Below are positions 1 to 64,000 of a DNA stretch of 64,000 nucleotides, in pieces. Each line of letters opens with the position of its first letter. The first letter of the stretch is position 1. The stretch is from assembly GCA_945874155.1 (NCBI GenBank), contig CAMCFO010000010.1, positions 1 to 64,000 of the forward strand. Reading direction: 5' to 3'. The notes under the pieces are model-generated. The model did no database searches. It saw nothing but the letters and a program-made list of their open reading frames with translations, and was not told where the DNA came from. The position numbers and the translations under genes are program-made. This DNA comes from an uncultured Bacteroidales bacterium. GTDB taxonomy: Bacteria > Bacteroidota > Bacteroidia > Bacteroidales > UBA932.

Positions 1-29
1 ACATGCCGGAACTAAAAATGTATGTTTAA

Positions 30-60
30 CGGTAAAAATTTACCGAAGTATTGTTTTTTA
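30..60. terminator. Possible terminator hairpin at window edge
   Basis: A perfect 7-bp inverted repeat, CGGTAAA/TTTACCG with a 2-nt loop, is followed after a few bases by TTGTTTTTTA. It would suit the end of a plus-strand gene lying before this window, but the stem is short and the upstream gene is not visible. Confidence 0.35.
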
Positions 61-77
61 CTCCATAATCATTAAAA

Positions 78-836
78 ATGCCTAATTTTGCGGTTCCTGT
101 CAAATTGGCAGAAAAAATTGCACAAAAATACAAAAATATGCCCAAGAAAGAAGCAGTGGAACAGATGTTCGACAACATAGCCCCGGAATATGATGCACTT
201 AACCATATCCTGTCCCTTGATATAGACAGGCTGTGGAGACGCAGAGCTGTGCGCAAAGCCATTGACTCTGACCGGGATGTATCAGTTCTGGATGTGGCTT
301 GCGGAACGGGAGATTTTTCCATAGCACTCGCACGCTACAGTTCCCGTGCGAAAGTGACAGGAGTGGACATATCCGAGGGAATGCTTGCCGAGGGGAGGAA
401 AAAGGTCTCAAAGGCAGGCCTGGATGAAAGAATCGGTATGCTCACGGGGGATTGCGAAAGCCTTCCATTCGGGGACGGGGTTTTCGATGCTGTATGTGTC
501 GGATTCGGAGTCCGCAATTTTGAGCATCGTGACGCCTGCCTCAAAGAGATGCGCAGGGTTCTGAAACCCGGCGGAAGACTTGTCGTTCTCGAACTTTCAG
601 TTCCCCGAACACCTATAATAAGGTCTTTGTACAAATTCTATTTCACCCATATACTTCCATATCTGGGAGGCAAGGTTTCGGGCAACAGGGCAGCATACAG
701 ATATCTGCCGGCTTCGGTACTTAATTTCCCGATGCCGGCAGAATTCAAGGCTGAACTCTCTTCAGCTGGCTTCCGCAGAATTGTACACCATTCCCTCACA
801 TTCGGAATATGCCGGATGTACACTGCAGTTAACTAA
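78..836 (+). CDS. menG: Demethylmenaquinone methyltransferase MenG/UbiE
   Basis: SAM-dependent C-methyltransferase of 252 aa that converts demethylmenaquinone to menaquinone, the last step of the pathway, on the cytoplasmic face of the membrane. The family opening is visible as EQMFDNIAPEYDALNHILS (about residues 29-47). The SAM site follows as VLDVACGTGDFS (about 70-81), then GFGVRNFEH and a C-terminal GICRMYTAVN. Length is normal. A second in-frame Met at base 138 would still leave the FDNIAP motif intact, so the start is not certain. TAATTTTG at 83-90 resembles a -7 box and would favour that later start. The gene converges exactly on menA, the preceding pathway step, with adjacent stop codons. 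Confidence 0.95.
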   Translation: MPNFAVPVKLAEKIAQKYKNMPKKEAVEQMFDNIAPEYDALNHILSLDIDRLWRRRAVRKAIDSDRDVSVLDVACGTGDFSIALARYSSRAKVTGVDISEGMLAEGRKKVSKAGLDERIGMLTGDCESLPFGDGVFDAVCVGFGVRNFEHRDACLKEMRRVLKPGGRLVVLELSVPRTPIIRSLYKFYFTHILPYLGGKVSGNRAAYRYLPASVLNFPMPAEFKAELSSAGFRRIVHHSLTFGICRMYTAVN

Positions 837-1745
837 TCAGAACCACCTGTAGGCGTTGAAGCCGACTGCAATCAGAATAGACATAATGAAGGTCGCCATC
901 ACGAGTATCGGCAGATATTTGTCCAGCTCTCCGTCGCTTTTTTTCCACGCTCCGTTCAGATGTATGACATAGAGGGGGAGAGTGAGCAGGAAGAGGCAGT
1001 GCCACCAGTCGAAGATTCTTAGTCCGAACACATAGACCACCATCAGTACCCAAGCTCCGCATATCAGCAGGGTCTGATAGATTCTGGCTTTTCTTTCTCC
1101 AAGTTTGATTGCTACTGTCACCCTTGTTGCAGCATCCGTTTTCATATCCCTTATGTTATTGACATTCAGTACCCCCACGCTGAAAAGCCCTATGGATGAA
1201 GCCGGCAGCAGCAAAAACCAGGACGGAATCTCGTGAGCCACAATGAAATAGGAGCCGAGCACCGTTGCAAGTCCGAAGAATATGAACACCGCTATGTCTC
1301 CGTGTCCACTATAACCGTAGGGATGGCTGCCGAGGGTATATCTCATCGCTGCGGTAATGGCGAATACTCCGAGAATGAGTAACATAACTGGCTCCAGTTT
1401 CATCAGAGTGCCGAAGGAATGCCATATCATTGCAAGACCGCTGATACAGCTGGCCGCAACCCAGAATACCACCATCCTTCGGTAATCCTTGTCTGCAAGG
1501 GAACCGTAGGAATATTGCGGGCCCTGGCGGTCTTCCCGGTCGGTTCCGTGGATGAAGTCCCCGTATTCATTCGATACATTGGTGAGGATTTGCAGGCAGA
1601 TGGCGGTCAGGGCCACAAGCAGGGCAGTGACAGGATTTATGTGGTAGTCTGCTGCAGCAAGTCCCACTCCGGTAATTATGCCTGCCAGAGACAGTGGAAG
1701 AGTCCTGAAACGGCAGGATGTGAGGTAGCATTGGAATTTTCCCAT
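837..1745 (-). CDS. menA: 1,4-dihydroxy-2-naphthoate polyprenyltransferase MenA
   Basis: Membrane prenyltransferase of the UbiA superfamily (302 aa). It attaches the isoprenoid tail to DHNA to give demethylmenaquinone, the substrate of MenG. The first Asp-rich motif is visible as NVSNEYGDFIHGTDREDRQGP and the second as NIRDMKTDAATR. About eight or nine hydrophobic segments run through the protein. The gene is tail-to-tail with menG, with no gap between stop codons, so the two MK steps sit together but on opposite strands. Upstream, TATCTTCG on the minus strand is one base from the usual -7 box. Cytoplasmic-membrane location is known for the family. Confidence 0.94.
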   Translation of the reverse strand: MGKFQCYLTSCRFRTLPLSLAGIITGVGLAAADYHINPVTALLVALTAICLQILTNVSNEYGDFIHGTDREDRQGPQYSYGSLADKDYRRMVVFWVAASCISGLAMIWHSFGTLMKLEPVMLLILGVFAITAAMRYTLGSHPYGYSGHGDIAVFIFFGLATVLGSYFIVAHEIPSWFLLLPASSIGLFSVGVLNVNNIRDMKTDAATRVTVAIKLGERKARIYQTLLICGAWVLMVVYVFGLRIFDWWHCLFLLTLPLYVIHLNGAWKKSDGELDKYLPILVMATFIMSILIAVGFNAYRWF

Positions 1746-1846
1746 AATTTCTTCTTTTTAATATTGTGCGGTCACGGTGAAATTGCGGTCCGCATTTCGT
1801 TTCCATGTCACGAAGATAGGCATAAACGGGTGTTCCGTCAAATAAA

Positions 1847-1878
1847 TTTGATGAAAACAGGAATTATGTCTACCTTTG
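1847..1878 (+). promoter_or_regulatory. Bacteroidota-type promoter for yhhQ-queF
   Basis: TTTG (1847-1850), a 20-nt spacer and TACCTTTG (1871-1878) match the -33/-7 consensus of the phylum's primary sigma factor. Transcription would start near 1884, leaving a leader of about 80 nt before the yhhQ start codon. Confidence 0.8.
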
Positions 1879-1964
1879 CAGCCGTTTCGGACAGATTGGT
1901 GCCGGACAGAGTGCTTGATCAAGGGATCATATACGGATTCTGAACCTCTTAAAAAACAAGAAAA

Positions 1965-2648
1965 ATGAAAGGAAAAAATGTATCGGTTTCCTTTATGCTA
2001 TTGGGAATCGTGTTCTGTGTCTGCCTGATTTTAGGCAATCTTCTCGCTGTAAAACAGATTGAATTCGGTAAGATCAACCTTACCTGCGGTATTTTGATTT
2101 TCCCTGTGTCTTACATCATAAATGACTGTATAGCAGAGGTTTGGGGATTCAAGAAGGCACGTCTGGTCATTTGGACGGGATTCGTGATGAATTTCTTTTT
2201 CGTGGCTATGTGCGCCCTTGCCGACTGGATTCCGGGAGCACCTTACTGGACAATGGACGAGGGCTTCCACCAGATTTTCGGACTTGCACCACGTGTGGCT
2301 GCGGCTTCCTTCGTGGCCTTTCTCGTGGGGTCCTTTTCCAACGCATACATTATGTCCAGAATGAAGGTGGCAAGTGCCGGAAAACATTTCACACTGAGGG
2401 CTGTGGTGTCCACTCTGGTGGGAGAGAGCCTGGATTCGATGATATTCTTCCCCGTGGCTTTGGGCGGAATTGTACCGGCAGGCAATCTTGCTCTTCTGGT
2501 GTTGTCCCAGGCTGTATTCAAGACTCTCTACGAGTTCCTGGTGCTGCCTCTGACCACTTGGGTCGTAGCCCGGGTAAAAGAGCGCGAAGGAGAGGACGTT
2601 TTCGACAGGAACATTTCATATAACGTATTCAAAATATCTGATATATAA
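1965..2648 (+). CDS. Queuosine precursor transporter, YhhQ/VUT family
   Basis: Integral membrane protein of 227 aa with about six hydrophobic segments. It belongs to the YhhQ (COG1738, VUT) family, whose characterised members import 7-deazaguanine queuosine precursors such as preQ0 and preQ1. Family hallmarks seen are [16 protein letters not shown] (about residues 46-61) and [14 protein letters not shown] (about 151-164). One base separates its stop from the queF start, so transporter and reductase are almost certainly co-transcribed. That pairing supports a preQ0/preQ1 substrate. The leader contains a short perfect hairpin (TGATC/GATCA) and an A-rich tail just before the start codon. The substrate is inferred from family and context. 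Confidence 0.9.
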
Positions 2649-2649
2649 T

Positions 2650-3114
2650 ATGGCAGAAGGAAGAGAAATGGAGGGCCTTCAGGCTCTCGGCGCAAAGACA
2701 AAATACAGTCAGGACTATGACCCTTCAGTCCTGGAGACATTCATAAACAGGCATCAGGACAATGACTATTGGGTGCAGTTCAATTGCCCGGAATTCACCA
2801 GCCTGTGTCCGATTACAGGGCAGCCGGATTTTGCCGAAATACGCATTTCCTATATCCCTGACGTGAAGATGGTGGAGTCCAAAAGCCTGAAACTCTATCT
2901 TTTCAGTTTCCGCAACCACGGAGATTTTCACGAGGACTGCGTGAACAAGATAATGAAGGACCTTATCCGTTTGATGGATCCCAAGTATATCGAGGTTACG
3001 GGTATATTTACCCCGAGAGGAGGCATTTCCATCTATCCCTATGCAAACTACGGCCGTCCGGGTACCAAATACGAAGAAATGGCCACCCAGCGTCTTGTGA
3101 ACAGGGTTATGTAA
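2650..3114 (+). CDS. queF: NADPH-dependent preQ0 reductase QueF
   Basis: Reduces the nitrile 7-cyano-7-deazaguanine (preQ0) to the amine preQ1 in queuosine synthesis. At 154 aa it is the short, single-domain (type I) form of the tunnel-fold family. The active-site Cys lies in [17 protein letters not shown] (about residues 39-55), and the QueF signature appears as [21 protein letters not shown] (about 74-94). The C-terminal [15 protein letters not shown] is also typical. It follows the YhhQ transporter gene directly (one base gap), so imported preQ0 could feed straight into it. queA, acting two steps later, lies about 45 kb away in the same window. Confidence 0.96.
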
Positions 3115-3200
3115 CAGTGCAAAGGGAGAATTTGCTCTCAACTTGACAAGTATTTGGGGGATGTGTCGGATGTATTGTTCAACATATCTCCCAATTTTTA

Positions 3201-3208
3201 TATCTTTG
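3201..3208 (+). promoter_or_regulatory. -7 box (TATCTTTG) upstream of antiporter gene
   Basis: TATCTTTG lies 41 bases before the start codon. A TTG at 3175-3177 is 23 nt upstream, slightly beyond the ideal spacing, so the -33 assignment is weak. Confidence 0.6.
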
Positions 3209-3248
3209 CAAATCATTCACCGGGCTATGCCCTTTTTGGACTACACTG

Positions 3249-4436
3249 ATGAAAAAAGTTATATCCTTTTCAGTCTTTCTCCTGCTTGGACTCATTGTTT
3301 CCCAGTTCCTTCCTTCATTTGCAGGAGAACATTTCCATACCGTGAAGACGGTCACCGATTCGCTCCTGTATGTCTGCCTTGCCTTCATTATGATCAATGT
3401 CGGTAGGGACTTTGAAGTGGACAAGAAACGTTGGAAATCCTATGCCAAAGACTATCTCGTGGCTATGATTGCCGCAGCAATGCCTTGGTTGCTCATAGCT
3501 CTTTACTACATTTTCGTGCTCTTCCCGAGTACTCAGTGGGGAAACGGAGAATTGTGGAAGGAGACCCTGTTGCTCAGCCGTTTTGCCGCACCGACCTCAG
3601 CCGGAATCCTTTTCACTATGCTGGCCGCACTCAAACTCAAGTCCAGCTGGATGTACAAGAAAATCCAGGTACTTGCCATATTTGACGACCTTGACACCAT
3701 CCTGCTTATGATTCCGTTGCAGATTGCGATGATAGGGATGAAGTGGCAGATGGCTGCGATACTGATTGTGGTAATCGCCCTGATTGTTTTCGGATGGAAA
3801 AAGATGGACCACTACAAGATGAAACAGGACTGGAAAGCCATTCTCATCTATTCCGTGCTTGTGATAGTCTTCACCCAGGGCATTTACCAGATGACTGAAT
3901 ACTATCTTGGTGAGCACGAAGGCGTTCACATCGAGGTGCTGCTGCCTGCCTTCATACTTGGAGTTGTGATGAAGACCAGACATATCGACAGCAAGGTGGA
4001 GGAAAATGTGGCAACAGGCATTTCCTATATCTTTATGTTCCTGGTTGGAGTGAGTATGCCTCAGTTCATAGGCGTGGATATGTCCTCAATGGCCGGCGGC
4101 GAGCATAACCTTGTGGGTTCCCTGCCGATGATGTCTTGGGGAACCATTGCCTTCCACGTGGTTATGGTCTCCCTCTTGTCCAATATAGGAAAACTGATGC
4201 CTTTGGCCTTCTACCGCGACCGTAAGTTCAGCGAGAGACTGGCTCTTTCTGTGGGAATGTTCACAAGGGGAGAGGTCGGAGCCGGTGTGATTTTCATTGC
4301 ACTCAGCTACGGTCTTGGAGGACCTTTGCTCCTGATTTCGGTGCTCACAATTGTGCTCAACCTCATTCTGACTGGAGGCTTCGTGTTGATAGTCAAGAAA
4401 TTGGCTTTGAAGACCTATAAGCAGGACGAAGACTAA
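3249..4436 (+). CDS. Cation/proton antiporter (CPA-type)
   Basis: Polytopic membrane protein of 395 aa with about 11-12 hydrophobic segments, resembling monovalent cation:proton antiporters (Na+/H+ exchanger superfamily). Supporting details are APTSAGILFTMLAAL after the fourth helix and FDDLDTILLMIP, an acidic pair within a membrane segment as in CPA transporters. The C-terminal FTRGEVGAGVIFIALSYGL is typical too. There is no RCK/TrkA-N domain. It has its own promoter and ends in a 4-bp convergent overlap with the next, minus-strand gene. The ion (Na+ or K+) cannot be told from sequence. Confidence 0.8.
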   Translation: MKKVISFSVFLLLGLIVSQFLPSFAGEHFHTVKTVTDSLLYVCLAFIMINVGRDFEVDKKRWKSYAKDYLVAMIAAAMPWLLIALYYIFVLFPSTQWGNGELWKETLLLSRFAAPTSAGILFTMLAALKLKSSWMYKKIQVLAIFDDLDTILLMIPLQIAMIGMKWQMAAILIVVIALIVFGWKKMDHYKMKQDWKAILIYSVLVIVFTQGIYQMTEYYLGEHEGVHIEVLLPAFILGVVMKTRHIDSKVEENVATGISYIFMFLVGVSMPQFIGVDMSSMAGGEHNLVGSLPMMSWGTIAFHVVMVSLLSNIGKLMPLAFYRDRKFSERLALSVGMFTRGEVGAGVIFIALSYGLGGPLLLISVLTIVLNLILTGGFVLIVKKLALKTYKQDED

Positions 4437-5578
4437 TTGACATATCTGATTGAGCAGTCGATGGCGATATAGGGATTGAAATCTTCGCCCAGGTGAGCCT
4501 CGAGGACCTTGATGCTGCGCTCTTTTGTGGCCTTGTTGAGTTTCTTGATATTCTTGATTTCCTCAATGAATCCCGGAATCTGGTCCGCCCGCACCATCGT
4601 GAGGGCCGGTTTCAGCACGCAGGACACAGGCATATAGACTCCATTCCCCCTGTCCCGGGCTTCGCAGCGTATCACTTCGCCTTCCTTTGAGAACAACTGG
4701 GCTTTGAGTATGCCCCAGTCGTCTTCGACTATATGAACTTCCGCACGCACCCTGGAATCCTGCCATTGGATCACGTCCACCAGCTTGTCCCCATATTCGT
4801 AGGTGCCCGCGTGGGTGAACTTGTGCTTGTTGGAGAAATTTTCTCCCCAGGACGTGGCTGTGCTGTAAAGAATGTCGAAGAGGTCTATGAGACTGAAAAC
4901 ATCCAGGATATTTTTCTGGACCTTGGGAGGAAGGTCGTGACCGGACAGCAGTTTCTTGTTGTAGTCTGTGGTTTTTCCGCGGCGTACAACCCTGTCCAAA
5001 CGCGCTGAGGCCGAGAATTCATCTTCTTCCAGGCAGTAGCGCACCAGGGGACCGAAGCCTTTCATCGTGGCTACGAATTTCACCATTCCGGTCATTATTC
5101 CGGGCATCACTCCCGCCACCATAGGGATTTCGTGGGTGGCCAGATTATATTGGATTTCGCATTGGTAGTCTGATTTCCTCTCCTTGTTTTCCCGGCTCTG
5201 CCGCCACAGTCTTGAAAGTATGTATTCGGACGAGGTCATACCCTCAGGTGTCACAAAGGCTGATGTGAGCATAAGTACCTGTGGGTCAAGGATTATGTCT
5301 CCGAGGTCTATGTCGTATCTGGTGTCCACATCCAGAAAGAGCGTTGTGTATCCTATCCTGGAAATTTCGAGTTTGACGGTTCCGTAAACATTTATTTCTA
5401 TGCTGAAATACCCGTTTTCGTCGCTCTGGGTGCCCAAACCCTCATCTTTGCTGTACACCATCACATAATCTCCGGGCACAACCGTCGTGTCGCGGAGGAA
5501 TACTCTTCCGGTCACATTGCCCGCAACCGAAACGATGCATATCAGCATCAGAGTCCAAAACAGTGCAAATCTTTTCAT
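4433..5578 (-). CDS. Secreted protein with carboxypeptidase-regulatory-like domain
   Basis: Protein of 381 aa with an N-terminal signal peptide (MKRFALFWTLMLICIVSVAGN). A carboxypeptidase regulatory-like beta-sandwich follows at about residues 22-95 (VTGRVFLRDTTVVPGD ... GYFSIEINVYGTVKLEISRIGYTT), the module that precedes many Bacteroidota outer-membrane proteins. Unlike SusC or DUF5686 proteins it has no plug or long barrel. The remaining 280 residues are soluble-looking and I do not recognise them. The C-terminal Lys-rich stretch (EEIKNIKKLNKATKERSIK) may be helical. It probably acts in the periplasm or at the outer membrane; function unknown. The 3' end overlaps the antiporter stop by 4 bp. 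Confidence 0.7.
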   Translation of the reverse strand: MKRFALFWTLMLICIVSVAGNVTGRVFLRDTTVVPGDYVMVYSKDEGLGTQSDENGYFSIEINVYGTVKLEISRIGYTTLFLDVDTRYDIDLGDIILDPQVLMLTSAFVTPEGMTSSEYILSRLWRQSRENKERKSDYQCEIQYNLATHEIPMVAGVMPGIMTGMVKFVATMKGFGPLVRYCLEEDEFSASARLDRVVRRGKTTDYNKKLLSGHDLPPKVQKNILDVFSLIDLFDILYSTATSWGENFSNKHKFTHAGTYEYGDKLVDVIQWQDSRVRAEVHIVEDDWGILKAQLFSKEGEVIRCEARDRGNGVYMPVSCVLKPALTMVRADQIPGFIEEIKNIKKLNKATKERSIKVLEAHLGEDFNPYIAIDCSIRYVN

Positions 5579-5618
5579 AACAAGAGAGTCTCTTTCAGCA
5601 AATATTGTGCAAATATGA

Positions 5619-5648
5619 TTGTGTATTCAGAAATTATTGCTATATTTG
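5619..5648 (+). promoter_or_regulatory. Promoter for rpmE2
   Basis: TTG (5619-5621), a 19-nt spacer and TATATTTG (5641-5648) fit the phylum's -33/-7 pattern. The predicted transcript starts near a small palindrome, CCTTTT/AAAAGG at 5653-5666, a possible L31 leader structure. Confidence 0.75.
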
Positions 5649-5699
5649 CAGTCCTTTTGGAAAAGGGAAATACTAATAAGAAATTAAATTTTTTAAGCA

Positions 5700-5951
5700 A
5701 TGAAAAAAGGAATTCATCCCGAAACCTACCGTCTTGTAGCTTTCAAGGATATGTCAAACGATCAGGTCTTCATTACAAGATCTTGCGCAAACACTCGCGA
5801 AACAATTGAAATTGAGGGAGTTGAGTACCCAGTTGTAAAGGTCGAAATCTCCAACACCTCACATCCGTTCTACACTGGCAAGATGAAGCTCGTCGATACT
5901 GCAGGACGCGTCGACAAATTCTACCAGAGGTACGCAAATAAGAAGAAATAG
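5700..5951 (+). CDS. rpmE2: 50S ribosomal protein L31, type B
   Basis: Small ribosomal protein (83 aa) of the large subunit. The opening [19 protein letters not shown] and the central [26 protein letters not shown] identify it as the L31 type B form. It has a single Cys (SCANT) and lacks the four-Cys zinc site of the zinc-binding form. Zinc-free L31 copies are known in other bacteria to replace the zinc form when zinc is scarce; whether a second copy exists here cannot be seen. A strong terminator follows at once, and asnB lies just beyond it. Confidence 0.95.
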
Positions 5952-5977
5952 TCCATACACTATATCAAGTCGAGTAT

Positions 5978-6015
5978 GGTCGGGATTTTTGCGTGAGCTG
6001 TCCCGACCTTTTTTT
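5978..6015 (+). terminator. Rho-independent terminator after rpmE2
   Basis: Perfect 8-bp stem GGTCGGGA/TCCCGACC with a 15-nt loop, followed at once by seven T residues. Leak-through would transcribe asnB, whose start codon is only 34 nt downstream and has no good promoter of its own in between. Confidence 0.88.
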
Positions 6016-6036
6016 ATCCTCAAAAAATAACCTGCA
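6016..6036 (+). repeat. Fragment of the 162-bp interspersed repeat in the asnB leader
   Basis: The 21 nt beginning ATCCTCAAAAAATAACC are identical to one end of the full repeats at 36530-36691 and 52472-52633, read in the same direction relative to the downstream gene. No further match extends into asnB or the terminator. It could be a remnant or a shared short leader motif. Confidence 0.6.
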
Positions 6037-6049
6037 ATACTTAAACCCT

Positions 6050-7714
6050 ATGTGCGGATTTACAGCAATTTACGGAATGAAGGATTCTTCAGTGGACTGG
6101 AGAACCAAGGCTTTGAAAATGTCAGCGAAAATCAGGCACCGCGGACCGGATTGGAGCGGTGTATTTGCAGATGAGAATTGTATCCTTGCGCACGAGAGGC
6201 TCGCTATTGTGGACCCTCTGTCGGGAGGACAGCCTCTATATTCTCCGGATCGCAGGAAAGTATTGGCTGTAAACGGGGAGATTTACAATCATAAATCCAT
6301 CAGGAAGGCCCTAGCGGGGGAGTATGAGTTCCAGACCGACTCGGATTGCGAGGTGATTCTGGCTCTCTATGAGAAGAAGGGGCGTGATTTCTTGGAGGAC
6401 TTGAACGGTATCTATGCCTTCGCGCTCTACGATATGGACAAGAACGAGTTGTTCGTAGCCAGAGACAGCATAGGAGTCATACCTCTCTATATAGGACACG
6501 ATGCAGACGGAACAGTTTACCTGGGCAGTGAACTGAAAGCTCTGGAAGGCTTCTGCGATGAGTATGAACCATTCCTTCCCGGACACAGCTGGTGGAGCGG
6601 GGACAGACAGATGAAACGCTGGTACATCCGCGACTGGTTTGAATACGATGCAGTGAAGGACAATGGGGCGAGTGCCGCTGATGTGCGGGAGGCTTTGGAG
6701 GCGGCTGTCAAGAGGCAACTGATGTCTGACGTGCCTTACGGCGTGCTTCTGAGCGGGGGACTTGATTCTTCCATTATATCTGCTGTTGTGGCCCGCTATG
6801 CCCAGAACAGGGTGGAGGACGACAGCAGGACCCAGGCCTGGTGGCCTCGTCTGCACAGTTTTGCCGTGGGCCTGAAGGGTGCTCCGGACCTTGTCAAGGC
6901 TCAGGAGATGGCAGATTTTCTCGGTACTGTCCACCACGAGGTTCACTATACGGTGCAGGAAGGTCTAGATGCCATAAGAGATGTTATCTATTACATTGAG
7001 ACATACGATGTTACGACTGTACGCGCATCCACTCCCATGTATCTGCTCGCCAGAGTCATCAAATCTATGGGAATCAAGATGGTGCTAAGCGGAGAGGGTT
7101 CCGACGAGATTTTCGGCGGTTATCTCTATTTCCACAAGGCTCCCACTGCCAAGGATTTCCACGAAGAGACAGTGCGCAAAATCAGCAAACTTTATCTCTA
7201 TGACTGTCTGCGTGCCAACAAATCGCTTGCAGCCTGGGGCGTGGAGGGCAGGGTGCCTTTCCTGGACAAGGAATTTATGGACGTGGCTATGAGGCTGAAT
7301 CCTGCAGCCAAGATGTGCCCTGGAAATACTATTGAAAAGAAGATTCTGCGCGAGGCTTTTGAGGATCTGCTGCCGGCATCGGTGGCCTGGAGGCAGAAGG
7401 AGCAGTTCTCCGACGGCGTGGGCTACAATTGGATTGACTCCCTGAAGGCCGTTGCGGAGGCTTCGGTAACAGACGAGCAGATGGCTACAGCTGCCGAGAG
7501 GTTCCCGATCAACACTCCTATGAACAAGGAGGAATATTGCTATCGCAGCATATTTGAAGAGCATTTCCCGAGTGAATCAGCGGCACGCAGTGTGCCGAGT
7601 GTGCCGAGTGTGGCCTGCTCCACTGCTGTGGCCCTGGAATGGGATGCGGCTTTCAAGAATCTCAATGACCCAAGCGGACGGGCCGTTTCCGGGGTCCATA
7701 ACGAGGCTTATTGA
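6050..7714 (+). CDS. asnB: Glutamine-hydrolysing asparagine synthetase B
   Basis: Makes asparagine from aspartate, glutamine and ATP. The start is fixed by chemistry: the ORF runs back to 5993, but the N-terminal nucleophile must be Cys2, so ATG at 6050 (MCGFTAIYG) is the true start, giving 554 aa, the same as the E. coli enzyme. The glutaminase domain spans about residues 2-190 (RHRGPDWSG, VNGEIYNH), and the synthetase domain carries the PP-loop VLLSGGLDSS (about 235-244) and SGEGSDEIFGGY. Near the C-terminus a 9-nt unit repeats (SVPSVPSV). It sits 34 nt beyond the L31 terminator, and its leader contains a 21-nt match to the 162-bp repeat described below. Confidence 0.96.
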   Translation: MCGFTAIYGMKDSSVDWRTKALKMSAKIRHRGPDWSGVFADENCILAHERLAIVDPLSGGQPLYSPDRRKVLAVNGEIYNHKSIRKALAGEYEFQTDSDCEVILALYEKKGRDFLEDLNGIYAFALYDMDKNELFVARDSIGVIPLYIGHDADGTVYLGSELKALEGFCDEYEPFLPGHSWWSGDRQMKRWYIRDWFEYDAVKDNGASAADVREALEAAVKRQLMSDVPYGVLLSGGLDSSIISAVVARYAQNRVEDDSRTQAWWPRLHSFAVGLKGAPDLVKAQEMADFLGTVHHEVHYTVQEGLDAIRDVIYYIETYDVTTVRASTPMYLLARVIKSMGIKMVLSGEGSDEIFGGYLYFHKAPTAKDFHEETVRKISKLYLYDCLRANKSLAAWGVEGRVPFLDKEFMDVAMRLNPAAKMCPGNTIEKKILREAFEDLLPASVAWRQKEQFSDGVGYNWIDSLKAVAEASVTDEQMATAAERFPINTPMNKEEYCYRSIFEEHFPSESAARSVPSVPSVACSTAVALEWDAAFKNLNDPSGRAVSGVHNEAY

Positions 7715-7715
7715 T

Positions 7716-8354
7716 TTATTCGGATACCTGATTGTAGCTTGCACAAAAAGCTGTTATGGGACATTCCGCACATTTGGGATGGCGTGCGGTGCAGATATAG
7801 CGCCCGTGAAGGAGAAGCCAGTGATGGGCATCAGCCCTCTTTTCCGCCGGAATATGTCCGGTAAGATCCCTGCAGACAGCTTCGACTGTTGTTCCTCTGG
7901 AAAGCCCTATGCGACGGGATACCCTAAATACGTGAGTGTCCACAGCGATTACCGGTTTGCCATAGATTATGGCGGCCACTACATTGGCGGTTTTGCGTCC
8001 CACTCCCGGCAACTTTACCAGTTCGTCAGGCTCGGAAGGCACTTCCGCGTCAAAATCGCTCACCAGCATCCTGGCCATGTCAATTATGTGGCGGCCTTTG
8101 CTGTTGGGATATGAAACTGACCTTATCAGTTCGAACACGTCTTCGAAAACGGCATCGGCAAGCGACCTTGCATCCGGATACCGGGCGAACAGTTCTGGGG
8201 TGACGGCATTGACTCGCTTATCCGTGCATTGGGCAGAAAGCATCACTGCCACAAGCAGTTGGAAGGGAGAGCCGAAATTCAGTTCACTGCCAACCTTGCC
8301 CATTTTGTTCTCCAGAACATTCAATACAGAACTGTATCTTTCTTCAATTTTCAT
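7716..8354 (-). CDS. nth: Endonuclease III
   Basis: DNA glycosylase/AP lyase that removes oxidised pyrimidines in base excision repair. The helix-hairpin-helix with catalytic Lys is LPGVGRKTANVV and the catalytic Asp is in VDTHVFRVSRR. The 4Fe-4S loop has the exact C-x6-C-x2-C-x5-C spacing (CTARHPKCAECPITAFC). I place the start at 8354 (MKIEERY, 212 aa) rather than the ORF start at 8414. It matches the family length, is preceded by GGGAGGAA, and its ATG overlaps the ftsE stop as ATGA, implying translational coupling. Its 3' end meets asnB's with one base between. Confidence 0.95.
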   Translation of the reverse strand: MKIEERYSSVLNVLENKMGKVGSELNFGSPFQLLVAVMLSAQCTDKRVNAVTPELFARYPDARSLADAVFEDVFELIRSVSYPNSKGRHIIDMARMLVSDFDAEVPSEPDELVKLPGVGRKTANVVAAIIYGKPVIAVDTHVFRVSRRIGLSRGTTVEAVCRDLTGHIPAEKRADAHHWLLLHGRYICTARHPKCAECPITAFCASYNQVSE

Positions 8355-9025
8355 AGTTCCTCCCTGCAGCTTTCGTTTTCGCACACCAGCACCCTGCCGG
8401 GATACTCCTTGCATAGGTTGAGATTGTGGGTTACCATCACTACAGCTGTGCCCTCATTCCTGTTCAGAGAGCTCAGCAGTTCCATAATCCCGGCTGCTGT
8501 CTCGGCATCCAGGTTACCGGTGGGCTCGTCGGCCAGAATCAGTCCCGGACTGTTCAGCAAAGCCCTGGCTATGGCTATACGTTGCTGTTCTCCGCCGGAA
8601 AGCTGGTGAGGCATCTTGTGGGCCTTTCTGGACATTCCCACTGCGGAGAGGACCTCCTCTATGCGCTGGGCCTTGTCCCGGGCATCCTTCCATCCTGTGG
8701 CATCCAGCACGAACTCCAGATTGTCCTTGACACTGCGGTCCATAAGCAACTGGAAATCTTGGAAGACCACTCCTATCCTGCGCCTGAGGTAAGGAATATC
8801 CTTCTCTCTGATTCCCCTCAATCTGAAACCGCAGACTTCACCTTCTCCCTTTTGCAGACGGTTTTCCCCTATCAGGGTCTTGATAATGGAGGTCTTGCCT
8901 GTGCCGACCTTGCCGGTTATATATACGAAGTCTCCTGCCTTCACTTCCAGGTCCATACCGTAAATGACTGTGGCCTCTCCGTTCAAGATGTCGGCATCTT
9001 CAAGTCTTATGAGCGTATTTTCCAT
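8351..9025 (-). CDS. ftsE: Cell-division ABC transporter ATP-binding protein FtsE
   Basis: ABC-type ATPase of 224 aa, which with the membrane partner FtsX regulates septal peptidoglycan hydrolases. Walker A is GKVGTGKTS, the signature LSGGEQQRIAIARAL, and Walker B LILADEPTGNLD; PYLRRRIGVVFQDFQLL is typical of FtsE/LolD. The ORF extends to 9190, but MENTLIRLED at 9025 gives the family length and removes a spurious hydrophobic leader. A minus-strand -7 box, TATCTTTG (plus strand 9067-9074), lies 42 nt upstream. ftsX is not adjacent; instead nth follows, coupled through ATGA. A LolD-type role is the main alternative. Confidence 0.85.
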   Translation of the reverse strand: MENTLIRLEDADILNGEATVIYGMDLEVKAGDFVYITGKVGTGKTSIIKTLIGENRLQKGEGEVCGFRLRGIREKDIPYLRRRIGVVFQDFQLLMDRSVKDNLEFVLDATGWKDARDKAQRIEEVLSAVGMSRKAHKMPHQLSGGEQQRIAIARALLNSPGLILADEPTGNLDAETAAGIMELLSSLNRNEGTAVVMVTHNLNLCKEYPGRVLVCENESCREEL

Positions 9026-9066
9026 ATTCGATAACCAGAAAAAGTCTATAAACGACCATAAACATA

Positions 9067-9097
9067 CAAAGATAGTGAGAAAAATTAAGTAAATTTG
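9067..9097. promoter_or_regulatory. Divergent -7 boxes between ftsE and the TPR gene
   Basis: CAAAGATA at 9067-9074 reads as TATCTTTG on the minus strand (toward ftsE). TAAATTTG at 9090-9097 faces the plus-strand TPR gene and would give a leader of only about 10 nt. Neither has a convincing -33 box. Confidence 0.5.
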
Positions 9098-9112
9098 TAA
9101 AATTTTTGGCGT

Positions 9113-12100
9113 ATGATGAAAAATAAACATATGGCTCTGATACTGACGCTGCTCCTGGGTGGCGGTCTGGTGTCGGGGAATGCCGGACAAATTGCCGCAC
9201 AGACAGTTTCAGAGAGGACAGAAAGGGATCTTGCCAAGGCTGTGGAAGCCTTTGACAACGGTATGTACGAGAGGGCTATGACCTTGTTCGACGACATTGT
9301 CTTCCGCACAGGGTCGGTCAAGGCAGAGGGATATTCGGTGCTGTGCCAGGTTCATACGGGTGCAAGGGGATGGGAAAACCGTATGGAGTCTTTCGTTTCC
9401 GCCCATCCATCGTCGGAATTGGTCCCTCAGCTCAAATTCGCACTTGCCTGCAAAATGTTCGCATCCGGTGACTACAAGAATTGTGTGGATGTGATGAATG
9501 AATTGAACATCAAGCATTTGCGTCGTTCCCAATACAGCCGCTACGATTTCATTTACGGTTTTGCTCTCTTCAGCACAGGGGAATATGGCAAGGCTACAGA
9601 ACATTTCCAGGAGATACTTTCGCGCCGCAAGTCTGGTTACACAGCTCCGGCGGCATATACCTTGGGCTACATAGAGTATGAAAATGCTGAATACCAGAAA
9701 GCGGAGGAGCATTTTGCAATGGCATCCGGAGACAGCCGTTTTGCTGAACTGGCTTCCTACTATATACTTGAATGCCGTTTTCTCGGAAAGGACTACTCCT
9801 ATGTAATCGAAAACGGTCCAGCTTTGTATGAAACTGTTCCGGAGGATAGAAAGCAGCGTTTGGGCAGGATATTGGGAGAGGCTTATCTTATTGACGGACA
9901 GCCGGAAAAGGCGGAGAAATACTATAATTCCCAATCAGACCCGAGTGCCGGGAAGAGCCGTACTGATTTATTCTTTACAGGGTCTATGCTCTATGCATCA
10001 AAGGATTACAAAGGCGCAGCGGAGAATTTCGCAGCTATGGAAAACCGTACCGACTCGCTCGGACAGATTGCGAATTACCAGTTGGGCTGGGCCTACCTTC
10101 AATGCGGCAACAAAGTCTCGGCTCTGGAATCATTCAGGGAGGCTTCTTTGGGGAAATGGGATGAAAACATTGCCAAGGATGCCCTTTTCAACAGCGCCAA
10201 ACTTTCCTTTGACATCAATGCCGATGCAAGGCAATTCAAATACTATCTGAATCGTTATCCCCAGGCAAGAAGTCAGGAAATATATGGCTATATTGCTCTT
10301 GCGGCTCTTTACGGCAAGGACTGGCAATCCGCTGTGGATGCCTACGACAACGTGGACGATCTTACCCCTGAAATGGAGCGCAACTATGTGAAAGCCAACT
10401 ATCTGCGTGCACGTCAACTGATTTCCGCCGGTGCTGTGAGGGATGCGGTTCCATTGCTCCGGACCGTTACCTTCTATTCCGAGCGCAACAGTGCCCTGAA
10501 TCAGTTGGCAAGGTACTGGCTGGCTGAAGTGCAATACCGCAACTCGGATTATCAGGACGCCCTGGTTCTTTATAAGGAATTGTACCATACCTCAGCCCTT
10601 TCAGGCAGTGCGGAGGGCAAACTGATACCATACAATATCGCATATTGCCACTTCCGGCGCGGGGAACTGGACCAGGCTGCCAAATGGTTTGACGAATTCC
10701 TGACTTCCTCCGGGACAGACAAGGACATAGCCCGAAAGGATGCTCTTACTCGTATCGCTGACTGCTTCTTCCTGAACGACAACTATATAGCAGCTGCAGA
10801 CAAGTATTCGGAAGTGGCCAGGATTTATTTCGATCCGGATGATGTCTATCCCTACCTTCAGGCAGGAATGGCCTACGGTCTGGCAGGGCGCAAGAATGAG
10901 AAGACTCAGGCGCTTGAGGAGGTGAAACTCGCCAAACCTGATGTTGGTGACTATTCCACGGCTATGATTGAACTCGGACGCTGTTATGTGGACACCGGGA
11001 ATACATCCTTGGCCGGCGAATGCTTTGACAGGGTTATCAATTCGGTGGGGGACAGTACGGCTGTGGCACAGGCCCTGTTGGAAAAAGCTCTGCTGGAGCG
11101 CAATGCAAACAACACGGACCTTTCTCTCCGGCTCTACAAGAGGGTTGCCGAGAATATGGCAGGTTCGGAATATGCAGACAACGCTTTGCTGGCCATAGAG
11201 AACATCTGCCGTTCGGAAGGTCTGACTGACGACTATATGGCATATATGGCCAAACTCGGAAAAGGGGAGTCCAAGTCGGTGACTGAAAAGGAGGATTTCT
11301 ATTTCTCATCGGCTCAGCAACTCTATTTCGATGCAAGGTATGACAAGGCCTTGGGGGCTATGGAAAATTATATCGAGAGATATCCTGAGGGACGCTATGT
11401 AATTGATGCAAAATATTGTGTTGCAGAGTGTCTGAGGGTTGCTGGGCAGTACGAGAAGGCCTGTGACGTCTATGAGGAAGTGATAGAGTCCGGGGCTTCG
11501 GACTACAGTTTCCCGGCTATGCAGAAGTTTGCAGACCTGAGCTATTCACTTGAAAAATACAAAGTTGCATATATGGCCTACACCTCCATCCTGAACGAAC
11601 AATCCCTGAATGACGCTCTGCGTTTCTCCTGTATGACCGGGCGTATGCGTGCAGCGTTCAAGGCCAAACTGTTTGAGGAGGCGGCAGATGTGGCAGCCCA
11701 GGTGGAGAAGTCTGAGTCCTGTGGGGATGATTTGAAGCGCGAGGCCCTCTATGTTCAGGCCAAATCCCTGCTTTCTCTGAGCCGCCGCGAGGAAGCTCTC
11801 CCTCTGTTCGGCTCGCTTGCGGAAAATCCACTCGATGCCATAGGTGCCGAGGCCCGTTATCAGCTTATAAGAGACCGGTTCGACAGGGCTGAGTATGCAA
11901 AAGTCGAGGAAATGGTCTATGCCTTTGCGGAATCCGGTACAACTCAGAACCGTTTCGTGGCCGCTTCGTTCATCATCCTGGGAGACTCTTTTGCGGAGCG
12001 TGGGCAGATGTTGCAGGCAAAGGCCACTTTCGAGAGCATAAGAGACGGCTATACACCTGAGTCCGAGACGGATGATATTCTGGAACAGGTGAATTTGAGA

Positions 12101-12127
12101 CTGGACAGAATCGGTAAAATGGAATGA
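9113..12127 (+). CDS. Large periplasmic TPR-repeat protein
   Basis: Protein of 1004 aa with a signal peptide (MMKNKHMALILTLLLGGGLVSGNAGQIAAQ) and then almost entirely tetratricopeptide-type helical repeats. Recurring patterns include YERAMTLFDDIVFRTG, YGKATEHFQEIL, YQKAEEHFAMASG, LDQAAKWFDEFL and YEKACDVYEEVIESG. Such arrays are protein-interaction scaffolds, probably periplasmic here. A second ATG at 9116 is an equally possible start. Its stop overlaps the next gene by ATGA, so it is translationally coupled to an outer-membrane barrel protein, suggesting that the pair work together in the envelope. No enzymatic domain is visible and the exact role is unknown. Confidence 0.85.
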   Translation: MMKNKHMALILTLLLGGGLVSGNAGQIAAQTVSERTERDLAKAVEAFDNGMYERAMTLFDDIVFRTGSVKAEGYSVLCQVHTGARGWENRMESFVSAHPSSELVPQLKFALACKMFASGDYKNCVDVMNELNIKHLRRSQYSRYDFIYGFALFSTGEYGKATEHFQEILSRRKSGYTAPAAYTLGYIEYENAEYQKAEEHFAMASGDSRFAELASYYILECRFLGKDYSYVIENGPALYETVPEDRKQRLGRILGEAYLIDGQPEKAEKYYNSQSDPSAGKSRTDLFFTGSMLYASKDYKGAAENFAAMENRTDSLGQIANYQLGWAYLQCGNKVSALESFREASLGKWDENIAKDALFNSAKLSFDINADARQFKYYLNRYPQARSQEIYGYIALAALYGKDWQSAVDAYDNVDDLTPEMERNYVKANYLRARQLISAGAVRDAVPLLRTVTFYSERNSALNQLARYWLAEVQYRNSDYQDALVLYKELYHTSALSGSAEGKLIPYNIAYCHFRRGELDQAAKWFDEFLTSSGTDKDIARKDALTRIADCFFLNDNYIAAADKYSEVARIYFDPDDVYPYLQAGMAYGLAGRKNEKTQALEEVKLAKPDVGDYSTAMIELGRCYVDTGNTSLAGECFDRVINSVGDSTAVAQALLEKALLERNANNTDLSLRLYKRVAENMAGSEYADNALLAIENICRSEGLTDDYMAYMAKLGKGESKSVTEKEDFYFSSAQQLYFDARYDKALGAMENYIERYPEGRYVIDAKYCVAECLRVAGQYEKACDVYEEVIESGASDYSFPAMQKFADLSYSLEKYKVAYMAYTSILNEQSLNDALRFSCMTGRMRAAFKAKLFEEAADVAAQVEKSESCGDDLKREALYVQAKSLLSLSRREEALPLFGSLAENPLDAIGAEARYQLIRDRFDRAEYAKVEEMVYAFAESGTTQNRFVAASFIILGDSFAERGQMLQAKATFESIRDGYTPESETDDILEQVNLRLDRIGKME

Positions 12128-13919
12128 TTATGAAACAGACTGACATATTGATATTTGCAGCATTGCTTGCTGTGCCGTATATGCTTGAGGCCCAGGATGG
12201 ACGCAACCAGACCGTGGTCGTGACCAACAAATTCAGCTTCGACTCGTCTGCAATTGAAAAACATCAGCTGGAGATGGCTGTACCCGACACCCTCAATGTC
12301 TTCGAACAGAGCTTCAATTATTCAGTGTTTGACAAACCGTATGAGGGGGCATATGAATTCAAGCCCTACAATCTGAATCTGAAGCCGGTTACCGGGCAAG
12401 AAGAGAACAAGCAGTTCTGGATGAAGGCGGGAATAGGCTACACTCTTTTCCCGGAATTGGACCTTGTGTATGAGCCTGTCAGGGGGAAGCGCTGTTCTTT
12501 CGGTATTTTCGCCCGTCACAGGTCTTTTGCAGGTGACTATCGCAAGTTGGGAGTGGATGCGGACGGACTGTTCATTCAGGCACGCAATGCAGATGGTAAA
12601 AGGGAGTATTGGGGTGGATGGAACTACGATATGGACAATGAGGCTGGTCTGAATTTCAGTTACGACTGGGCCAGGACGGGGCTGAGCCTGACTGCGGCCT
12701 ACACTGGCTTGCAGCAGAGGGACTGGTTGAGTGTCAGGAGTTTGGATCAGGCGGTGGCGGACCTGAAGGTCTATTCGAAGCGGCCTTCGTCCAAAGTAAT
12801 CAATTATGCGGCTTATCTTTCCTATCGTTTCGGAAGGGACAATATACAGTCCTCCCCGGGCAATGCAGTACTTTTTCAACATAATATGCGCTTTGGCTTT
12901 GACTTTACGGCGAATATGAAGAAAAAGGGTTGTTTCTCACTATATGCCGGGGCTGATGTGGCTCTCTATTCCAATGCTTTGACTCATACAGCTTTAGTGG
13001 TTGAGTTCCTGCCGAAGTATGTATGGCAACAGGGACCTTGGTATGTGAAGGCTGGATTGCGTCTGGACATTCCGGTTACGACTGATGAGGTGGAAAATTG
13101 GAATGGTGGCAGTTCTTTCAGCCAGTATGCCTATCCAGACGTCGCGGTTTCGTATGAATGTCGCAATATACCTCTTAACATATACCTTAATGTCACCGGA
13201 GGGGAGAGGCTTCGCAGCTATTCCTCCATTGTGGACGAATACAGGCACTACAGCATTTTCTCCCGTCACTCCGATCCTTCCGTATCTCCTGAAGGAAATC
13301 TGGATTTCTCCCATCCTCTGCTTAAAAACGAAGTCGAAAGAGTCAATGCAGAGTTCGGGCTGAGAGGCAGCATAAGGTCGGTTTTCTCGTATAACTTATC
13401 TGTTTCCTATGCTGAAAAAGCGTCACTTGCATTGGAAGCTATCGATTTTGCCTCTTTAACTCTGAGAACTGGAGAAAATGCCTCTGAGGTGCCGTATTAT
13501 TCAATAGGCTATGCCAATGCCGGGCAGCTGAATGCAAGGGCAGAGGCTGAATATTCCGACGATTGGGGAACAGTTGGCCTGAAATTGCTCTACACCGACC
13601 TGTATCTCCGTAATGATGCTCCTCAATCATATATTCTGCCTGCCGCCCTGACCGGTAATCTTGACATTCGTTTCAACATTATGAAACGATTGCATTTCGG
13701 ATTAGGCTGCGAGTTCTCAACTCCAAGGCAGGTGCATTGCGGCAGCGCCCCTGTGCAGGATTTCAAGCTTCCTGCCTATGGAGACCCGTATCTCGGCGCA
13801 GGATATACCTGCAACAATATGATTTCCGTCTGGATTAAAGCCAACAGGTTTACGGGTCAGACAATTTACAGCACGCCCCTGTATTCCGAAAGGGGACCGA
13901 AGATCATAGCGGGTATGAG

Positions 13920-13932
<13 letters not shown>
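12124..13932 (+). CDS. Outer-membrane beta-barrel protein (plug-less TonB-receptor-like)
   Basis: Protein of 602 aa with a signal peptide (MIMKQTDILIFAALLAVPYMLEAQ) and a body of alternating aromatic/polar beta-strands ending in GMSLSF, the terminal aromatic typical of outer-membrane barrels. It resembles the barrel of TonB-dependent receptors (YDWARTGLSLTAAYTGLQQ, FGLGCEFSTPRQ) but has no plug domain or TonB box that I can see. The coding start overlaps the TPR gene's stop (ATGA), and a second ATG lies two codons in. It is followed by the gyrB promoter. The cargo, if any, is unknown; assembly or anchoring with the TPR partner is an inference. Confidence 0.78.
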
Positions 13933-15986
<2,054 letters not shown>

Positions 15987-15987
<1 letters not shown>

Positions 15988-18017
15988 TGGGAGACAAGTT
16001 GCCAAAGGACTATAAAGTCTATGTTCCGTTGACTATACTTTTCGTACTTCTCGTGCTGCTGATGCCGAGGAGTACGAGTTTCAATTACAAGTATTCCAAA
16101 GGAGCACCCTGGATGTACCAGACCCTTGTGGCAGAATTCGATTTTCCTATACTTAAGACAGGTGCAGAACTGCTGCAGGAACGCAATTCGGCGCAGAAAT
16201 CTGTAATACCTTATTATAAAAAGGATTCCCGTATCGGCATTAAGGCTGTGCAGGACCTTAATTCCAAGAATCTTGACAACTACAAGTCCTTCCGCCGCAG
16301 TGTGGCTTCATCCCTGAACAGCATTTACCAGAGGGGAGTGGTTGCCGATGAGGACTATTTTGCAAACAGTCAGGATGGGGAATATGACTGGCAGCAGGTC
16401 TATCTTCAGGTCGAGAAAAGGGCCGAAAGGCTTCCGTCTGAGGAAATCTATTCCCGTTCCTCAGCAATACTTGAGCTACAGGCTTCCCTTTCAGCTTTTC
16501 CTTATGCAGATTCCCTGTGCACCGTATCCGGAATCTATGACTTGATTGTGCCGGATCTGAAATTGGATGAGCAGATGTCTCATACGATTCATTCAGAAAC
16601 CGTTCCGGAAATATCTCCTACCAAAGGTCTGGTTTCGGCAGGTCAGATAATCGTGTCTAACGGGGAGATTGTGACATCGGAAGTGGAGCAATTGCTCAAT
16701 TCCTACAAAGCGGAATATGATGCAAGTGTCGGCTACAGGGGGAACCGGCTCATCCAGTGGTTGGGTAATGCCCTGCTTGCCTTCGCTCTGGTGGTGGTCA
16801 TATTTTTCACCATCCAGCTCACCAGTCCTGTGATTTTCACGCAGTTCAACAAGTACACCTATCTGCTTTTGGTGTTCTTCCTTTCCAGCCTCACCGCATC
16901 CTGGCTGGGACCGGCCACCTTCAGCATATATCTGGTGCCTTTCCCTCTTTTTGCTTATTATCTTCTGGCATTTTTCAGGAAGAGGCTCATTCTCCCTGTA
17001 TATATCATTAGCCTGGTGCCACTCCTGCTTTTTGCCCGCAGCGGTATGGAACTCTTTGTAATGCACCTGGTTGCTGGCATAGTGAGCATATATGTCTTCA
17101 AGTTCTTCAATCGTGGATGGCTCCAGTTCATAAATGCCTTGATAGTTTTCGTTGTTTTGGCGGTGGTTTGGTTCTCGTTCAGATGTGTGGAGGGCCTTTC
17201 CGGAGTTGACTATTGGACCATTTTGAGGCTGTTTCTGGGTTCTTTGATTTCGGTGGCATTCTATCCTCTCATATACCTCTTTGAAAGGATTTTCAATCTT
17301 GTGTCATCTTCCCGCCTGGTGGAACTTTCGGATACCAACAACAAGGCACTCAGGGAGTTGGCAGAAAAGGCCCCCGGCACATTCCAGCACAGTCTGCAGG
17401 TTGCCAACTTCGCGGGAGCAGCTGCAAGAAGCATAGGGGCGGATGAGGTGCTGGTGCGTACAGCGGCACTCTATCACGACATAGGCAAGAGTGTCAATCC
17501 TTTGTGCTTTGTGGAAAATGAACAGCAGGGCGAGGACTATCACAAATCCCTAGATGCGAAGGAAAGTGCCAAGGCAATCATCCGCCACGTCACTGATGGC
17601 CTTGCACTTGCAGAAAAATACAAGTTGCCGCGAGTCTTGCGCGAGTTCATCACCACGCATCACGGTACCACCCGCACAGCATATTTTTACAATACTTACG
17701 TAAATAACGGGGGAGATCCTGAGGATGTTGCAGATTTTATGTATCCGGGTCCACGTCCGACAACCAGAGAACAGGTGATTCTGATGATTAGTGACGCTTT
17801 GGAGGCCGCATCCCGCACTCTCAAAGACAAAACTCCCAATGGTATTTCAGAACTTGTGGACCGCATACTTTTAGGCAAGTTCCAGGAACAGCAGTTCAAT
17901 GATTCCGACATCACAATCAAGGAACTGACAATAATGAGCGAGACCCTGAAAGAATACATACAGCAGGTATATCACGCGAGGGTGGTGTATCCGAAAGCAA
18001 GAAAAACAAAGAAATAA
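15987..18017 (+). CDS. 7TM-HD (PgpH-type) membrane phosphohydrolase
   Basis: Membrane protein of 676 aa. It has one N-terminal TM helix (VYVPLTILFVLLVLLM), a large extracytoplasmic domain (about residues 35-245), about seven TM helices (about 255-435) and a cytoplasmic HD domain. HD residues are seen in RTAALYHDIGKSVNPLCF, AIIRHVTDGL and FITTHHGTTRTAYFY. This is the 7TMR-HDED/7TMR-HD architecture of YqfF/PgpH, which in Firmicutes and Listeria hydrolyses c-di-AMP. Substrate here is an inference from the family. It overlaps gyrB by one base and is followed 18 nt later by tig. Confidence 0.85.
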
Positions 18018-18035
18018 TATATTAACTTACAGATT

Positions 18036-19352
18036 ATGAAATTGACAAAGAACAACATCGACGAGCTCAATATCGAGGTGGCACTCACCGTGGAGCCGTC
18101 AGATTATGCAGAGAACCGCAAAAAGAAACTCTCGGATATCCGTCGCAGGGCTGAAATCAAGGGCTTCCGCAAGGGTATGGTGCCGGCATCACTTATAGAG
18201 AAGATGTATGGTGCAAGTGCATTGGTGGATGCAGTCAACGAGGTGATTTCAAACGAACTTACAAGTTTTATCAAGGACGAGAAACTCAGCGTTATCGGAG
18301 AGCCTCTTCCTGCAGACAATCAGCCTGAAAACGACTGGACCAATGGAAATACCTTCAATTTCACATTTGAGATTGCCTGCAACCCTGAGGTGAAACTCGA
18401 GTTCGGAAAGGAGGACAAGATTACCTCTTACGAAATCAAGGTTTCAGACGAAGCAAAGAAGGAAATGAAGGATAACCTTCTCAAGCAGTACGGTTCACTC
18501 GAAGATGGAGGCGAAGCAAAGGCTGATGACTTCATCATTGCCGATCTTGAGCAGGGCGAGAACCGCATAGAGAGCACCTATATCGCTCTCCGCAATGTGA
18601 GCGAGGCTTGCAAGAGCCAGTTCCTGGGCGTGAAGGCAGGTGACAGCTTCGAGGTGAACGTGAACGAGGCTTTTGAGAACGAAGCCGACAGGGCTGCGCT
18701 CATCAAGGTGAAGAAGGAAGAGCTTGAGGGCATTGACCCTGTGTACAAGCTGACTGTTAAGACCGTCAAGACTTTCACATCAGCGCCTCTCACCACTGAA
18801 ACCTACGACAAGATTTTCGGTGAGGGAGTAGTGGCAGACGAAGCCGGTTTCGATGCCAAGATTGAGGAAAGGCTTGTGGCTGAATATGCCAACGAGACAG
18901 AATACCGTCTTTCAAGGGACATCCGCGAGTATCTGGTGAAGAAGGCTGACCTCAAACTGCCTGAAACCTTTATGAAGAAATGGCTCAAGGTTGCCAATGA
19001 AGGCAAGTTCACTGCAGAACAGATTGACAAGGAATTCGATGCATTTGCAGAGGATTACCGCTGGAGCCTTGTGCGTGACTTCCTTCTCAAGAAATACGGA
19101 GTGAAGATTGAGCAGGAGGACATACTTGCAAGCGCAAGGGGATTTGCAGCATATCAGTTCGCAATGTACGGAATGCCGAATGTGCCTGCAGAGCAGTTGG
19201 ACAGCTATGCCAAGTCCATTCTTGCCGATGAAAACCAGAGCCGACGCATCGTGGAGCAGGTTGAAAGCGAGAAGGCCATTGCAGCCGTTAAACCGGAATT
19301 GAAGATTAACAAGAAGTCAGTTAGCGTGGAGCAGTTCCGTGAGCTGAAATAA
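18036..19352 (+). CDS. tig: Trigger factor
   Basis: Ribosome-associated chaperone of 438 aa that shields nascent chains at the exit tunnel. The ribosome-binding N-domain carries the signature GFRKGMVPASLIEKMYG (about residues 44-60). A central FKBP-like region (about 145-240) is divergent, and the C-terminal helical arms follow (EYRLSRDIREYLVKKADLKLP onward). A weak FKBP domain is common in Bacteroidota trigger factors, so peptidyl-prolyl isomerase activity is uncertain. It is placed directly before clpP and clpX, the order conserved in many bacteria, which links folding of new chains to their degradation. Confidence 0.94.
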   Translation: MKLTKNNIDELNIEVALTVEPSDYAENRKKKLSDIRRRAEIKGFRKGMVPASLIEKMYGASALVDAVNEVISNELTSFIKDEKLSVIGEPLPADNQPENDWTNGNTFNFTFEIACNPEVKLEFGKEDKITSYEIKVSDEAKKEMKDNLLKQYGSLEDGGEAKADDFIIADLEQGENRIESTYIALRNVSEACKSQFLGVKAGDSFEVNVNEAFENEADRAALIKVKKEELEGIDPVYKLTVKTVKTFTSAPLTTETYDKIFGEGVVADEAGFDAKIEERLVAEYANETEYRLSRDIREYLVKKADLKLPETFMKKWLKVANEGKFTAEQIDKEFDAFAEDYRWSLVRDFLLKKYGVKIEQEDILASARGFAAYQFAMYGMPNVPAEQLDSYAKSILADENQSRRIVEQVESEKAIAAVKPELKINKKSVSVEQFRELK

Positions 19353-19364
19353 TCCTACTTTTCT

Positions 19365-20057
19365 ATGACAGACTTTGAAAAATTCGCAAAGTCGGAGAGG
19401 GGAGTGTCATCTTTGAAGATGCACGATTATCAGACAGCCGTGTCCCGGAACAGGGGTGCGGCTGTGCTTGACACTTATCTGAATCCGACCATTATTGAAG
19501 AGCGCAAGCTGAATGCCGTGTCTATGGACGTTTTCAGCCGCCTGATGATGGACCGCATCATTTTTCTCGGAGTGCCGATTGATGACGATGTGGCAAATAT
19601 CATCCAGGCACAGCTGCTCTTCCTTGCATCGACTGATCCGTCTGCTGACATATCCCTCTATATCAATTCTCCCGGAGGACAGGTGACTTCAGGCTTGGGA
19701 ATCTATGACACTATGCAGCTGGTGGAACCCGATGTTGCAACAATCTGCACAGGGCTTGCAGCTTCTATGGCTTCTGTGCTGCTTTGCGCCGGCGAAAAGG
19801 GCAAGAGGTCTGCTCTGCCTCATTCCAGAGTGCTTATCCATCAGCCTCTTGGAGGTGCACAGGGGCAGGCATCGGACATACTCATTGCTGCAAGGGAGAT
19901 TGAGAAAACCCGCACTGAACTTTACAAAATCATTTCGGAACATTCCGGACAGCCGGTGGAGAAGATTGCTGCCGACGGTGACCGTGACTATTGGATGAGT
20001 GCTGAAGAGGCCAAGTCCTATGGAATGATAGATGAAATTTTGAGCCGGAAGAAATGA
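19365..20057 (+). CDS. clpP: ATP-dependent Clp protease proteolytic subunit
   Basis: Serine peptidase subunit (230 aa) that forms the tetradecameric chamber. The catalytic Ser is in [14 protein letters not shown], and the His in [18 protein letters not shown]. The oxyanion-loop region [19 protein letters not shown] is conserved. The N-terminal extension of about 30 residues before [19 protein letters not shown] is longer than in E. coli and may be a propeptide. The gene lies 12 nt after tig and overlaps clpX through ATGA, so the protease and its unfoldase are translationally coupled. Confidence 0.96.
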
Positions 20058-21274
20058 GCAAAAAGAACAATAGTCAGAAACATTGCTGCTTCTGCGGCAG
20101 GCCTGAAGAGGAGGTTCCCTTCCTTTTCCAGGGAATAGACTCCTGGATATGTTCAGACTGCGTGGAGGCTGCGCACGGAATGCTGGAGGAGAGTGAGAGG
20201 GAGTACCGCAAGAGCGCCCGCAAGCCCAAATCCAATGGCAAGTTGCTCAAACCCAAGGAAATCCACGCATTCCTCGACCAATATGTGATTGGACAGGACA
20301 GGGCAAAGAAACTGCTTTCTGTGGCAGTTTACAATCATTACAAGAGGCTTCAGGACAATCAGACCCGCAAGGCGGACGATGTGGAGCTCGAGAAGAGCAA
20401 TATCCTGATGGTGGGGCCGACAGGTACAGGCAAGACATTGATGGCCAGGACTATAGCCAAGTTGCTCGATGTGCCTTTCACAATCGTGGATGCAACTGTT
20501 CTCACAGAGGCCGGCTATGTGGGTGAAGATGTGGAGAGCATTCTTTCCAGGTTGCTGCAGGAGTCGGACTACGATGTGGAACAGGCTGAGAGGGGTATAG
20601 TCTTCATAGACGAAATCGACAAGATTGCCCGCAAGAGCGACAATCCTTCAATAACCCGGGATGTGTCCGGCGAAGGCGTTCAGCAGGCTATGCTCAAACT
20701 TCTGGAGGGCAATGTCGTGAACGTACCTCCTAAAGGTGGCCGCAAACACCCTGAACAGGAATTCGTGCACGTGAACACCCAGAACATACTTTTCATCTGC
20801 GGTGGTGCGTTCGAGGGCATAGAGAGAAGGATTGCACAGAGGTTGAACACTCAGGTAATTGGCTATGGTTCAGCGAACAAGGCCCAGATTGACAAGGAAA
20901 ATCTGCTCCAGTATGTGGAGCCGGCCGACTTGCGTGCCTACGGTCTCATCCCTGAAATAATCGGCCGTCTGCCTGTGGTTACCTATCTGGACAATCTGGA
21001 CAGGGAGGCATTGCTCCGCATTCTCACTGAGCCGAAAAACGCCATTATGCGCCAGTACGAAAAGATTTTTGCGCTCGACGGCATTCAGCTCAAGGTGGAA
21101 CCGGAGGTTCTGGATCTGATTGTGGACACAGCAATCAAGGAAAAACTCGGAGCCAGGGGCCTCAGGGCTATTTGCGAGAGGATTATGACGGATGCCATGT
21201 ACGATGCACCTTCCTCCGAGTCCAAGGTTTTTGACCTCACATTGGATTACGCACGCACTAAACTTGAAAAGTAA
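20054..21274 (+). CDS. clpX: ATP-dependent Clp protease ATP-binding subunit ClpX
   Basis: AAA+ unfoldase (406 aa) that feeds substrates into ClpP. The N-terminal zinc-binding domain is seen as [20 protein letters not shown] followed by [11 protein letters not shown]. Walker A is [11 protein letters not shown], Walker [11 protein letters not shown], and the sensor region [26 protein letters not shown]. The ClpP-docking loop corresponds to the [14 protein letters not shown] region, where an IGF-type tripeptide is replaced by VIGY. The ATGA overlap with clpP and a two-base gap to the following peptidase gene show one operon. Confidence 0.96.
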
Positions 21275-21275
21275 A

Positions 21276-22634
21276 ATGGCAGAGAATATCAAGGAATACA
21301 TCAAGGCTAATGAAAGCCGGTTTTTCGAGGAGTTGTTCTCGCTTTTGAGAATACCTTCCGTCAGTTCCGACCCATCCCGCAAGGAGGATATGCTCCGTTG
21401 CGCGGAACGTCTTGCTGAATTGCTCCGTGAGGCGGGTGCAGACCTGGCCGAAATTTGTCCCACAGAAGGGGCTCCGGTGGTTTTCGCACAAAAAATGGTG
21501 TCTGAGTCTCTGCCTACGGTGCTGGTCTATGGCCATTATGATGTACAGCCTGCAGAGCCTCTTGAACTCTGGAAATCAGACCCTTTTGAACCCGAAATAA
21601 GGGACGGTGCCATCTATGCCAGAGGTGCTAATGACGACAAGGGGCAGCTTTTTATGCACGTAAAGGCTTTCGAATACCTCTGCCGCAATGGCCTTTTGAA
21701 GCATAATGTCAAGTTCATATTAGAAGGCGAAGAGGAAATCGGCAGCCCATCCCTTGCAAAGTGGGCGGCTGATAACCGGGAGAAATTGTCGGCTTCGGTG
21801 ATTCTGGTTTCGGACACGACTATGATTTCCGACAAGGTGCCTTCCATAAACTGCGGAATGCGCGGGCTTTCCTATGTTGAAGTGAAGGTCACCGGGCCGA
21901 ACAAGGACCTGCATTCCGGACATTATGGCGGAGCTGTGGCAAATCCGATAAATGTGCTCTGCGATATGATTTCTTCGCTCATAGACGAGGATGGCAGAGT
22001 GACTGTCAAGGGATTCTATGACGATGTCGTGGAGTTGTCGGCTCAGGACAGGGCTCAGCTCGCAAGGGCTCCATTCGATTTGGATGAATATAAGGAATTC
22101 CTTGATATTAAGGAAGTTAAAGGCGAAAAGGGCTATTCCACTCTGGAACGAACCGGCATACGCCCCTGCCTGGATGTATGTGGCATCTGGGGAGGATACA
22201 CAGGCGTAGGCTCAAAGACTGTGCTTCCTTCCGAGGCCCACGCCAAGATATCGATGCGTCTGGTGCCGAATCAGGACAGCGGGCACATAACGGAATTGTT
22301 TATGGAGCATTTCAACTCCATAGCTCCGGACTATGTCAAGGTGGAGGTAAAACCTTCCCACGGAGGCAACGGTTTCCTTATCCCAATCTCATCCAAGGCT
22401 TATCAGGCTGCATCGCGTGCAATGACGGAAGTCTATGGTATAGAGCCGGTTCCGAGTCGCGGAGGTGGAAGCATTCCTGTACTTGCAGACCTTCAGCAGA
22501 TACTCGGAATAGACCCTCTGCTTATGGGCTTCGGACTGGAAAGGGATACGATTCATTCTCCGAATGAGTCTTATCTGCTTAGCCAGTTCTTCGCCGGCAT
22601 CGAATCTATTGTCTTGTTTTACAAGTACTATTGA
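21276..22634 (+). CDS. M20-family metallopeptidase (dipeptidase)
   Basis: Zinc-dependent exopeptidase of 452 aa, similar to the M20 dipeptidase/carboxypeptidase family (CNDP/PepV-like). Metal ligands lie in VYGHYDVQPAE, ARGANDDKGQLF and EGEEEIGSPSL; the dimerisation-domain His motif is DLHSGHYGGAVANP, and SRGGGSIPVLADL is near the C-terminus. The ORF opens upstream at 21192 inside clpX, but MAENIKEY at 21276, two bases after the clpX stop, matches the family start. Its place behind clpPX suggests clean-up of peptides released by the protease, which is an inference. Confidence 0.9.
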   Translation: MAENIKEYIKANESRFFEELFSLLRIPSVSSDPSRKEDMLRCAERLAELLREAGADLAEICPTEGAPVVFAQKMVSESLPTVLVYGHYDVQPAEPLELWKSDPFEPEIRDGAIYARGANDDKGQLFMHVKAFEYLCRNGLLKHNVKFILEGEEEIGSPSLAKWAADNREKLSASVILVSDTTMISDKVPSINCGMRGLSYVEVKVTGPNKDLHSGHYGGAVANPINVLCDMISSLIDEDGRVTVKGFYDDVVELSAQDRAQLARAPFDLDEYKEFLDIKEVKGEKGYSTLERTGIRPCLDVCGIWGGYTGVGSKTVLPSEAHAKISMRLVPNQDSGHITELFMEHFNSIAPDYVKVEVKPSHGGNGFLIPISSKAYQAASRAMTEVYGIEPVPSRGGGSIPVLADLQQILGIDPLLMGFGLERDTIHSPNESYLLSQFFAGIESIVLFYKYY

Positions 22635-22653
22635 TATCCGTAAAAAGTCAGGT

Positions 22654-24024
22654 ATGAGTGTTTCTGCTATAGTTCTGATTTGTTTGGCAGCTCTGCTTTG
22701 CGGAGCTGCACTTGCTGTTTTGGTGGCTTCACATTTGTCTTCCCGACAGAAGGCTTTGCTATATGAGGCTCAGGAACGTGTCGATGAATTGGAAAAGTTG
22801 CTTTCTGACAGCCAGTCGGCCTGTCAGGTGCTTCAAACCAAGAATGATATGCTGCTTTCCTCACGTGAGGATGACAGTAAGCGCTATGAGGCGGCTTTGA
22901 ATGCCCAGAAGAGCCAGTTCGATACAGTCCTTGCTGCCCAACAGGCGAAGTTTGACGAAACGGTGGGGAAGATGACTGCGCAGTTGAAGGCGGCAACTGA
23001 GGATATGCTGAAGCAGCGTCAGAAGGAGTTTTCGGATTCAAGCAAAGAAAACATAGGTCAGGTCGTAACTCCACTGAAGGAAACCATTGAGAAAATGAAG
23101 CAGGCTCTCAATGATACGGCGTTGAAGCAGAGCCAGATAAACGGGGAGATGAAGGCCGGAATCGAAAATATGATGCGTCAGTCCGAGGCTGCCCGCAAGA
23201 GTGCTGATGAGCTTGCCAATGCCCTTCGTCACGGAAACAAGATGCAGGGTGACTGGGGTGAGGCGGTTTTGGACGAATTGCTCCGGTCTCAGGGCCTGAC
23301 ACCGGGAGTGCATTATGATGTGCAGTCTGTACTGAAGGATGCTTCCGGACGGACCGTTTATAATGAACAGGGGAGTATGCTCCGTCCCGATGTGATACTG
23401 CACCTTGATGAAAGCCGGGATGTGATTATAGACTCCAAGGTATCTCTAAGCGCATTTGTGGACTATGTGAATGCGGAAACTGAGGAAGACAGGCAGCGCT
23501 ATCTCAAAGAGCATATCGCCAGCTTGAACCAGCACGTGAAAGAACTTTCGCAGAAAGATTATTCTTCTTACGTCCAGCCACCCAAAATCCGTATGGACTA
23601 TGTGATTATGTTCGTCCCGCATACCGGTGCCCTGTGGACAGCCTTGAATATTCAGCCGGACTTGTGGCGCAAGGCAATGGAGAAAAATGTGTTCATTGCC
23701 GATGAACAGACTCTTTTTGCCGCTTTGAGGATTATCAATATGACCTGGACCCAGATAGCCCAGGTGCGCAACCACGAGAAAGTTTTCGAACTGGCCAACG
23801 AAATGATTGACAGGGTGGGCCAGTTTATGAAAAAATACGAAGACATAGGTTCTGCTCTGGAAAAGGCTCAGAAAGCTTATGAGGAAGGGGGCCGCAAACT
23901 TCAGCCCGGAGGTCAGAGCATCATCACAACCTGTGGCAAACTTCAGAAGTTGGGTGCACGCAACAGCCTCCGGAATCCGGTCCCTATGATTGCAGATTCC
24001 GAAGACAGTCTTTTGTCAGAATGA
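22654..24024 (+). CDS. rmuC: DNA recombination protein RmuC
   Basis: RmuC-family protein of 456 aa, linked by genetics in E. coli to limiting inversions at repeats. It has an N-terminal TM helix (IVLICLAALLCGAALAVLVASHL), a long coiled coil (about residues 30-200) and the nuclease-like core GNKMQGDWGEAVLDELLRSQG with LRPDVILHLDESRDVIIDSKVSLSAF. The ORF begins inside the previous gene at 22564, but MSVSAIV at 22654 (20 nt after the M20 stop) gives a proper membrane anchor. Its 3' end overlaps that of the convergent TonB receptor gene by 9 bp. Confidence 0.93.
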   Translation: MSVSAIVLICLAALLCGAALAVLVASHLSSRQKALLYEAQERVDELEKLLSDSQSACQVLQTKNDMLLSSREDDSKRYEAALNAQKSQFDTVLAAQQAKFDETVGKMTAQLKAATEDMLKQRQKEFSDSSKENIGQVVTPLKETIEKMKQALNDTALKQSQINGEMKAGIENMMRQSEAARKSADELANALRHGNKMQGDWGEAVLDELLRSQGLTPGVHYDVQSVLKDASGRTVYNEQGSMLRPDVILHLDESRDVIIDSKVSLSAFVDYVNAETEEDRQRYLKEHIASLNQHVKELSQKDYSSYVQPPKIRMDYVIMFVPHTGALWTALNIQPDLWRKAMEKNVFIADEQTLFAALRIINMTWTQIAQVRNHEKVFELANEMIDRVGQFMKKYEDIGSALEKAQKAYEEGGRKLQPGGQSIITTCGKLQKLGARNSLRNPVPMIADSEDSLLSE

Positions 24025-26367
24025 CAGGCACAGTCCGAAACTGAAGTTGCGCCCGAAACCCCAATAACCTCGGAAAGTCTCCAAATTATGGGAGGCTCCG
24101 TCTTTGCCCCTTTCTATATAGACGCTGTCCAGAAGGTTATTTCCGCCAAGGAAGATTCTGCAGCCCACATCTTCAGGATGGCTCTTGCGACGGGTCCAGC
24201 TCAGTTGAGCTCCAAGCAGATGGTAGGAAGGGAAGCGGTAGGACGGAGTCCTGTCGTCTGGATTTGTCCTTGTAACAGGGTCGAAATCAGCGTACATCCT
24301 GTCATTGAATCTCCAATTCAGATTTAACCCGAATCCCGCCGGAATATCTATGTCCAAATCAGCTCCAATCTGGGTCTGGGGTGCATCTCCAACAGGAAGG
24401 CCGGCGCAATAGACATTGATTTCGCCGATAGCATTTCCGGAATAGTGGTCGTAGATGGTGGCACTCACATCGTTCATCCACTTCCAGTTCCCCACAGAGG
24501 CGAAGGCACTGAGTCTTATCCAGTCGGTTATACGTTGTCGGATTTCAAACTCAACGCCACAGTGAAATGCATCAAGTCCCGTAACCATATATTTTACATC
24601 CAGTGAATTTTCCACTTTGTAGGCATTTGACATCAGACTTTTGTCTTTCCACAGGGATGCATAGCCGGTCAATTCCAAAGCACCGGAATTCCAGACCCAT
24701 CTCCAACCGGCCTCGCCCATCGCGTTCATTTCATTCTTGACATCCCGGCTGATTTCGTTGTTGCCAGATGCAAACCACACATTGGAATAGGGGAGACGGC
24801 TGTACCAGCCTCCATTGACATACAGGCTGTGACCAAGTCCTATCTTGTATAGTGCTCCTGCCTTGATGCTGCCACCCACTCCGCCTGCAAGCGGACTCCA
24901 AACATCCCCGCCATAGTAATTGTATTTGTCCCAGCGGCGTGTTGAAGCTCCGAAAACGGATGCTCCGAAGTTGACAGTCACTTTCTCTGACCTCCATCCG
25001 GCTGACAGGTATGCTGTTCCGTGATTGGTTACTTTTCCGTTGTCGGTTCTGATATAGTCCCCGACAGTCTTTACGGGATTTCTGCCTGCAAGCCCTGCGA
25101 GGGAGGTGTGCTCATAGTCCTCGAACCACCATTCCCCTCCCAGGAGGTCGCTGATTTTCTCATTCTCCCAGGTTGAATAATACTGATAGTGGATACCTGC
25201 GCCTATGGTCCATCCTCCATCCAGCCTGTATTCCATCGATGAAATGGCTCCGAAGTGGGTGTGTCCGGCCATATAGTCACTGAGTATGCTCAATGCCTGT
25301 CCGTCTTCCGTTTCCCGGTTTGATGCAATCACGCCGTCCCAGTCTATCAGGCCGTCCCTGCTGCGGTAGAGTATTGGAGTACTCTTGTTTTCGCTCCACC
25401 TTCCTCCTCCCTTGCCCACAGTGAAATAGACTGAGTTTTTCATGGAAATGCTTTCTCCCCTCCAGATATGCTGCAGGGTGAAATATGGCTTGAAATAATT
25501 GTTCAGGTTGAGATTGAAGGCCTGACCGTCCCGCAATCCCCAGTTCCTGTTGTATCTGAGTCCATATTTCTGCACCTCTTCCCAACTCAATCTCGTGCCT
25601 CTCTGTTCGTGTTGTTCGGGTGAGCCGAGGGCGGTGAGGATGAGTTTGTGGTCATTGCCTATGGTTTTGCAGACATTCAGCATATAGGCGAAGGAATTGA
25701 CCTTTGTGGCATCCACATAGCCGTCCCCACCTACATAAGAGGCCATCAGGTTGACCGACCAGCCTTTGGGAAGATTTCCGCTGCCAATCTTGAGAAAGGC
25801 TTTGACTGTGCCGTAGAAACTGCCGTAAATCCCCGCTTCGGCTTCAAACTTTTCATCCGGGACTTCAGTAACTATGTTGATGGTTCCTCCCACCGACCCG
25901 TCCGTAAGAAAAGACGACCCCACACCTTTCTGGACCTGTATGGCGTAGGTGGCATCTGCAAGTCCCATCCAGTTGTTCCAATACATATTTCCGCTGACAA
26001 GTCCGCTGATAGGTATCCCGTTCAGAGTGACTGCAATATTGGATTGTCCGAATCCCCGGATATTAAGTTTCGCATCTCCGTAACTACCTGATTCTGAGGT
26101 CGCATATAGGCTTGGGATGCCGTTCAGAAGTTCAGGATAGGTGCGGGATGCCCCGCGGGAGGAGAGAGTTGCCTTGTCCACGGTCTTGAGTCTGAGGGGA
26201 GAACCGGCATCCGAACTGAAATTGCTCCGGACTATTGATTCCTGGATGCTGAGAGTGTCGATGTAGCCGAGAGGCTCTGTGGAAGAATTTTTTAAGGGCA
26301 TATCGCTGTCCGGCACGACCGATGCCGAACAAAGAATTGCGATGCCCAAAAGCAAAGTAGTTGTCAT
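24016..26367 (-). CDS. TonB-dependent outer-membrane receptor under FMN riboswitch control
   Basis: Outer-membrane active transporter of 783 aa. The signal peptide is MTTTLLLGIAILCSASVV, the plug domain spans about residues 45-170 (RTYPELLNGIPSLYA, KLNIRGFGQSNIAVTLNGIP, VQKGVGSSFLTDGSVGGTINIV), and a 22-strand-type barrel ends in FSFGLCLSF. There is no SusC-like carboxypeptidase domain and no SusD partner. The ORF track opens at a TTG (26412); the first ATG in frame at 26367 begins a clean signal peptide. An FMN riboswitch lies 52 nt upstream, so the natural reading is uptake of riboflavin or a related flavin. That substrate is inferred from regulation only. It is transcribed alone. Confidence 0.88.
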   Translation of the reverse strand: MTTTLLLGIAILCSASVVPDSDMPLKNSSTEPLGYIDTLSIQESIVRSNFSSDAGSPLRLKTVDKATLSSRGASRTYPELLNGIPSLYATSESGSYGDAKLNIRGFGQSNIAVTLNGIPISGLVSGNMYWNNWMGLADATYAIQVQKGVGSSFLTDGSVGGTINIVTEVPDEKFEAEAGIYGSFYGTVKAFLKIGSGNLPKGWSVNLMASYVGGDGYVDATKVNSFAYMLNVCKTIGNDHKLILTALGSPEQHEQRGTRLSWEEVQKYGLRYNRNWGLRDGQAFNLNLNNYFKPYFTLQHIWRGESISMKNSVYFTVGKGGGRWSENKSTPILYRSRDGLIDWDGVIASNRETEDGQALSILSDYMAGHTHFGAISSMEYRLDGGWTIGAGIHYQYYSTWENEKISDLLGGEWWFEDYEHTSLAGLAGRNPVKTVGDYIRTDNGKVTNHGTAYLSAGWRSEKVTVNFGASVFGASTRRWDKYNYYGGDVWSPLAGGVGGSIKAGALYKIGLGHSLYVNGGWYSRLPYSNVWFASGNNEISRDVKNEMNAMGEAGWRWVWNSGALELTGYASLWKDKSLMSNAYKVENSLDVKYMVTGLDAFHCGVEFEIRQRITDWIRLSAFASVGNWKWMNDVSATIYDHYSGNAIGEINVYCAGLPVGDAPQTQIGADLDIDIPAGFGLNLNWRFNDRMYADFDPVTRTNPDDRTPSYRFPSYHLLGAQLSWTRRKSHPEDVGCRIFLGGNNLLDSVYIERGKDGASHNLETFRGYWGFGRNFSFGLCLSF

Positions 26368-26375
26368 AGCATTTT

Positions 26376-26415
26376 GCCTTAAACTGTTAAACTTTCGGTA
26401 CACACAATTCAAGGC
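26376..26415 (-). promoter_or_regulatory. Possible expression-platform hairpin of the FMN riboswitch
   Basis: Between the aptamer and the start codon an 8-bp helix can form on the minus-strand RNA: GCCTTGAA with TTTAAGGC, with one G-U pair. Its 3' arm includes an AAGG lying about 10 nt before the ATG, and its 5' arm abuts the aptamer's closing stem. This fits ligand-dependent hiding of the ribosome-binding region, but I cannot fold it here. Confidence 0.45.
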
Positions 26416-26418
26416 TTT

Positions 26419-26574
26419 CTTCTTTCATCCAGACTGAGAAGCCGATCTCGGTTGCCTCTGGGGCCGTTTCCGAGGAGTTTCAGCTTCAATACTGTCGGTG
26501 CCGTAGTTTCAACGGCTCGTGCCTTTCGGCTCGCGGACTATACCGCCGATCGGGATTTTCACCCTGCCCTGAAG
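26419..26574 (-). ncRNA. FMN riboswitch (RFN element)
   Basis: Read on the minus strand, the RNA begins CUUCAGGGCAGGGUGAAA, continues UCCCGAUCGGCGGU and GUCCGCGAGCC, and ends with CAGUCUGGAUGAAAGAAG. These are the invariant blocks of the RFN element, in the right order, with the closing CUUC/GAAG helix. Between them lie variable hairpins, including GAGCCG...CGGC and a longer arm near AGCUGAAAC. Length (about 156 nt) is within the family range. It is the leader of the TonB receptor gene. FMN riboswitches normally repress flavin synthesis or import genes when FMN is plentiful. Confidence 0.93.
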
Positions 26575-26585
26575 TAATGCGGGCG

Positions 26586-26593
26586 CAAAGATA
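26586..26593 (-). promoter_or_regulatory. -7 box of the FMN riboswitch / receptor transcript
   Basis: CAAAGATA on the plus strand reads TATCTTTG on the minus strand, about 12 nt before the aptamer. Transcription would begin within a few bases of the riboswitch. No clear -33 TTG was found at the expected spacing. Confidence 0.65.
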
Positions 26594-26660
26594 ATTATTT
26601 TTTTTGTAATTGAGTCTTGTCATTTTGTCGTACAATATATGGGACTGAAAAATTTTTCCA

Positions 26661-26668
26661 TATATTTG
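26661..26668 (+). promoter_or_regulatory. -7 box upstream of the Sel1 gene
   Basis: TATATTTG lies 43 bases before the start codon. A CATTTTGTC motif that resembles one upstream of grpE lies 34-42 bases further upstream. Confidence 0.55.
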
Positions 26669-26710
26669 TCTAATCCACTTATGTCTGCAAAGACACCAAA
26701 CTAACAGTTT

Positions 26711-27985
26711 ATGGCAAACTCAATTTTTTCATCATCAGAAGTTATAAATCTGATGAAGGCTTGCAAAACAGAAGATGCATTCCGCCTGATTGTACCCCAC
26801 GTACACAATGATGTCCACGCCCAAGCCTTGTTCTGCCAGTTGCTCCGTTCCAGTCAGAACATTTTCCTGATTATGGAGTCCTTCAAGGATTTTGTGGAAA
26901 AATATGCCCTTGAGGGCAATCCGTGGATGCAATATGCCTGGGCCCGTTACCACGATTGTATCAACCCGGAGCCAGATTCAATTCAAATAGCCGAGGAATA
27001 TTACAACAAGGCCATCGGTGCAGGCATTGCGGACGCAAGAATGTTCCTTGCATATTTCTGGAGGGACGGAGATTTTGGGATGGTGGACCGTTCACGCTAC
27101 ATCAGAGAGAGGGAACGCGCTGTCAGAGAAGACAGTCACGCAGCCGTCCAGCAGCAACTGCGTGACATCTGTTATGGAAATGGAGGCTATGAGGCAGACC
27201 CGGACAAGGCTTTCAGGATGTTGTCGAAGTTCATTCAGGAGTCCAATGATCAGAATTACTATATCGATCCCCGATATTATACCCTCTACGGAGATATTCT
27301 GGAGGCTCTCGGAGAAAAGGAAAAATCTGTGGTGTTCTACAATCACGCTCTGAATCAGGGAGATAAGGGGGCGTTCTTCAACCTTATGGTTTCATCCTAT
27401 ATGGATGAGAATTACAAACTCAAGAATTCAGATGAGTCACAAGAGTTTATGCAACGCGGACAGAATCTGCTTTGCGGGGATGCATTTATGTCTATTCAAT
27501 GGGCTGTGGATCCGGAATATTGGGACGATTATGGTGAGGAATTGCAGGCGACAATTACGGATAGCCTGAAGAATGATTTGGAGATTGCTCACAGGCTCGG
27601 GGCCAAATTGGCAGAATACTCAATGGGCTGCCATTACTATTATGGCGACTGCGGCTTTGAGCAGGATAATGAGCAGGCTTTCTCCTGGTTTGCCAAGGGT
27701 GCCCTTCGCAGATGTGCGTCCTGTTACGCTATGATAGTCACTATGTTTGACGAGGGCACAAATCCAGACCGCTATGGTGAGGATTTCAAGTATGAAGCAA
27801 TGATTCGTTCTTTGCGCTTAGGCAATGAGGATATGCTCCCGCGTGTGGTGGAAGCATATCAGAACGATCATTTCACTGAATATGCCGCTGAAATTGAGCA
27901 GTATTACCTCCCGAAATATCAAGACTCCGACATCACCGACGACGAACTTCCGGACGACGATGGCCGTTTTGACGCTTGGGCCTGA
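26711..27985 (+). CDS. Sel1/TPR-like repeat protein
   Basis: Cytoplasmic-looking protein of 424 aa with no signal peptide. It contains Sel1-like repeats, visible as AEEYYNKAIGAGIADARMFLA, KSVVFYNHALNQGDKGAFFNL, LAEYSMGCHYYYGDCGFEQD and EQAFSWFAKGALRRCASC. Such repeats mediate protein-protein contact; no enzymatic domain is visible. The C-terminus is very acidic (DSDITDDELPDDDGRFD). It has its own promoter and is monocistronic, lying between the riboswitch leader and tRNA-Phe. Its function is unknown. Confidence 0.75.
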   Translation: MANSIFSSSEVINLMKACKTEDAFRLIVPHVHNDVHAQALFCQLLRSSQNIFLIMESFKDFVEKYALEGNPWMQYAWARYHDCINPEPDSIQIAEEYYNKAIGAGIADARMFLAYFWRDGDFGMVDRSRYIRERERAVREDSHAAVQQQLRDICYGNGGYEADPDKAFRMLSKFIQESNDQNYYIDPRYYTLYGDILEALGEKEKSVVFYNHALNQGDKGAFFNLMVSSYMDENYKLKNSDESQEFMQRGQNLLCGDAFMSIQWAVDPEYWDDYGEELQATITDSLKNDLEIAHRLGAKLAEYSMGCHYYYGDCGFEQDNEQAFSWFAKGALRRCASCYAMIVTMFDEGTNPDRYGEDFKYEAMIRSLRLGNEDMLPRVVEAYQNDHFTEYAAEIEQYYLPKYQDSDITDDELPDDDGRFDAWA

Positions 27986-28055
27986 CAGTTTTATGGAAAA
28001 ATAAAGCTCGATTCGTGGCGGCAGTCAGGATGCTATAAGCGGGTCGAACAACAGA

Positions 28056-28094
28056 TGAAAAGAAACCCCTCTCAGAATGTACTGAGAGGGGTTT
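28056..28094 (-). terminator. Terminator of tRNA-Phe
   Basis: Perfect 13-bp inverted repeat AAACCCCTCTCAG/CTGAGAGGGGTTT with a 6-nt loop. On the minus strand it is followed by TTTCTTTTC, so it ends the tRNA-Phe transcript. On the plus strand it could also stop read-through from the Sel1 gene. Confidence 0.85.
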
Positions 28095-28097
28095 GGG

Positions 28098-28170
28098 TGG
28101 TGTCACCGGGAATCGAACCAGGGACACAAGGATTTTCAGTCCTTTGCTCTACCAACTGAGCTATGACACC
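28098..28170 (-). tRNA. tRNA-Phe (GAA)
   Basis: A 73-nt cloverleaf on the minus strand. The acceptor stem is GGTGTCA/TGACACC with discriminator A, the D arm AGCTCAGTTGGTAGAGC, and the T arm CCTGGTTCGATTCCCGG. The anticodon loop in GGACTGAAAATCC reads GAA. CCA is not encoded. Confidence 0.97.
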
Positions 28171-28201
28171 GTTTTGTTGTGCCGTTGTTCAAACGGGATT
28201 G

Positions 28202-28232
28202 CAAAGGTAGACATTTTTTCTGACTTTGCAAA
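28202..28232 (-). promoter_or_regulatory. Promoter of tRNA-Phe
   Basis: On the minus strand TTTG (28232-28229), a 19-nt spacer and TACCTTTG (28209-28202) give a consensus promoter ending 31 nt before the tRNA. Confidence 0.85.
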
Positions 28233-28257
28233 TTTTCACAACGTTTTTTTTGAAATT

Positions 28258-28278
28258 AGTAATTTTTTGAGGATTACT
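28258..28278. repeat. Mini-copy of the interspersed repeat at the dnaJ stop codon
   Basis: AGTAATTTTTTGAGGATTAC plus T differs at two positions from the 3' terminal 21 nt of the 162-bp elements and carries AGTAAT and ATTACT ends. It overlaps the last base of the dnaJ stop codon. It may be a decayed or internally deleted copy. Confidence 0.5.
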
Positions 28279-29429
28279 TAGTCGAACAAATTCTTCAGTC
28301 TGTCGAAGAAGGACTTGTCTTCTTTGTTCGGTGATGGGTTGAAATCAGGATTGTTGCGGAGAGATTCTGCAAGTTTCTTGCTTTCGTGGCTCAGATGCTT
28401 TGGAACCCAGACTGCGATTTTCACATAGAGGTTACCGCAGCCGTAGCTGTTCAGACTTGGCAGACCTTTGCCCCTGAGGGTGATTACTGTGCCTGATTGT
28501 GTGCCTGGTTCCACCTTCACTGTCTGGGTGTTGCCGTTGAGCAGTTTAACCTCAAGTTCGCAGCCAAGCATTGCATCCGGAACGGATATTATTTTAGTAC
28601 TATAGAGGTCATTGCCCTTGCGGATGAACTCTTCGCTGTTCTCCACATCGATTACCACCAGTAGGTCTCCGTTGACCCCGTTGTTCCGTCCGGCATTTCC
28701 GCCTCCGCTCACCCTCAGCTGCATTCCGTCTTCAACACCGGCAGGAATGTTTACTTTCACAGTCTCACGCTTGCGCACCAAACCGGAGCCACCGCAATCC
28801 GGACAAGGTTTGGATACAACTTTGCCTATTCCATTGCACTGCTGGCAGGTTGAGTACTCCACACTCTGACCTAAGAAGGAAGGAACCACCCTCTTGTAAC
28901 TTCCCGTGCCTTTGCAGGCTGGACAGATCTTGATGTCAGAGGATGATTTTGCACCTTTTCCGCCGCAACTTCCGCAAGGAGAGTACCTTTCAATGCTGAT
29001 ATCTTTTGTGGCACCTGTGGCAACCTCAGCAAGGGTAAGTTTGGTGTGCACCCTTATGTCCTTGCCTCTGAATACTCTTTCCTGAGGACCGTTGTCGAAA
29101 CCGAATCCGCTGAATCCTCCGCCGAATGCACTTCCAAAGATGTCCCTCAAGAAGTCATTTATGTCTCCAAAACCTCGGCTGAAATCCGGTCCAGGATTGT
29201 CCCCCAGACCTGCTGCACCGAATCTGTCGTATTTTGCTCTCTTGTCCGGGTCGCTCAGGACAGAATATGCCTCAGTCGCCTCTTTGAATTTCTCTTCGGC
29301 TTCTTTGTCACCCGGATTCTTGTCCGGATGGTATTTTATGGCCAATGCTCTATAGGCCTTCTTTATCTGATCAGCGCTCGCATTCTTTTCAACTCCGAGC
29401 ACTTCGTAATAATCTCTTTTTGCTGCCAT
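28278..29429 (-). CDS. dnaJ: Chaperone protein DnaJ
   Basis: Hsp40 co-chaperone (383 aa) that delivers clients to DnaK and stimulates its ATPase. The J domain has the HPD motif ([16 protein letters not shown]). A Gly/Phe-rich linker follows ([16 protein letters not shown]), then four zinc-finger CxxCxGxG repeats ([32 protein letters not shown]) and the C-terminal substrate-binding domains. The start ATG lies two bases after the grpE stop, so grpE-dnaJ form an operon. dnaK is not in the window. Confidence 0.97.
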
Positions 29430-29431
29430 AA

Positions 29432-30049
29432 TTAAATTCCTACAACAACTTTTGCAAATCGTATAACCTTACCGTTGAGTTTGTAACCAGTCTGAACGAC
29501 ATCGAAAACTTTGCCCTTCTTGTCCTCTTCAGTGACCGGCAACTGTGCCACAGCTTCGTGGACATCAGTATCGAAAACGCATCCCTGAGCTTCAATCGGA
29601 GACAAGCCCTTGCTCTTGAGATATCCTATCAATTTATTGTAAATCAACTCTGTGCCTTCTTTGGCTGCAGGGGAGTCGTTGGAATCAGTCAAGACTTTAA
29701 TAGCTCGTTCACAGTCGTCCAAGACAACCAGGAGACCTTTGATTGTGTCCTCTGCCGCTGTGGTCACCAAGTCCAATTTCTCCTGTGCGGTGCGACGTCT
29801 GTAATTGTCGAATTCAGCCATCAGCCTTACATAGGAGTCCTGAGTCTTTGAAAGTGTGTCAGTTGCTTCTGTCAGTTTGGCCTCCATATCCTTCAGGTTC
29901 TGGCGTGTATCAGCCAGTTCCTTCTCCAACTTGTCGCATTTTTTGCGCTCCTTCCTGCTCATTTCTGGGCACTCGGCTTTCTCTTTATCCAATTCTTCAA
30001 CTGCTTCGTTATCAGGTGTTTCCTTAATTGGTTGCTCTGTATTTTCCAT
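29432..30049 (-). CDS. grpE: Nucleotide exchange factor GrpE
   Basis: Exchange factor for DnaK. From [10 protein letters not shown] at 30049 it is 205 aa; other ATGs at 30058 and 30064 are possible, and the ORF's opening residues to 30142 look untranslated. It has an acidic N-terminus, a long coiled coil ([27 protein letters not shown]), and the GrpE core [24 protein letters not shown] with the C-terminal [18 protein letters not shown] palindrome, TGACA-AAA-TGTCA, lies about 80-90 nt upstream and may be a stress operator. Confidence 0.96.
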
Positions 30050-30128
30050 ATTTTGCATCGTCATTAAAATTCCACTTTGTCCAATCGGACCAAAGCTTAA
30101 ACTCAAAGAGTGAGCCAGCCCTAAAATG

Positions 30129-30141
30129 TGACAAAATGTCA
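30129..30141. promoter_or_regulatory. TGACA/TGTCA palindrome upstream of grpE-dnaJ
   Basis: Perfect 5-bp inverted repeat TGACA-AAA-TGTCA. On the minus strand it continues as TGTCACATTTTAG, nearly identical to a site before the SpoU methyltransferase gene at 62187. It is a candidate binding site; no regulator is known from the sequence. Confidence 0.4.
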
Positions 30142-30176
30142 TATCTCAAACTGGCTCCCTATCTTGGCATCAAGCC

Positions 30177-31535
30177 CTATCTGAAGAACTTGTCAACCTC
30201 CCGGACTGCTTCTGGCAGAGCAAATACGACCACCCTGTCATATTCTTGGATATGGGTGCTTCCCACCGCAATGTAGCTGTTGTTGCCCCGGATGATGCCA
30301 CCGATAATCGCATCCTTCGGAAAATCGAGATTCATAAGCGGTGCCTCAGTGATTCGGGCGTCTTTAGTGACTATGTATTCCAGCACTTCCGCATTTGTGC
30401 CGTTCATATATTTGATGAACCGGACTTTGTCACTGAGGGTAAATTTGAAAATGCGGCCTGCCGTAATCAGTTTCTTGTTGATTACCGCATCCACACCCAT
30501 CCCCTCTGCAAGACGGATATACTCTATGTTTTCCACCTCGGCTATGGTTCTCGGGATGCCAAGTTTCTTTGCAGCAACGCAGGCCAGAATATTTGCTTCG
30601 GATGAGCCGGTAAGGGCCACGAAAGCGTCAAAACTGCGTATATCTTCCTCAATCAGCATATCTGAATTGCGTCCGTCTGCGTTGACAATGCTAACTTCGC
30701 TGCCGAAGGTCTCCGTAAGCTCCAGGCACCTTTCCTTGTCCTGGTCTATAATCTTGATTTCTGAAACCTTGCCTATAAGTTGCTGAGCCACCATTTCAGC
30801 CGTATGGCTTCCACCCAGAATCATCACCTTGTCCACTTCCAGATTTGCCGCCCCAATCAGTTTCATAAGCATTTTGATGCCCTCTCGTTTGGATATGATG
30901 TAGATGAGATCGTGGTATTTGAATTTCGTGTCCACCTTGGGAATAATAGTGGTGTTGTTGCGGGAAATGGCTATGACCCTGAATTGCAAATCTTCGGATG
31001 TAGCATAACGGCTGAGGTCGAAAACGTTCATATCCAGAAGAGGGGAGTCTTCCTCCACCTTGAACACCGACATTTGCACCCTTCCGCGGGCGAAATCCAT
31101 AGAATCCGTGGACGCATTGTGTTTCAGGAGGTCGATTATTTCACCGGCGGCGATTTTTTCCGGATAGAAAAGCAGGTCGATACCCATCTCCGTGAAGATG
31201 TTCTTATTCTCATAAGAGAGGTATTCCTCGGTGTTGATTCTGGCTGTAACTTTGTGGCTTCCAAGTTTCTTTGCAAGGATTGCGCTAATGATGTTGACAT
31301 CCTGCGACTCTGAAGGGTTCACTGCGATGAACAAATCCGAATCTGCTACTCCAGCCTCCTTGAGCACCTTGATTTCTGAAGAACTGCCCGTCACGGTGAC
31401 TATGTCCGTGTTTGAAGCAAGGGCATCGAGACGACTCTGGTCGCTGTCAATGACTGTGATGTCGTTGGACTCATTGCTGAGCATCTTTGCCAAATGTGAA
31501 CCGACTTCTCCGGCTCCTGCAATTATTATTCGCAT
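30177..31535 (-). CDS. trkA: Trk system potassium uptake protein TrkA
   Basis: Cytoplasmic NAD-binding regulatory subunit of the Trk/Ktr K+ channel. It has two RCK modules: RCK-N1 begins MRIIIAGAGEVGSHLAKML, and RCK-N2 has MILGGSHTAEMVAQQLIG about residue 230. Each is followed by a TrkA-C domain. The ORF extends to 31592, but ATG at 31535 begins exactly at the Rossmann fold and gives 452 aa, the usual length. TrkH, the membrane partner, is not in the window. It lies two bases after the glycosyltransferase stop and likely shares its transcript. Confidence 0.94.
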   Translation of the reverse strand: MRIIIAGAGEVGSHLAKMLSNESNDITVIDSDQSRLDALASNTDIVTVTGSSSEIKVLKEAGVADSDLFIAVNPSESQDVNIISAILAKKLGSHKVTARINTEEYLSYENKNIFTEMGIDLLFYPEKIAAGEIIDLLKHNASTDSMDFARGRVQMSVFKVEEDSPLLDMNVFDLSRYATSEDLQFRVIAISRNNTTIIPKVDTKFKYHDLIYIISKREGIKMLMKLIGAANLEVDKVMILGGSHTAEMVAQQLIGKVSEIKIIDQDKERCLELTETFGSEVSIVNADGRNSDMLIEEDIRSFDAFVALTGSSEANILACVAAKKLGIPRTIAEVENIEYIRLAEGMGVDAVINKKLITAGRIFKFTLSDKVRFIKYMNGTNAEVLEYIVTKDARITEAPLMNLDFPKDAIIGGIIRGNNSYIAVGSTHIQEYDRVVVFALPEAVREVDKFFR

Positions 31536-31537
31536 AT

Positions 31538-32614
31538 TCAAATGTTTTCTGTGTCTATTTTGGAACCAATTAAAGCCCTGGGTATCATACATTTATTGTA
31601 AATGCCGCAGACTTTGTGCTGTCCTGGCCGGCTGCCGGTCAAGTTATTTTCCGGTCCATACGGACTGCTGGCTGCCACAAGTTCACGCGCATCCCTATGG
31701 GCCCGTAAGACAGCCTTGGAATACTCAATCTTGCCGCAAATCAGATAAACGAGCGCAGAGCATAGGTCCAGCCCTTTACGCAAGAGAATTCTCAGTGCAG
31801 CAGACCTGCGTCCTATGGTCCTGCCCAAATTGTTTTCCAGCAAAAGAATGTTGTTGCGGTAGTTGAGATAGAGTTTCCAGGGGGATTCAGCAGGCAGGGT
31901 TCCGCCCCCAAGATGCCACACAACTGATTGAGGCACAACGCAAACCCTCCATCCTGACAATTGCATTCTCCAACACAGATCAATCTCTTCCATATGGGCG
32001 AAAAAACGGTCGTCCAGACCGCCCAACTCCACCCATACTTCACTTCGCACAACCAGACAGGCCCCGGTAATCCAGAGCACATCCTTCGGGGTGTCATACT
32101 GCCCTCTGTCGGTTTCCAGCTTCTTCATTACCCTCCCGCGGCAGAATGGATAACCATAACGGTCTATCAGTCCTCCTGCAGCACCGGCATATTCAAACTT
32201 ATCCTTTTCATACCAGGAGTGCAGTTTCGGGCCGCAAGCCCCGCAGTCCGGATGAGCATCCATCCATTCTGCAAGTGGGGCAAGCCAGTTCCGGTCCACT
32301 TCAATGTCGGAATTGAGCAGGACAAAAAGGTCGTAGGTGGAGTCGGAAGGCCTGTCAATGAGTTCCCTTATGGCCCTGTTGTAGCCTCCTGTGAAACCGT
32401 AATTCTTATCCAGGGGGATGGTTCTTATGGAAGGGAAAACGCTTTCCAGCAAACTCAGGGAGCCGTCTGTGGAGGCACTGTCCGCAACAACTATTTCTGC
32501 TGAACAGGCAGTGGAAGAACTGTTGAACAATTCCACTGAATCAATCAGCGGAGGAAGGAACTTTTGAAGATAATCCTTTGTGTTCCAATTCAGTATGACG
32601 ATTCCTATACGCAC
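31538..32614 (-). CDS. Family 2 glycosyltransferase
   Basis: GT-A fold glycosyltransferase (358 aa), rhamnosyltransferase-like. Motifs in order are IGIVILNWNTKDYLQKFLPP, DSASTDGSLSLLE, NSDIEVDRNWL, TGACLVVRSEVWVELGGLDD and FFAHMEEIDLCWRMQLSGW. The ORF opens at 32731 inside slyD, but the sugar-nucleotide-binding strand begins right after a GTG at 32614, four bases beyond the slyD stop and preceded by GGAAAG. I take GTG as the start. The role, probably in surface polysaccharide, is an inference, and no other polysaccharide genes are adjacent. Confidence 0.88.
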   Translation of the reverse strand: MRIGIVILNWNTKDYLQKFLPPLIDSVELFNSSSTACSAEIVVADSASTDGSLSLLESVFPSIRTIPLDKNYGFTGGYNRAIRELIDRPSDSTYDLFVLLNSDIEVDRNWLAPLAEWMDAHPDCGACGPKLHSWYEKDKFEYAGAAGGLIDRYGYPFCRGRVMKKLETDRGQYDTPKDVLWITGACLVVRSEVWVELGGLDDRFFAHMEEIDLCWRMQLSGWRVCVVPQSVVWHLGGGTLPAESPWKLYLNYRNNILLLENNLGRTIGRRSAALRILLRKGLDLCSALVYLICGKIEYSKAVLRAHRDARELVAASSPYGPENNLTGSRPGQHKVCGIYNKCMIPRALIGSKIDTENI

Positions 32615-32618
32615 GCAT

Positions 32619-33212
32619 TTACTTTCCGCAGCAACCGCCTTCTCCTTCACAGCAACCGCCTTCTCCGTCGCCGCAACCGCCGCATTCTCCCTCGCTGCAA
32701 TGTCCGCCGCAGCCAGAACATCCGCCTGCAAGTTCGCCGTGGAGTCCTTCTTTGAGTTCCTTCTCGCTTGCAGCCCTCACTTCCACAATTTCACCGCTGA
32801 AATTCAAGGTCTTGCCAGCCATAGGGTGGTTCACGTCCACTTTAACGCTGTCCTGTGCCACCTTCACTATTGTTGCCGGAACAGGCTGTCCGAACTGGTT
32901 CATCAGGGTAATTGCTGAACCTTCTATCAGCAGATCGTGACGAATCTTGCCTTCCGGGTCTGTGAAAGCGGCAATAGGCAGGTCGATGATCCTTTCTGGG
33001 TCCACCTCGCCATAGCCTTCTGCCGGGCTGAGGGTGAATGCAAATTTGTCACCTGCACTCAGTCCAGCTATTGCCTCTTCGAATTTGGGAAGAAGATAAC
33101 CCATTCCCTGGATGAAGCTAAGAGGTCTTTCTTTTGTACAACTGTCAACAATTTGTCCGTCAACATTCAATTCGTAAATCAGTGCCACTACGGCATTTTG
33201 TGCTATTTTCAT
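32619..33212 (-). CDS. slyD: SlyD-like FKBP-type prolyl isomerase with Cys-rich metal tail
   Basis: Peptidyl-prolyl cis-trans isomerase of 197 aa. The FKBP core shows ALIYELNVDGQIVDS and RPLSFIQGMGYLLPKFEEA, interrupted by an insert-in-flap domain (FTLSPAEGYGEVDPERIID), then VDVNHPMAGKTLNFSGEIVEVR. The C-terminal 40 residues are almost only Cys, Gly, Glu and His (GGCSGCGGHCSEGECGGCG). E. coli SlyD has a His/Cys tail that binds nickel and helps hydrogenase maturation. The metal bound here is unknown. The gene lies between pmbA and the glycosyltransferase, with short gaps, on one strand. Confidence 0.93.
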   Translation of the reverse strand: MKIAQNAVVALIYELNVDGQIVDSCTKERPLSFIQGMGYLLPKFEEAIAGLSAGDKFAFTLSPAEGYGEVDPERIIDLPIAAFTDPEGKIRHDLLIEGSAITLMNQFGQPVPATIVKVAQDSVKVDVNHPMAGKTLNFSGEIVEVRAASEKELKEGLHGELAGGCSGCGGHCSEGECGGCGDGEGGCCEGEGGCCGK

Positions 33213-33250
33213 ATTCTTGTTAATTAATAATTTTCAAGTGAGCCGGATTC

Positions 33251-34633
33251 CTAGCTGAAATTCACCGAGGCGAAAGCTAAAGAGGGCAACCTCCAGGCCC
33301 CGCCACAATCTCGGGCATCGTCTCCTACGGCCAGCAAAGCGTTCCACAAATCCAAAATGTTCCCGGTAATAAGCATCTCTCTGATTGGCTTTCCAATCTT
33401 CCCGTCTTCAAACACAAACCCGGCCACACCGAAAGAGAAGTCGCCAGTAACGCTGTTACAATTTCCCCCGTTGAAGTCCGTAACATATATCCCGTCCCCG
33501 CATAGTCCAATAATCGTCGTCAAAGATAGCCTTTTCCCTTCTGATTGCAAAACTTCCTTCCCTTTAGTCAACGACCCGGACAGCCATTTTTTCAGCACCG
33601 GTCGGGAAATATCAGTATTGGTCCTTTCCATTCCCGTTTTATTTGCAGCCCAAGTGTTTGTGAAATAATTCTTTACCACTCCATTTTCAATCAGGGCAAG
33701 GTTCTTGGTCGCTGCCCCTTCCGTGTCGAACCATTTTGCACCGGCTTTATACTTTGCCCTTGCATAATCATACAGATTCAGGCCTTCCGGGAATATCCTT
33801 TTGCCCAAGCTGTCGCACAAAAACGACATATTCTGTTGGATGGACATACAACTGAGGGCATCCACAATGGGGGAGAGCAGTTTCGAAGCCACGTTTCCGT
33901 CCACAACCATAGTCTTTCCTCCACTTTCGACTTTCATCGGCCCAATTGACGCAACTGCCTTGTTCAGAGCTGTTTGTGCACAATGCTTTGGGTCAATTCC
34001 GTCCTTCTGTGAAGAAATCTCCCACCAATAGGCGCTGAAACGCACTCCGGAATCGGTGATGATGGTGATGTCGGACGAGCAGGTGAATCCGCTTTCAAAA
34101 TGCATCATTTTGTAACCGCGTGAGTCGAGATGGACTGTGGCCACAGCATAGTCGCTGTAATCGTTTTCCTCGGATACCAGTTTCCAGGACTCCCCACAGG
34201 CATTTCCCAGGTGCATCAGAGATAGTTTTCCAAGCCTTTCCTTTTCGTTTGTTTCGTAATACCGGCTGTCCCATAGTCCTGCCTCGTATCCCTCGGCCGC
34301 ATCTTTGGCCATACATTCCTCCGGCGGCAATTGTCTGCACGGGTCTGCCTCCATCAGATTGAGAATCTGAACCGCTTTGCCGATAAATACCTGCAAGTCA
34401 TTGCTGTTGAGCCTGTTGGTCGAAAAGGAACCGAAATGCCCTTGTGAGAAAAAACGGAAGGTAAGGTTGCGGTCCAGTCGATGCTGAATGTTGTCCATAA
34501 TGCCGTCCCTCATTATGCAAGTGTCTGAAACACTTTTATTTAAGGTGACTGAGGCAGCTTCGACACCAAGCCGTAGAGCCTCCTGAAGGCTGAATTCAGC
34601 CAATTCCATTTCATCTTTTTCAATCAGTTCCAT
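33251..34633 (-). CDS. pmbA: TldE/PmbA-family protein
   Basis: Protein of 460 aa of the TldD/PmbA family. Seen are DGIMDNIQHRLDRNLTFRFF near the N-terminus, the mid-protein VDGNVASKLLSPIVDALS, TEGAATKNLALIENGVVKNYF and the C-terminal FSFGVAGFVFEDGKIGKPI. It lacks the HExxxH zinc motif of TldD, as expected of the TldE (PmbA) subunit. TldD/TldE heterodimers degrade or mature peptides such as microcins and CcdA. A tldD partner is not in the window. The start lies 30-38 nt from a minus-strand -7 box (TAAATTTG at 34671-34664). Confidence 0.87.
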   Translation of the reverse strand: MELIEKDEMELAEFSLQEALRLGVEAASVTLNKSVSDTCIMRDGIMDNIQHRLDRNLTFRFFSQGHFGSFSTNRLNSNDLQVFIGKAVQILNLMEADPCRQLPPEECMAKDAAEGYEAGLWDSRYYETNEKERLGKLSLMHLGNACGESWKLVSEENDYSDYAVATVHLDSRGYKMMHFESGFTCSSDITIITDSGVRFSAYWWEISSQKDGIDPKHCAQTALNKAVASIGPMKVESGGKTMVVDGNVASKLLSPIVDALSCMSIQQNMSFLCDSLGKRIFPEGLNLYDYARAKYKAGAKWFDTEGAATKNLALIENGVVKNYFTNTWAANKTGMERTNTDISRPVLKKWLSGSLTKGKEVLQSEGKRLSLTTIIGLCGDGIYVTDFNGGNCNSVTGDFSFGVAGFVFEDGKIGKPIREMLITGNILDLWNALLAVGDDARDCGGAWRLPSLAFASVNFS

Positions 34634-34663
34634 TCTCTCGAAATTTTACAGCATAATGACCTG

Positions 34664-34691
34664 CAAATTTAGTCAAGTTTGCTTATATTTG
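34664..34691. promoter_or_regulatory. Divergent -7 boxes between pmbA and apt
   Basis: CAAATTTA (34664-34671) reads TAAATTTG on the minus strand toward pmbA. TATATTTG (34684-34691) faces apt. Clear -33 boxes are lacking for both. Confidence 0.55.
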
Positions 34692-34738
34692 CGACTTGTT
34701 TTGAATTTTCAAGAATCATTAATCAATTTTTTGTGGCT

Positions 34739-35326
34739 ATGAGTAATTCTGGCATCAATCTGGTTGAAAAACTGAAGTTCTACAAGGATTTCCCCAAAGA
34801 AGGCATCAACTTTATCGACATTATGCCTTTGATGTCCTCCAAAGAGGTTTTTGCGCAAGTAATCAGCGAACTTGATGCAGCGGTCAAGTCTCCTTCTTTG
34901 GCTCTTCCGGAGGCAAGGGGATTTCTATTCGGTGCACCTCTTCTTCTGACTGACTGTGTCGTGAAGAATATCATTCCTGTGCGCAAGTCTGGTAAACTAC
35001 CTTTTGCTGAAGGGGACCTCACCGGCGTAGAAATAATGAAGGAATACGGAGCCGACAAGCTTTTCTACCGAGACAGCGATATAGCGGCAGGAGAATTGGT
35101 GTCGGATGTATTCGAAATCGCGATACTGGACGACATCCTTGCCACTGGAGGCACAGCCGAGGCTCTTGCCAAATCCCTGAACAGCAAGATTATAGTGAAG
35201 GATGGTGTTCCACATAAAGTGGTGGTGAAACAGTTTGTATTCCTTGTGGAGATTGACGACCTGCATGGAGCCCAGCGTCTGGAAAAAATCGCTCCAGTCA
35301 CTTCACTCATCCACCTGAACGACTGA
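34739..35326 (+). CDS. apt: Adenine phosphoribosyltransferase
   Basis: Purine salvage enzyme forming AMP from adenine and PRPP (195 aa). The PRPP-binding loop is IAILDDILATGGTAEAL, and ALPEARGFLFGAPLLL with PVRKSGKLPF are the family blocks. The ORF opens at 34679, but MSNSGINLVEKLKFYKDFP at 34739 corresponds to the usual N-terminus (I...DFP..GI.F.D). It is single and transcribed away from pmbA. The only deviation is a slightly longer C-terminal part. Confidence 0.93.
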   Translation: MSNSGINLVEKLKFYKDFPKEGINFIDIMPLMSSKEVFAQVISELDAAVKSPSLALPEARGFLFGAPLLLTDCVVKNIIPVRKSGKLPFAEGDLTGVEIMKEYGADKLFYRDSDIAAGELVSDVFEIAILDDILATGGTAEALAKSLNSKIIVKDGVPHKVVVKQFVFLVEIDDLHGAQRLEKIAPVTSLIHLND

Positions 35327-35369
35327 CAACTTCCTGGGGCAGTTGACTCAGGTCCTTTTATCCAGCCGC

Positions 35370-35398
35370 TTGTATTTCAGAAATATTTTGTATCTTTG
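35370..35398 (+). promoter_or_regulatory. Promoter of tRNA-Gln
   Basis: TTG (35370-35372), an 18-nt spacer and TATCTTTG (35391-35398) end 10 nt before the tRNA. Confidence 0.8.
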
Positions 35399-35408
35399 CA
35401 CCCGGAAT

Positions 35409-35479
35409 TGAGATATGGTGTAATGGTAGCACTACAGATTTTGGTTCTGTCTGTAGAGGTTCGAATCCTCTTATCTCAA
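35409..35479 (+). tRNA. tRNA-Gln (TTG)
   Basis: A 71-nt cloverleaf. Acceptor TGAGATA/TATCTCA with discriminator A, D arm GGTGTAATGGTAGCAC, T arm AGAGGTTCGAATCCTCT. The anticodon arm ACAGATTTTGGTTCTGT has loop TTTTGGT, giving anticodon TTG. CCA is not encoded. Confidence 0.96.
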
Positions 35480-35493
35480 CAAAAGTACCTTAG

Positions 35494-35520
35494 TACCTCG
35501 GAGGAATCCGGGGTATTTTT
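35494..35520 (+). terminator. Terminator of tRNA-Gln
   Basis: Nine-bp stem TACCTCGGA/TCCGGGGTA (one G-T pair) with GGAA loop, followed by TTTTT. Confidence 0.8.
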
Positions 35521-35536
35521 GCATCTGGATTTTTGT

Positions 35537-35553
35537 GTGTCCATTTTGGACAC
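35537..35553. repeat. Perfect palindrome GTGTCCA/TGGACAC
   Basis: Seven-bp perfect inverted repeat with a TTT centre in the noncoding gap after tRNA-Gln. It has no T tail, so it may be a protein-binding site or RNA hairpin. Confidence 0.5.
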
Positions 35554-35586
35554 CTTTGACGCCTTCTTATTTTTGACTTATCACTC

Positions 35587-35612
35587 ATTAGATGAAAACA
35601 TTTTCATCTAAT
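35587..35612. repeat. Perfect 12-bp palindrome in the tRNA-Gln/maf gap
   Basis: ATTAGATGAAAA and TTTTCATCTAAT are separated by CA. There is no run of T after it on either strand that would make it a standard terminator. Confidence 0.6.
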
Positions 35613-35702
35613 CTATGTAATCTTCTGAATTATACCAATTTACGAGACTTTTACCAACCACTTTTGGCAATTATACCGAAGTGACTGGGGGTAAGAAGCT
35701 TT

Positions 35703-35742
35703 AGCTCATTTTTTTTTGCGCAAAGCGCAAAAAAAATGAGCT
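35703..35742. repeat. Long hairpin AGCTCA-T9-GCGC/GCGC-A8-TGAGCT
   Basis: Near-perfect 18-bp inverted repeat with a 3-nt AAA loop and a single unpaired T. It lies at the end of a predicted minus-strand transcript from the promoter at 35852-35882, where it would be its largest structure. The 460-bp gap around it holds no convincing gene. Confidence 0.6.
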
Positions 35743-35851
35743 GTCGTCGCTCACGCGAGGACACCTCATACTAACCACATAATTAATAACACTAAAACTA
35801 ATAACCAATGAGCTTCGGAGTACTCAGAAGAGTGACATCCTTAACTCGATG

Positions 35852-35882
35852 CAAAGGTAAGCATTATTTTTTATTCTGCAAA
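35852..35882 (-). promoter_or_regulatory. Orphan consensus promoter facing the tRNA-Gln/maf gap
   Basis: On the minus strand TTTG (35882-35879), a 19-nt spacer and TACCTTTG (35859-35852) form a full consensus promoter. No annotated gene lies downstream on that strand before tRNA-Gln. The transcript would run into the long hairpin at 35742-35703, about 105 nt away. Confidence 0.65.
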
Positions 35883-35944
35883 TTTTTTCGAAGAAAAATG
35901 CAAAAAAAAACTTTCAAATTCCAATGTCAAAAATCAAAGTACGA

Positions 35945-36526
35945 TTACAAAAAGTGAAGTAAATGAGAATGGACCAGATGCGCCGGAAGCCCCATAACAG
36001 TAAAGTAAGAGCCTGATATTCCGCTAATTGCAGCAAGCCCAATCCATTCCTGAATGCCGTATGCCCCTGCTTTGTCGAAAGGTTGAAATTTGTCAATATA
36101 GAAGGCAATTTCACTTTCAGACAGTTCGGCAAAGTGCACCTGACATACATCAGTGAAAGTATCTTCCTCAATATGGTTACGAATTGTAACTCCAGTAACC
36201 ACTTCGTGCGTTCTGCCGGAAAGTTTTCTCAACATTCTCTCCGCATCTTCTTTGCCGTGGGGCTTGCCCATCACTTCTGAATCACAAAGTACGATGGTGT
36301 CCGCTGTAATCAGAACTTCATTTTCCTGCAAAGGTCTGTGAAATCCGTGTGATTTTCCCCGGGATAAGATCGCTGGAATATCGTGCAGGGGAGTGCCCGG
36401 TTCGAAATGCTCCTCAAAATTGTTTGCGGTGTCCACTTCGAAATCAATGCAAAGTCCCTGGAGTATCTCCTTCCTTCTCGGGGATGCACTTCCAAGAATT
36501 ATATGTTTATTTGTCGCAAAGTACAT
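35945..36526 (-). CDS. maf: Maf-family nucleoside triphosphate pyrophosphatase
   Basis: House-cleaning nucleotide pyrophosphatase (193 aa) acting on dTTP/UTP or modified nucleotides. Hallmarks are IILGSASPRRKEILQ at the N-terminus, ITADTIVLCDSEVMGKP in the middle, and FDKAGAYGIQEWIGL toward the C-terminus. The start codon lies three bases after the end of a full copy of the 162-bp repeat, so the repeat forms the maf leader. Upstream on the same strand are kdsC and DUF3467. Downstream lies the hairpin-rich gap beside tRNA-Gln. Confidence 0.93.
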   Translation of the reverse strand: MYFATNKHIILGSASPRRKEILQGLCIDFEVDTANNFEEHFEPGTPLHDIPAILSRGKSHGFHRPLQENEVLITADTIVLCDSEVMGKPHGKEDAERMLRKLSGRTHEVVTGVTIRNHIEEDTFTDVCQVHFAELSESEIAFYIDKFQPFDKAGAYGIQEWIGLAAISGISGSYFTVMGLPAHLVHSHLLHFL

Positions 36527-36529
36527 TTC

Positions 36530-36691
36530 AGTAATATGAAAAGAATAAGTTGCCTCAGATTTGAATTAGATTTTCGAGGTCAGATTTTCACCCGAAGAAG
36601 GAGCATAGCCGTAGCTATGTGACTGATGAGGGAGGAAATATGGACCGAAAAGATTTTCAAAGATGATGCAGGTTATTTTTTGAGGATTACT
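36530..36691. repeat. 162-bp interspersed repeat, copy 1 (kdsC/maf)
   Basis: Nearly identical over 162 bp to copy 2 at 52472-52633; I see two clear base differences, near the left end. Ends are AGTAAT and ATTACT, short terminal inverted repeats. Inside are a perfect hairpin CATAGC-CGTA-GCTATG and a longer pairing of TTTTCGAGGTC with GACCGAAAA. It fills the entire gap between kdsC (its right end supplies part of the kdsC stop codon) and maf. It encodes no transposase. It looks like a MITE or a structured intergenic RNA element. Confidence 0.85.
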
Positions 36692-37268
36692 AATAACATT
36701 TCTCATAAGCGGAAATGTCAAGGCTCCACTTGTTCTGAATTCTCAAAGTGATTTCAATGATTTCCCGGACAAAGCGCTTGCCGGCAGGGAAGACCGATAC
36801 ATAGTCTGCGGAAAGCAATGCTTCCTCCATCGCATCAGCCGGACAAATACCAAGTCCTGCAGCCTTCAGCACCGGCACATCAGGAAGGTCGTCACCGCAA
36901 TAGAGCACTTCTTCGGCAGCAAGACCATGCTTGTCCATAAAATTCTCAAAATCTGCTATCTTGTTCTTGGAATTCAAATATATATCCGGCCCGCTGAAGC
37001 CGAACTTGCTGAAACGACTGACTATGCTGTCCGAGTGCCCGCCGGTGATGATGCCCAGTTTGAAACCATGCATTCCAGCCATCCTGAGCCCGAACCCGTC
37101 CTTGGCATCATAAGTTCTGAGGAACTCACCGGAATTATCCACGAAAATGCTTCCGTCAGTCATTACCCCGTCAATGTCGAAGGTAAATGCCTTGATTTTC
37201 AAGAACTTCTCATAAAGCGAGTCTGGAATTTCCAGTTCCCGCAATTGTGAATTCACTATTTTTACCAT
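36690..37268 (-). CDS. kdsC: KdsC-type HAD phosphatase (Kdo-8-P phosphatase)
   Basis: HAD-superfamily hydrolase of 192 aa, C0 type without cap domain, resembling 3-deoxy-D-manno-octulosonate-8-phosphate phosphatase of lipopolysaccharide Kdo synthesis. Motif I is FTFDIDGVMTDGSIF, motif II LGIITGGHSDSI, and motif IV YCGDDLPDVPVLK. A related specificity (for example a Neu/Leg-9-phosphatase) cannot be ruled out. The stop codon TAG is formed at the junction with the 162-bp repeat, so the insertion may have altered the last residues (AYEKCY). It lies two bases after the DUF3467 gene's stop. Confidence 0.88.
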   Translation of the reverse strand: MVKIVNSQLRELEIPDSLYEKFLKIKAFTFDIDGVMTDGSIFVDNSGEFLRTYDAKDGFGLRMAGMHGFKLGIITGGHSDSIVSRFSKFGFSGPDIYLNSKNKIADFENFMDKHGLAAEEVLYCGDDLPDVPVLKAAGLGICPADAMEEALLSADYVSVFPAGKRFVREIIEITLRIQNKWSLDISAYEKCY

Positions 37269-37270
37269 CT

Positions 37271-37576
37271 CTATGACTTTGTGCCGTTGTTGCCGAATCC
37301 GCCCATAGGGAAGGTGTCATTGCGTCCGAAGGTTATCTGTCCGAACTGTGATTCGTATTTCTGGATATTGTCCTGAAGCGCAAGCATAAGCCTCTTCGCA
37401 TGTTCCGGAGTCATAATGATGCGGTTGCTCACAGCAGCTTTCTGCAGCCCAGGCAGCATAGTGGCGAAATCGATGATGAATTCGCTATGTGAATGTGAAA
37501 TGATGGCGAGATTGGCGTAACTGCCTTTTGCAATTTCAGTCGGGAGTTCAATGTCGAGTTTACGTTCGTTTTCCAT
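37271..37576 (-). CDS. DUF3467 domain protein
   Basis: Small protein of 101 aa matching the DUF3467 family, widespread in Bacteroidota and of unknown function. The typical features are LPTEIAKGSYANLAIISHSHSEFIIDF and NRIIMTPEHAKRLMLALQDNIQKYE, followed by a short Gly/Asn tail. No signal peptide or membrane segment. It is the first gene of a minus-strand group with kdsC and maf and lies divergent from valS. Confidence 0.82.
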   Translation of the reverse strand: MENERKLDIELPTEIAKGSYANLAIISHSHSEFIIDFATMLPGLQKAAVSNRIIMTPEHAKRLMLALQDNIQKYESQFGQITFGRNDTFPMGGFGNNGTKS

Positions 37577-37615
37577 ATCTTGTGTATTTTGGCGCGAAGT
37601 TAGTCAAAAAATATG

Positions 37616-37623
37616 TATCTTTG
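37616..37623 (+). promoter_or_regulatory. -7 box upstream of valS operon
   Basis: TATCTTTG, 82 nt before the valS start codon. A TTTG at 37588-37591 is 24 nt upstream, longer than ideal. The leader has no T-box-like feature that I recognise. Confidence 0.6.
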
Positions 37624-37705
37624 CAATTCTGTCGTCCCGGAGGCAGGAAAAATGTCAAACAATCTGTTCCGGAAAAGAAAAATGGATTAAAAACTATTGA
37701 AAGAT

Positions 37706-40357
37706 ATGGAATTGCAGTCTAAGTATGACCCGTCGTCAACCGAAGACAAATGGTACGCCTATTGGCTGGAACACAATTTTTTCCACTCGGAGCCCGATGA
37801 GAGGGAGCCTTATACCATAGTTATACCTCCGCCAAATGTCACGGGAATCCTGCATATGGGACACGTTCTGAACAACACAATCAACGATGTACTCATCCGC
37901 AAGGCCAGAATGGACGGCAAGAATGCCTGCTGGATACCCGGTACGGACCATGCGTCCATCGCAACCGAGAGCAAGGTCGTGGCCAAATTGAAGGCTGAGG
38001 GCATAAGCAAGGAAGACCTTACCAGGGAAGAATTCCTCAAGCACGCCTGGGAATGGAAGGAAAAGCACGGCGGAATCATACTTTCGCAGCTCCGCAAACT
38101 CGGTGCATCCTGCGACTGGGACAGGACCAAATTCACTATGGACCCGGATTTGAGCCAGGCCGTAATCAACACCTTTGTATATTTCTATGAGAAAGGGTAC
38201 ATTTATCAGGGTGTGCGTATGGTGAACTGGGATCCGGTGGGCCTCACGGCTGTGAGCGACGAGGAAGTAGTGCACAAGGACACCGCCAGCAAGTTCTACC
38301 ATATGCGCTATTTCGTTTCGGACGGCAAGGGGAATCCCACTGACAAGTACATTGTGGTTGCGACCACAAGGCCTGAAACCATTATGGCCGATGCCGCAGT
38401 CTGCATAAATCCGGCCGACGAGAGATACCACTGGCTCAAGGGCAAGAAGGTGCTTATTCCTCTTATAAATAAGGAAATTCCTATTATAGAGGACTCTTAT
38501 GTGGAGATGGATTTCGGAACAGGCTGCCTCAAGGTTACCCCAGCCCACGACGTAAACGACTATAATATAGGTCTGAGGCACAATCTGCAGGTGCTCGACA
38601 TCATCGACGATCACGGATGCCTCAATGAGAAGGCCCAGATACTCATAGGAGAAGACAGATTCGTGGCAAGGAAGAAGATTGCCAAGATGCTCGAAGAAGC
38701 CGGAAATCTCGAAAAGACAGAGGATTACACCTCACCTATAGGCTATTCCGAAAGGACTGATGCCGTAATAGAGCCGAAACTTTCCAAGCAATGGTTCCTC
38801 AAGATGGACGTGCTCGCAAAGGCTGCCCTGGAGAGCGTGGAAAGCGGCAGAATACGTCTTATTCCGGAAAAATACCGCAATACCTACCGTCACTGGATGG
38901 AGACCGCCCACGACTGGTGCATTTCCCGTCAGCTCTGGTGGGGACAGCGCATCCCGGCCTATTATCTGCCTGACGGTTCATTCGTAGTGGCGCCAAGCCC
39001 AGAAGCAGCCCTTCAAAAGGCACAGGAAAAATGTGCAGGAATCACTATGGACCAACTTCACCAGGACGAAGATGTGCTGGACACCTGGTTCTCCTCCTGG
39101 CTTTGGCCGATCTCCGTTTTCGATGCTGAAATGCCGGGACATCCGGACCATAAGCCGAACCGGGATTTGAGCTACTATTATCCTACAAATGACCTCGTTA
39201 CGGGACCTGACATCATCTTTTTCTGGGTTGCCAGAATGGTTATGGCCGGAGACGAGTTTATGAAGGAAGAGCCGTTCCGCAATGTATATTTCACCGGCAT
39301 AGTCAGGGACAAGATTGGCCGCAAGATGAGCAAAACACTCGGAAACTCTCCGGACCCTCTGGTACTCATAGAGAAATACGGTGCCGATGCAGTGCGCCTC
39401 GGAATGTTGCTCTGCAGTTCAGCCGGAAACGATATACTCTACGACGAATCTCAGATTGAGCAGGGCCGCAACTTCTGCAACAAAATCTGGAATGCTTTCC
39501 GACTTGTAAAGGGATGGGCAGTAGATGAAACTCTGGAACAGTCTGAATCTTCAGCAGTTGCGGTGGATTGGTTTAACAACAAGTTGAACTCAGTTGTGGC
39601 AGTGGTTAACGACCATTTCTCCAAGTTCAGGATTTCCGATGCCCTGATGGCGGTTTACAAATTCTTCTGGGACGATTTCTGCGCCTGGTACCTGGAACTT
39701 GTGAAACCAGCTTATGGTTCTCCGATTGATGCCGCCACCTACAATGCAACAGTAGGATTCTTCGAGCAGTTGCTCAAGATGGTTCACCCGATAATGCCGT
39801 TCATTTCTGAAGAACTTTGGCACGCTGTCCGCGACCGCAAAGATGGCGAGACCATAATGTTTGAGCGTTTCCCTCAGGCTGGAGAGGTCAATGAGGCTTT
39901 GCTTCAGGCATTTGAACAGGCTTGCGGAGTGGTGGCAGGTGTGAGGAACATCAGGCAGCAGAAGGGGATTTCTCCTAAAGACAGCCTCAGCCTGAAAGTC
40001 GTGGGGGACTATGATCAAACCTTGTCTCCTGTCATTGCCAAGCTCGCAAATGTCAGCAATATAGAGCATCTCACTTCAATTGATGATTCAGAAGCGGGAG
40101 TCTCATTTATGTCAGGCACATTGAAGGTGTTCGTACCTCTTTCCGGGCTTGTGGACGAAAGCGAGGAAATCAAGAAACTCGAAGCTGAACTGACCTATCT
40201 CGAAGGCTTCCTCAAATCTGTTCGTGGCAAACTGTCCAATGAAAAGTTTGTCGCACACGCTCCCGAAGCAGTTGTGGCTGCCGAAAGGAAGAAGGAATCC
40301 GATGCAATGAGCAAGATTGAAAGCATAAAAAAGAGTCTTGAAATATTGAAGAAATGA
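37706..40357 (+). CDS. valS: Valyl-tRNA synthetase
   Basis: Class I aminoacyl-tRNA synthetase (883 aa) charging tRNA-Val. The HIGH-type motif is [17 protein letters not shown], the KMSKS motif [14 protein letters not shown], and the editing domain has [19 protein letters not shown]-terminal coiled-coil ([21 protein letters not shown]) is typical. The ORF track opens at a TTG (37697); ATG at 37706 ([10 protein letters not shown]) is preferred. Its stop overlaps the next gene by ATGA. It leads a six-gene run through rlmB. Confidence 0.97.
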
Positions 40358-40770
40358 TAGAGTCAACCGAATATTTGGATGTGCGGTATTACGAGACCGA
40401 CCAGATGGCAATAGTCCATCACTCCAATTACATACGTTATTTCGAGTGCGGCAGGGCAAAATTGATGCAAGACGTGGGATTCTCCCAGACCAGAATTGAG
40501 GCAGAGGGGGTTATGACCGCCGTGGCCGCTGTGACTGCACAGTACAAGTCGCCTGCAAAATACGGAGACAGGTTGAGAATAGTCACCCGTCTGCGCGATC
40601 TTCCCACTGCAAGAATCCTTTTTGAAACCGAAATCTTCAACCAGGATGATATTCTGCTTTGCACGGGTACGGTCAAACTGGGATTCATAGACTCGACCAC
40701 ACGCAGGCCTGTGCGCTGTCCGGACGACCTCCTGAAGGTTCTGGAGCCATATTTCCCTGAATCCAAGTAA
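40354..40770 (+). CDS. Acyl-CoA thioesterase, YbgC/4-HBT family
   Basis: Hotdog-fold thioesterase of 138 aa. The active-site block is [25 protein letters not shown], with the catalytic Asp and following His/Asn. [26 protein letters not shown] is the central strand region. In proteobacteria YbgC sits with tol-pal, which is not the case here. It is coupled to valS through ATGA and followed 28 nt later by tatA. The acyl substrate is unknown. Confidence 0.88.
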
Positions 40771-40798
40771 TTGCACAAACACTAAAATATAGAATAAT

Positions 40799-41047
40799 AT
40801 GTTGACAGTATTACCTCTTGGCGTTTTTGGACCTTGGCAGATTGTAGCCATCGTTCTTGTTGTTCTCCTGCTTTTCGGCGGCAAAAAGATTCCTGAACTT
40901 ATGAAGGGACTCGGAAAGGGTGTGAAAAGCTTCAAACAGGGAATGCAGGAAGCTGACAAGGAGATTCAGGAAATCAAACAGGAAATAGAAGCTCCGGCGC
41001 AGACTGAAAAAAAGACAGAAGAGGTCAAAAAGACAGAGGAAAAATAG
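40799..41047 (+). CDS. tatA: Sec-independent translocase protein TatA
   Basis: Single-TM pore component (82 aa) of the twin-arginine translocase. The TM segment and hinge read [37 protein letters not shown], followed by an amphipathic helix and a Lys/Glu-rich tail. With tatC directly downstream and no tatB, this suggests a minimal TatAC system as in other Bacteroidota. Confidence 0.94.
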
Positions 41048-41059
41048 TCACTCTTTCCT

Positions 41060-41833
41060 ATGTCCACGAATGAATCACCCGAAATGAGTTTCTGGGACCA
41101 TCTGGAGGTGCTGAGGGGAACACTGTTCCGTTCGGCACTTTCGGTGATGATTATAGCCCTTGTACTCTTTTGCCTTAAAGACTATTTCTTTGATTCCGTG
41201 GTACTTGCTCCGACAAAGGCGAGTTTCCCGACCTATCGTCTGTTCGGCATTGCAACCAATATAGACTTGGTGAATTATGAACTGTCCGCGCAGTTTATGG
41301 TGCATTTGAGGGTGTCTCTTCTGGCTGCATTGGTGCTGGCTACTCCCTACATTCTTTTCGAACTGTGGAAGTTCATAGCCCCGGCACTATATGAAAGGGA
41401 AAAAAGAAAAATCCGTTTTGCTTTCCTTTTCGCCGGGGGATTGTTCTATGCAGGACTTGTGACAGGGTATTTTATCCTCCTTCCGTTTATCTTGAATTTC
41501 TTCAACGGCTATGTGGTGAGCGACCTTCTGAAGAACACAATATCGCTCACCTCCTATATGTCTTCATTCTTTTCTTCGCTCTTTTCGATGGGAGTTGCTT
41601 TCGAATTGCCTGCAGTGGTGTTGGTGCTTTCGGAGTTGGGCTTGATAGACAGGGAATTCCTCAAAAAGTACCGCAAACACGCCTTGGTGGTAATTCTCAT
41701 TATAGCCGCATTCATCACTCCGGCAGACCTGCTTTCAATGTTCATTGTCGCTCTGCCATTGTATCTTTTATATGAATTCAGCATTCTTATATGCAAGAAG
41801 GGGGAGAATTCGGAAAATGAAGCTGAAGTATGA
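41060..41833 (+). CDS. tatC: Sec-independent translocase protein TatC
   Basis: Receptor for twin-arginine signal peptides (257 aa) with six TM helices. The N-terminal MSFWDHLEVLRGTLFRSALS corresponds to the conserved FxxHLxELRxR region, and AGLVTGYFILLPFILNFF and FELPAVVLVLSELGLI are family segments. It is 12 nt after tatA and overlaps the ABC-F gene by ATGA. Its periplasmic and cytoplasmic loops are of normal size. Confidence 0.95.
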   Translation: MSTNESPEMSFWDHLEVLRGTLFRSALSVMIIALVLFCLKDYFFDSVVLAPTKASFPTYRLFGIATNIDLVNYELSAQFMVHLRVSLLAALVLATPYILFELWKFIAPALYEREKRKIRFAFLFAGGLFYAGLVTGYFILLPFILNFFNGYVVSDLLKNTISLTSYMSSFFSSLFSMGVAFELPAVVLVLSELGLIDREFLKKYRKHALVVILIIAAFITPADLLSMFIVALPLYLLYEFSILICKKGENSENEAEV

Positions 41834-43755
41834 TTTCAATTAATTCTGTTACAGTATCTTATGGAGGTTTTACCCTCCTTTCGGACATAAATTTCAATAT
41901 CAGCGAGCAGGACAAGATCGGTCTTGTGGGGAAAAACGGTGCCGGCAAGTCCACTATGCTCAAACTCATCTGCGGGCTCCAGAACCCGACCACGGGCAAG
42001 ATTGCGGTTCCCGGCAGCGTGAAGATAGGCTACCTGCCCCAGATAATGGAGCACCACAAGGGCAAGTCTGTCATTGACGAGACTATGACTGCATTTCAGG
42101 AGATGTTTGATCTGGAAGCTGAATTGGAACGAGTCACAGCTGAACTTGGTGAACGGACAGATTATGAATCAGAGTCTTACAGTAAACTTATCGTCCATCT
42201 GAATGAACTGAATGACAGGCTCGCCATTCTGCGTAATGATGCTCCCGAGGTCCAGGCGGAAAAGACTCTGATGGGTCTGGGATTCAAATATGAAGAACTG
42301 GGCAGGCCGACCGAGACTTTCAGCCAAGGCTGGAATATGAGGATTGAACTTGCGAAGATTCTGCTGGGCAAGCCGGATGTGATGCTCCTGGACGAGCCCA
42401 CCAACCACCTTGACATTGAATCCATTGAATGGCTGGAAGATTATCTGAAGAATTGCAGATGTTCCATAGTCCTGATTTCTCACGACCGAAAGTTCCTCGA
42501 CAATGTCACCAACCGCACCATCGAGATAATGCTCGGCAAAATTCACGACTACAAGGTGCCGTACAGCAAGTACCTGGAACTGAGGAAGGAACGCCTCGCA
42601 CAGCAGAGGGCAGCTTATGAGAACCAGCAGAGGATGATTGAAAAAACCGAGGATTTCATAGAAAGGTTCCGCTACAAACCCACCAAATCCAATCAGGTGC
42701 AATCAAGGGTGAAACAATTGGAAAAACTGGAGCGCATAGAGGTGGATATGGAGGATAAGTCTGCACTATCCGTCAAATTCCCTCCGGCTCCACGCTCCGG
42801 TGACATAGTTTACAAGGCTGAGAACCTGACACTTGGCTATGATTCAAAAATTGTGTTCAGCGGTGCCGAAATCGAAATCCGAAGAGGGGAGAAGGTGGCA
42901 CTCGTAGGCCGAAACGGTGAGGGAAAGACCACGCTGATGCGTGCAATCACGGGGAGTCTGCGTCCGATGGAGGGAACTTCGCGTGTGGGCTACAATGTGA
43001 GCATAGGCTATTATGAACAGAACCAGGAAGACGTACTGGACAAACAGGACACGGTCTTCGGCACTCTCGACCGCATTGCGGTGGGGGATATAAGGCTGAA
43101 ACTCAGAGACATACTCGCAGCCTTCCTCTTCAAGGGAGAGGACATAGACAAGAAAGTCGCGGTGCTCTCCGGAGGTGAAAGGGCGAGACTGGCAATGGCG
43201 AAACTGATGTTGCGTCCCTACAATCTGCTTTGTCTGGACGAGCCTACCAACCATATGGACATATTGTCCAAGGATATTCTGAAACAGGCACTTAAGGCCT
43301 ATGACGGCACTCTGGTGGTTGTGTCCCACGACAGGGATTTTCTGGACGGACTGGTGGACAAGGTCTATGAGTTCCGCGATGGACAGGTGAAGGAATTCCT
43401 GGGAGGGGTTTCTGATTTTCTGGAAAAGCGTCGTCTGGACAGTTTGAACGAACTTGAGCGGAAACAGCAGGATGCACCGCTGCCTACAGCGAAGGAAGAG
43501 TCTGCAGGGGCAGGGCAATACCGTCAGAACAAGTTCATTTCCAAGGAAGAGAAGAAGCTGCGCAACCGCATCAGTTATCTGGAAAAGAAGATAGACGAGG
43601 TGCAGGCGAGGATGAAGGAAATCGAAACTGTCCTTGCAAATCCCTCTCCTTCAGATGATTATATGGAACTTACAAGAGAGTTCCTGGAGAGAAAGAGAGA
43701 CCTTGATGCGATGACAGACGAATGGGCGGAACTATCGGAGAGCCTTGAACAATGA
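41830..43755 (+). CDS. ABC-F family ATPase
   Basis: Soluble protein of 641 aa with two ABC domains and no membrane part. Walker A motifs are GLVGKNGAGKSTM and ALVGRNGEGKTTL; the signatures are FSQGWNMRIELAKILL and LSGGERARLAMAKLM; Walker B regions are LLDEPTNHLD and CLDEPTNHMD. The interdomain linker (about residues 245-310) contains YENQQRMIEKTEDFIERFRYKPTKSNQVQSR, and a C-terminal coiled coil follows (EEKKLRNRISYLEKKIDEVQ), as in Uup/YheS. ABC-F proteins act on ribosomes; no antibiotic-resistance role can be claimed. It overlaps tatC by ATGA. Confidence 0.92.
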   Translation: MISINSVTVSYGGFTLLSDINFNISEQDKIGLVGKNGAGKSTMLKLICGLQNPTTGKIAVPGSVKIGYLPQIMEHHKGKSVIDETMTAFQEMFDLEAELERVTAELGERTDYESESYSKLIVHLNELNDRLAILRNDAPEVQAEKTLMGLGFKYEELGRPTETFSQGWNMRIELAKILLGKPDVMLLDEPTNHLDIESIEWLEDYLKNCRCSIVLISHDRKFLDNVTNRTIEIMLGKIHDYKVPYSKYLELRKERLAQQRAAYENQQRMIEKTEDFIERFRYKPTKSNQVQSRVKQLEKLERIEVDMEDKSALSVKFPPAPRSGDIVYKAENLTLGYDSKIVFSGAEIEIRRGEKVALVGRNGEGKTTLMRAITGSLRPMEGTSRVGYNVSIGYYEQNQEDVLDKQDTVFGTLDRIAVGDIRLKLRDILAAFLFKGEDIDKKVAVLSGGERARLAMAKLMLRPYNLLCLDEPTNHMDILSKDILKQALKAYDGTLVVVSHDRDFLDGLVDKVYEFRDGQVKEFLGGVSDFLEKRRLDSLNELERKQQDAPLPTAKEESAGAGQYRQNKFISKEEKKLRNRISYLEKKIDEVQARMKEIETVLANPSPSDDYMELTREFLERKRDLDAMTDEWAELSESLEQ

Positions 43756-43779
43756 TAATATTTCTCAATAAGACTCAAT

Positions 43780-44523
43780 ATGGAAGAAAATAAGACTCAG
43801 ATGCTGTACGGCATACATCCGGTTATGGAGGCGATTCGTGCCGGACGCACTTTTGATAAGGTCCTGCTCAAGCAAGGTATGGAAGGGGAGCAGTTCAGGC
43901 AGCTTTATGCCCTGATAGGCGAGAAAAAAATCAATTGTCAGTTCGTTCCTGTGGAAAGGCTCAACAGAGCGGTCCGCGGTGCACATCAGGGAGTGGTGGC
44001 CTATGTGTCCCAGATTGAACTTGTGGGACTGGAGGAAATGGTTGAAAAGGCTTTTGGCAAGACCGCAAATCCTCTGCTGGTCATTCTTGACGGTGTGAGC
44101 GACGTACGCAATCTCGGAGCTGTATCGCGTACACTGGAGTGCGTCGGAGGCAACGGAATCATAGTGCCGGCCAAAGGTGGTGCAGCCATAAATGCAGAGG
44201 CCGTCAAAGCTTCTGCCGGTGCCCTGAACAGGATTGACGCTTGCCGAGTTCCCAATTTGCGTTATGCAGCCTACTATCTCAAACAGGCCGGATTCAGAAT
44301 TGTGGCAGCAAGCGAAAAGGTGGACAAGTTGATTTATGATGCGGATCTGAAGGGACCGGTTGCCATAGTGATGGGCTCTGAAGGAAAGGGCATATCGTCT
44401 GCTATGCTTGAACTTGCCGATGAAAAAGTGGCAATTCCTATGTCTGGGAACATTGGTTCTCTGAATGTGTCCATTGCTGCGGCTGTTGTTATGTACGAAG
44501 CAGTGCGTCAGAGACTCGCATAA
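43780..44523 (+). CDS. rlmB: 23S rRNA (guanosine-2'-O-)-methyltransferase RlmB
   Basis: SpoU/TrmH-class SPOUT methyltransferase of 247 aa. The N-terminal substrate-binding domain begins QMLYGIHPVMEAIRAGRTFDKVLLKQG. The knotted core has LDGVSDVRNLGAVSRTLE, VIMGSEGKGISSAMLE and IPMSGNIGSLNVSIAAAVVMYE. Motif 2 and 3 match RlmB, which methylates G2251. It ends the valS operon and is followed by a large palindrome shared with convergent cinA. Confidence 0.92.
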   Translation: MEENKTQMLYGIHPVMEAIRAGRTFDKVLLKQGMEGEQFRQLYALIGEKKINCQFVPVERLNRAVRGAHQGVVAYVSQIELVGLEEMVEKAFGKTANPLLVILDGVSDVRNLGAVSRTLECVGGNGIIVPAKGGAAINAEAVKASAGALNRIDACRVPNLRYAAYYLKQAGFRIVAASEKVDKLIYDADLKGPVAIVMGSEGKGISSAMLELADEKVAIPMSGNIGSLNVSIAAAVVMYEAVRQRLA

Positions 44524-44563
44524 TTGAGTTTTATAGTCTCAGAACTGTTTACAAATGCTAATT

Positions 44564-44614
44564 AATACGTGTAACAAAAATGTTTTATAATAAAACTAAT
44601 TTGTTACACGTATT
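44564..44614. terminator. Large palindrome between convergent rlmB and cinA
   Basis: Perfect 14-bp inverted repeat AATACGTGTAACAA/TTGTTACACGTATT with a 23-nt centre that itself holds the palindrome GTTTTAT-A-ATAAAAC. It sits in the only gap between two genes that end toward each other, so a bidirectional terminator is likely, although T tracts are weak. Confidence 0.6.
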
Positions 44615-44623
44615 GTTTATCAA

Positions 44624-45904
44624 TTATTTGACCTCAGATTTGATTTTGGTCAATAAAAAATGAAGAGCAGCTGCAGAAAAGCGTTCAATATTGCGTTTCC
44701 TGTCATTCCTGTAGTAGAAAGACTTGGTTTGGGTACCTTTAGAAGAAGATGCTGCCACCCACACAAGCCCCACTTGCTGGCCTTCTGAGGCTGTAGGCCC
44801 GGCGTTTCCTGTTGTGGCAATCGAGTAATCACTGCCGGTCAGTCTTCTCACTCCTTCTGCCATTGCCGCTGCACATTCCGGACTCACCACAGTATATTTT
44901 TCGATTAATTCCTTTGGCACGCCAAGCAGCTTTTCCTTGATTTCGCTTGCATAGGAAGTTACTGAACCGAGGTAGTAGGCGGAAGATCCCGGAACAGAGG
45001 TAATCAGATGAGAGATCATTCCTCCCGTACAGGACTCTGCTGCACTGAGTTTGAGCTGATGAGCAGAAAGAAGACGGCCTATTTCAGTCTGGAGATTGCT
45101 GTCTGAATCTGCATAGACCAGTTCGCCCAGTTCTGACTTGAGCTCTGCAAACAAGCCTTCCAGAAGAGCCTCGTTCTCTCCCTGTTCGCCGCCGAATTTG
45201 GACAGCCTCAGTCGTACGCCTGTGAGGGTATTGGGCAGATAGGCAAGGTGAACCCCATCTGGGAGGGAATGTTCCCAAACGGCAATACGTTTTGAGAGAG
45301 CAGATTCCGCCATTCCAAAGGTCATAACAGTTCTGTGTGTTATGGTACCACATTCAAAATGGGCTTTTATGTCTTCCATAACTTCAGGAAGAGCGGCCAG
45401 GGTTTCAAAAGGCACCCCGGGCATCGAGTAAAGTCTGGCTTGGTGGCCGTAGCGCTCCTTTCCGAATGGGAAGACCATAATGGGTGCCGTACCTTTCCGA
45501 TTGACAATCACTTCGCAGGCTTCAGGAACCTTGGCTTGGGCAATATTCACATCCAGAAGATCCAGTCCCCGGCTGTGCAGGATGCTTTTGACCACATCCA
45601 ATTGCCTCACATCGGTGCGGTAGGTGCTGCATCCGCAAAGTTCGGCCAGGGCAGGTTTGGTGATGTCGTCGTCTGTGGGACCGAGGCCTCCTGTAACAAT
45701 GACTATCTCATTGTCTTTCAATTCATTCTCCAATGATGTGAGGATTTGTTCCCGGTCATCTGCAATTGATATCATTCGTCTCACCTTGACGCCTATTTCA
45801 TTGAGGGCCGTGGCAATGGCAGATGAATTCGTGTCCACAATCTGCCCGATGAGAATCTCGTCCCCAATTGTGCATACAGATGCGGTAATTTGAGTCTTTT
45901 CCAT
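44624..45904 (-). CDS. cinA: CinA-like protein (MoaB-like domain plus nicotinamide-nucleotide amidase)
   Basis: Two-domain protein of 426 aa. The N-terminal molybdopterin-binding-like domain (about residues 5-180) has ICTIGDEILIGQIVDTNSS and VTGGLGPTDDDITKPALA, linked to ADP-ribose pyrophosphatase activity in COG1058. The C-terminal amidase (about 265-420) has SAAESCTGGMISHLITSVPGSS, TVVSPECAAAMAEGVRRL and ATTGNAGP. CinA proteins recycle the NMN by-product of NAD-using reactions. It is convergent with rlmB and lies just after the pyrD-like gene on the same strand (8-nt gap). Confidence 0.93.
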   Translation of the reverse strand: MEKTQITASVCTIGDEILIGQIVDTNSSAIATALNEIGVKVRRMISIADDREQILTSLENELKDNEIVIVTGGLGPTDDDITKPALAELCGCSTYRTDVRQLDVVKSILHSRGLDLLDVNIAQAKVPEACEVIVNRKGTAPIMVFPFGKERYGHQARLYSMPGVPFETLAALPEVMEDIKAHFECGTITHRTVMTFGMAESALSKRIAVWEHSLPDGVHLAYLPNTLTGVRLRLSKFGGEQGENEALLEGLFAELKSELGELVYADSDSNLQTEIGRLLSAHQLKLSAAESCTGGMISHLITSVPGSSAYYLGSVTSYASEIKEKLLGVPKELIEKYTVVSPECAAAMAEGVRRLTGSDYSIATTGNAGPTASEGQQVGLVWVAASSSKGTQTKSFYYRNDRKRNIERFSAAALHFLLTKIKSEVK

Positions 45905-45912
45905 TTTGTTCC

Positions 45913-46869
45913 CTATGCCTTTACTCTTTCTTGTGCAGATATGTAACTGACTATGTCATTGACAATTGATGGCCCTTCCCTAAAGAATCCAGTGAAGACT
46001 TCCACGAGTACAGCCCCTGCATCCATCATCTGCATCGCACCTTCTCCGTTCATAATTCCTCCCACTCCTATGATGGGAAGCAGCCCCTTGGACATACGGC
46101 TGATATATTTCACGAATTCGAGGTTGCGCTGGAGCAGGTCCTCGCCGCTGTTGTCACTGATGGAGCGCACTGTGTCTCCTGCAACCACCCCGTCAATACC
46201 AGAACTGAGGCAGCAATTGATGAGTTCGTCAGTCTGGCTGTGGCTGAGGGAAGGGGTAAGCCGCACGAGTATGGGTTTATTCACATCGTAGTACATCCTG
46301 AGGGTCAGCATCCTGTCGATAATGTCCGGTATGTCTGAGATATCTGCCTGTTCATCAGGGTTCTGCAGGGAATACTGAGGGGAGATAACTATCATATCCA
46401 CAAAATCGTAAAGCAGTGCAAAAGCCTCTTCATAATCCCGAATGACTTCGGCCGAGCCTTTGCTTTTCTCATTCCGGGTGATGTTCCCGGAGATGATGCA
46501 TTCAGGTCTCTCGTTCCTGAGATGCTCCACAGCGTGCCTGAGAGTGGTTTCGTGGCGCAGTTTGATATGGGTGGGATCGGATGAGATGCACATCGGGCCT
46601 ACTTCAATGAAACTGAATCCGAATTCGGAAAGAATGTCGTAATATGAAGCATCCTTGTCCACTGAAGCAGCCAATCCTACGGGGTTCTTGAATTCCAGCC
46701 CGAAAACTTCTTTGCGCAGGTTCTCCTTGATTCTGCTTTTGTATCTCAATCTGAGCAGTTGCTTTCCGAATGGGATACTCCTGATCAAAGACAGGGTTGT
46801 TGCTGCAATTTTGAAAGCCTTGTCTGTGGTATTATGTTTCAGAAAAAGGTTCAATAAGGATTTGTACAT
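45913..46869 (-). CDS. Divergent dihydroorotate dehydrogenase-like (PyrD class 2-like) flavoprotein
   Basis: TIM-barrel flavoprotein of 318 aa aligning with quinone-type dihydroorotate dehydrogenase. N-terminal helices precede NPVGLAASVDKDASYYD, and the FMN-phosphate site is LLPIIGVGGIMNGEGAMQMMDAGA with VEVFTGFFREGP. Key Asn residues of the family are changed: the usual NxSSPN is VISPQYS, the Lys before the FMN site is Arg (ILVRLTPSLS), and the TNT motif is AGDTV. It may therefore be a paralogue with altered substrate or weak activity. Annotated pipelines would call it pyrD, but I would not assume that role. It is followed by cinA. Confidence 0.75.
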   Translation of the reverse strand: MYKSLLNLFLKHNTTDKAFKIAATTLSLIRSIPFGKQLLRLRYKSRIKENLRKEVFGLEFKNPVGLAASVDKDASYYDILSEFGFSFIEVGPMCISSDPTHIKLRHETTLRHAVEHLRNERPECIISGNITRNEKSKGSAEVIRDYEEAFALLYDFVDMIVISPQYSLQNPDEQADISDIPDIIDRMLTLRMYYDVNKPILVRLTPSLSHSQTDELINCCLSSGIDGVVAGDTVRSISDNSGEDLLQRNLEFVKYISRMSKGLLPIIGVGGIMNGEGAMQMMDAGAVLVEVFTGFFREGPSIVNDIVSYISAQERVKA

Positions 46870-46941
46870 AGTCAGCTTCCGTTTTCAGGATGACAAAGAT
46901 ACTTTAATGACTCAAGTTTTACAAATACCAAACTCACTTCT

Positions 46942-47391
46942 TTAATGATTTCTGAGTTCTTGAAAGCTTCCATCATCGAAAAGGACTATAATCCGGCTTA
47001 TACGTCTGGATGGAGCAAGTCCGGATGGGGAGGCATGTTCCATAGTCTGTTCCACAGTTTCTTCCTCAGGCAAATTGCTCATTTCCTCCGCTGGGGCAGT
47101 TTCCAATGGAAAGAGCAAATCTGTCTGAGAATCGTTTTTTTGCGGAAGAACGGGGGAGTCCACGTCAATTTTCGATTCTGAATCAATGTACATCCGGCCT
47201 TTTCCGAGCATAAGCCAGTAGGGATTCAGCCTTGGATAGTGTTTGAGCACGGAAGTTATGAAATCGTAGCTGGGTTTGTTTCTTCCGGCTATGATATGGG
47301 AAATACTTGCCCTGGCCACACCAATAGTGTCTGCAAACTGTGCCTGGGTGATGTTCTCGGCATTCAGAAACTGTGAGATACGAATATTCAT
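46942..47391 (-). CDS. XRE-family transcriptional regulator
   Basis: DNA-binding protein of 149 aa. The HTH spans about residues 15-55 (AQFADTIGVARASISHIIAGRNKPSYDFITSVLKHYP), followed by LNPYWLMLGKGRMY, a block frequent in Bacteroidota XRE proteins. The acidic central region and the C-terminal RRISRIIVLFDDGSFQEL are not a known sensor domain. The ORF runs back to 47460, but MNIRISQF at 47391 follows the promoter (TACCTTTG, 47419-47412). Targets unknown. Confidence 0.85.
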   Translation of the reverse strand: MNIRISQFLNAENITQAQFADTIGVARASISHIIAGRNKPSYDFITSVLKHYPRLNPYWLMLGKGRMYIDSESKIDVDSPVLPQKNDSQTDLLFPLETAPAEEMSNLPEEETVEQTMEHASPSGLAPSRRISRIIVLFDDGSFQELRNH

Positions 47392-47411
47392 AATTGTGTA
47401 TATTTGATTTA

Positions 47412-47443
47412 CAAAGGTAAATAGAAAAATATAAATATGCAAA
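47412..47443 (-). promoter_or_regulatory. Promoter of the XRE regulator gene
   Basis: On the minus strand TTTG (47443-47440), a 20-nt spacer and TACCTTTG (47419-47412) match consensus. The start codon is 20 nt downstream. Confidence 0.82.
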
Positions 47444-47943
47444 TGAGGGTCGATTTGCAAATGTTAATAGAATGTTGAAAAGGGGAGAGGTAAAGTATTA
47501 ACAATAACATTATATAAATTGATTTATTACCTTGGGTTTTAAGCCTTTAGTCTTGGATTTTAGTGGCTTTGAAGCGTGAAATCCGGCTTAAAGAGCGAAT
47601 TATGGGAAAGTTAATTAATTTTACACTTTATATATGCAGTTATAAAATGGTGGTTTTTAACACTTTAACAAAATACAATTATGCCTATAAATTTTTATTA
47701 TGTTAGATTTATGAACAGTGGATAACTGAGTCAATAATTTCGGAATTTTGCAGGTTAAATTTACAAAAGTGACATTAGATTTGCGGATATGTATTGTTAC
47801 AAAAGTAAATCACATGAGAATAGTGAGAAGTTGTAGATAGACCAGATAGATTTCATAATGTTGCGCAGACATTTTTTCAATGAATGCTTAATAGTACAAT
47901 ATTTATGAGTAAATTTGCGTCCCCATATGAATTTTGAAATTAT
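47444..47943. other. AT-rich noncoding gap between XRE gene and queA
   Basis: About 500 bp with no ORF that I can support. It is unusually AT-rich for this window. It contains short possible -7 boxes: TAGATTTG at 47776-47783 (plus), CAAAAGTA at 47800-47807 (minus) and TAAATTTG at 47910-47917, which probably serves queA. GTGGATAA near 47718 resembles one DnaA box, but is single. No tRNA or hairpin terminator is clear. Confidence 0.5.
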
Positions 47944-49164
47944 ATGATACCGGAAATACATATTGAAGACTACAATTACCCCCTGCCCGAGGATAGAATT
48001 GCAAAATATCCTTTGTCCGAGAGGGATTCTTCAAAGTTGCTTGAATATAAGTCGGGAAACATCTCCGAGCATATATTCAGGGAACTTCCTTCCCTGATTG
48101 AACCGAATGGCATATTCGTTTTCAACGACACCAAGGTTGTGCCGGCAAGATTGTTCTTCCGGAGGGAGACCGGGGCGCTTATAGAGGTTTTTTGCCTTGA
48201 ACCAGTCCAACCTGTGGAATACAACCTGATTTTTGCCAGTACGGAAACTTGCAGGTGGAAATGCATCATAGGCAATGCCAAAAAGTGGAAAGGTGACAGA
48301 TTGCAGCTCGTAAATACCCTTGATGATGCTCAGGTGGAGGAAATTTCGCTTTCAGCCATTCCAGTTGAACGCGAGGGAGGCACAGCCATAGTGGAATTCC
48401 GATGGAAAGGAGGGCACCCTTTTTCAAAAGTTTTGGAAATCTGCGGCCGTATTCCCATACCTCCTTATCTGAACAGGGAGACTGAAGCCATTGATAATGA
48501 GAGGTATCAGACTCTTTATGCACGTTATAGGGGTTCTGTTGCAGCTCCTACTGCCGGTCTGCATTTTACCCGCACAGTGCTTGACGCCATTGAAGCCAAG
48601 GGTGTGGATATGGAGGAAGTTTGTCTGCACGTGGGGGCCGGGACCTTCCTGCCTGTGAAAGAAAGTCTGGTTTCCAAGCACAATATGCACAGGGAACCCT
48701 TTTCTGTACGTAGGGAGCTGATTGAGAGGCTCAGGGACTGCAAAGGTGGAGTCACGGCAGTCGGCACCACGTCGGTCAGGACTCTTGAGTCGTTGTACTA
48801 TCTTGGTCTGCACTGCATTCAGAAGGGTGAACCGGGAGAGGTAAGCCAGTGGGAGGCTTATGAGGACCATATCGATGCAAGTTTTGTGGAGGCAATGGAC
48901 GCTCTGCTTTCATATATGGACTCCAAGGGACTGGAAAGGCTATACTCCGGTACGAGAATCATCATTGTCCCGGGCTTCCGTTTCCGGGTTGTGGACAGGT
49001 TGATTACGAATTTCCACCAGCCTCAGAGTACCTTGCTCCTGTTGATTTCAGCATTTGTGGGCGGGGATTGGAAAAGCATATACAACTATGCGTTGGACAA
49101 TGGTTTCCGTTTTCTGAGTTATGGAGACAGCTCCCTGCTGCATCGGAGCGGATGTCGAGAATAG
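47944..49164 (+). CDS. queA: S-adenosylmethionine:tRNA ribosyltransferase-isomerase QueA
   Basis: Transfers the ribosyl part of SAM to preQ1 in tRNA, forming epoxyqueuosine. Visible motifs are YPLSERDSSKLLEY, FVFNDTKVVPARLFFRRETGALIEVFCLEP, RYQTLYARYRGSVAAPTAGLHFT and TNFHQPQSTLLLLISAFVGGDW. At 406 aa it is longer than E. coli QueA (about 356); extra sequence lies in the middle (about residues 85-135) and at the C-terminus. The longer form is common in Bacteroidota. The partner genes queF and yhhQ are 45 kb away. Confidence 0.92.
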   Translation: MIPEIHIEDYNYPLPEDRIAKYPLSERDSSKLLEYKSGNISEHIFRELPSLIEPNGIFVFNDTKVVPARLFFRRETGALIEVFCLEPVQPVEYNLIFASTETCRWKCIIGNAKKWKGDRLQLVNTLDDAQVEEISLSAIPVEREGGTAIVEFRWKGGHPFSKVLEICGRIPIPPYLNRETEAIDNERYQTLYARYRGSVAAPTAGLHFTRTVLDAIEAKGVDMEEVCLHVGAGTFLPVKESLVSKHNMHREPFSVRRELIERLRDCKGGVTAVGTTSVRTLESLYYLGLHCIQKGEPGEVSQWEAYEDHIDASFVEAMDALLSYMDSKGLERLYSGTRIIIVPGFRFRVVDRLITNFHQPQSTLLLLISAFVGGDWKSIYNYALDNGFRFLSYGDSSLLHRSGCRE

Positions 49165-49280
49165 TGGCATTTTATGGCTTTTCGTTTGGGATTGCGTCAG
49201 AGTTTTTATAAATTCGCGGAGAATTAACATTTTCTTGAGCATTTTGAAACAATCTGCTCAGGAATAATATCAACTGAACT

Positions 49281-50450
49281 ATGGAAGATTTCAACGACAT
49301 TGATGCCATCGGACCTTATAGAACTGATGAAGAGGCACAGGACGCATTCCGTCATATTTCCGAAAATCCGTTGCTCGAAAAAATATCCCTTTATTTTTTT
49401 CCTGAAGAAAGTGGGGATTATCTGAAGAATATATTTCTGCAACTCAAGTCTGTGGATGAATTCCAGTTGCTGGTTATGGCGAAGGTTGTGCGCCGTATTC
49501 TCGACAGGACTGCCCACAACTTCTCCTATGACGGAATTTCGAATATCAGTGCCGACAAGAAGTTCCTTGCACTTTCAAACCACAGGGACATCATTCTCGA
49601 TCCGGCCATCACCCAATACGTACTGTCCCGAAACAATATTCCTTTGACAGAAATTGCCGTAGGTGACAATCTGATACAGAATCAGTTCATAGAATACCTG
49701 ATACGCTCCAACAGGATGATAAAGGTCATCAGGGGTGTGGCTGCAAGGGAACTCTACCTTTCTTCGCAGAGACTTTCGAAATACATACGTCGAAGCATCA
49801 CAACCGGTATGTCTTCAGTCTGGCTTGCGCAAAGGCAGGGACGCACCAAGGACGGTTATGACACGACTGAGCAGGGTCTGCTCAAGATGCTGGATATGAG
49901 TGGGGAACCCGGCAATTTCAGGAAGAATTTCGAGGAACTGAATATACTTCCTATGAGCATTTCCTATGAAATTGAGCCTTGTGACATTCTGAAAGCCAGG
50001 GAGACTTTCATCACGGCCAGAGATGGGCGCTATGTGAAACAGAAGTCGGAGGATTTGAACAGTATCCTCGTGGGAGTGACCCAGCCCAAGGGCAACATTC
50101 ATCTGAATATCGGTAGGCCTCTTACCCACGAAGAGATTTCGCTGGCTTCATTGTGTGAAAAGAATGACCGTTACCAGTATATTCGTCACGCAGTGAATAT
50201 GCGTGTGGTGGACGGTTTCCGTCTGTGGAAGAACAATTATGTCGCATATGACATTCTGAATGGAACCACACGATTTGCAGACCGTTACGATCTTGCTGAC
50301 AAGGAGTGGTTCGAGTCTTATATGGAACACCAGCTTGATACGATTGAGCCTGAGCTGGACCGTGCCGGGGTGCGTGACCATTTCCTGAAAATCTATGCCA
50401 ATCCTATAGTTACCAAGGATATACGCGCCAAGGGCGATTTATTGGTTTAA
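49281..50450 (+). CDS. PlsC-like glycerolipid acyltransferase
   Basis: Protein of 389 aa related to glycerol-3-phosphate or lysophosphatidate acyltransferases. The acyltransferase box is ALSNHRDIILDPAI (about residues 95-108), with one residue more between His and the second Asp than the classic NHX4D. Downstream blocks VIRGVAARELYLSS, VWLAQRQGRTKDGYDTT and ILPMSISYEIEPCD resemble acyltransferase motifs II-IV. There is no TM segment. It is a single gene converging on mscS. Whether the acyl acceptor is a phospholipid precursor or an aminoacyl lipid is not known. Confidence 0.72.
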   Translation: MEDFNDIDAIGPYRTDEEAQDAFRHISENPLLEKISLYFFPEESGDYLKNIFLQLKSVDEFQLLVMAKVVRRILDRTAHNFSYDGISNISADKKFLALSNHRDIILDPAITQYVLSRNNIPLTEIAVGDNLIQNQFIEYLIRSNRMIKVIRGVAARELYLSSQRLSKYIRRSITTGMSSVWLAQRQGRTKDGYDTTEQGLLKMLDMSGEPGNFRKNFEELNILPMSISYEIEPCDILKARETFITARDGRYVKQKSEDLNSILVGVTQPKGNIHLNIGRPLTHEEISLASLCEKNDRYQYIRHAVNMRVVDGFRLWKNNYVAYDILNGTTRFADRYDLADKEWFESYMEHQLDTIEPELDRAGVRDHFLKIYANPIVTKDIRAKGDLLV

Positions 50451-50486
50451 GGGGCTGGCGCAAAGCGACAGGGATGGTGTCCGAAG

Positions 50487-51407
50487 TCAGTTGTGCAAGT
50501 GAACATCCAGCTGAGGGAATGGGAAATCTATGCCATTTTTAGGCAACTCCTTGTAAATGAGTTCATTAACTTCCCAAAGAAGGTCCCAGTAGTCATCGGT
50601 TCTGACCCAGCAACGGGCCTGAATCTCCACGCTGCTGTCAAGGAGCGCCGACAATCTTATATATGGTTCATCAGGAGCATCTTTTCCGTGAAGTACCCTT
50701 GAATCCTTGTTTAGTATCTCCAGAATGACTTTTCTGGCCACATCAATATCGCTGCCATATTCCACTCCTATTTTCCATTCAAGTCTGCGGATGGGATTCT
50801 GCGAGATGTTGTTGATAGTCCCGCTGGACAATGAGCCGTTAGGCAAAACTATTACGCGGTTGTCGGTAGTGGTGAGTTTGGTGCTGACTATATTGACTTC
50901 GCTGACAGTGCCGCTGAAACCCTGAGCCTCGATGAAGTCCCCAGCTTTGAAAGGCTTGAATACCAGCAGCATTATCCCGCCTGCAAAATTCTGCACTGTA
51001 CCGCTCAAAGCCATACCTATCGCCATACCTCCTGCAGCCAGGATTGCAGCCAGAGAGGTGGTGTTCACCCCGAGTGTGCCGACTGTCAGTATGATGAGGA
51101 GGATGGTCAGTGAGATGCTGACAAGGCTCATAGTAAATGAGGCAATGGCTTTGTCAGTTTTCCGTCTTTCGAATATATTGCCCAGCAGTTTCTTGATTCT
51201 CTTGATTACCCAGGCTCCGATAAAGTAAATGGCCAAGGCTGCAAGCACTTTCAGACCGAATTGCAGGGCATCGCTGCCCAATTCTTTCAGAAGCACGTCG
51301 GCCGGGGTGGTGGTGACTTTTTCAACAAATTTTTCAGCTGAACCCTTTAAATCCAGTGAATCTGCAGGGATAATCGGTATGGATGTCTGAAAGATATTAG
51401 GTAACAT
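50487..51407 (-). CDS. mscS: Small-conductance mechanosensitive channel MscS
   Basis: Mechanosensitive channel of 306 aa (ATG at 51407; the track's 51428 is a TTG). It has three TM helices, with the pore helix read as AAILAAGGMAIGMALSGTVQNFAGGIMLL, followed by the beta domain VFKPFKAGDFIEAQGFSGTVSEVNI and VIVLPNGSLSSGTINNIS, and a C-terminal alpha/beta domain. Opens under membrane tension to release solutes. It follows the CaCA exchanger gene on the same strand (76-nt gap), a possible osmotic/ion pair. Confidence 0.93.
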   Translation of the reverse strand: MLPNIFQTSIPIIPADSLDLKGSAEKFVEKVTTTPADVLLKELGSDALQFGLKVLAALAIYFIGAWVIKRIKKLLGNIFERRKTDKAIASFTMSLVSISLTILLIILTVGTLGVNTTSLAAILAAGGMAIGMALSGTVQNFAGGIMLLVFKPFKAGDFIEAQGFSGTVSEVNIVSTKLTTTDNRVIVLPNGSLSSGTINNISQNPIRRLEWKIGVEYGSDIDVARKVILEILNKDSRVLHGKDAPDEPYIRLSALLDSSVEIQARCWVRTDDYWDLLWEVNELIYKELPKNGIDFPFPQLDVHLHN

Positions 51408-51483
51408 ATTTGTTATGCCTTTTAACAATTTTGTTTTACTTATTGACCTTCAGTTGAGTGTTTCGAAATATGCTGTTGCAGCG

Positions 51484-52449
51484 TCAAATAACAGAGCGAA
51501 TGAGCATAGTCATATAAACAACTTCCATCAGGAGCAGGACGATGCCTTCCGGAACCCCAAGCCTTGCACGTTTCCTGAAGCAGAGCCCGCAAAAGACAAG
51601 AAATGCAGCTGAACCGAGGACTGCCGTAATGTCTATGATGCTGATGTTACCGAACGAAAGGGGAGTTATCGTGGCAGATGCGCCAAGTATGAGCAGGATG
51701 TTGGAGATGTTGGAGCCGAGTATGTTCCCCAGTGCGAGTTGGGACCTTTTCTTTGCTGCAGCCACTACGCAGGTTGCAAGTTCGGGAAGGGAAGTCCCTC
51801 CTGCGAGAATCGTGATTGCGATGAATTTTTCAGAAACGTTGAACATTTTGGCGAGTTCCACCGCCGAATTGACAAACAACTGTCCTCCGCCTACAAGCGC
51901 TACAAGTCCGAAGATTATCATAACGACTGCGACCGGGGTTTTGTAGAGCTTTACCTCCGTTTCTTCCTCTTCTTCGGTCACTTTGCCTTTCTTGAATGAG
52001 AGGTAGAGATAGAGAGCGAAGACTGCGAGCATAAGTATTCCCTCCACCCGGCTCAGGCTGTCGTTTCCCAGTCCGAAGATTGAATGTTTCATTCCAAGGA
52101 GCACAAGGGCTGCCGTAACTGCAAGATTCAGAGGCATATCCAGATTGCGGTTCGTTTTAGTGATTGTCACCGGGCAAATAAGGGCGGTAACTCCAAGAAT
52201 CAGCATCACGTTGAATATGTTGGAACCTATGACGTTGCCTATTGCAATATCCGAACTGCCCTGAAGCGCCCCGGTGCAACTTACCACCAGTTCCGGCATT
52301 GATGTGCCTATGCCAACGATAGTAAGCCCTATGACGAATTCACTTACTCCAGCTTTTTTGGCAATGCTTGAAGCTCCGTCCACAAGCCAGTTTGCACCCA
52401 GGAGGATAAGGGCCAGCCCACCTGCAAGAATCAATAATTGTATAAGCAT
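51484..52449 (-). CDS. CaCA-family Na+/Ca2+ exchanger (YrbG-like)
   Basis: Ten-TM cation antiporter (321 aa) of the Ca2+:cation antiporter superfamily. Two inverted alpha repeats are plain: VGIGTSMPELVVSCTGALQG with IAIGNVIGSNIFNVMLILG, and LAGGTSLPELATCVVAAAK with LALGNILGSNISNILLILG. An acidic loop (VTEEEEETEVKLYK) lies between the halves. Ion preference is not visible. A full copy of the 162-bp repeat occupies its upstream region, ending 22 nt before the ATG. Confidence 0.93.
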   Translation of the reverse strand: MLIQLLILAGGLALILLGANWLVDGASSIAKKAGVSEFVIGLTIVGIGTSMPELVVSCTGALQGSSDIAIGNVIGSNIFNVMLILGVTALICPVTITKTNRNLDMPLNLAVTAALVLLGMKHSIFGLGNDSLSRVEGILMLAVFALYLYLSFKKGKVTEEEEETEVKLYKTPVAVVMIIFGLVALVGGGQLFVNSAVELAKMFNVSEKFIAITILAGGTSLPELATCVVAAAKKRSQLALGNILGSNISNILLILGASATITPLSFGNISIIDITAVLGSAAFLVFCGLCFRKRARLGVPEGIVLLLMEVVYMTMLIRSVI

Positions 52450-52471
52450 AACTCCAGTTTCTAAAGTTTTA

Positions 52472-52633
52472 AGTAATATGAAAATAATAAGTTGCGTCAG
52501 ATTTGAATTAGATTTTCGAGGTCAGATTTTCACCCGAAGAAGGAGCATAGCCGTAGCTATGTGACTGATGAGGGAGGAAATATGGACCGAAAAGATTTTC
52601 AAAGATGATGCAGGTTATTTTTTGAGGATTACT
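52472..52633. repeat. 162-bp interspersed repeat, copy 2 (rlmD/CaCA)
   Basis: Same length and ends (AGTAAT/ATTACT) as copy 1. The internal hairpin CATAGC-CGTA-GCTATG and the whole central region are identical. It sits between rlmD (5 nt from its stop) and the CaCA exchanger, again between two co-directional minus-strand genes and in the same orientation to them as copy 1. Confidence 0.85.
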
Positions 52634-52638
52634 AATTT

Positions 52639-54045
52639 TTACTTCTTTAATCGCAGCGCAACGACATTCTCCACGTGGTGTGTCTGCGGAAACATATCCA
52701 CGGGCCTGACTGCCGTTATTTCATAATCCCGGCACAAAATTTCCAGGTCCCTTGCCTGAGATGCCGGATTGCAGCTGACATACACCATTCTGTCCGGCTG
52801 TGCCTCCAGTATGACTTTTGCCACATCCGGATGAATCCCGGCTCTTGGAGGGTCCAGAATGATTACGTCAGGATGACCGTTTTGCTCAATGAATTCCGAT
52901 GTAAGCACATCTTTCATATCCCCGGCGTAGAAAGTGCAATTGCTGATTCCGTTGTCGGAGGCATTTATACGTGCATCCCTGATAGCATCCTCCACATATT
53001 CTATACCTACGACTTTGGATGCTTTGGATGATACGAATTGTGCAATGGTACCCGTGCCTGTATAAAGGTCATAAACAACCTCATTTCCAGTCAGTTGTGC
53101 AAATTCACGCGCTGTCTGGTAAAGTTTGAGGGCCTGAGCCGTATTGGTCTGGTAAAAGGATTTCGGACCGATTTTGAAGCGCAGACCTTCCATTTCCTCG
53201 TAGATTGCGTCCATACCTCTATATAATATGCAATCCTGGTCTGAGATGGAGTCGTTGGCTTTGCCGTTGATGACATAGTAAAGGGACACAATCTGGGGAA
53301 ATGCATCTGCAACAGCATCCAGGAGCATACGGCGGGCGTTTTCATCCTCGTGATAGAAGCAAAGGATGAGCATGACCTCGCCCTTTTCGTTATTCCTCAC
53401 GACCATTGTCCTGAGAAAGCCGTGATGTTCACGTATGTTGAAGAAACTCAGGCCGTTAGCTATTGCATACTGGCGGATGAAATTGCGTATCTCATTGGAA
53501 GGGGAGGGCTGAAGGTGACAGCAGTCTATGTCCAGAACTTTGTCGAAGAAACGGCCCACGTGGAAGCCCAGTCCCAATCTTTGTTCCGGACTCAGGGCAT
53601 CAGGATCTTCATTTTCATAAATCCAGCGTCTTTCAGAGAAGGTGAATTCCAGTTTGTTGCGATAGTTTGTGGTCTTTTCTGAACCTATAATCGGCTGAAT
53701 CTCAGGCACTTGAAGGTGGCCTATACGAACCAGCTGGTCATAGACCTGTTGCTGCTTGGCCTGCAACTGCATAGGATACGGAAGCGGTTGCCATTTGCAT
53801 CCGCCGCAGATGCCGAAATATTTGCAGAAAGGCTCCAGTCTGTGCTCTGACGGCTTTTTCAGGGCAAGAATGTAGCCTTCCATATAGTTTTTCTTTTTCT
53901 TCGTGATTTTTATGTCCACAACGTCTCCCGGTACAGCAAATTGCACAAATACTACCGTCCCGTCCACGTGGGCCAAGGCTTTTCCTTCAGCGGCTACGGA
54001 CTCGATTGTTATGTCGTTCAGTATGATTTCTTGTTTTTTTCTCAT
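52639..54045 (-). CDS. rlmD: 23S rRNA (uracil-5-)-methyltransferase RlmD/RumA
   Basis: SAM-dependent methyltransferase of 468 aa. An N-terminal TRAM domain (VAAEGKALAHVDGTVVFVQFAVPGD) precedes the 4Fe-4S Cys cluster FCKYFGICGGCKWQ. The methyltransferase motifs are YDLYTGTGTIAQF, ILDPPRAGIHPDV and VYVSCNPASQARDL, the last with the catalytic Cys. The ORF track starts at a TTG (54096); ATG at 54045 (MRKKQEII) is preceded by GGA and fits. Several related U-methyltransferases exist, so the target (U1939) is a family-based guess. Confidence 0.9.
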   Translation of the reverse strand: MRKKQEIILNDITIESVAAEGKALAHVDGTVVFVQFAVPGDVVDIKITKKKKNYMEGYILALKKPSEHRLEPFCKYFGICGGCKWQPLPYPMQLQAKQQQVYDQLVRIGHLQVPEIQPIIGSEKTTNYRNKLEFTFSERRWIYENEDPDALSPEQRLGLGFHVGRFFDKVLDIDCCHLQPSPSNEIRNFIRQYAIANGLSFFNIREHHGFLRTMVVRNNEKGEVMLILCFYHEDENARRMLLDAVADAFPQIVSLYYVINGKANDSISDQDCILYRGMDAIYEEMEGLRFKIGPKSFYQTNTAQALKLYQTAREFAQLTGNEVVYDLYTGTGTIAQFVSSKASKVVGIEYVEDAIRDARINASDNGISNCTFYAGDMKDVLTSEFIEQNGHPDVIILDPPRAGIHPDVAKVILEAQPDRMVYVSCNPASQARDLEILCRDYEITAVRPVDMFPQTHHVENVVALRLKK

Positions 54046-54153
54046 TCCAATTATTTTTGTCTCCCGGATAGGGCGGGAATGGTCGTTATTGCTCAATTTT
54101 TATAGATAAGTTAACATAATATAAATTGTATAACTTTAATATGAATGGGAGTC

Positions 54154-54738
54154 TCAGATGTTCATAGTGTGCTCCAGAACAATCTTCAATCCGATGCAAA
54201 TCAATATTATACCTCCGGTAATTTCTGCTTTGGCCGCAAACTTTTTCCCGATACGAGTACCGGCTCCGACTCCGACAACCGAAAATGCAAATGTCACGAT
54301 TCCAATAATCCCTACGGCTGCCCATATATTCAGGTCGCTGATGGCCACAAATGAAACTCCGACTGCCAGCGCATCTATACTCGTGGCGATTGCCGCCATC
54401 AGCATAGTCTTGAATCCCAAATCGTTATGTCCACATTCACCGCAACATTCCTGCTTCCCTTTTGCATCCTTGAGACCTTCCCGAACCATATTCAACCCAA
54501 TGAAAAGCAATAGAGCAAACGCGATCCAATGGTCCCAGCTGCTGATAAGATCCAGAAATCTGCTTCCTGCAAAATAGCCTGCCAGAGGCATCAGAGCCTG
54601 AAAAAGGCCGAACCAGAGTCCTACCTGGACAGATTGTTTCCAATCCGCATCCTTAAGGGATATGCCCTTGCAAACCGATACGGCAAAGGCATCCATAGAC
54701 AGGCCGACTGCAATCAATACTATAGTCAAAAAATTCAT
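54154..54738 (-). CDS. mntP: Manganese efflux pump MntP
   Basis: Small membrane exporter (194 aa) with six TM helices. Each half carries the Asp motif of the family: LSMDAFAVSVCKGI and TSIDALAVGVSFVAI. A Cys/His loop (KGKQECCGECGHNDLG) lies between the halves. Start at 54738 (MNFLTIVLIAVGL) rather than 54762. A perfect palindrome TCGCCA-AA-TGGCGA lies 18-31 nt upstream, close to the predicted transcription start set by the minus-strand -7 box TAAATTTG (54786-54779). Confidence 0.93.
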   Translation of the reverse strand: MNFLTIVLIAVGLSMDAFAVSVCKGISLKDADWKQSVQVGLWFGLFQALMPLAGYFAGSRFLDLISSWDHWIAFALLLFIGLNMVREGLKDAKGKQECCGECGHNDLGFKTMLMAAIATSIDALAVGVSFVAISDLNIWAAVGIIGIVTFAFSVVGVGAGTRIGKKFAAKAEITGGIILICIGLKIVLEHTMNI

Positions 54739-54755
54739 CGTTTCATCAAAATATA

Positions 54756-54769
54756 TCGCCAAATGGCGA
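54756..54769. promoter_or_regulatory. Candidate operator palindrome before mntP
   Basis: TCGCCA-AA-TGGCGA, flanked by near-symmetrical ATAT sequence. It lies just downstream of the -7 box of mntP, where a repressor would block initiation. A Mn-responsive regulator is a guess. Confidence 0.5.
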
Positions 54770-54860
54770 ATATCGGGGCAAATTTAGTAAAAAACTACCA
54801 TTATTTTGATTAACTTTGTCAGCATTATTCTTGAAACCATTTTATTGTTTTTGTAAAAAT

Positions 54861-55994
54861 ATGCCTGTGGAAATACGCAAAGTCGAGAGCAGAAAAGACC
54901 TTAAGGAGTTTATCTATTTCGCCAATAATCTTTATAAGGGCAACAAATACTATTGTCCAAGCCTGATTTCAGATGATTACACGACCTTCAATCCTCAGAA
55001 AAACGGAGCTATGGATTTCTGTCAGTGGCAGGCTTTCCTTGCCTACAAGGACGGAAAGCTGGCAGGCAGGGTTATGGCTATAATAAATCCGAAGGCCAAT
55101 GAAAGCTGGAAGGTGGAACAGGTGCGTTTCGGCTGGATAGATTTCATTGATGATGAGGAGGTTGCAAAGGCTCTGCTGGACACTGTGGCTGCCTGGGGCA
55201 AGGAAAGAGGGATGAAGCAAATCGTTGGTCCTTTGGGATTTACGGATTTTGATCCCGAAGGTATGCTCATTGAGGGTTTCGATCGTCTTGCGACTTTGAC
55301 GGGCTTATACAATCACCCTTATTATCCCCGGATTCTTGAGAAACTCGGTTTCAAAAAGGAGACCGACTGGGTGGAATACCGCATCACCTTCCCTGACGAA
55401 CTGCCTCAGAAATACTATCAGTTTGCAGACCTTATCGTCAAGAAATACAATCTGAATGTGAGGAAGGTCAGCAGAGAAATGATTGACAAGGAAAATTACG
55501 GTCGCAAATTCTTCAAGCTCATCAACGAGACCTATTATAAACTGTATGGCTTTTCAGTGCTGAATGACAAGCAGATAGATGCTTACACAAAGCAATATCT
55601 TTCTCTCCTTGACACCCGTATGGTCAGTTTTGTGGAAGATGACAAGGGAGAGTTGATTGCTGCTGGTATCACTATGCCGGATCTTTCCCTTGCGCTTCAG
55701 AAGTGTAACGGGGAACTCTTCCCTACCGGATGGTATCATTTGCTCAAGGCCATATTCTGGAAACCTTGCGACACTCTCGATTTGCTGCTTATGGGAGTGA
55801 GGGAGGATTACCGCAGCCGTGGCCTCAATGCCGTGATTATCGCTGATTTGTATCCACGACTCAAGGAGATGGGATTCAAGTATGTGGAGACTACTGCAGA
55901 ACTTGAAACCAACGACAGCATCCAGGCTGTATGGAAGAACTTCGAAAAGGAGCAGCATAAACGCCGTAGAGCATACGGCAAAGAAATCGAATAA
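54861..55994 (+). CDS. GNAT-like N-acetyltransferase domain protein
   Basis: Protein of 377 aa in a Bacteroidota family annotated as GNAT acyltransferase. It begins PVEIRKVESRKDLKEFIYFANNLYKGN, and has CoA-binding-like RSRGLNAVIIADLYPRLKEMGFKYVETTAELETND near the C-terminus, the usual A motif (R-x-x-G) and following helix. The middle (GPLGFTDFDPEGMLIEGFD) is conserved in the family but its role is unknown. The ORF opens at 54816; ATG at 54861 is preferred. The -7 box TAACTTTG at 54811-54818 precedes it. It overlaps rarA by one base. Confidence 0.78.
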   Translation: MPVEIRKVESRKDLKEFIYFANNLYKGNKYYCPSLISDDYTTFNPQKNGAMDFCQWQAFLAYKDGKLAGRVMAIINPKANESWKVEQVRFGWIDFIDDEEVAKALLDTVAAWGKERGMKQIVGPLGFTDFDPEGMLIEGFDRLATLTGLYNHPYYPRILEKLGFKKETDWVEYRITFPDELPQKYYQFADLIVKKYNLNVRKVSREMIDKENYGRKFFKLINETYYKLYGFSVLNDKQIDAYTKQYLSLLDTRMVSFVEDDKGELIAAGITMPDLSLALQKCNGELFPTGWYHLLKAIFWKPCDTLDLLLMGVREDYRSRGLNAVIIADLYPRLKEMGFKYVETTAELETNDSIQAVWKNFEKEQHKRRRAYGKEIE

Positions 55995-57274
55995 TGCCGG
56001 CACCGCTTCCAGAGAGAATGCGTCCCCACAGCCTGGATGGTTATGTGGGGCAGAGACATCTTGTCGGTGAGGGCTGCGTCCTGCGCAATATGATTGAGAG
56101 CGGCAACCTCACTTCTTTTATACTTTGGGGACCTCCGGGGGTGGGCAAAACCACGCTTGCACGTATTGTAGCTCAGTCTGCGGGACGTGAATTCTACACT
56201 CTTTCGGCGGTCAGTTCGGGTGTGAAGGAAGTGCGTGAAGTGATTGACAAATCCCGTTCGCGGGGCCTTTTCGGTTCCGGGGCGACCCCAGTGCTCTTCA
56301 TAGACGAGATTCACCGCTTCAGCAAGTCCCAGCAGGATGCTCTGCTTGGAGCAGTAGAGGACGGGACCTTTGTTCTGATTGGGGCCACTACGGAAAACCC
56401 TTCTTTTGAGGTCATCACTCCCCTGCTTTCCCGTTGTCAGGTTTTTGTGCTCAAGAGTCTGGAAAAGGAGGATCTGGAAGTTCTGCTACGGAAGGCTTTG
56501 GCTGAAGATGAGATTTTGCGCAGTCTGGACATCAAGGTCGTGGAGACGGATGCTTTGTTCAGGTATTCCTCGGGAGATGCACGCAAACTGCTGAATATTC
56601 TGGACATAATTGTGGCCTCACATCGGGTCGGAGAGCAGATTCTAATAGATAACAATCTTGTTACTGCGTCTCTGCAAGAGAATGTTGCGATATATGACAA
56701 AAGCGGTGAGATGCATTATGACATTATCTCTGCCTTTATCAAATCCGTGAGGGGTTCTGATCCCAATGCCGCTGTATATTATCTTGCCAGGATGCTTGTC
56801 GGGGGTGAAGACCCGCTGTTCATTGCACGCAGGTTGTGTATTCTTGCTGCGGAGGACATAGGGCTGGCGAATCCAAATGCTCTGTTGCTGGCCAATGCCT
56901 GTTTTCAGACTGTACATAATATAGGTATGCCTGAGGCGAGGATTCCGCTGTCGGAGACTACGATTTATCTTGCGACCTCCCCGAAGAGCAATTCCGCCTA
57001 TCTTGCCATCAATGAGGCGATGGAAGTGGCGCGCAAGACTCAAACTTCATCTGTGCCGCTCTATTTGAGGAATGCCCCGACAAAACTGATGGAAGAATTG
57101 GGCTATGCTGACGGTTACAAGTACGCCCACGATTACCCCGGCCATTTCACCGACTTGGAGTTCCTCCCTTCAGACCTCTCAGGCACAGTCTTCTACTCCC
57201 CTGCCGACAATCAGAAAGAATCTCAACTCCTTTCGCGTATGGAAGCCCTCTGGCCCAAGTACTATAAGAAGTGA
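55994..57274 (+). CDS. rarA: Replication-associated recombination protein RarA (MgsA)
   Basis: AAA+ ATPase (426 aa) of the RarA/MgsA/WRNIP1 family that acts at stalled forks. Opening [16 protein letters not shown], Walker [14 protein letters not shown], Walker [20 protein letters not shown], sensor [13 protein letters not shown], and the C-terminal tetramerisation domain [24 protein letters not shown]. The start overlaps the GNAT gene's TAA by one base (TAATG), so the two are co-translated. Confidence 0.95.
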
Positions 57275-57354
57275 AGTTCAGCCCAGTGCCATATACTTGC
57301 GAAATTTTTTCATACATATTGTGATTGGATTTTTTAATTATATGAATTTTTAAG

Positions 57355-57362
57355 TACCTTTG
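57355..57362 (+). promoter_or_regulatory. -7 box of the 6S-like RNA
   Basis: TACCTTTG. Transcription would start near 57369. A TTG lies at 57325-57327, but the 27-nt spacing is too long for certainty. Confidence 0.6.
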
Positions 57363-57368
57363 CAAAGA

Positions 57369-57561
57369 GAGGTGTATTCCTCTCAAAACATACAACGAAT
57401 TCGTTTGCAATTTGTTCCATCGTGTTGAAACGTCGGAAATTTCAATAGGATATTAGCTATAGGGACAAGTCGTAAACGTCCGTGGTTTACACGGGCGTGA
57501 CTTGTTAGCTAATGGTCATCCGACGGCCTCAACACGAGCAAGTTCCGCTCGTGTTTTTTTT
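57369..57561 (+). ncRNA. ssrS: 6S RNA candidate (6S-Flavo type)
   Basis: Noncoding RNA of about 190 nt folding into one long rod. Nested perfect arms are GTGTTGA/TCAACAC (57422-57535), CGTCGGA/TCCGACG, then an open region (about 15 nt on one side, 6 on the other), TTAGCTA/TAGCTAA, ACAAGTC/GACTTGT and CGTCCGTG/CACGGGCG at the tip (57477-57497). A central bubble between two helices is the hallmark of 6S RNA, which mimics an open promoter and binds RNA polymerase. The Bacteroidota variant is known as 6S-Flavo. The RNA ends in a strong terminator. The 5' end also has a GAGAGG/CCTCTC hairpin. Confidence 0.75.
57532..57561 (+). terminator. Terminator of the 6S-like RNA
   Basis: ACACGAGC/GCTCGTGT with a 7-nt loop, followed by eight T. 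Its 5' arm overlaps the last base pairs of the rod's closing helix. Confidence 0.88.
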
Positions 57562-57605
57562 GTATGTTTCCAAATCTATGATTAATGATTTAATGTAAAT
57601 TTTTT

Positions 57606-58487
57606 ATGTCTGCTGGAAAAAATTATTCTATGATTATTCTGCTGCTCTGTTTCTTTACGGGAATAGTCTCTGCGCAGGAGAAAGGAAAAAATGACGTTAT
57701 TCATTTCGATGTAAACCCATCCTTCAGAATGGCTTTGAATGACAATCAATTGCATTATGGATATGGTTTAGACTTATTTGTGAGTTATAAATTTATACCT
57801 GAGTTGTCCTTGGGTGTAGTATGCGGTTGCAACACCTATGTCCCTTCGAGAAAATCTGTATCCTTGCCGTTGCAGTTAAGAATAAAGAGTGAATTTTTGA
57901 AAGGTCCTGTTACTCCTTATGTGCAATGTGGTTTTGGTTATGCTTTCGGCATTGTTCCCAAAAAGCAGAGTACAGTATCAGTTAGAATCAATGAGGACTA
58001 TTACCCGGAAAGGTATCAGTCATACGGTTTCGATACTGCTGATGAATATATAAAATATTGTGAACAGCAGGTCTATAGTAAATATGAAGGTGTTACAGAC
58101 ACGAACAAATTGCAAGAAATGAATCAGGAGGCTGCACAGGCCCGGGAAGATGCTATACATTACTTGTCTTCATTTGGAACCGGGAGTAATATGTATGTTT
58201 CCAAAGATAGCCGTTCCCTTAATTATGTGAAACAGGGACTGGTGTTTGATTTGGGGTGTGGCGCATCCTGGCGTGTGTCCCGGATATGCTCTCTCTATTG
58301 TGGTGTGTCTTTGGGCTGTTCGCAAGCCTTCTATGGGATTATGGTGCAAACTCCTTCCGGTACTGTTATTCCATTTGACAGTCCGGATTCTCTGCCTAAT
58401 GGGGATAAAGTTATTGCCTCAGGAAGGCGGGATTATTGGAAACGCTTTGATTTGGATATGCAGTTCTCCATTGGCGTTTCATTCTAG
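57606..58487 (+). CDS. Outer-membrane beta-barrel protein, porin-like
   Basis: Protein of 293 aa with a signal peptide (MIILLLCFFTGIVSAQ) and a small barrel pattern: alternating strands such as HYGYGLDLFVSYKFIPELSLGVVCG, VQCGFGYAFGIVP and LVFDLGCGASWRVSRICSLYCGVSLGC. The last strand ends in GVSF. There is an extracellular-looking loop (about residues 120-185) rich in Tyr/Glu (KYCEQQVYSKYEGVTDTNKLQEMNQE). It resembles Bacteroidota OmpW/PorT-like proteins of unknown function. Codon use is somewhat more AT-rich than neighbours. Confidence 0.65.
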   Translation: MSAGKNYSMIILLLCFFTGIVSAQEKGKNDVIHFDVNPSFRMALNDNQLHYGYGLDLFVSYKFIPELSLGVVCGCNTYVPSRKSVSLPLQLRIKSEFLKGPVTPYVQCGFGYAFGIVPKKQSTVSVRINEDYYPERYQSYGFDTADEYIKYCEQQVYSKYEGVTDTNKLQEMNQEAAQAREDAIHYLSSFGTGSNMYVSKDSRSLNYVKQGLVFDLGCGASWRVSRICSLYCGVSLGCSQAFYGIMVQTPSGTVIPFDSPDSLPNGDKVIASGRRDYWKRFDLDMQFSIGVSF

Positions 58488-58522
58488 GAAAGACATTGGA
58501 ATTTTTGCATAATTGGAACGAT

Positions 58523-58560
58523 GAGGGGGTATCCAGCTAATTGGGGGCTCCCTCTTTCTT
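58523..58560 (+). terminator. Possible terminator after the barrel gene
   Basis: GAGGG/CCCTC with an interior CCA/TGG pairing, then TTTCTTG. Imperfect. Confidence 0.4.
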
Positions 58561-58580
58561 GTCTGAAAGTCATTATGATA

Positions 58581-59471
58581 TCATCGTGAGCCGATCCAGA
58601 TGAGGACCATGCCGATGAGAATCATTGCGAGGTCGAGGGCTTTGGCTTTGAGGTTGCGTTCTTTGAAGATTAGGGCTCCGCACAGGAAGGAAACTATGAC
58701 GGAACTTCTGCGGACTAGGGATACTACTGAAATCATTGAGTCTGGCTGGCTCAAGGCGGAAAAATAGGCGTAATCGGCTGCGGATATGAATATGGAAATC
58801 AGCGGAATGGCCCAGCTCCATCGGAATGGAGTGGATTTGTGGCGGGTCGGCAGCCAGAGGCTCAGCATAACAATGCCCATCATCAGCATCTGGTAGAAAT
58901 TGTACCATCCCTGGACGAAGGATGGTTCCATTTTTTGCATTATATATTTGTCATACAGGCCGCTGCAAGCTCCTGTGAATGCGGCTGCAGCTATGAACCA
59001 TATCCATTTGTTGTGTGCAAAATTGATATTTTCCTTTTTGCTTGAACGGCTCAGCATCAACAGGGAAAACAATGAAAGGATTACACCGCCCCATTGCCAG
59101 GCGTTGAGCCTTTCTCCGAAAATGAGCATTGCACCCAGAAGAACGAGTATGGGCCGGGTCGCATTGATTGGACCTACTATGGTTATCGGGAGATGTTTCA
59201 GGCCGAAATAGCCGAAGATCCAAGAGGTCAGTACGATGCAGGATTTTGCCATAATCAGCAGGTGTGCTTTCAGGACTCCGATTTCTGCAAAGGATGCCGT
59301 TGCTCCGGAGAATGAGGATATTATGACCTTGGAGAATATCAGGGTAGAGAATACCGTATTGAGGAACAACACCGGAATTACCGCATTGTTCTTTAGTGCT
59401 GCCTTTTTGGATGTGTCATATAGTCCCAGCAATGCTGCAGACAAAAATGCTAATGCCAACCACATAATCAT
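58581..59471 (-). CDS. EamA/DMT-superfamily transporter
   Basis: Membrane protein of 296 aa with about ten TM helices in two EamA repeats. The first has WLALAFLSAALLGLYDTSKKAAL and LPITIVGPINATRPILVLLGAMLIFGERLNAWQWGGVIL; the second has the parallel DSMISVVSLVRRSSVIVSFLCGALIFKERNLKAKALDLAMILIGMVL. The repeat ends (GE/KE followed by a helix) are typical of the drug/metabolite transporter superfamily. Substrate unknown. The minus-strand -7 box TAAATTTG (59494-59487) lies upstream; the repeat cluster follows further upstream. Confidence 0.85.
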   Translation of the reverse strand: MIMWLALAFLSAALLGLYDTSKKAALKNNAVIPVLFLNTVFSTLIFSKVIISSFSGATASFAEIGVLKAHLLIMAKSCIVLTSWIFGYFGLKHLPITIVGPINATRPILVLLGAMLIFGERLNAWQWGGVILSLFSLLMLSRSSKKENINFAHNKWIWFIAAAAFTGACSGLYDKYIMQKMEPSFVQGWYNFYQMLMMGIVMLSLWLPTRHKSTPFRWSWAIPLISIFISAADYAYFSALSQPDSMISVVSLVRRSSVIVSFLCGALIFKERNLKAKALDLAMILIGMVLIWIGSR

Positions 59472-59691
59472 TCACAAAATGATTGGCAAATTTAAGAATT
59501 ATTATTGTATTTCTTCCATACAGCCTTCCCCACAGCGAGTTTATATCAAGAAACAGCCCCAACGTACGGAAGGCATCCACGATGCATTACCCGCATACCC
59601 ATTAGTCTCCATTTCCTTACAAAAAGACCAGCAGTTATCACCCGAAGAATCCCACCACGTACTCGCGCCCCAGCGCGACGGCGGGAGCCGT
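59472..59691. other. Noncoding stretch upstream of the EamA gene
   Basis: About 220 bp with the EamA -7 box (TAAATTTG on the minus strand, plus-strand 59487-59494) and nothing else I can support. The ORF through it (59236-59742 plus) is a shadow and reads into the palindromes. Confidence 0.5.
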
Positions 59692-59718
59692 GTATTTGAC
59701 TATGTAATAGTCAAATAC
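59692..59718. repeat. Palindrome GTATTTGACTAT-gta-ATAGTCAAATAC
   Basis: Perfect 12-bp inverted repeat at the left edge of the repeat cluster. It is followed by GGCGGAGCCGC and runs into the 79-bp units. Confidence 0.75.
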
Positions 59719-59737
59719 GGAAGGCGGAGCCGCAGGG

Positions 59738-59899
59738 TATAATAGGGGCAGAGCCCCTAGGCATAGAGAGTAGCGGCGAAGCCAATACTTGAGGATTTGC
59801 CCGTCAAATCCTCAAGTATAATAGGGGCAGAGCCCCTAGGCATAGAGAGTAGCGGCGAAGCCGATACTTGAGGATTTGCCCGTCAAATCCTCAAGTATA
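59738..59899. repeat. 79-bp tandem repeat, two units, built from palindromes
   Basis: Two head-to-tail 79-bp units (59738-59816 and 59817-59895, plus 4 bp) differing at one base. Each has AGGGGC-AGA-GCCCCT, a short GGCGAAGCC block, and the perfect hairpin TACTTGAGGATTTG/CAAATCCTCAAGTA with a 5-nt CCCGT centre. The array ends at the tamL stop codon, where another palindrome (ATCCGT/ACGGAT) begins. It lies between the ends of tamL and the start of the EamA gene. Confidence 0.9.
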
Positions 59900-59903
59900 T
59901 CCG

Positions 59904-62102
59904 TCAAAACGGATAACCTACTCCAAAGTGTAGCCCATATCCATCCCGAGTAAACCAGTTCTTAGGATTAACCCACCCCCCGTTGACAGTAAGTGCCGGA
60001 TCGTGAAGCCGCAGCCCCCAGTCAAGCCTAAGCACAAGAAAATCCAAATCCACGCGAAGCCCAAGTCCCCAGTTGAAAGCCATTCCGGCCAGCAGATTGC
60101 TCCAACTGATTTGAGAAATCTCGGAACTGAATGCGTCCTTCCGCTTGAAATTCCATACATTACCGGCATCCAGGAACGCCGCTCCGTTGAACTTCCAGAA
60201 AAGCGGGAATCTGTATTCCAGATTGGCCTCCAGACGCATATCACCGGTCTGGTTAGGAATTACGAAATAGTCATCTTTCGGGGAACGACCCGGTCCAAGA
60301 GTTCGGGCTTGCCAGCCTCTCATACTGTTTGCTCCACCAACATAGAAATGCTTTTCAAATGGAAGTGCAGTTGAATTTCCATAAGCCCATCCAGCTCCGA
60401 TTACAGCCCTGTAAGCCAATGCCTGCCTGTCGTTCTTGCCGAAGAAGAAAGTACGTCCCAAAGTGAGTTCGCCTCTGATATATTGCGAATACTGAGTATT
60501 CCAAATCATTCCGTCCCCGTCTGCATCTTTCTGCATCAACGGCTTGAACAAACTAAGGAAATTGCCAGCCAGGTCTGCCTGAAGCCTTGCATACCAATAA
60601 TCAGATCTTGGAGTCACCTCCGAATTGGTGGTGTAATAGAGCGTGTATCCGGAACCCAAGTCGAAGTGGTTCTCGTAGGCATTTTTCAAAAACGGGTCCC
60701 TCTCCATAGACTTGTAGAATTCCTCGTCCAGATTGAAGAGTTTCACTATATTCATCTGGACAGGATACACCTGATAGTAGAAGACGGAATTGACATTGCC
60801 GCTGAAGCCTATGGAGGTGGAAATTATGTTCCTGGTGTATTCCGGACGGTTCTGGTAATTATAGGAAGCATTGATTTCAGTGCGGGGCACGGCTCCCTTG
60901 AAAAGCCGGGATGGGATGAAGACAAAACGTGGAAAACTCAATCCTCCGCTCACACCGAACTCATTGGAATTCACCTTGTCCTTGAACTGGAACTGGAAAT
61001 TTCCCATAAAACTGAGGTTCAGCCACTCTCCTCCCCTGAATATGTTCTTGTGATAATATGAAATCTTGGGTGAAACTCCAAACAGGCCAGAGGAGTTGAT
61101 GGAAACTTCTGCATTGACCTTGATGCCCTGCAATTTGGAAGGCAGAAGGTTGATGTCGCATTGCAGCCTGCTGGTGTCGATGGCGCTTACTCCGATATTT
61201 ACACTCGAGAACATCCTCAGGGCGGACAATCTCGTATAGGTACGGTTGATGGCAGATTCGCTGTAACTGTCTCCCGGATGCACCGTGGTCAGTTCAGCTA
61301 GCACCTTCGGACGAATTTTCAGTTTCTTGGGATAGGAAATGTTCACTTTGTCAAAGGTGAACTTGCGGAAAGGCACAGCCTCTTTGGCAGTTTCATTGCG
61401 AGTATATTCCTTAATGCTGATTTCCAGACGAGCCTTGCCGTCAGAAGCAAGTGTGTCAGCCTCGCAGAAAAAATAATTCTTGTTGAATGTGTAGTAACCC
61501 TTGTTGCGGAGTATGGTGCTGACTCTGGCGCTTTCGGCCTCGAGATCCGACTCGGACAAATAATCCCCCACTTTGACCAACGTGCCCCTGCTTGCCTCGA
61601 GGAAATCATTGGCAATGCTGCCGGCAGGAAGTGTATAGCCCAGACTGTCAATGATATATCTCTTCCCCAATTCAACCTTGTAGGTGACATAGACCTTCTT
61701 TTTCTTGACCTTTATCTCGCTTTGCACATTGGAGTCATAATAGCCAAGATACTCAAGGTGGCGGCTGATGTTGCTGATGGACTCGTCCACTAGCGAAGGG
61801 TCATAGATGATGGGCGCCGTGCCGAGTTTCTGTACGAACCTGTCCCACGGGCCTCCCTTGCCGTTTGACCAGTTGTAAACACTCACGAAGGGATTCCATC
61901 CGAAGAGGAAATTGCTGTTCGGTCTCTGCTGAATGTATGGGGTGAGTCCGGATTCCTTGAATTCCTTGTCATTGGTCACTGTGACCTTGGCACCGGCAAG
62001 ACTGAACTCGCCATCTTTCAGAACCCTCGTGGTGCTGCAGGAAGACAACGCAAGCACTACCGCCAGCAGCGGGAGTAAGGATGATATAAAGGACTTGCGC
62101 AT
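59904..62102 (-). CDS. TamL-type lipoprotein Omp85 (TamA/BamA family)
   Basis: Outer-membrane protein of 732 aa. It has a lipoprotein signal (LLAVVLALSSC) with the lipidated Cys at residue 22, several POTRA domains (about residues 30-340, seen as DESISNISRHLEYLGYYDSNVQSEIKVKKKK and GTLVKVGDYLSESDLEAESARVSTILRNKGYYTF), and a 16-strand-type barrel. The barrel carries the Omp85 signature near VGGANSMRGWQARTLGPG. Lipidated TamA variants (TamL) are described as Bacteroidota-specific partners of TamB in outer-membrane homeostasis. No tamB lies beside it; the divergent neighbour is a SpoU methyltransferase. A -7 box TAAATTTG (62136-62129) precedes it. Confidence 0.88.
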   Translation of the reverse strand: MRKSFISSLLPLLAVVLALSSCSTTRVLKDGEFSLAGAKVTVTNDKEFKESGLTPYIQQRPNSNFLFGWNPFVSVYNWSNGKGGPWDRFVQKLGTAPIIYDPSLVDESISNISRHLEYLGYYDSNVQSEIKVKKKKVYVTYKVELGKRYIIDSLGYTLPAGSIANDFLEASRGTLVKVGDYLSESDLEAESARVSTILRNKGYYTFNKNYFFCEADTLASDGKARLEISIKEYTRNETAKEAVPFRKFTFDKVNISYPKKLKIRPKVLAELTTVHPGDSYSESAINRTYTRLSALRMFSSVNIGVSAIDTSRLQCDINLLPSKLQGIKVNAEVSINSSGLFGVSPKISYYHKNIFRGGEWLNLSFMGNFQFQFKDKVNSNEFGVSGGLSFPRFVFIPSRLFKGAVPRTEINASYNYQNRPEYTRNIISTSIGFSGNVNSVFYYQVYPVQMNIVKLFNLDEEFYKSMERDPFLKNAYENHFDLGSGYTLYYTTNSEVTPRSDYWYARLQADLAGNFLSLFKPLMQKDADGDGMIWNTQYSQYIRGELTLGRTFFFGKNDRQALAYRAVIGAGWAYGNSTALPFEKHFYVGGANSMRGWQARTLGPGRSPKDDYFVIPNQTGDMRLEANLEYRFPLFWKFNGAAFLDAGNVWNFKRKDAFSSEISQISWSNLLAGMAFNWGLGLRVDLDFLVLRLDWGLRLHDPALTVNGGWVNPKNWFTRDGYGLHFGVGYPF

Positions 62103-62128
62103 ATCTTCTTATATTACTTGAAAACCTA

Positions 62129-62136
62129 CAAATTTA
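62129..62136 (-). promoter_or_regulatory. -7 box upstream of tamL
   Basis: CAAATTTA on the plus strand reads TAAATTTG toward tamL, 27 nt before its ATG. No clear -33 box. Confidence 0.55.
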
Positions 62137-62227
62137 AGCAAATATGGGCATAATTCCTATTCTGTGCCTGCAGGGACTTGCAAAATGTCACATTATAGCC
62201 TAAATTCGCGTGACAAAAAAAGTAATC

Positions 62228-62995
62228 ATGTCTGAAAACAACCCGAAAATTTCCAATAACGAAATCAAGTTCATCCGTTCACTATCCCAAAAGAAATCCA
62301 GGGAAGAAAACGGGTGCTTCGTGGTGGAAGGTGAAAAAATGGTGGCTGAAGCCGCAGCTTCCGGATTCGCCATAAAGAGAATCTACCGTATTGAAGATAT
62401 AGGAGAAACCGCAATGTCCAGGATTTCATCATTGGACTCCCCCTCTCCGGTACTGGCTGTCGTATCCCAACCTCCACTTCAGGATAATTGGCGGGAATCA
62501 TTGAAGGACAATGGTTTATATCTTGCACTGGATGGTATCAGAGACCCGGGAAATTTGGGCACTATCATAAGAATTGCAGACTGGTTCGGCATCAGGACGG
62601 TTTTCGTATCGGCTGATACTGTGGAGACTTTCAACCCGAAGGTCGTTCAGGCGACTATGGGTGCAATTTTCAGGGTAAAGGTCGTGCGCTGCTCCCTACC
62701 CCTTCTCGCCGACAAGGTAACAAGTCTCGGAGGCAATGTCTATGGTACTTTTCTGGACGGGGAAAATATGTATTCCCAGGAATTGGAATGCGGAATGTCT
62801 GCCCCTGCTGTAATCGTGACCGGCAATGAGTCCAGAGGCATTTCAGCCGAACTCTCCTCACACATCAATCGCCGTCTTTTCATCCCTCCATTTCCTGCAG
62901 ACATCAAGGGCAGCGAATCACTGAATGCCGCTGTTGCCACAGCTGTCACCGTGGCTGAATTCCGCCGCCGTCAGCAGTTTGGTAGTGGATTGTAG
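62228..62995 (+). CDS. TrmH/SpoU-family RNA 2'-O-methyltransferase
   Basis: SPOUT methyltransferase of 255 aa. The N-terminal substrate-binding domain shows EIKFIRSLSQKKSREENGCFVVEGEKMVAEA; the core has LALDGIRDPGNLGTIIRIADWFG, VIVTGNESRGISAELS and IPPFPADIKGSESLNAAVATAV. This resembles the RlmB/TsnR-like class, but the target cannot be named. The track opens at a GTG (62210); ATG at 62228 is preferred. A motif TGTCACATTATAG, like that before grpE, lies 40 nt upstream. Confidence 0.87.
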   Translation: MSENNPKISNNEIKFIRSLSQKKSREENGCFVVEGEKMVAEAAASGFAIKRIYRIEDIGETAMSRISSLDSPSPVLAVVSQPPLQDNWRESLKDNGLYLALDGIRDPGNLGTIIRIADWFGIRTVFVSADTVETFNPKVVQATMGAIFRVKVVRCSLPLLADKVTSLGGNVYGTFLDGENMYSQELECGMSAPAVIVTGNESRGISAELSSHINRRLFIPPFPADIKGSESLNAAVATAVTVAEFRRRQQFGSGL

Positions 62996-63046
62996 AATCC
63001 CACTGTCGGCAGATGTGCGCAAAAGGTTGGTGGGTAATGTCCTGTG

Positions 63047-64000
63047 CTACAGTAGTTTCTTTGTCAAGGAAAACAGCTTGTAAGGCATATATCTGAAAGG
63101 CAGGTCAATTCGGGTGCAGGTGTTCACAACAGCCCGCTTGTGTGAGAACACATCGAAACTTTCCTTGCCGTGATAGGCAGACATACCGGAGTTGCCCACA
63201 CCACCGAAAGGTAGGTATTCATTGGCGATATGCATTATGGTGTCGTTGATGCAGGCACCTCCGGAAGAAGTCTGTTTCAGGACTCTCCTGCCGCTCTTGC
63301 CGAAATAATACAGGGCAAGCGGCTTTGGTCTGGAATTTATAAAGGAAACTGCTTCGTCCAATTCCGCGAAAGATATGACAGGGAAAATGGGACCGAAGAT
63401 TTCCTCCTGCATTACAGGGGAATCAGGGCTTACATTGTCCAGGACTGTGGGCTCAAAAAAGCGTTCAGATGCATCTGTGCGGCCTCCGAATACAATATCT
63501 CCGCAATTCAGGTAGGATTTCAGACGCCCGAATGCTTTGTCGTTGACTATGCGTACAAAATGTCTGCTTTGTTGTGCATCCTCTCCGAGCAAGACCTTGA
63601 ACTGCTTCTGCAAAAGGCGCAGAAACTTCTCCTTGATGTCCTTGTGCAGCAAAAGATAGTCAGGCGCAATGCAGGTTTGTCCAGAATTGAGAGACTTGCC
63701 CCAGGCGATTCTCTTTGCGGCCACTTCCAAATCCGCATCCCTGTCCACCACGCAGGGGGATTTGCCGCCGAGTTCCAGAACCACCGGGGTGAGATTCTTG
63801 GCGGCTGCTTCCATCACCTGTTTTCCCAGGGCCGGACTGCCGGTGAAGAAAATAATGTCCCAACGGTGCTGTAGCAGAATCCGGTTCACTTCCCTATTCC
63901 CTTGAACAACAGCTACTTGTTCCTCTGGGAAGGTCTCGGAAATCATTTCTCCGATAACCGATGATACGGTCGGGACATAGGGAGAAGGCTTGAGCACAGC
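63047..64000 (-). CDS. Aldehyde dehydrogenase, class 3-like (truncated at window end)
   Basis: C-terminal two-thirds of an NAD(P)-dependent aldehyde dehydrogenase. The window ends before its start; the residues at the edge (VLKPSPYVPTVSSV) match the interior NAD-binding block of ALDH3. The active-site Cys is in GKSLNSGQTCIAPDYLLL, the Glu in TPVVLELGGKSP. EEIFGPIFPVISFAELDEAV and FGGVGNSGMSAYHGKESFDVFSH are typical of ALDH3, including fatty aldehyde dehydrogenases. Hydrophobic C-terminal residues (FRYMPYKLFSLTKKLL) may touch the membrane. Substrate unknown. Confidence 0.92.
   Translation of the reverse strand, partial: AVLKPSPYVPTVSSVIGEMISETFPEEQVAVVQGNREVNRILLQHRWDIIFFTGSPALGKQVMEAAAKNLTPVVLELGGKSPCVVDRDADLEVAAKRIAWGKSLNSGQTCIAPDYLLLHKDIKEKFLRLLQKQFKVLLGEDAQQSRHFVRIVNDKAFGRLKSYLNCGDIVFGGRTDASERFFEPTVLDNVSPDSPVMQEEIFGPIFPVISFAELDEAVSFINSRPKPLALYYFGKSGRRVLKQTSSGGACINDTIMHIANEYLPFGGVGNSGMSAYHGKESFDVFSHKRAVVNTCTRIDLPFRYMPYKLFSLTKKLL

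Follow-up and report, generated by a model that had tools for sequence, protein, structure and literature searches.

The window (the whole stretch of 64,000 nucleotides analysed here, from contig CAMCFO010000010.1 of an uncultured Bacteroidales bacterium) contains two copies of a short interspersed element, each filling the gap between two minus-strand genes (Table 1). The first lies between the gene for a kdsC-like HAD phosphatase and maf, the second between rlmD and the gene for a CaCA antiporter. The initial annotation had placed near-identical 162-bp copies at 36530-36691 and 52472-52633, and their coordinates, length, shared orientation and unrelated surroundings were all confirmed, with an identity of 99%. 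Both were inserted at or beside the stop codon of the upstream gene; at copy 1 the TAG stop of the kdsC-like gene is formed by the flanking TA and the first G of the element.

Table 1. Features of the window at and around the two copies of the element (window positions).
Feature	Position	Strand	Remarks
maf	35945-36526	-	start codon 3 bp from copy 1
MITE copy 1	36531-36690	+	160 bp between flanks; purine-rich strand is +; flanks TCA (36528-36530) and TAA (36691-36693)
Left terminal inverted repeat GTAATATGAAAAGAATAAG	36531-36549	+	
Conserved structured unit, copy 1	36571-36651	+	outer stem with GA bulge, P1 stem, tandem-G.A arm, apical hairpin; matched by models R1 and R2
Tandem-G.A arm and hairpin, copy 1	36594-36629	+	GAAGAAGGA-GCATAGCCGTAGCTATGT-GACTGATGA
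Right terminal inverted repeat GTAATCCTCAAAAAATAAC (as read on the - strand)	36672-36690	-	
kdsC-like HAD phosphatase	36690-37268	-	3' end at copy 1
Calcium/sodium antiporter (CaCA)	51484-52449	-	22 bp from copy 2
MITE copy 2	52473-52632	+	160 bp; TAA on each side, an exact TNA duplication
Conserved structured unit, copy 2	52513-52593	+	
Tandem-G.A arm and hairpin, copy 2	52536-52571	+	
rlmD 23S rRNA uracil methyltransferase	52639-54096	-	3' end 5 bp from copy 2

The window copies are insertions wedged into gene junctions, since the same junctions in relatives are too tight to contain the element: in 24 genomes of the same genus kdsC and maf either overlap or stand a few bases apart, and rlmD and the antiporter gene are nearly contiguous in same-genus relatives wherever the two are neighbours. 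This comparison was made at the level of genes, the relatives being 51-63% identical in the Maf protein. The check for empty sites that had been proposed thus yielded element-free kdsC-maf junctions and, in most cases, element-free rlmD-CaCA junctions, but no base-exact sites, the relatives being too diverged.

The ends of the element are the imperfect inverted repeats AGTAAT/ATTACT, as annotated, although 160 bp (GTAAT...ATTAC) is the better delimitation of the mobile unit because the exact flanking duplications are TNA. The window-type end, GTAATnnnnAAAnAATAAnnTGC, is present at both ends and occurs 58 times in the genome of the window when up to two mismatches are allowed. The 16 full copies of this genome are near-identical and mostly lack an exact TNA duplication (about 5 of 16 have one, and copy 1 is a mismatch), whereas four of four elements with the window (AGTAAT) end type in genomes G022 and G030 have it; the low rate may come from recombination between copies or from misjoined short reads. 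Sister families with the ends GAARCTGTTTnnAAT have the TNA duplication at 14 of 16 pairs in genome G476, and it was also identified at many other related elements.

The genome of the window (G000, 2.59 Mb in 69 contigs) gave 41 BLAST matches to the element, so that the two copies first seen are part of a larger set and the refuting result named beforehand, an absence of other copies, is excluded. Full copies number 16 (161-162 bp, 97-100% identity by BLAST), another three are almost complete, and many are truncated or carry internal deletions; copy counts for this genome come from BLAST, pattern and model searches. By simple ORF calls all 19 full or near-full copies are intergenic, and flanking ORFs extend just a short way into the 160-162 bp of the element. 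Many copies abut a gene 3' end within 10 bp, which would follow from TNA as the target, the stop codons TAA and TGA being instances of it. At separate sites on C12 near 35783 (L112), C21 near 22068 (L115) and C31 near 17471 (L113) there are mini copies of some 32-45 bp, with both ends kept and the middle lost, and they may reflect repeated internal deletions or aborted events. Around one lone element end the sequence is identical at C22:22200-27200 and C27:22200-27200 (L109 and L110), which may reflect a genuine duplication or a region represented twice in the assembly at strain level.

The interior of the element holds a structured core. The hairpin and long pairing reported at first are real: the + strand folds as RNA from end to end at -58.2 kcal/mol (z -8.2), the - strand at -37.2 kcal/mol (z -5.0), and a DNA fold of the element retains the hairpin and stems. 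The purine-rich strand reads in the order P1 stem, GAAGAAGGA, hairpin, GACTGATGA and P1 stem. Between stem and hairpin lies a 9/9 internal loop with the pairs G.A, A.G, A-U, G.A, A.G, A-U, G-C, G.A and A.G, that is, three tandem G.A steps with Watson-Crick pairs between them. The number of steps varies from two (in L061 and L062, with a 6/6 loop) to four (in L208), and compensatory changes affect the pairs between steps, with A-U, U-A and C-G at one position and A-U to G-C at another. Tandem G.A steps average 2.27 per copy against 0.21 after shuffling, and a GA bulge in the outer stem outside P1 is conserved in 38 of 48 rows. Within the core G-U pairs exceed A-C pairs about 2:1, which marks the purine strand as the folding strand. 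Rfam 15 gave no match to the element or its core at gathering or permissive thresholds.

Covariation, one of the checks suggested at the outset, was present in each of three alignments. The scores were 0.40, 0.57 and 0.66 in the first, second and third (0.19, 0.20 and 0.21 when shuffled), and neither these scores nor the observed numbers of two-sided cells were reached in any of 500 shuffles, a comparison that related sequences inflate. Two-sided changes affected 9 of 15, 14 of 15 and 22 of 22 pairs; the last count alone was equalled in 3 of 500 shuffles. Slid controls gave covariation far below that observed. Fitting to a model of this same structure biases the second and third alignments towards it; the first, made with MAFFT, was not so fitted. 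In inverted repeats covariation can partly stem from correction of the arms at the level of DNA.

The core is shared with relatives that have other ends, their middle being in common with the window element. It was identified in 15 of 101 genomes of the same genus and, with model R2, in 13 of 393 Bacteroidales genomes (including that of the window) from 10 genera, most of them with about ten or more copies. The narrower model R1 found it in only two of 396 Bacteroidota genomes, that of the window and G476; this result alone is too narrow, as the broader R2 added 12 genomes over the Bacteroidales and a DNA pattern reached the Saprospiria. Matches to the DNA pattern comprise Bacteroidales MAGs, mostly ruminant, a Saprospiraceae MAG and a Lewinella MAG, both of class Saprospiria. 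The end types around the core are GTAATnn, GAARCTGTTT, GAGCCTGTTTAAAT, GTAACTGTTAGGAA, GAGCTTGTTTAATA, GAGGGTGTTTAATA and GAAGTGATTTAAAC, with GACTTTATGCTAAA in Lewinella, and between genomes the ends diverge more than the core.

Two variants depart from the single-core plan. Elements of about 320-350 bp with GAGCTTGTTTAATA ends (L282-L290 in G867, L248-L249 in G727) contain a mirror-ordered pair of dissimilar tandem-G.A cores, each close to its own end and with the purine strand reading inward. In L061 (G075:C15, 17877-17956) and L062 (G064:C165, 1173-1254) the core and outer stem are present and IS5-type ends are absent; these lie adjacent to a tRNA gene and directly upstream of a sequence resembling the start of tmRNA, and are perhaps a stand-alone or domesticated version of the core.

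The carriers of the core are linked to insertion sequences of the IS5 family. Genome G476 contains an autonomous IS of about 0.9 kb with ends GAAACTGTTTTGAATT/GAAGCTGTTTTGATTT, of the GAARCTGTTT type, and an intact transposase assigned to IS5 (NF033580, E 2e-68; Pfam DUF4096 and DDE_Tnp_1). An 888-bp IS5 in G632 has the ends GAGCTTGTTTAAAAA, which match those of the two-core MITEs in the related genomes G727 and G867; an autonomous IS for the GAGCTTGTTTAA ends is present in the same family. In two elements of G867 the core stands beside IS5 transposase fragments, which ties the carriers directly to IS5. In the genome of the window no parent IS for the AGTAAT ends was found; the single ends examined led to mini copies or lone ends, and no transposase lay between paired AGTAAT-type ends. 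At G000:C33:20266-20711 (L120, L222) a degraded IS5 transposase with one internal TGA is followed by a GAAACTGTTTTGA end, likely the remnant of a sister IS. The core is absent from the autonomous IS5s of G476, G632 and G799 and is thus not needed for transposition; on the same ground, an origin of the core as part of the leader of an autonomous IS was rejected. By blastn the window element had no match in plasmid and phage collections, the G476 element none in plasmids or phages and the G750 element none in plasmids, and the core pattern was not found in viral contigs.

The reading as a MITE, one of two offered initially, agrees with the multiple copies, the inverted ends, the intergenic setting, the element-free junctions of relatives, the TNA duplication and the IS5 partner of a sister end type. 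We consider it probable that the element is a non-autonomous MITE of IS5 type whose structured central module has been kept by selection. A DDE transposase acting in trans would move it by binding the short G-initial inverted ends and inserting it at TNA; the stop codons TAA and TGA would be natural targets, in keeping with copies often flush against gene 3' ends. For the window's own end type this enzyme would be an IS5 transposase. The purine-rich strand would supply the module, composed of a GA-bulged stem, a covarying stem, a ladder of two to four tandem G.A steps and a hairpin, which would have been retained, or captured anew, by MITEs whose ends differ, and effects on host genes would be secondary.

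Judged from sequence and folding, the arm probably serves a function of its own; the likeliest reading is a structured module of RNA (or of single-stranded DNA) for which IS5-type MITEs are the carriers. The module may act as RNA in transcripts crossing the element, with the G.A ladder presumably read by a protein. Such a role (end protection, insulation or protein binding) is favoured with modest confidence over that of a DNA hairpin, because G-U pairs are in excess and compensatory changes surround G.A steps that stay fixed. A bolder and only tentative proposal treats the arm, be it a structured RNA or a hairpin of single-stranded DNA, as a non-coding module that is itself mobile, read by a specific protein and repeatedly transferred between IS5-type ends, with the MITEs as its vehicles; this draws on its occurrence in two or more classes of Bacteroidota and on the end-less L061 and L062 beside tRNA and tmRNA genes.

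It is unlikely, if still worth weighing, that in the same MITE the arm works as DNA. Extruded, or single-stranded on one strand, it would either aid transposition as a binding site for the transposase or for a host factor, or shield the long palindrome from hairpin nucleases. Several features would fit: orientation to genes has no clear preference, the two-core elements have mirror-ordered arms, one close to either end, the hairpin and stems survive in the DNA fold, and tandem G.A pairs form in DNA too. Against this, the three autonomous IS5s lack the arm, IS5 transposition to our knowledge needs no single-stranded hairpin, and the excess of G-U over A-C pairs mildly favours RNA.

Rather improbable is a plain IS5-derived MITE whose core is shared by common ancestry and whose pairing is merely a product of the palindrome. 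MITEs are palindromic by origin, and A-type and B-type elements appear by eye to be alignable over most of their length; IS5-type MITEs are, moreover, already known in P. gingivalis (PMC4596501). However, conservation is among the highest at the mismatched G.A positions whereas the stems vary in a compensatory way, the G.A steps are gained or lost as whole units (two, three or four), and ends more divergent than the core are the opposite of what transposase recognition alone would predict.

Very improbable and largely refuted is the other initial suggestion, a mobile regulatory RNA placed in operons as the leader of maf and of the CaCA exchanger: the element does fill the leader of both genes in one orientation, but across the genome that orientation varies, some copies sit between convergent genes, the better-folding strand is antisense to both window operons, and the genes adjoining the two copies have no common function. 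Between co-directional neighbours, as given by simple ORF calls, the purine strand is sense in 6 cases and antisense in 4 in the genome of the window, and sense in 41 and antisense in 26 over all genomes (p about 0.09, estimated with a simple binomial). With no significant bias in these counts the position before maf and the exchanger gene is incidental, and a fixed leader function is unlikely.

The MITE as a kind is already known, and similar elements have been described in the same phylum. In Porphyromonas gingivalis, MITEPgRS/MITE464, BrickBuilt and MITE239 share their ends with ISPg1, ISPg3, ISPg4 and ISPg9 (PMC4596501). Like the window element they are found in Bacteroidales and have short inverted ends, which in their case are those of IS5-family ISs (ISPg4 ends, GAGACTGTTGCA); unlike it, BrickBuilt and PgRS/464 are described with tandem repeats inside the element, 23 or 41 nt in length (PMC4596501). 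Their descriptions set them apart, no conserved tandem-G.A hairpin being reported for them in the literature searched. A MITE of Cardinium, also of the Bacteroidota, derives from IS982 (PMC9769881). The TNA-duplicating IS5 groups resemble the present family in the G-initial ends and, for the GAARCTGTTT type, in the 3-bp TNA duplication and a transposase with DUF4096 and DDE_Tnp_1, and differ in that a transposase for the window's AGTAAT ends was not found. Presumably the element belongs with the IS1031-like IS5 groups, a subgroup placement resting on the target rule only.

Among folded MITEs of other phyla, ERIC/RU-1 and NEMIS/Correia are likewise short and intergenic with transcripts that fold end to end, and they differ in ends and sequences. 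We know of no tandem-G.A ladder common to unrelated ends in such elements. The RU elements are small folded intergenic MITEs (PMC2759123), and the REP/BIME palindromes with RAYT are small hairpins dispersed between genes (PMC3733652). In contrast to the latter, the window element has inverted ends around the whole element and a TNA duplication. A REP/RAYT assignment was rejected, as the foot of the hairpin varies between families (GTAGC, ATAGC, GATGC, TTAGC, AATGG) and no fixed GTAG or CGTC tag is present. The UGA/GAA tandem G.A motif is known in kink-turns, SECIS elements, C/D boxes and hammerhead domain II. The arm repeats this step, its strand reading GACTGATGA, and unlike the known motifs it has two to four consecutive steps. 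A kink-turn was rejected because the loop is symmetric (9/9, 6/6 or longer) with no 3-nt bulge, and a hammerhead because there is no third stem. The novelty lies in a single covarying tandem-G.A core that recurs between ends of many types, a variant not described in the literature searched.

MITEs are usually seen as passive deletion products in which only the ends recognised by the transposase are conserved. Here the pattern is reversed: the ends change between genomes, and what different orders of Bacteroidota retain is the folded inner arm. Should this arm be functional, it would offer a route to why some MITEs spread or persist and to which protein reads the G.A ladder. The covariance model is ready for use on a repeat family missing from Rfam, whose copies number about ten or more in each genome of several lineages of Bacteroidales. 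The window also contains an FMN riboswitch (Rfam RF00050, 81 bits) at 26413-26580 on the - strand, unrelated to the MITE.
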